Assembly (NCBI GenBank): GCA_900553345.1
Contig: USDE01000019.1
Coordinates: 1-12,025 of the forward strand
Length of the DNA: 12,025 nt
Source: an uncultured Collinsella sp.
GTDB taxonomy: Bacteria; Actinomycetota; Coriobacteriia; Coriobacteriales; Coriobacteriaceae
Direction: 5' to 3'
Position 1 is the stretch's first letter, and every line of letters starts with the position of its first letter. The position numbers and the translations under genes were made by a program. The notes below the pieces were generated by a model. That model searched no databases, was not told the origin of the DNA, and saw only the letters and a list, made by a program, of their open reading frames with translations. Shown here one piece after another: positions 1-12,025 of this stretch.

Positions 1-2322
1 ATCGCCGCCGAGCGCCTTGAGCTGAGCCAGGATTTGCTGGGCTGCCGTATCACTCTCAAGATACGTCGAGAATGCGGCAGAGAGCTTTGACGCGTCCTTA
101 AGATCTTCGGGCGACAGTGCCTTAAACTGATCAGACTGCAAAAAGCCCTCAAACAGCTGGTTGGCTAGTGTTCCCACCTGCTGCATTTGCTCGGGCGTGA
201 GTTCCAGACCGTCAAAGATACCCGAGAAATCTGGAGTTGGCGCTTTTGCCATGATGTCGCTGAAGTCGATGTCCTTGCCAACGCCCGAAAGGTCAATGTC
301 CAGCCCCGACAGATCGATGCCAGAAAGGTCCATACCGCCGGCCGCACCCGAAAGTGCAGACGTATCGAACGAGAACGCGCTCTTGAGCGCCGCCTCGTCC
401 ACACTGAACATGCTGCCCAGATCCACGCCTTGCTTGGCCTCGCCTTGCAGTTCGTCGAAGGTTTTGCCCGTAAAGACATCCGTCTCGGGGTGGTCGAGTT
501 GCTCCTGCACAATCTGCAAATCGGCGGCGCGCTCCATAAGCTGGCGAGTCAGCGCATGCGTATAGGCAATGCCCGGAGACAACGCACTCGCGTTGGCTGT
601 CTCGTTAGGTCGCACCACGCCCACAATGTGCACGTCAATACCGTCGGCAACCTTGGCAGCCATAAAGTCGGCGTCGTCAGACATGTCGGTCCACATGCCG
701 GTCTCTTCGTTTTTGCGATAGGCATCGGCCGGCGACAGCACCTTAAACGTCGTGGACAACGCATCATCATAGGTAAAGTCGGCGCCGGTCTCGGGCGTCT
801 CGATCTTACCGTCGGCCGTCATGGCACTGTTTACCAGATCGTTGAGCTCATCGATATCCAGCGCACCGATGCTGTAGAGCGTATAGTCGCCCACCGTACC
901 GCGGCTCGAAAGCACCATCACGGCTTCGTTTGCGGTCGTGGGCCAATGACCGGCGACGACATCGTACTGGCTGTCGAGCAGGCTCTGGTCTTCAATCATC
1001 TCGTTAAAGACCGAGGTTCCCATGGATTCCATGCTCACCGTTGCCGCCGAGCTCGCGCCTCCGCTCATGGCCTCGGTCATGGCGTTGGGCACCAGCCGGA
1101 CAGGCTTCTCATCGCCCTTGCCGGCACGATAGACAACCGGCGATACACCGTAGCCATACTGGATGGCGTTGACCTCTTTGTCGATACCATCGCCGCCGTC
1201 GTCAAGCCATGCCTTAAAGCTTGTCATGTCGTTGGACTTAACGCTCGCAAACATATCCTTTACGGCCGTGACCACGGGAATCTTATCGGTTCCCTGAGCC
1301 TTGCCGTCGGTACCGTCGTCGGACGAATCCTCGCCGTTGGACGCCTCGTCATCCGTGGCCCCCTGTCCGCCCATCATGGACGACAGGTCGTAATCCTGCT
1401 TGGAAATGGTGAGCGGGTAGCTCGAGAGCGTATCCTCCTCGACCTTTTTGATGTAGCCGTTTACGCCGTTGGACAGCGCCAGAATCGCCGCGATGCCGAT
1501 AATGCCAATCGAGCCCGCAAAAGCAGTCATGGCCGTGCGGCCTTTTTTGGTCATGAGGTTGCGGGCAGAAAGCCCCAGCGCCGTCACAAAGCTCATCGAG
1601 GTTTTGCGCGTAGGCTTTGCCTCGCGGCGCGTGGCGTCAGCGACATCGAAAGGATCGGAATCGTCGGTGATCTTGCCGTCCGCCAGGTTGACGATGCGCG
1701 TGGCGTATTGGTACGCCAGCTCGGGATTATGCGTGACCATAATAACCAGACGGTCGCGCGCCACGTCCTTGAGCAAGTCCATGACCTGCACGGACGTTGT
1801 GGAATCCAAGGCGCCGGTCGGCTCGTCTGCCAGCACAATCTCGGGATCGTTAATCAGGGCGCGGGCGATGGCCACGCGCTGCATCTGTCCGCCCGATAGC
1901 TGGCTCGGGCGCTTGTTAACGTGCTCGCCCAAGCCGACTTTCTCCAACGCCTCGCGCGCACGCTGGCGGCGCTCGGCATGCCCCACGCCCGTGAGCGTGA
2001 GCGCCAGCTCCACGTTTTCCAAAATGGTCTGATGCGGAATGAGGTTATAGCTTTGGAACACAAAGCCGATGCGGTTGTTGCGATAGGCATCCCAATCGCG
2101 GTCACGGAAGTCCTTGGTCGAAATACCGTCAATCAACAGGTCACCGGAATCAAAGTGGTCCAGCCCACCGATAACGTTGAGCATTGTGGTTTTGCCCGAG
2201 CCCGAGGGACCCAGAATGGCCACGAACTCGTTATCGCGAAAAGCCAGGCTCACGTTATCGAGCGCCACCTGCGTAAACGACTGTGTGACGTACCTTTTGC
2301 AAATACCTTTGAGCTCCAACAT
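1..2322 (-). CDS. MacB-like ABC transporter, fused ATP-binding/permease protein (3' end outside window)
   Basis: The protein is an N-terminal ABC ATPase fused to an FtsX/MacB-type permease; 774 codons are visible and the frame is still open at base 1. Visible ATPase motifs are Walker A GPSGSGKTT (residues 38-46), a Q-loop in FVFQSYNL (about 87-94), signature LSGGQ (142-146), Walker B IVLADEP (162-168) and switch histidine H198. A first membrane helix follows at about 262-285 (GRTAMTAFAGSIGIIGIAAI). The rest of the visible protein is a large extracytoplasmic domain of more than 480 residues, acidic and Ser/Gly rich. It includes a short DLSG-type repeat at residues 664-690. The closing three helices expected of the family should lie beyond the window. 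The start is ATG with GAGAGG (2332-2337) nine bases upstream. Family members export peptides, antibiotics or lipoproteins, or act as mechanotransmission systems; the substrate here cannot be told. The gene is separated from the next operon by a terminator, so it is probably a separate unit. Confidence 0.93.
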   Translation of the reverse strand, partial: MLELKGICKRYVTQSFTQVALDNVSLAFRDNEFVAILGPSGSGKTTMLNVIGGLDHFDSGDLLIDGISTKDFRDRDWDAYRNNRIGFVFQSYNLIPHQTILENVELALTLTGVGHAERRQRAREALEKVGLGEHVNKRPSQLSGGQMQRVAIARALINDPEIVLADEPTGALDSTTSVQVMDLLKDVARDRLVIMVTHNPELAYQYATRIVNLADGKITDDSDPFDVADATRREAKPTRKTSMSFVTALGLSARNLMTKKGRTAMTAFAGSIGIIGIAAILALSNGVNGYIKKVEEDTLSSYPLTISKQDYDLSSMMGGQGATDDEASNGEDSSDDGTDGKAQGTDKIPVVTAVKDMFASVKSNDMTSFKAWLDDGGDGIDKEVNAIQYGYGVSPVVYRAGKGDEKPVRLVPNAMTEAMSGGASSAATVSMESMGTSVFNEMIEDQSLLDSQYDVVAGHWPTTANEAVMVLSSRGTVGDYTLYSIGALDIDELNDLVNSAMTADGKIETPETGADFTYDDALSTTFKVLSPADAYRKNEETGMWTDMSDDADFMAAKVADGIDVHIVGVVRPNETANASALSPGIAYTHALTRQLMERAADLQIVQEQLDHPETDVFTGKTFDELQGEAKQGVDLGSMFSVDEAALKSAFSFDTSALSGAAGGMDLSGIDLSGLDIDLSGVGKDIDFSDIMAKAPTPDFSGIFDGLELTPEQMQQVGTLANQLFEGFLQSDQFKALSPEDLKDASKLSAAFSTYLESDTAAQQILAQLKALGGD

Positions 2323-2576
2323 GGACGGCAACCTCTCCCACGCGGACGCACTTGCCCGCTCTCCCCCGCCGTTCGTATTCGACGCGTTTGTCCTACTCTA
2401 TCCCCATTTTTTGCCGGAGCCAGTGAGGAATGTAGGGAACCGCGCCAAAAAACGAACGGGACGACGCCCAAAAGAAGAGGTCCCGAGCGGGACCTCTGTA
2501 TGGTGGAGATTATCTTGAAAGGCAGCGGACTACTCCGCACAGCGGCGCGCGATCCTCGCCATGCTTTACGCGTTTT
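2323..2576. other. Intergenic region between the ABC gene and the thioredoxin lipoprotein gene
   Basis: This 254-bp stretch lies between two minus-strand genes. It contains the intrinsic terminator at 2470-2497 and, next to the ABC gene, its Shine-Dalgarno site. The ABC gene promoter should lie at about 2340-2460. An A/T-rich patch there, TAGAGT on the minus strand at 2395-2400, could be a -10 element, but no credible -35 sits at the right distance. I see no convincing reading frame in it. Confidence 0.6.
2470..2497 (-). terminator. Rho-independent terminator of the microprotein/NapH-like/TlpA-like operon
   Basis: Read on the minus strand, a 10-bp perfect stem (AGAGGTCCCG with CGGGACCTCT, bases 2476-2497) closes on a very tight loop and is followed at once by TTCTTTT (2470-2476). 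It lies about 80 bases past the TAG of the thioredoxin lipoprotein gene and ahead of the ABC gene. It therefore ends the leftward operon and insulates the two transcripts. A T-rich tail follows only in the leftward direction. Confidence 0.85.
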
Positions 2577-3548
2577 CTACTGCTCGCTATTCGCAATCGC
2601 CTGGTCGATAAGCTTGTCGAGCGCTGCGCGCTGCTCAGCGGAGCTGATGGCTCCCACGATTGGATCCCCTACGATGTTGCCATTCTGATCGATGACATAC
2701 GTTGTCGGGAACGAGAACAAATTTGACGTAAACTTACCGGCCTCGCTATCCGACTTGAACCAGATGTTCTTATATGTCACGCCCTTCTTGCTCAGCACGT
2801 CCTTGGCATCTGCGATCTCGCCCTTGTTGCCATCGAGCGTAAAGGAATTGACGCCCACGACCTGGCCGCCCTTCTCGGCAAGCTCCTGATTCAGCTTCTC
2901 AAGATCGCCCAGCTCGCCCACGCACGGCTTGCAAGTAGTGAACCAGAAGTTCATGACGGTGACCTTGTTCTTAGAGAACAGCTCGTCGCTGTTCACGTCG
3001 TTGCCATCCAGGTCCTTGCCCGTAAAGCTGGGGAACTTCGTCGCCTCGCTCGAAGCATTGGCACCAGCCGTCATGCCAGCGGTCGAAGCGTCGACGCTCT
3101 CGCCTGCACTCGGCGTGCTTCCACAGCCGGGGAACTCCTTCTCCAGGCTCTCGAGCTTGTCCTCGATCTCCTTGATCTGCTGTGCACCGGCCTTGAGCGT
3201 CTTGAGCTCATCCGCCGTAAACTCATCCTTGGCGCCGTCGATGGTCTTGAGCAGGAAATCGCCGTAATTGCTGCCGTCCTCAATCATTGCCGAGTCTTTA
3301 TTTGCCGCATTGAATACCTTTTCCCACAGCGCGTTATCACTCGAAAAGATCTCGTTCTCCTTCTGCATGAGCTTCGCATACAGCTCGGCGGCCTCGTCGG
3401 CATTGGCCGGCTTCTGCGCAGTGAGTTCTGCGATCTTAGGATCGGAGCTCGCAGATTCGCTCGCATTGCCGCCAGGTGCCGAGCACGCCACAAGACACAA
3501 GGCCAGCACCGGCACCATAAACAGGGCCGCAATCTTAGAAAGCTTCAT
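2577..3548 (-). CDS. TlpA-like thioredoxin-fold lipoprotein with N-terminal helical extension
   Basis: This is a membrane-anchored extracytoplasmic thiol-disulfide oxidoreductase of the TlpA/ResA group, 323 residues from the chosen start. A lipoprotein signal ends in the lipobox L19-V-A-C22. A low-complexity linker follows, then a charged helical domain (about 36-140) with one extra cysteine, C142. A second Ser/Ala/Gly linker (143-170) leads to the thioredoxin domain (about 171-320). That domain carries the redox motif C206-K-P-C209 after the strand VMNFWFTT, and the cis-proline loop FSFP281TTYV. Family members are usually 150-200 residues, so the helical domain is an addition. An ATG two codons further upstream (3554) lies only one base from the GGAGG; the second ATG (3548) has ideal spacing and is preferred. 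The gene is 29 bases downstream of the NapH-like gene and last in the operon. The NapH-like protein is its likely source of electrons. The substrate is unknown. Confidence 0.92.
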   Translation of the reverse strand: MKLSKIAALFMVPVLALCLVACSAPGGNASESASSDPKIAELTAQKPANADEAAELYAKLMQKENEIFSSDNALWEKVFNAANKDSAMIEDGSNYGDFLLKTIDGAKDEFTADELKTLKAGAQQIKEIEDKLESLEKEFPGCGSTPSAGESVDASTAGMTAGANASSEATKFPSFTGKDLDGNDVNSDELFSKNKVTVMNFWFTTCKPCVGELGDLEKLNQELAEKGGQVVGVNSFTLDGNKGEIADAKDVLSKKGVTYKNIWFKSDSEAGKFTSNLFSFPTTYVIDQNGNIVGDPIVGAISSAEQRAALDKLIDQAIANSEQ

Positions 3549-3555
3549 AGTCATT

Positions 3556-3560
3556 CCTCC
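3556..3560 (-). promoter_or_regulatory. Ribosome binding site that decides the TlpA-like start
   Basis: GGAGG on the minus strand is separated by seven bases from the ATG at 3548 but by only one base from the ATG at 3554. The downstream ATG (reading MKLSK) is therefore the likely initiation codon. Confidence 0.8.
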
Positions 3561-3577
3561 GTTTTGTCGAAGCTTGT

Positions 3578-4480
3578 TTACTTTTTATCGGCGGGCAAGG
3601 GAAGCTTTTCCGCCGACACATCCAGGCCATAGCGATAGCTGATGGCATCGACGGGACAGGCCCCGATGCACTTTCCGCACCGGATGCATTCGGCATGATT
3701 GGGCGCGCGGACCACATCAACGTCCATCTGACAAGCCTTTGAGCACTTGCCGCACGAGACACATTTGCATGCGTCAACCCGAATCCCCAGTAGGGACACC
3801 CTATTCATGAGCGCATAGAATGCGCCGAGTGGACAAATCCATTTGCAGAAGGGGCGGTAGAACAAAACGCTCAGCACTACCACGGCAATGAGAACGGCAA
3901 GTTTCCAAGTAAAGAGCTGTCCCAACGCAGATCGAATGCCGGCATTGGCAATGGCCAGAGGAATGGCGCCCTCGAGCACACCCTGCGGACAGATGTACTT
4001 ACAAAAGAACGGGTCGCCCATGCCCACGTCGTTAACCACCAAGACGGGCAGCAGCACCACGGCAAACAACAGCACGACGTACTTGATGTACGTGAGCGGC
4101 TTGAGCTTTTTCGTGGAGAACTTTTTGCCGGGAATCTTATGAAGCAGCTCCTGAAGCCAGCCAAACGGGCACAGAAAGCCGCATACAAAGCGTCCCAGCA
4201 GCACGCCGAGCAAAATGAGCGTACCGGTAACGTAGTAGGAGAAGTTGAACTTAGATGAACCCACCACCGACTGGAACGACCCGATGGGGCACGCACCCGA
4301 TGCCGCGGGGCACGAATAGCAGTTAAGCCCGGGTACGCAGACTGTTTTTCCCGCGCCCTGATAGATGCCGCCTTTAGCAAAGTTTGGCAGGTGAATGTTG
4401 GTGATGAGCGTTGCCGCCGCCTGAATGAATCCGCGAATTCTGGCCAAAACATGCGACACGGTGTTTTTTCTTTTATCCAA
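3578..4480 (-). CDS. NapH-like membrane 4Fe-4S ferredoxin protein
   Basis: This 300-residue membrane electron-transfer protein resembles NapH/YccM/NosR-type polyferredoxins. Helices lie at about 16-30, 82-108, 131-152 and 192-212. The positive-inside rule places both ends in the cytoplasm. The first outside loop carries four cysteines, C48, C54, C57 and C64 (in CVPGLNC and later GACPIG). CxxxCP motifs occur at C100/C104, C160/C164 and C212/C216. The cytoplasmic C-terminus has two ferredoxin motifs: C240-x2-C243-x2-C246-x3-C250 and C265-x2-C268-x2-C271-x3-C275-P. The known family role is passing electrons between quinol or ferredoxin and extracytoplasmic partners. No nap, nos or mau catalytic genes are nearby; the partner appears to be the TlpA-like lipoprotein. 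Start: the TTG at 4480 gives MDKRKNTV and overlaps the end of the microprotein gene by eight bases (TTGGATAA), with GGAG ten bases upstream. A GTG at 4459 is the alternative. An open frame extends further upstream, but that part overlaps the microprotein gene. Confidence 0.9.
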   Translation of the reverse strand: MDKRKNTVSHVLARIRGFIQAAATLITNIHLPNFAKGGIYQGAGKTVCVPGLNCYSCPAASGACPIGSFQSVVGSSKFNFSYYVTGTLILLGVLLGRFVCGFLCPFGWLQELLHKIPGKKFSTKKLKPLTYIKYVVLLFAVVLLPVLVVNDVGMGDPFFCKYICPQGVLEGAIPLAIANAGIRSALGQLFTWKLAVLIAVVVLSVLFYRPFCKWICPLGAFYALMNRVSLLGIRVDACKCVSCGKCSKACQMDVDVVRAPNHAECIRCGKCIGACPVDAISYRYGLDVSAEKLPLPADKK

Positions 4481-4619
4481 TTCCGATACACTCCAAGCAC
4501 AGCCTAATCGCCTTGGCCAGCACGGCATCCGCCTCGCCACGCATAACGCCAAAGCACACCATGGCCACACCGACGATCAGCAACGCAACCTGCATTACAG
4601 GTTTTATCGCTTTGAACAA
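4473..4619 (-). CDS. CD1871A-type CXXC motif membrane microprotein (48 aa, TTG start)
   Basis: This small gene is easily missed because it starts with TTG. It encodes 48 residues: a basic N-terminus (MFKAIKP), one membrane helix (about 8-27), then RGEADAVLAKAIRL and the ending CLECIGIG with the redox-like motif C41-L-E-C44. It matches my memory of the CD1871A family of CXXC microproteins, whose members end in nearly the same sequence and sit beside 4Fe-4S and TlpA genes in anaerobic Firmicutes and Actinobacteria. By the positive-inside rule the CXXC faces outward. The Shine-Dalgarno site AAAGGAG (4628-4634) lies eight bases before the TTG at 4619; an in-frame GTG at 4628 overlaps that site and is less likely. 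It is first in the operon, and its end overlaps the NapH-like start, suggesting translational coupling. The function is unproven; a thiol relay or an assembly factor for the NapH-like protein is my inference. Confidence 0.85.
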   Translation of the reverse strand: MFKAIKPVMQVALLIVGVAMVCFGVMRGEADAVLAKAIRLCLECIGIG

Positions 4620-4627
4620 CTTGACCA

Positions 4628-4634
4628 CTCCTTT
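4628..4634 (-). promoter_or_regulatory. Ribosome binding site supporting a TTG start
   Basis: AAAGGAG on the minus strand is a near-perfect anti-16S match, eight bases ahead of the TTG at 4619. It is the main evidence that the 48-codon frame is translated from TTG and not from the GTG that overlaps this site. Confidence 0.75.
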
Positions 4635-4652
4635 CGTCACGCGACCTATTGG

Positions 4653-4680
4653 ACCATATCGACTATAAAATCCGTGTTAA
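4653..4680 (-). promoter_or_regulatory. Possible sigma-70-type promoter for the leftward redox operon
   Basis: On the minus strand, TTAACA (4675-4680; five of six to TTGACA) is followed after 16 bases by TATGGT (4653-4658; four of six to TATAAT). A start of transcription near 4646 would leave a leader of about 27 bases before the TTG. It lies in the 91-bp divergent region shared with the two-component operon. Confidence 0.35.
4664..4671 (+). promoter_or_regulatory. Possible -10 element for the two-component operon
   Basis: TATAAAAT lies about 40 bases upstream of the response regulator ATG. No good -35 element stands 16-18 bases before it, as is common for promoters that depend on an activator. 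It overlaps the putative leftward promoter, so the two directions may exclude each other or share an operator. This is a weak call. Confidence 0.25.
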
Positions 4681-4698
4681 GCGCGATTTGAAATGTGC

Positions 4699-4704
4699 AA
4701 GGAG
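4699..4704 (+). promoter_or_regulatory. Ribosome binding site that decides the response regulator start
   Basis: AAGGAG lies six bases before the ATG at 4711. An in-frame ATG at 4693 would put this site inside the gene and add six residues (MCKETV) ahead of the canonical start of the receiver domain. Confidence 0.85.
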
Positions 4705-4710
4705 ACTGTT

Positions 4711-5385
4711 ATGCGTATTTTGATCGTCGAGGACGAGCAGGCGCTGTGTGACGCAATCGCGCGCAGCTTGCGAAACTTGGCGTACAGCGTCGACTGCTGT
4801 CACGACGGGCAGGAGGCGCTCGACCTGCTGGACGTTGAGGCCTTCGACCTCGTGGTACTCGACCTCAACCTTCCCCGTATCGACGGCATGACCGTACTCA
4901 GGGAACTTAGGAAAACTGACTGCGAGACCAAAGTGCTGATTCTGTCCGCACGTGGCGAAGTATCCGATAAAGTCGCCGGACTCGATGCCGGCGCCAACGA
5001 TTACCTCACCAAGCCGTTTCATCTGGACGAGCTTGCGGCAAGGATTCGCAGCCTTACCCTCAGACGCTTTACACAAAGCGACGTAGTTTTAACCTGCGGA
5101 AAGCTCAGCTTTGACACCAAGGCGCGCATCGCTTCCGTGGACAGCGAGGCTTTATCTCTTACGCGCAAGGAAACGGGAATCTTGGAATACCTGATGCTTA
5201 ATCAGGGGCGTCCGGTAAGTCAAGAGGAGCTTATCGAGCACGTTTGGGATAGCAGCGTGAACAGCTTTAGCAACGCAACCCGCGTTCACATCTCGTCACT
5301 CCGCAAAAAGCTGCGCAGCGCTTTGGGATACGACCCGATTCGTAATCGGATTGGAGAGGGCTACGTTATGGAGGATAGCGAATGA
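4711..5385 (+). CDS. OmpR/PhoB-family response regulator
   Basis: This is a 224-residue DNA-binding response regulator. The receiver domain (about 1-115) begins MRILIVEDE, with acidic pocket E7/D8, phospho-acceptor D51 in VVLDLNLP, switch S79 and conserved K101 in YLTKPF. The C-terminal winged-helix domain (about 125-222) has the family pattern LTRKETGILEYLM, then VHISSLRKKLR and the closing hairpin IGEGYVM. Its last four bases overlap the start of the sensor kinase gene (ATGA), so the two are co-translated and form a cognate pair. It is transcribed away from the microprotein/NapH-like/TlpA-like operon, across a 91-bp shared region. Control of that operon is likely by position but not shown by any operator I can recognise. 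The length is normal for the family. Confidence 0.95.
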   Translation: MRILIVEDEQALCDAIARSLRNLAYSVDCCHDGQEALDLLDVEAFDLVVLDLNLPRIDGMTVLRELRKTDCETKVLILSARGEVSDKVAGLDAGANDYLTKPFHLDELAARIRSLTLRRFTQSDVVLTCGKLSFDTKARIASVDSEALSLTRKETGILEYLMLNQGRPVSQEELIEHVWDSSVNSFSNATRVHISSLRKKLRSALGYDPIRNRIGEGYVMEDSE

Positions 5386-6533
5386 AAAGGCTTTCGCTGC
5401 AATGGCGCATAACGATTGTGACGGCACTGCTCACGTGTGCAGCATGCGTGCTGACGAACTGCCTGGTCGGCTATACGGGCATGCGCTACATGGATGCCAT
5501 CGGCAGTAACATCTCGGCCTTTAACGCAACCGGCGAAGATTCGCCCCAGGCGTTCGACCCAACGAAAGCGGTCCCCGATGACAGGGTCACGATCGTCGTA
5601 AACGACGCACAGGAGTCTTTTGGCACGACAGCCTGGTACATCACGGCTGGAGTCACACTCCTTGGCGGCGTGCTGGCATACTTTGTGAGCGGCCGTGCAC
5701 TCAAACCGCTACGGGATTTCGCCGCCCAGGTAGAGCGCGTGCAGCCTGACAACCTAAGCGAAATCAGACTCAGTGAAGATGTGCCCACCGAGCTACAACG
5801 ATGCAGCGCCTCTTTCAACGACATGATCGCCCGTCTTGGCGAAGGATTCTCTGCACAGCGTCAGTTTACCGGCAACGCCGCACACGAGCTGCGCACCCCG
5901 CTCGCCCTTATGCAAGCACAGATTGAACTATTCATCTCCGAGCACTCCGGTTTGCAACCAGAAACAGCCGAGCTGCTCGGCCTGCTACAAGAACAAACCG
6001 AGCGCATGTCTCGAATGACCAAGGTATTGCTTGAAATGAGTGAGCTCCGCAGCGTTCCTTGCGAGGACGATGTTGAACTCGGTCCCTTGTCCGAAGAGGT
6101 CCTCACTGACCTTGCGCCACTTGCCGAAAATAGGAGCATAGCCCTCAACTGTGCTGGAGACGCTTTAGTAATCGGGAGCGACACGCTCCTCTATCGGTTG
6201 CTGTTCAACCTGGCCGAAAACGCCATCCGTTACAGTCGCTCCGGCTCGACTGTCAATGTCTCCATCAGCGACAGCGACAGCCACGTGCTCCTGCGAGTCA
6301 AAGATGAGGGCCCGGGAATACCCAAGCAGTACCGAGAGAGCATCTTCCAGCCGTTCTTTCGTCTAGACAAATCCCGCAGCAGGGCATACGGCGGCGCAGG
6401 ACTCGGGCTAGCGCTTGTTTGGGAGATTGCAGCACTTCACGGTGGCACGGTAGAGGTCGAAACAAGTTCCGAGAACGGGGCTACCATGCTCGTAAGCCTT
6501 CCAAAACGATCCGCAGCGTTAACCGAACAGTAA
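5382..6533 (+). CDS. Sensor histidine kinase, cognate partner of the OmpR-type regulator
   Basis: This is a 383-residue membrane histidine kinase. The first helix (about 10-31) is unusual in holding three cysteines, C19, C22 and C27, the first two as CAAC. An external loop of about 50 residues (32-83) has no cysteines. The second helix is at about 85-103. A HAMP-like linker (about 104-157) leads to the HisKA domain with phospho-accepting H168 in AAHELRTPLA. The ATPase domain shows an N-box with N276 and N280, G1 motif DEGPGIP (308-314), F-box FQPFFRL (322-328) and G2 motif GGAGLGLAL (337-345). All catalytic boxes are intact. The loop is too short for a known ligand-binding domain, so the stimulus is probably read in or at the membrane. 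The ATGA overlap with the regulator gene makes the pairing secure. Confidence 0.95.
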   Translation: MKRLSLQWRITIVTALLTCAACVLTNCLVGYTGMRYMDAIGSNISAFNATGEDSPQAFDPTKAVPDDRVTIVVNDAQESFGTTAWYITAGVTLLGGVLAYFVSGRALKPLRDFAAQVERVQPDNLSEIRLSEDVPTELQRCSASFNDMIARLGEGFSAQRQFTGNAAHELRTPLALMQAQIELFISEHSGLQPETAELLGLLQEQTERMSRMTKVLLEMSELRSVPCEDDVELGPLSEEVLTDLAPLAENRSIALNCAGDALVIGSDTLLYRLLFNLAENAIRYSRSGSTVNVSISDSDSHVLLRVKDEGPGIPKQYRESIFQPFFRLDKSRSRAYGGAGLGLALVWEIAALHGGTVEVETSSENGATMLVSLPKRSAALTEQ

Positions 6534-6600
6534 AACGAAAGGGGTCCCGAGCAACAGGAGTACAATTGCTGCATTGTTGCCACCTGATGGGAGATGGAAG
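6534..6600 (+). other. Short gap between kinase gene and LuxR gene
   Basis: The gap is 67 bases, with no clear terminator after the kinase stop. It holds a 6-bp inverted repeat GCAACA/TGTTGC (6551-6556 and 6574-6579) around a -10-like TACAAT (6561-6566). The LuxR gene may thus have its own autoregulated promoter, or be read through from the two-component operon. The sequence alone cannot decide. Confidence 0.35.
6589..6593 (+). promoter_or_regulatory. Ribosome binding site that decides the LuxR start
   Basis: GGGAG stands seven bases before the ATG at 6601. A TTG at 6574 opens the same frame earlier but has no comparable site at a suitable distance, so the ATG is preferred. Confidence 0.75.
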
Positions 6601-7605
6601 ATGGACTGCGATGGCTACCCGCGCATTCCCATGCCGTTGATGTGCACTGCCTTTGTGCCGGGGCAGATTGACGCTGCGGTTGCAGGCATTTCCGACCCCG
6701 ATTCACGCACCATCGCCACGGCAGAAGCGCTGTACTTTCGCGGACAGGCCACACCCGCCGCCGAGACAGCACGCCCCTATCTTGACGCCACCGACCCCGC
6801 ACTGCGTTATTCCGCATGCCTTATCTGCGGATATGCCAGTCTGTCGCTCAACCGTATCGCCGATGCCCGCCGTTGCCTTGCGGGCATCCTCGATGCGCCA
6901 ACTGACGAGGAATCGCCCGCCGTCCACGCCACGCATATCCTGTTCGCCTCCGCTGCGAGCGTCCTGCTGCACTTGCCTTCCCCGCATTCCGCCGAAGAGT
7001 TTTATCCACTTGCGGCGCATCTGCCCGAAGGCCTGCGCCTGTTCGCCAGCTACGTGATGGCGCATGCCCTGTACCTGCGCGGCGAATATGGCCGCAGTCT
7101 GGGCATGGCGGAAAACGCCCTGATCATGAAACAGGGAAGTTATCCCATCTCGGAGCTGTTCCTGCACTTGTCGGCTTCCATGGCCTGCATGAGCCTCAAG
7201 GACATCGACACCGCAAAGGCACACTTCGGAGCCGCTTGGGACGTTGCGCGTCCCGACGGCCTTATCGAACTCATCGGCGAGCACCACGGCCTTTTGCAGG
7301 GGCTTATCGAGGCGTGTCTAAAAACGCAATACCCTGACGACTTCGCACGCATCATCGAGATTACGTATCGATTCAGCTACGGCTGGCGGCGCATCCACAA
7401 CCCCGATTCGGGCGAGGACGTGGCCGACGATCTAACGACCACGGAATTCACCATGGCCATGCTCGCCTGTCGCGGGTGGACCAACGCCGAAATCGCACGC
7501 CATATGGGAGTATCGCCGGGTACCGTCAAAAACCGCCTATCAGGAGTGTATGCCAAGCTTGGTATCGGAACTCGCGCCGAGCTGGTCGCGCATATGTTGC
7601 GTTAG
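6601..7605 (+). CDS. LuxR-family transcriptional regulator with helical-repeat N-terminal region
   Basis: This is a 334-residue, probably cytoplasmic, one-component regulator. Residues about 22-255 are Ala/Leu-rich paired helices resembling tetratricopeptide-like repeats (for example AEALYFRGQATPAAETARPYL and HALYLRGEYGRSLGMAENAL). Such regions usually bind partners or ligands. No receiver, PAS, GAF or P-loop NTPase motif is visible. The C-terminal LuxR/GerE helix-turn-helix spans about 279-333 (TTTEFTMAMLACRG, TNAEIARHMGVS, then TVKNRLSGVYAKLGI), with the recognition helix around 305-320. Coriobacteria carry many LuxR-type regulators; this one is not a member I can name. It lies 157 bases ahead of the giant surface protein gene on the same strand and is that gene's most likely regulator. 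The inducing signal is unknown. Confidence 0.88.
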   Translation: MDCDGYPRIPMPLMCTAFVPGQIDAAVAGISDPDSRTIATAEALYFRGQATPAAETARPYLDATDPALRYSACLICGYASLSLNRIADARRCLAGILDAPTDEESPAVHATHILFASAASVLLHLPSPHSAEEFYPLAAHLPEGLRLFASYVMAHALYLRGEYGRSLGMAENALIMKQGSYPISELFLHLSASMACMSLKDIDTAKAHFGAAWDVARPDGLIELIGEHHGLLQGLIEACLKTQYPDDFARIIEITYRFSYGWRRIHNPDSGEDVADDLTTTEFTMAMLACRGWTNAEIARHMGVSPGTVKNRLSGVYAKLGIGTRAELVAHMLR

Positions 7606-7626
7606 CGGCCAGACTACCTGGCATAT

Positions 7627-7656
7627 CGAAAGCGTCCCGGGGGCCCGACGCTTTCG
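7627..7656 (+). terminator. Perfect 10-bp-stem hairpin downstream of the LuxR gene
   Basis: CGAAAGCGTC (7627-7636) and GACGCTTTCG (7647-7656) pair perfectly around a ten-base loop of only G and C. It starts 21 bases after the TAG of the LuxR gene, where a terminator would be expected. No T-tract follows in either direction, so it is not a textbook intrinsic terminator. It could be an attenuating or RNA-stabilising hairpin, or an operator. Confidence 0.5.
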
Positions 7657-7663
7657 CGCGCTC

Positions 7664-7734
7664 AAATTGGACATTTTGGCCATCGAACGGCACTACCGCC
7701 ACGGGGCGCCTTCTCGCAAAATTGGATTATTTCC
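7664..7734 (+). repeat. Pair of AAATTGGA-type direct repeats, candidate operator
   Basis: AAATTGGACATTTTGG (7664-7679) and AAATTGGATTATTTCC (7719-7734) share eight identical leading bases and a similar T-rich second half. They start 55 bases apart, about five helical turns. Each is an imperfect palindrome of the form AAAT-N6-(A/T)TTT. They are A/T-rich islands in GC-rich surroundings, just upstream of the surface protein gene. LuxR-family dimers often bind sites like this. Binding by the neighbouring LuxR regulator is my inference. Confidence 0.4.
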
Positions 7735-7751
7735 ACCGATACCTGCGGGAT

Positions 7752-7756
7752 GGGAG
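7752..7756 (+). promoter_or_regulatory. Ribosome binding site of the giant surface protein gene
   Basis: GGGAG is followed after six bases by the ATG at 7763. It fixes the start of the long frame at the MLDRRSLLV signal sequence. Confidence 0.8.
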
Positions 7757-7762
7757 CCAAAG

Positions 7763-10700
7763 ATGCTTGATCGCCGTTCGTTACTTGTTGCCGGAGCGTC
7801 CTCGCTGGCGAGCGTTATGTTGCCGCGCGTGCCGGGAAGCGCAAACGCCTTCATATTGCCGTTCGCGCCCACCGAAGCCCATGCCGACGAAAAAGACCCC
7901 TTCAGGGTGCTCGTTCTCTCGCGCACCATGTTTGGTGTGGTCGTGGTCGACGTTGCCAACAAGAATACGCCCATCACGGGTGCCCAGGTCACGCTCACAT
8001 CGCGCTATGCCGCAGGCAAGCAACTCGCCGCCACGACCGATGACGAAGGCACGGCCATCTTTGAGGTCGCGCCGCTTTCGGAAGGCTACGTGGACGAGGC
8101 GACGCTTCTCGACGCGTACGACTTTAACGGCGGCATCTCCATTAGCATGGCGGGCTACCGTGATGTCGAGATTCCCCTTGCGCGTATCCAGGGCGGCACC
8201 GCCATAACCGCGCCCACGCGTCCGCTTTCCGACGGCGAGCCGTACTTCCGCCAGCTCACGTTTGACGAATGGGACATCCAGTACGCTGAAGCCACGTTCA
8301 TGGCATTGCCGAAGGACGACGCCGGAAACGACCAACCCGACACGCACGCCTTTACCGTGCAGGCGCATCTGCCGCAGGGTGGACAGGCAACGCTGCACAT
8401 CAACAAAGTGACGCCTGCCGCGGGCAGCTCACCCGAAACCGTCACGCAGATCGGTCAGATCAAGGCCAGCGCATCGGGCGCGGATAATCTGGCGACGTTC
8501 ACACTCGAAGACAAGTTCCTCGATGCAGCGTCAAACCTTCTGGAGGAAGGATGCAAGCTGCGCTTTGTCCTCGACTATCAGGGCAAGACCTATACACTCT
8601 CCTCCCCCATGGCCGTTGTCACCGCGCCGGCCGCAAAGGCGGAATCGGGCTCGACCACTATCGTCCCCACCACCATGGACCAAGAGATTACTCCGTTTGA
8701 TTTCCCAGCAGCGTTCCCCGGCATTGGCGGCAACAAGTTCACCTGCTGGATGCCCGCGTTCCCCATTTTGTTCGATTTCTCGTTTGCTGGATACGTGCTG
8801 TTTGGCGGAGGATACAAACCAGCCAGCTATATGAACGATTCGGGCAATCCGGATCCGGAGTACTGGAAGAAGTCACCGCGCGAGTCGGGTGCCAAGCAGG
8901 CAAACCGCTACCTCGACGAAATGGAGGGGAAGTGGAATCAATATAAGAGCATGAGTGCCGGTTCGGGCACCGATCCAAGAAACACCAAGCTCCTTCGCCA
9001 CCATTGCACGCTGCTATTCACGATGGATATCGCCACACAGCTGTACGGCTCGCTCGCCTACGACTGGGTGGGCAAAACCTGGGGCGACAACAACGATCCC
9101 GCATTCGGCAATATTAAGGCCCTCTTCCAGGTAAAAACCGACCTCAACTGGACCGAGCAGTTTACCCTAGGACCGGTGCCGTTTTTCCTAAACGTCAACC
9201 CCTGGGTGCTGGCGAAGCTGGCGCTCGCCGTGGGTGCCCACACGCACGGCAGCGGCGCGGCGTTTTTTAAAAACATTTCGCTCGACTATTCAAACACCTC
9301 GGGCTCGTTCACCATCCAGATCGGGCTTGCCGTCACCTTTGGCGCTGGCGTTGCAGGCGTCGCTTCGTCTGCCGTGCGCGGCGCCGCATCCCTCACGCTG
9401 TTCATTGGGTACGAGAAGGCAGATGGACACCAGCTTCCGCGACTGCGCGTAGGTGCAGACGTCGATGTCGATGTGATACTCCAGTTCGTAATGTTCAAGT
9501 GGACCACCAAGGCTTGGTCGGGGTCGTGGCCCACACTCCTCGATTCGTGGAATATGTCGGTGAACAATGGCAACCAGTATGTGCTCCAGCGCTCTGAGCT
9601 CGCATTGGGTGGAGATACGCCTTACACGTTGGATGCCCGCTTCGGCACGCCCGGCAACATCAAGGCGGGCGGCGTGCCGCAATTTATCGCATCGGCCACC
9701 ATCGTCACCAACGCCGAGCTGCTCGCACGCGCCGAGGTTAAGGCTACTGCCGTAAACGTCGCGCCTGTCGTGCGCGATTGGGATCAAGTGGTCACGCGCA
9801 TTGAGCTCGAGGCAGATGCAGAAAGCAACGACACGGGACAGATCGAGCATTTCGTCCACGCACTGATAGAGAACGACGAAAACGCCGCGCCGATGTATGC
9901 GTACACCTATGTCAGGCAGGCGACGAACGCCGTTGCGGACCCCAACGCCAATTCTGCTGGTGTATCGGAGGACGAGCGTGGCGGAATCAAGCCCTCGAGC
10001 GACAACGTGCTGTTTACCGGCGTTCTCAGCAAAGCTCACATGAAGCTGGCGATTATCGCCGGCGTAGAGTGCCTGTTCCGTATCGCCTCGGTGCGCTACG
10101 GCGACAATGGCCGCTCGCGTCTGGTGGTGCACACAAAGGCAAACGGCACGTGGTCCGCTCCCACGCCCGTGGACTTTCCCCTTGGGTTTGGCGAGGGCGA
10201 CGTGGAGCGCGACGGCATATACGATTACGACTTCGACGTGGTGGAATATACGGACGGAAGAGAAAACCAGGACGCCTACGTGTTGCTGGTCTCGGGCGAG
10301 CGCCCCGACGGCGACAACACCCTTTTCGATACGGCAAGCACAGCCGGCATACTGTCCGTTGTGCGCCTGCGCATAAGTAATGACGAGATCCGCGTGGTGT
10401 CGCATACGTCATGGCGCAGCATCTCGCGCGGCCGCCTGCAAGAGGATGGCTACCATTGCCTGCAGTGCCCGCGTATCACGGTGGGCAAGACGCTCGTCGA
10501 CGGGCGCTTGTCGGGTGCCTACCTCCACCGCCGCGGAACCACCGCAGAAAAGGCACTCGGCAGCGAGGCTGAGGTTGCGCTGGAGTGCTTTACCCTGTGG
10601 TCGGACGTTTCGGGCGACAGCCTGACGTTCCGCCAAGTTCTCCGCTTTCCGCAAGCACCGTCGAGTATCGAACTGGGCGAGCCCGAGGATATCAACGGCA

Positions 10701-12025
10701 AAATGGTGGTGCCCGTTGCGTACGAGACCGCAGACGGTTGCGGCTGCGCATCGTACGCCGTGATCGGCCAGTCCATTGCGGGCTGGGGCGTTATGTCACC
10801 AGACGCCACGGTACCCCGTGCGGTACCGTGGCCGCAGCACACGGGCTTTTTGGCCACTGTCAACGAGCAGCTGCAGCATATTACTTGGACGCGAGGCGCG
10901 GCGGCATTTGCGTCGGAGCCCGTGGGTGCCGCAGGCTGTGGCCCGGCATCGTTTAGCGTAAGCAACAACGGCAGGTGCGTGCTCTATGTAGAGAACACCG
11001 ATGGCAAGGTGGGACAGACCTACGACGAAGAAGGCAACCCGGTAGCAGTGATGGGCAAGCACTTCCGCATCTTCGCCAGCACCTTGGCAGGCGATCTGTT
11101 CACGGAGCCGTTCGTGATGTGCGAGCTGGACCATCCCATCGATCAGATAACGACATTTTTGACGTCGGGAGGCATGCTCTCCGCGCTCGCCACGCACATT
11201 GTGAGCGCGGAGAAGAGCGAGGCAGAGCTGCACGGCATCGAAGTGCCCTTGGTGGCGTGTGCCACTCCGACGGGCGCGGTCGCTACCTCGGGCGCGGTGG
11301 TGCCCGGAGCAGCAGGCGAATCCTTCATGGTCACGGTGCGAAACGACGGCAACACCTTGCTGACCGCCGGCACGATCGATCTGTACCGAGAGGGCTCCAG
11401 CCAGCCGTTCTCCAGCGCATCCATCGGATTCGGAGCGAACGCACGCATGGCTTCGATCTACGATCCAGAGCTTGCCGAGGACGCTTCGGCCAACGACATG
11501 GCACGCGTGAAGTACGCGCTCGAGACGCTGGGCACACGTTTTGCGACGCACCCGCTGGTAGCCGACAACGGCAACGCCGTGCTGGCACCGGGTTGCACGG
11601 CACAGTTCCGCATGAGCTTCGCCATCCCCGAGAGCTGGAGCGACGAAGTGGGCAAGCGCGTAACGCTGTATGCGAAGGCGCGTAATCTGGTGGCGCTCGA
11701 TCCCGTGACGCTCGAGGAAATTCGACCGGGCACAAACTCGGCGCTTGGTGCCGTACTGCACGAGCTTCATGTGCCCGACGCGGCATGCGAACGCTCAGAA
11801 GTTCAGGTCGGCGTATGCGACAGCGCGGATACGACAGGACTTCACGACGCCCCGATGACGGCGGACAGCGATAGCGGCTCGAGTGGCGGCGGTACCGACG
11901 AGGGCGGCGGCTCCGGCGGAAGCAGCTCCGGCAGTGGCAAGGACCACGGCAATAACAAGCGCTCCGGAAAAGCGGGCGCGCTTGCGGGCACGGGCGATGT
12001 CAACGCTCCCCTTACGGCAGCCGCT
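7763..12025 (+). CDS. Giant secreted, sortase-anchored surface protein (3' end just outside window)
   Basis: The frame is open for 1421 codons and leaves the window close to its natural end. The N-terminus has a twin-arginine-like signal (R4-R5-S-L-L-V, then a hydrophobic run) with possible cleavage after ANA29 or AHA41. A carboxypeptidase-regulatory or Cna-B-like beta-sandwich follows (about 47-110: TPITGAQVTLTS, then TTDDEGTAIFEV). The middle region, about 310-740, matches nothing I know and has two aromatic/Gly/Ala-rich hydrophobic stretches (329-351 and 516-550). Residues about 760-1150 show repeated strand patterns such as RLVVHTKANGTWSAP and DAYVLLVSG, which suggest a beta-propeller. 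A CARDB-like domain occupies about 1173-1345 (GESFMVTVRNDGNTLL). The end is a Gly/Ser linker (1368-1405) and the sorting motif L1407-A-G-T-G-D followed by the first residues of a hydrophobic tail. The protein is probably anchored to peptidoglycan by a class of sortase common in Coriobacteria. The role (adhesion, glycan or protein binding) is not shown. No catalytic motif was recognised. Confidence 0.88.
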   Translation, partial: MLDRRSLLVAGASSLASVMLPRVPGSANAFILPFAPTEAHADEKDPFRVLVLSRTMFGVVVVDVANKNTPITGAQVTLTSRYAAGKQLAATTDDEGTAIFEVAPLSEGYVDEATLLDAYDFNGGISISMAGYRDVEIPLARIQGGTAITAPTRPLSDGEPYFRQLTFDEWDIQYAEATFMALPKDDAGNDQPDTHAFTVQAHLPQGGQATLHINKVTPAAGSSPETVTQIGQIKASASGADNLATFTLEDKFLDAASNLLEEGCKLRFVLDYQGKTYTLSSPMAVVTAPAAKAESGSTTIVPTTMDQEITPFDFPAAFPGIGGNKFTCWMPAFPILFDFSFAGYVLFGGGYKPASYMNDSGNPDPEYWKKSPRESGAKQANRYLDEMEGKWNQYKSMSAGSGTDPRNTKLLRHHCTLLFTMDIATQLYGSLAYDWVGKTWGDNNDPAFGNIKALFQVKTDLNWTEQFTLGPVPFFLNVNPWVLAKLALAVGAHTHGSGAAFFKNISLDYSNTSGSFTIQIGLAVTFGAGVAGVASSAVRGAASLTLFIGYEKADGHQLPRLRVGADVDVDVILQFVMFKWTTKAWSGSWPTLLDSWNMSVNNGNQYVLQRSELALGGDTPYTLDARFGTPGNIKAGGVPQFIASATIVTNAELLARAEVKATAVNVAPVVRDWDQVVTRIELEADAESNDTGQIEHFVHALIENDENAAPMYAYTYVRQATNAVADPNANSAGVSEDERGGIKPSSDNVLFTGVLSKAHMKLAIIAGVECLFRIASVRYGDNGRSRLVVHTKANGTWSAPTPVDFPLGFGEGDVERDGIYDYDFDVVEYTDGRENQDAYVLLVSGERPDGDNTLFDTASTAGILSVVRLRISNDEIRVVSHTSWRSISRGRLQEDGYHCLQCPRITVGKTLVDGRLSGAYLHRRGTTAEKALGSEAEVALECFTLWSDVSGDSLTFRQVLRFPQAPSSIELGEPEDINGKMVVPVAYETADGCGCASYAVIGQSIAGWGVMSPDATVPRAVPWPQHTGFLATVNEQLQHITWTRGAAAFASEPVGAAGCGPASFSVSNNGRCVLYVENTDGKVGQTYDEEGNPVAVMGKHFRIFASTLAGDLFTEPFVMCELDHPIDQITTFLTSGGMLSALATHIVSAEKSEAELHGIEVPLVACATPTGAVATSGAVVPGAAGESFMVTVRNDGNTLLTAGTIDLYREGSSQPFSSASIGFGANARMASIYDPELAEDASANDMARVKYALETLGTRFATHPLVADNGNAVLAPGCTAQFRMSFAIPESWSDEVGKRVTLYAKARNLVALDPVTLEEIRPGTNSALGAVLHELHVPDAACERSEVQVGVCDSADTTGLHDAPMTADSDSGSSGGGTDEGGGSGGSSSGSGKDHGNNKRSGKAGALAGTGDVNAPLTAAA

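Follow-up and report, generated by a model that had tools for sequence, protein, structure and literature searches.

How do anaerobes that have no CcdA/DsbD system keep the thiols at their cell surface reduced? A cluster of three genes in an uncultured Collinsella sp. bears on this question. We analysed the whole stretch of 12,025 nucleotides, here called the window. On its minus strand lie three packed genes encoding a CXXC microprotein of the CD1871A family, a NapH-like membrane ferredoxin and a CKPC lipoprotein. An initial sequence-only reading had described these three redox genes and noted that no CcdA/DsbD or nitrate, nitrous oxide or methylamine enzyme was nearby. Both observations were borne out: all three genes are present, and no such enzyme was detected in the eight window proteins scanned. 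The CcdA/DsbD membrane domain (PF02683/PF13386) is absent from all eight, PMSR/SelR (msrAB) domains were not found among the window proteins scanned, the profile scan detected no gene for a nap enzyme and no RNA family in the window reached its gathering threshold. We consider it probable that these genes together reduce thiols outside the cytoplasm, a task like that of CcdA/DsbD but achieved by different chemistry.

The three proteins and their cysteines

The features of the locus are listed below. The short motifs CLEC, LVAC and CKPC were read directly from the sequence.

2577..3554, minus: TlpA/ResA-like thioredoxin-fold lipoprotein, 325 aa (PF00578 57.1 bits, PF08534 52.5 bits)
2922..2933, minus: CKPC of the active site, glutamate at +3 (CKPCVGE)
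3483..3494, minus: lipobox LVAC
3578..4480, minus: NapH-like membrane ferredoxin (PF12801 + Fer4), 300 aa, likely TTG start at 4480 and stop at 3578
3656..3763, minus: two CX2CX2CX3C [4Fe-4S] motifs (residues 240-275), cytoplasmic ferredoxin domain
3833..3847, minus: CX3CP pair 3 (residues 212-216), at the predicted inner edge of the membrane, in 122/122 NapHs, counterpart in E. coli NapH
3989..4003, minus: CX3C pair 2 (residues 160-164), proposed to form a redox disulfide on the predicted outer side
4169..4183, minus: CX3CP pair 1 (residues 100-104), at the predicted inner edge of the membrane, in 122/122 NapHs, counterpart in E. coli NapH
4289..4339, minus: N-terminal CX5CX2CX6C (residues 48-64), proposed to ligate a [4Fe-4S] cluster on the predicted outer side
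4473..4640, minus: CD1871A-family microprotein, 55 aa from GTG (NF040920 64.6 bits, cut-off 32)
4488..4499, minus: CXXC of the microprotein (CLEC), predicted outside
4693..5385, plus: OmpR-type response regulator (PF00072 + PF00486), divergent, likely a linked regulator
5382..6533, plus: sensor histidine kinase (PF00512 + PF02518), likely linked

The microprotein is a member of the NF040920 CD1871A family, a named family to which the open-licence PMC literature found ascribes no function. It has one predicted transmembrane helix and ends in CLECIGIG; its true start may be more internal, e.g. at 4628 or 4619. All 121 collected microproteins (the window's own included) carry the CXXC close to the C terminus. 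The N flank of the helix is more positive than the C flank in 94 of the 121 and equal to it in 18, and this charge bias is consistent with the orientation suggested earlier, i.e. an outward-facing CXXC with the ferredoxin domain inside.

The start of the NapH-like gene overlaps the end of the microprotein gene, and many of the close homologues of its product are likewise 300 aa long. A PF12801 (Fer4_5) score of 80.8 bits against a gathering threshold of 22 places the protein in the NapH-like superfamily. The NapH/NosR models match it only far under their cut-offs (TIGR02163 67.8 vs 213.05 bits, NF007013 52.2 vs 234). The two C-terminal [4Fe-4S] motifs and the CX3C(P) pairs at the membrane edge, which the sequence-only reading had reported, are indeed there. 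That reading had missed that six conserved cysteines have no counterpart in E. coli NapH, and that all six are in predicted outer loops. Altogether 18 cysteines are kept in 117-122 of 122 NapHs if 14 sequences with a shifted first cysteine are included: within the outer motif, Cys 54, 57 and 64 occur in 122/122 and Cys 48 in 108/122, the remaining 14 having a cysteine 1-2 residues off, so that the motif across the family reads CX4-6CX2CX6C. For pair 2 we observed Cys 160 in 117/122 and Cys 164 in 122/122. The outer motif was one of two search patterns in the scan for the named loci, and its conservation there is thus partly a product of selection. In the 40 loci that were recruited via CD1871A and not via NapH, Cys 54, 57, 64 and 164 are present in 40/40. 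The density of K+R is higher in the assumed inner than in the assumed outer segments in all 122 NapHs, whereas outer loop 1 is positively charged (mean net +3.3), which counts against the proposed topology. Across residues 31-60 the AlphaFold model is of low confidence (pLDDT 46-56), and no structural match was found for its membrane part.

The lipoprotein had been described as an external CKPC thioredoxin, and the lipobox, the CKPC with its glutamate and the AhpC-TSA/Redoxin domains agree with this. With a thioredoxin-like domain, CxPC, E at +3 and a lipobox it has the features of a reductive TlpA/ResA-type protein, and the solved-structure sequences that match it include ResA and TlpA. None of the dedicated NCBIfam models (ResA, TlpA, StoA, DsbE) is matched above its cut-off. 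Among the 90 module TlpAs scored, the ResA/StoA-like signature CxxCxxE is found in 90, CxPC in 76 and, by a crude rule, a lipobox in 75.

A proposed route for electrons

In the route that we propose, a low-potential soluble donor, most likely reduced ferredoxin, would pass electrons to the 2[4Fe-4S] domain that the NapH-like protein has on its cytoplasmic side. The inner CX3CP pairs would carry the electrons across the membrane to the outer six-cysteine site (CX5CX2CX6C and CX3C), where one-electron transfers would yield a dithiol. The CD1871A microprotein would sit in the membrane next to NapH, its CXXC tail on the outer face, and would relay the reducing power through thiol exchange. The recipient would be the CxPCxxE lipoprotein, which may in turn reduce surface disulfides or a surface enzyme. 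Such a module would couple redox repair at the surface directly to ferredoxin, of which fermenters have a plentiful pool, and it includes a member of CD1871A, a small-protein family for which we found no assigned role.

The proposed outer site has a possible model. Ferredoxin:thioredoxin reductase (FTR) holds one [4Fe-4S] cluster and a redox disulfide, with six cysteines. The inventory of six outer cysteines suggests an outer [4Fe-4S] cluster and redox disulfide of this kind, and the task would be the same, namely to convert one-electron ferredoxin chemistry into two-electron disulfide reduction. The module protein differs from FTR in that it lies in the membrane and would act on the outside of the cell, and it is not known to be related to FTR in sequence. 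FFTR, as characterised in the excerpts available, is a flavoenzyme, unlike the module. We tentatively put forward, as a real possibility rather than an expectation, that the module is a membrane enzyme of a new class, which would be a ferredoxin:extracytoplasmic-thioredoxin reductase with an FTR-like outer [4Fe-4S] cluster beside a CX3C redox disulfide and a hand-off through the CXXC microprotein. If true, this would constitute a transmembrane route for reducing power that needs no thioredoxin/CcdA thiol relay. The three-gene module is not described in the titles and abstract starts of the open-licence PMC literature found.

Distribution and gene neighbourhoods

The gene set had been said to occur in other anaerobes, and it proved to be strongly conserved and widespread. 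Its hosts include many gut and sediment anaerobes, among them many Clostridia and Coriobacteriia and some Treponema bins. A survey of gene neighbourhoods showed the co-occurrence of CD1871A with NapH-like and TlpA genes. In 80/80 named loci a CD1871A sequence directly precedes NapH (79 were detected by profile and one, L105, by eye, its frame having no usual start codon). The two genes adjoin on the same strand in these 80, in 22/22 Coriobacteriia loci and in 20/20 sampled Bacillota-group loci, 12 of the latter being under the NCBIfam cut-off. A TlpA gene is near in 20/20 Coriobacteriia, 71/80 named and 11/20 sampled Bacillota-group loci. As 9/80 named and 9/20 sampled loci have none nearby (some contigs are short), TlpA is not an obligatory neighbour. 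Nor is the module essential, since 7 of 19 genomes from the genus of the nearest genome have neither CD1871A nor PF02683.

The loci without TlpA would fit NapH and CD1871A being a general outward electron exporter, with TlpA as one of several clients such as MsrAB or a peroxide-detoxifying protein. One relative (L049) has a PMSR+SelR (MsrAB) gene within the cluster, which points the same way. However, no neighbour recurs like TlpA: across 102 loci two-component genes were counted in 40, ABC genes in 25 and the next cluster in 8. As the L049 case is the only one in 122 loci, MsrAB was rejected as a general client, and we regard a general exporter as unlikely. In five NapH variants Ser replaces Cys160. 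All five have no TlpA neighbour, while 8/9 other members of their branch do have one, a pattern which is suggestive for an FTR-like outer site and which may go back to a single evolutionary event.

The excerpts available on CcdA-Etrx-MsrAB2 of Streptococcus pneumoniae and CcdA-Trx-MsrAB-ModRS of Fusobacterium nucleatum show some likeness to the module: a TlpA/Trx-like surface protein supplied through the membrane, in the module by the route proposed above, by a partner encoded in its own cluster, an adjoining two-component system in F. nucleatum and, for the L049 relative only, msrAB in the cluster. The module has a NapH-like Fe-S protein and CD1871A instead of CcdA, and 121/122 loci lack msrAB.

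Among plasmid records CD1871A was found in one, from Peptoclostridium acidaminophilum, where it lies beside NapH. Plasmid matches to NapH came from 246 records, 237 of them Enterococcus; among the matches listed, a query cover of 14% corresponds to the ferredoxin motif. Two unannotated faecal scaffolds labelled 'UNVERIFIED: Bacteriophage sp.' contain full-length NapH relatives with 74-75% identity.

CcdA/DsbD, electron flow and the donor

The sequence-only reading had predicted an anti-correlation with ccdA/dsbD, and this held as a depletion and not as an exclusion. PF02683 was found in 2/21 module genomes against 96/128 comparison genomes (Fisher p 1e-8, a test which ignores phylogeny). In a second set, where the module genomes were 28 Bacillota-group genomes with CD1871A above cut-off, the counts were 10/28 and 198/271 (Fisher p 1e-4, again ignoring phylogeny), so about a third of these module genomes do match PF02683. 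That reading had also asked whether such genomes routinely retain ccdA for the same lipoprotein. In 20 named module genomes this is not the case: they hold five true CcdA genes, each beside or fused to a separate TlpA. In a tree of 98 TlpA sequences seven CcdA-linked TlpAs share a clade with one module TlpA, with a weak support of 0.42. A CcdA profile search found no canonical CcdA in the DNA covered for the 122 loci. The sole non-TlpA match to the CcdA profile near the module (L124, 8119-9528; PF02683 31.8 vs 27.1 bits) was rejected as a canonical CcdA, having an HMA+DsbD_2 architecture. The idea of a ferredoxin-driven alternative to CcdA/DsbD is thus partly upheld: the reductive-type TlpA site, the depletion of PF02683 and the few menaquinone genes speak for it, whereas there is no mutual exclusion with PF02683.

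The chain is reversible in principle, and disulfide formation in anaerobes needs an electron acceptor. Electrons could flow inward, with the lipoprotein oxidising surface dithiols for oxidative folding and NapH reducing ferredoxin or some other acceptor in turn, the ferredoxin being that of the cytoplasm. We judge this very unlikely. Ferredoxin, with its low potential, is a poor electron acceptor, and the glutamate of the CxxCxxE signature carried by all 90 TlpAs scored tunes the active sites of ResA and StoA, according to the part of PMC3914529 available.

Slightly less likely still is that the NapH-like protein is of the ordinary quinol-oxidising NapH/NosR type and is fed by menaquinol. With NapH/NosR/PceC-type electron transfer proteins, as outlined in the excerpt of PMC8238504, it shares a PF12801 membrane ferredoxin, CX3CP pairs and two [4Fe-4S] motifs, and E. 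coli NapH has the same domain, two such pairs and both motifs; the excerpt also takes certain NapH-like proteins to be likely oxidants of quinol. Compared with the systems in that excerpt, the module adds the six outer cysteines and the CXXC microprotein, its client is thioredoxin-like and not a flavinylated or haem protein, and the window has no nap/nos/pce enzyme genes. MenD is above cut-off in 4/41 module genomes, but 33/41 have no MenA match and 29/41 have neither a MenA match nor MenD or PF02621 above cut-off. Quinone scavenging aside, this scarcity argues against a quinol donor and makes a soluble donor the simpler source. Menaquinol, at about -75 mV, is moreover too oxidising for ResA-type dithiols. 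The donor is most likely a low-potential soluble carrier, which we infer to be reduced ferredoxin.

We give least credence to a peptide-stress cluster, in which a two-component system and a MacB/FtsX-like ABC exporter would act against disulfide-containing antimicrobial peptides reduced by the module: a response regulator and kinase lie within 5 kb in 18/20 Coriobacteriia loci, ABC genes do so in 14/80 and 7/20 loci, and one locus (L078) has the order RR-HK-TlpA-ABC-ABC-CD1871A-NapH, with L071 alike except that its regulator is cut by the locus end, but two-component genes are near in only 10/80 other loci, and the Fusobacterium two-component system adjoining CcdA-Trx-MsrAB acts in oxidative stress, as stated in the excerpt of PMC9239216.

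Gene set and distribution of the module

The sequence-only reading had noticed three genes for cysteine-based redox proteins, and profile matches confirmed this set on the minus strand of the window:

4473-4640, minus strand: CD1871A microprotein; 64.6 bits with the family model NF040920 (cut-off 32)
3578-4480, minus strand: NapH-like gene; PF12801 and Fer4, far under the cut-offs of the NapH models
2577-3554, minus strand: TlpA-like lipoprotein gene; AhpC-TSA/Redoxin domains

The same reading had proposed a ferredoxin-driven relay as an alternative to CcdA/DsbD. This interpretation is partly supported and can be sharpened: judged from sequence and gene context, the module is a NapH-like electron-transfer variant with a thiol outlet, which would do work like that of CcdA/DsbD without belonging to that family. 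A literature search found no published description of it.

The microprotein stop falls within the first codons of the NapH-like gene, an overlap that has the layout of putative translational coupling. A two-component system lies on the opposite strand, 52 bases from the microprotein start at 4640. The lipoprotein gene is followed by an ABC transporter gene, partial at the window edge, whose full-length relative in another genome (locus L042) has an FtsX domain. Behind a LuxR-type regulator gene, an ORF of at least 1,492 aa (7550-12025, plus strand) extends past the window end and matched neither Pfam nor NCBIfam models at E 0.001.

Profile searches detected CD1871A in 21 of 149 Coriobacteriia genomes and in none of 14 control genomes. 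The NapH-like gene adjoins it in all 22 loci of the class, and all 20 larger regions among these contain a TlpA gene. For named genomes the scan used a NapH alignment and kept the best 80 of 592 loci, so this sample is biased towards relatives of the query; Clostridia and their relatives make up most of it, alongside three bins from Treponema and two whose labels read Chloroflexi or Anaerolineaceae. Within these best 80, CD1871A was found upstream of NapH by profile in 79 and recognised by eye in the 80th (L105), in a frame without a usual start codon; 71 have a TlpA gene no more than 5.5 kb away (63 upstream, 8 downstream). In the Bacillota group 40 of 299 genomes had a CD1871A match, 28 above the NF040920 cut-off. 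We read 20 of these 40 loci, 12 of them under the cut-off: NapH adjoins in all 20 (across a gap of ~700 bases in L152) and TlpA is present in 11. As the sub-cut-off loci all have NapH adjoining, NF040920 misses real members, mostly of one branch with a C(L/T)SC(I/M)G ending.

A CD1871A-like branch of 14 loci (L144-L158), ending mostly in CLSCIG(I/V)(Q/E) and mostly under the cut-off, has a NapH-like gene adjoining in every case; the model could be widened. Besides the full module, Treponema sp. UBA4326 (L130) has another TlpA-CD1871A pair ~4 kb upstream of it, accompanied by a NapH fragment. Two loci from genomes of different families, L041 (G107:C32) and L048 (G071), are 99.47% identical over 6,956 aligned bases, module and two-component system included, reflecting either recent transfer or a contaminating contig; genome G107 has a second copy, L046, whose surrounding genes are the usual ones. 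Two scaffolds from faeces that lack annotation and are filed under 'UNVERIFIED: Bacteriophage sp.' (L165, MT836032.1; L166, MT836098.1) encode NapH relatives with 74-75% identity across 95-100% of the query; they are possibly bacterial or mobile DNA.

Cysteines and predicted topology

We compared 122 NapH-like proteins (the window, 101 loci L033-L133 and 20 loci L144-L163). Cysteine is kept at eighteen columns in 117-122 of them, counting 14 proteins whose first cysteine is shifted by 1-2 residues (108 have it in place). E. coli NapH has 12 of these columns, namely two CX3CP pairs and two [4Fe-4S] motifs, but lacks the other six, the N-terminal CX5CX2CX6C (Cys 48, 54, 57, 64) and a CX3C pair (Cys 160, 164); its Cys 31 in turn has no counterpart in the module proteins. 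Because one of the two scan patterns covers the outer motif, we made a separate count for the 40 loci that a CD1871A search had identified. All 40 have Cys 54, 57, 64 and 164, and 35 have Cys 160; Cys 48 is in place in 26 and shifted in the other 14. Five members of a 14-member variant branch have Ser at 160 and none of these has a TlpA neighbour, while eight of the nine others do; the five may have one common origin.

In the predicted topology both extra motifs would face outwards and the ferredoxin would lie on the inner side. The density of Lys and Arg is higher in the assumed inner than in the outer segments in 122/122 proteins, although the first outer loop has a mean net charge of +3.3 despite its placement. 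The microprotein tail is likewise predicted outside, its N flank being more positive than its C flank in 94 of 121 cases and equal in 18. The ferredoxin:thioredoxin reductase site consists of four cluster ligands and one redox pair, and we hypothesise that the six outer cysteines form a similar inventory. An AlphaFold2 model of the NapH-like protein from 72 sequences reached a mean pLDDT of 81.6 and a pTM of 0.79, but the blocks spanning residues 31-60, where most of the outer motif sits, average 46-56. Foldseek returned no match to it at E 0.001 or better, and the VIA alignment was confined essentially to the ferredoxin part.

Relation to CcdA/DsbD and the TlpA partner

The CcdA/DsbD domain PF02683 was counted at E 0.001 or better, as raw genome counts irrespective of lineage. 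It is rarer in CD1871A genomes both of the class (2/21 versus 96/128 others; G079 weak at 7.8e-6) and of the Bacillota group above cut-off (10/28 versus 198/271; G229 weak at 9.1e-4), or 14/40 versus 194/259 with all 40 matches counted. Among 19 genomes from the genus of G001, the closest to the window of the genomes compared (43% of sampled 31-letter words in common), 11 have CD1871A, 2 PF02683 and 7 neither. The suggested anti-correlation is seen as a depletion, not as exclusion: some genomes have both. Among the 20 named module genomes seven have PF02683, and we read ten of their loci: L134-L138, from five genomes, hold a true CcdA beside, or fused to, its own TlpA, L140-L143 encode DsbD_2 proteins of the HMA type, recognised through Pfam in L141 and by eye in the other three, and the match in L139 is distant. 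With their own TlpAs, these five CcdAs give no sign of ccdA being kept for the module lipoprotein. Profile searches found no canonical CcdA in the DNA read around 122 module loci; an HMA+DsbD_2 gene lies near the module in L124.

TlpA motifs were scored in 90 proteins from 102 loci (window, L033-L133), after dropping 12 without a same-strand TlpA >150 aa within 5.5 kb. By pattern search every one of the 90 proteins carries CxxC followed by Glu at +3, and in 76 of them the motif is CxPC; a crude rule applied to long-start ORFs gave 75 lipoboxes, 13 other signal or transmembrane stretches and 2 with neither. PMC3914529 links this Glu to the ResA and StoA active sites and reports Ser there in the pneumococcal Etrx proteins, which are fed by CcdA, so Glu is not required in a CcdA-type client. 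One module TlpA is fused to a Rhodanese domain (L070:5908-6837, plus strand), and a Pyr_redox-Rhodanese protein adjoins the module in L038 (5172-6863, minus strand).

In L049, from a same-genus genome, an msrAB gene (7866-8984, plus strand) lies within the cluster, between the two-component genes and CD1871A; its product is an MsrA-MsrB fusion that appears to be anchored by its N terminus. This recalls CcdA-Trx-MsrAB-ModRS in Fusobacterium (PMC9239216) and CcdA-Etrx-MsrAB2 in pneumococcus (PMC3914529), an analogy which supports the view that NapH plus CD1871A could stand in CcdA's place. As a general client MsrAB was rejected, occurring in 1/122 loci.

Electron donor

Menaquinone genes were searched in 41 module genomes (20 named and 21 of the class). 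MenA had no match in 33, MenD was above cut-off in four and PF02621 in six, one of these a strong hit; 29 had none of the three. MenD matches under the cut-off appeared in 21 further module genomes (best 164.6 bits, G167) and, at the same loose level, in 14/14 control genomes, seven above cut-off, as expected from related ThDP enzymes. Module genomes may scavenge quinones. With so few menaquinone genes, a quinol donor seems unlikely for most of them, which leaves ferredoxin or a similar soluble carrier as the candidate donor.
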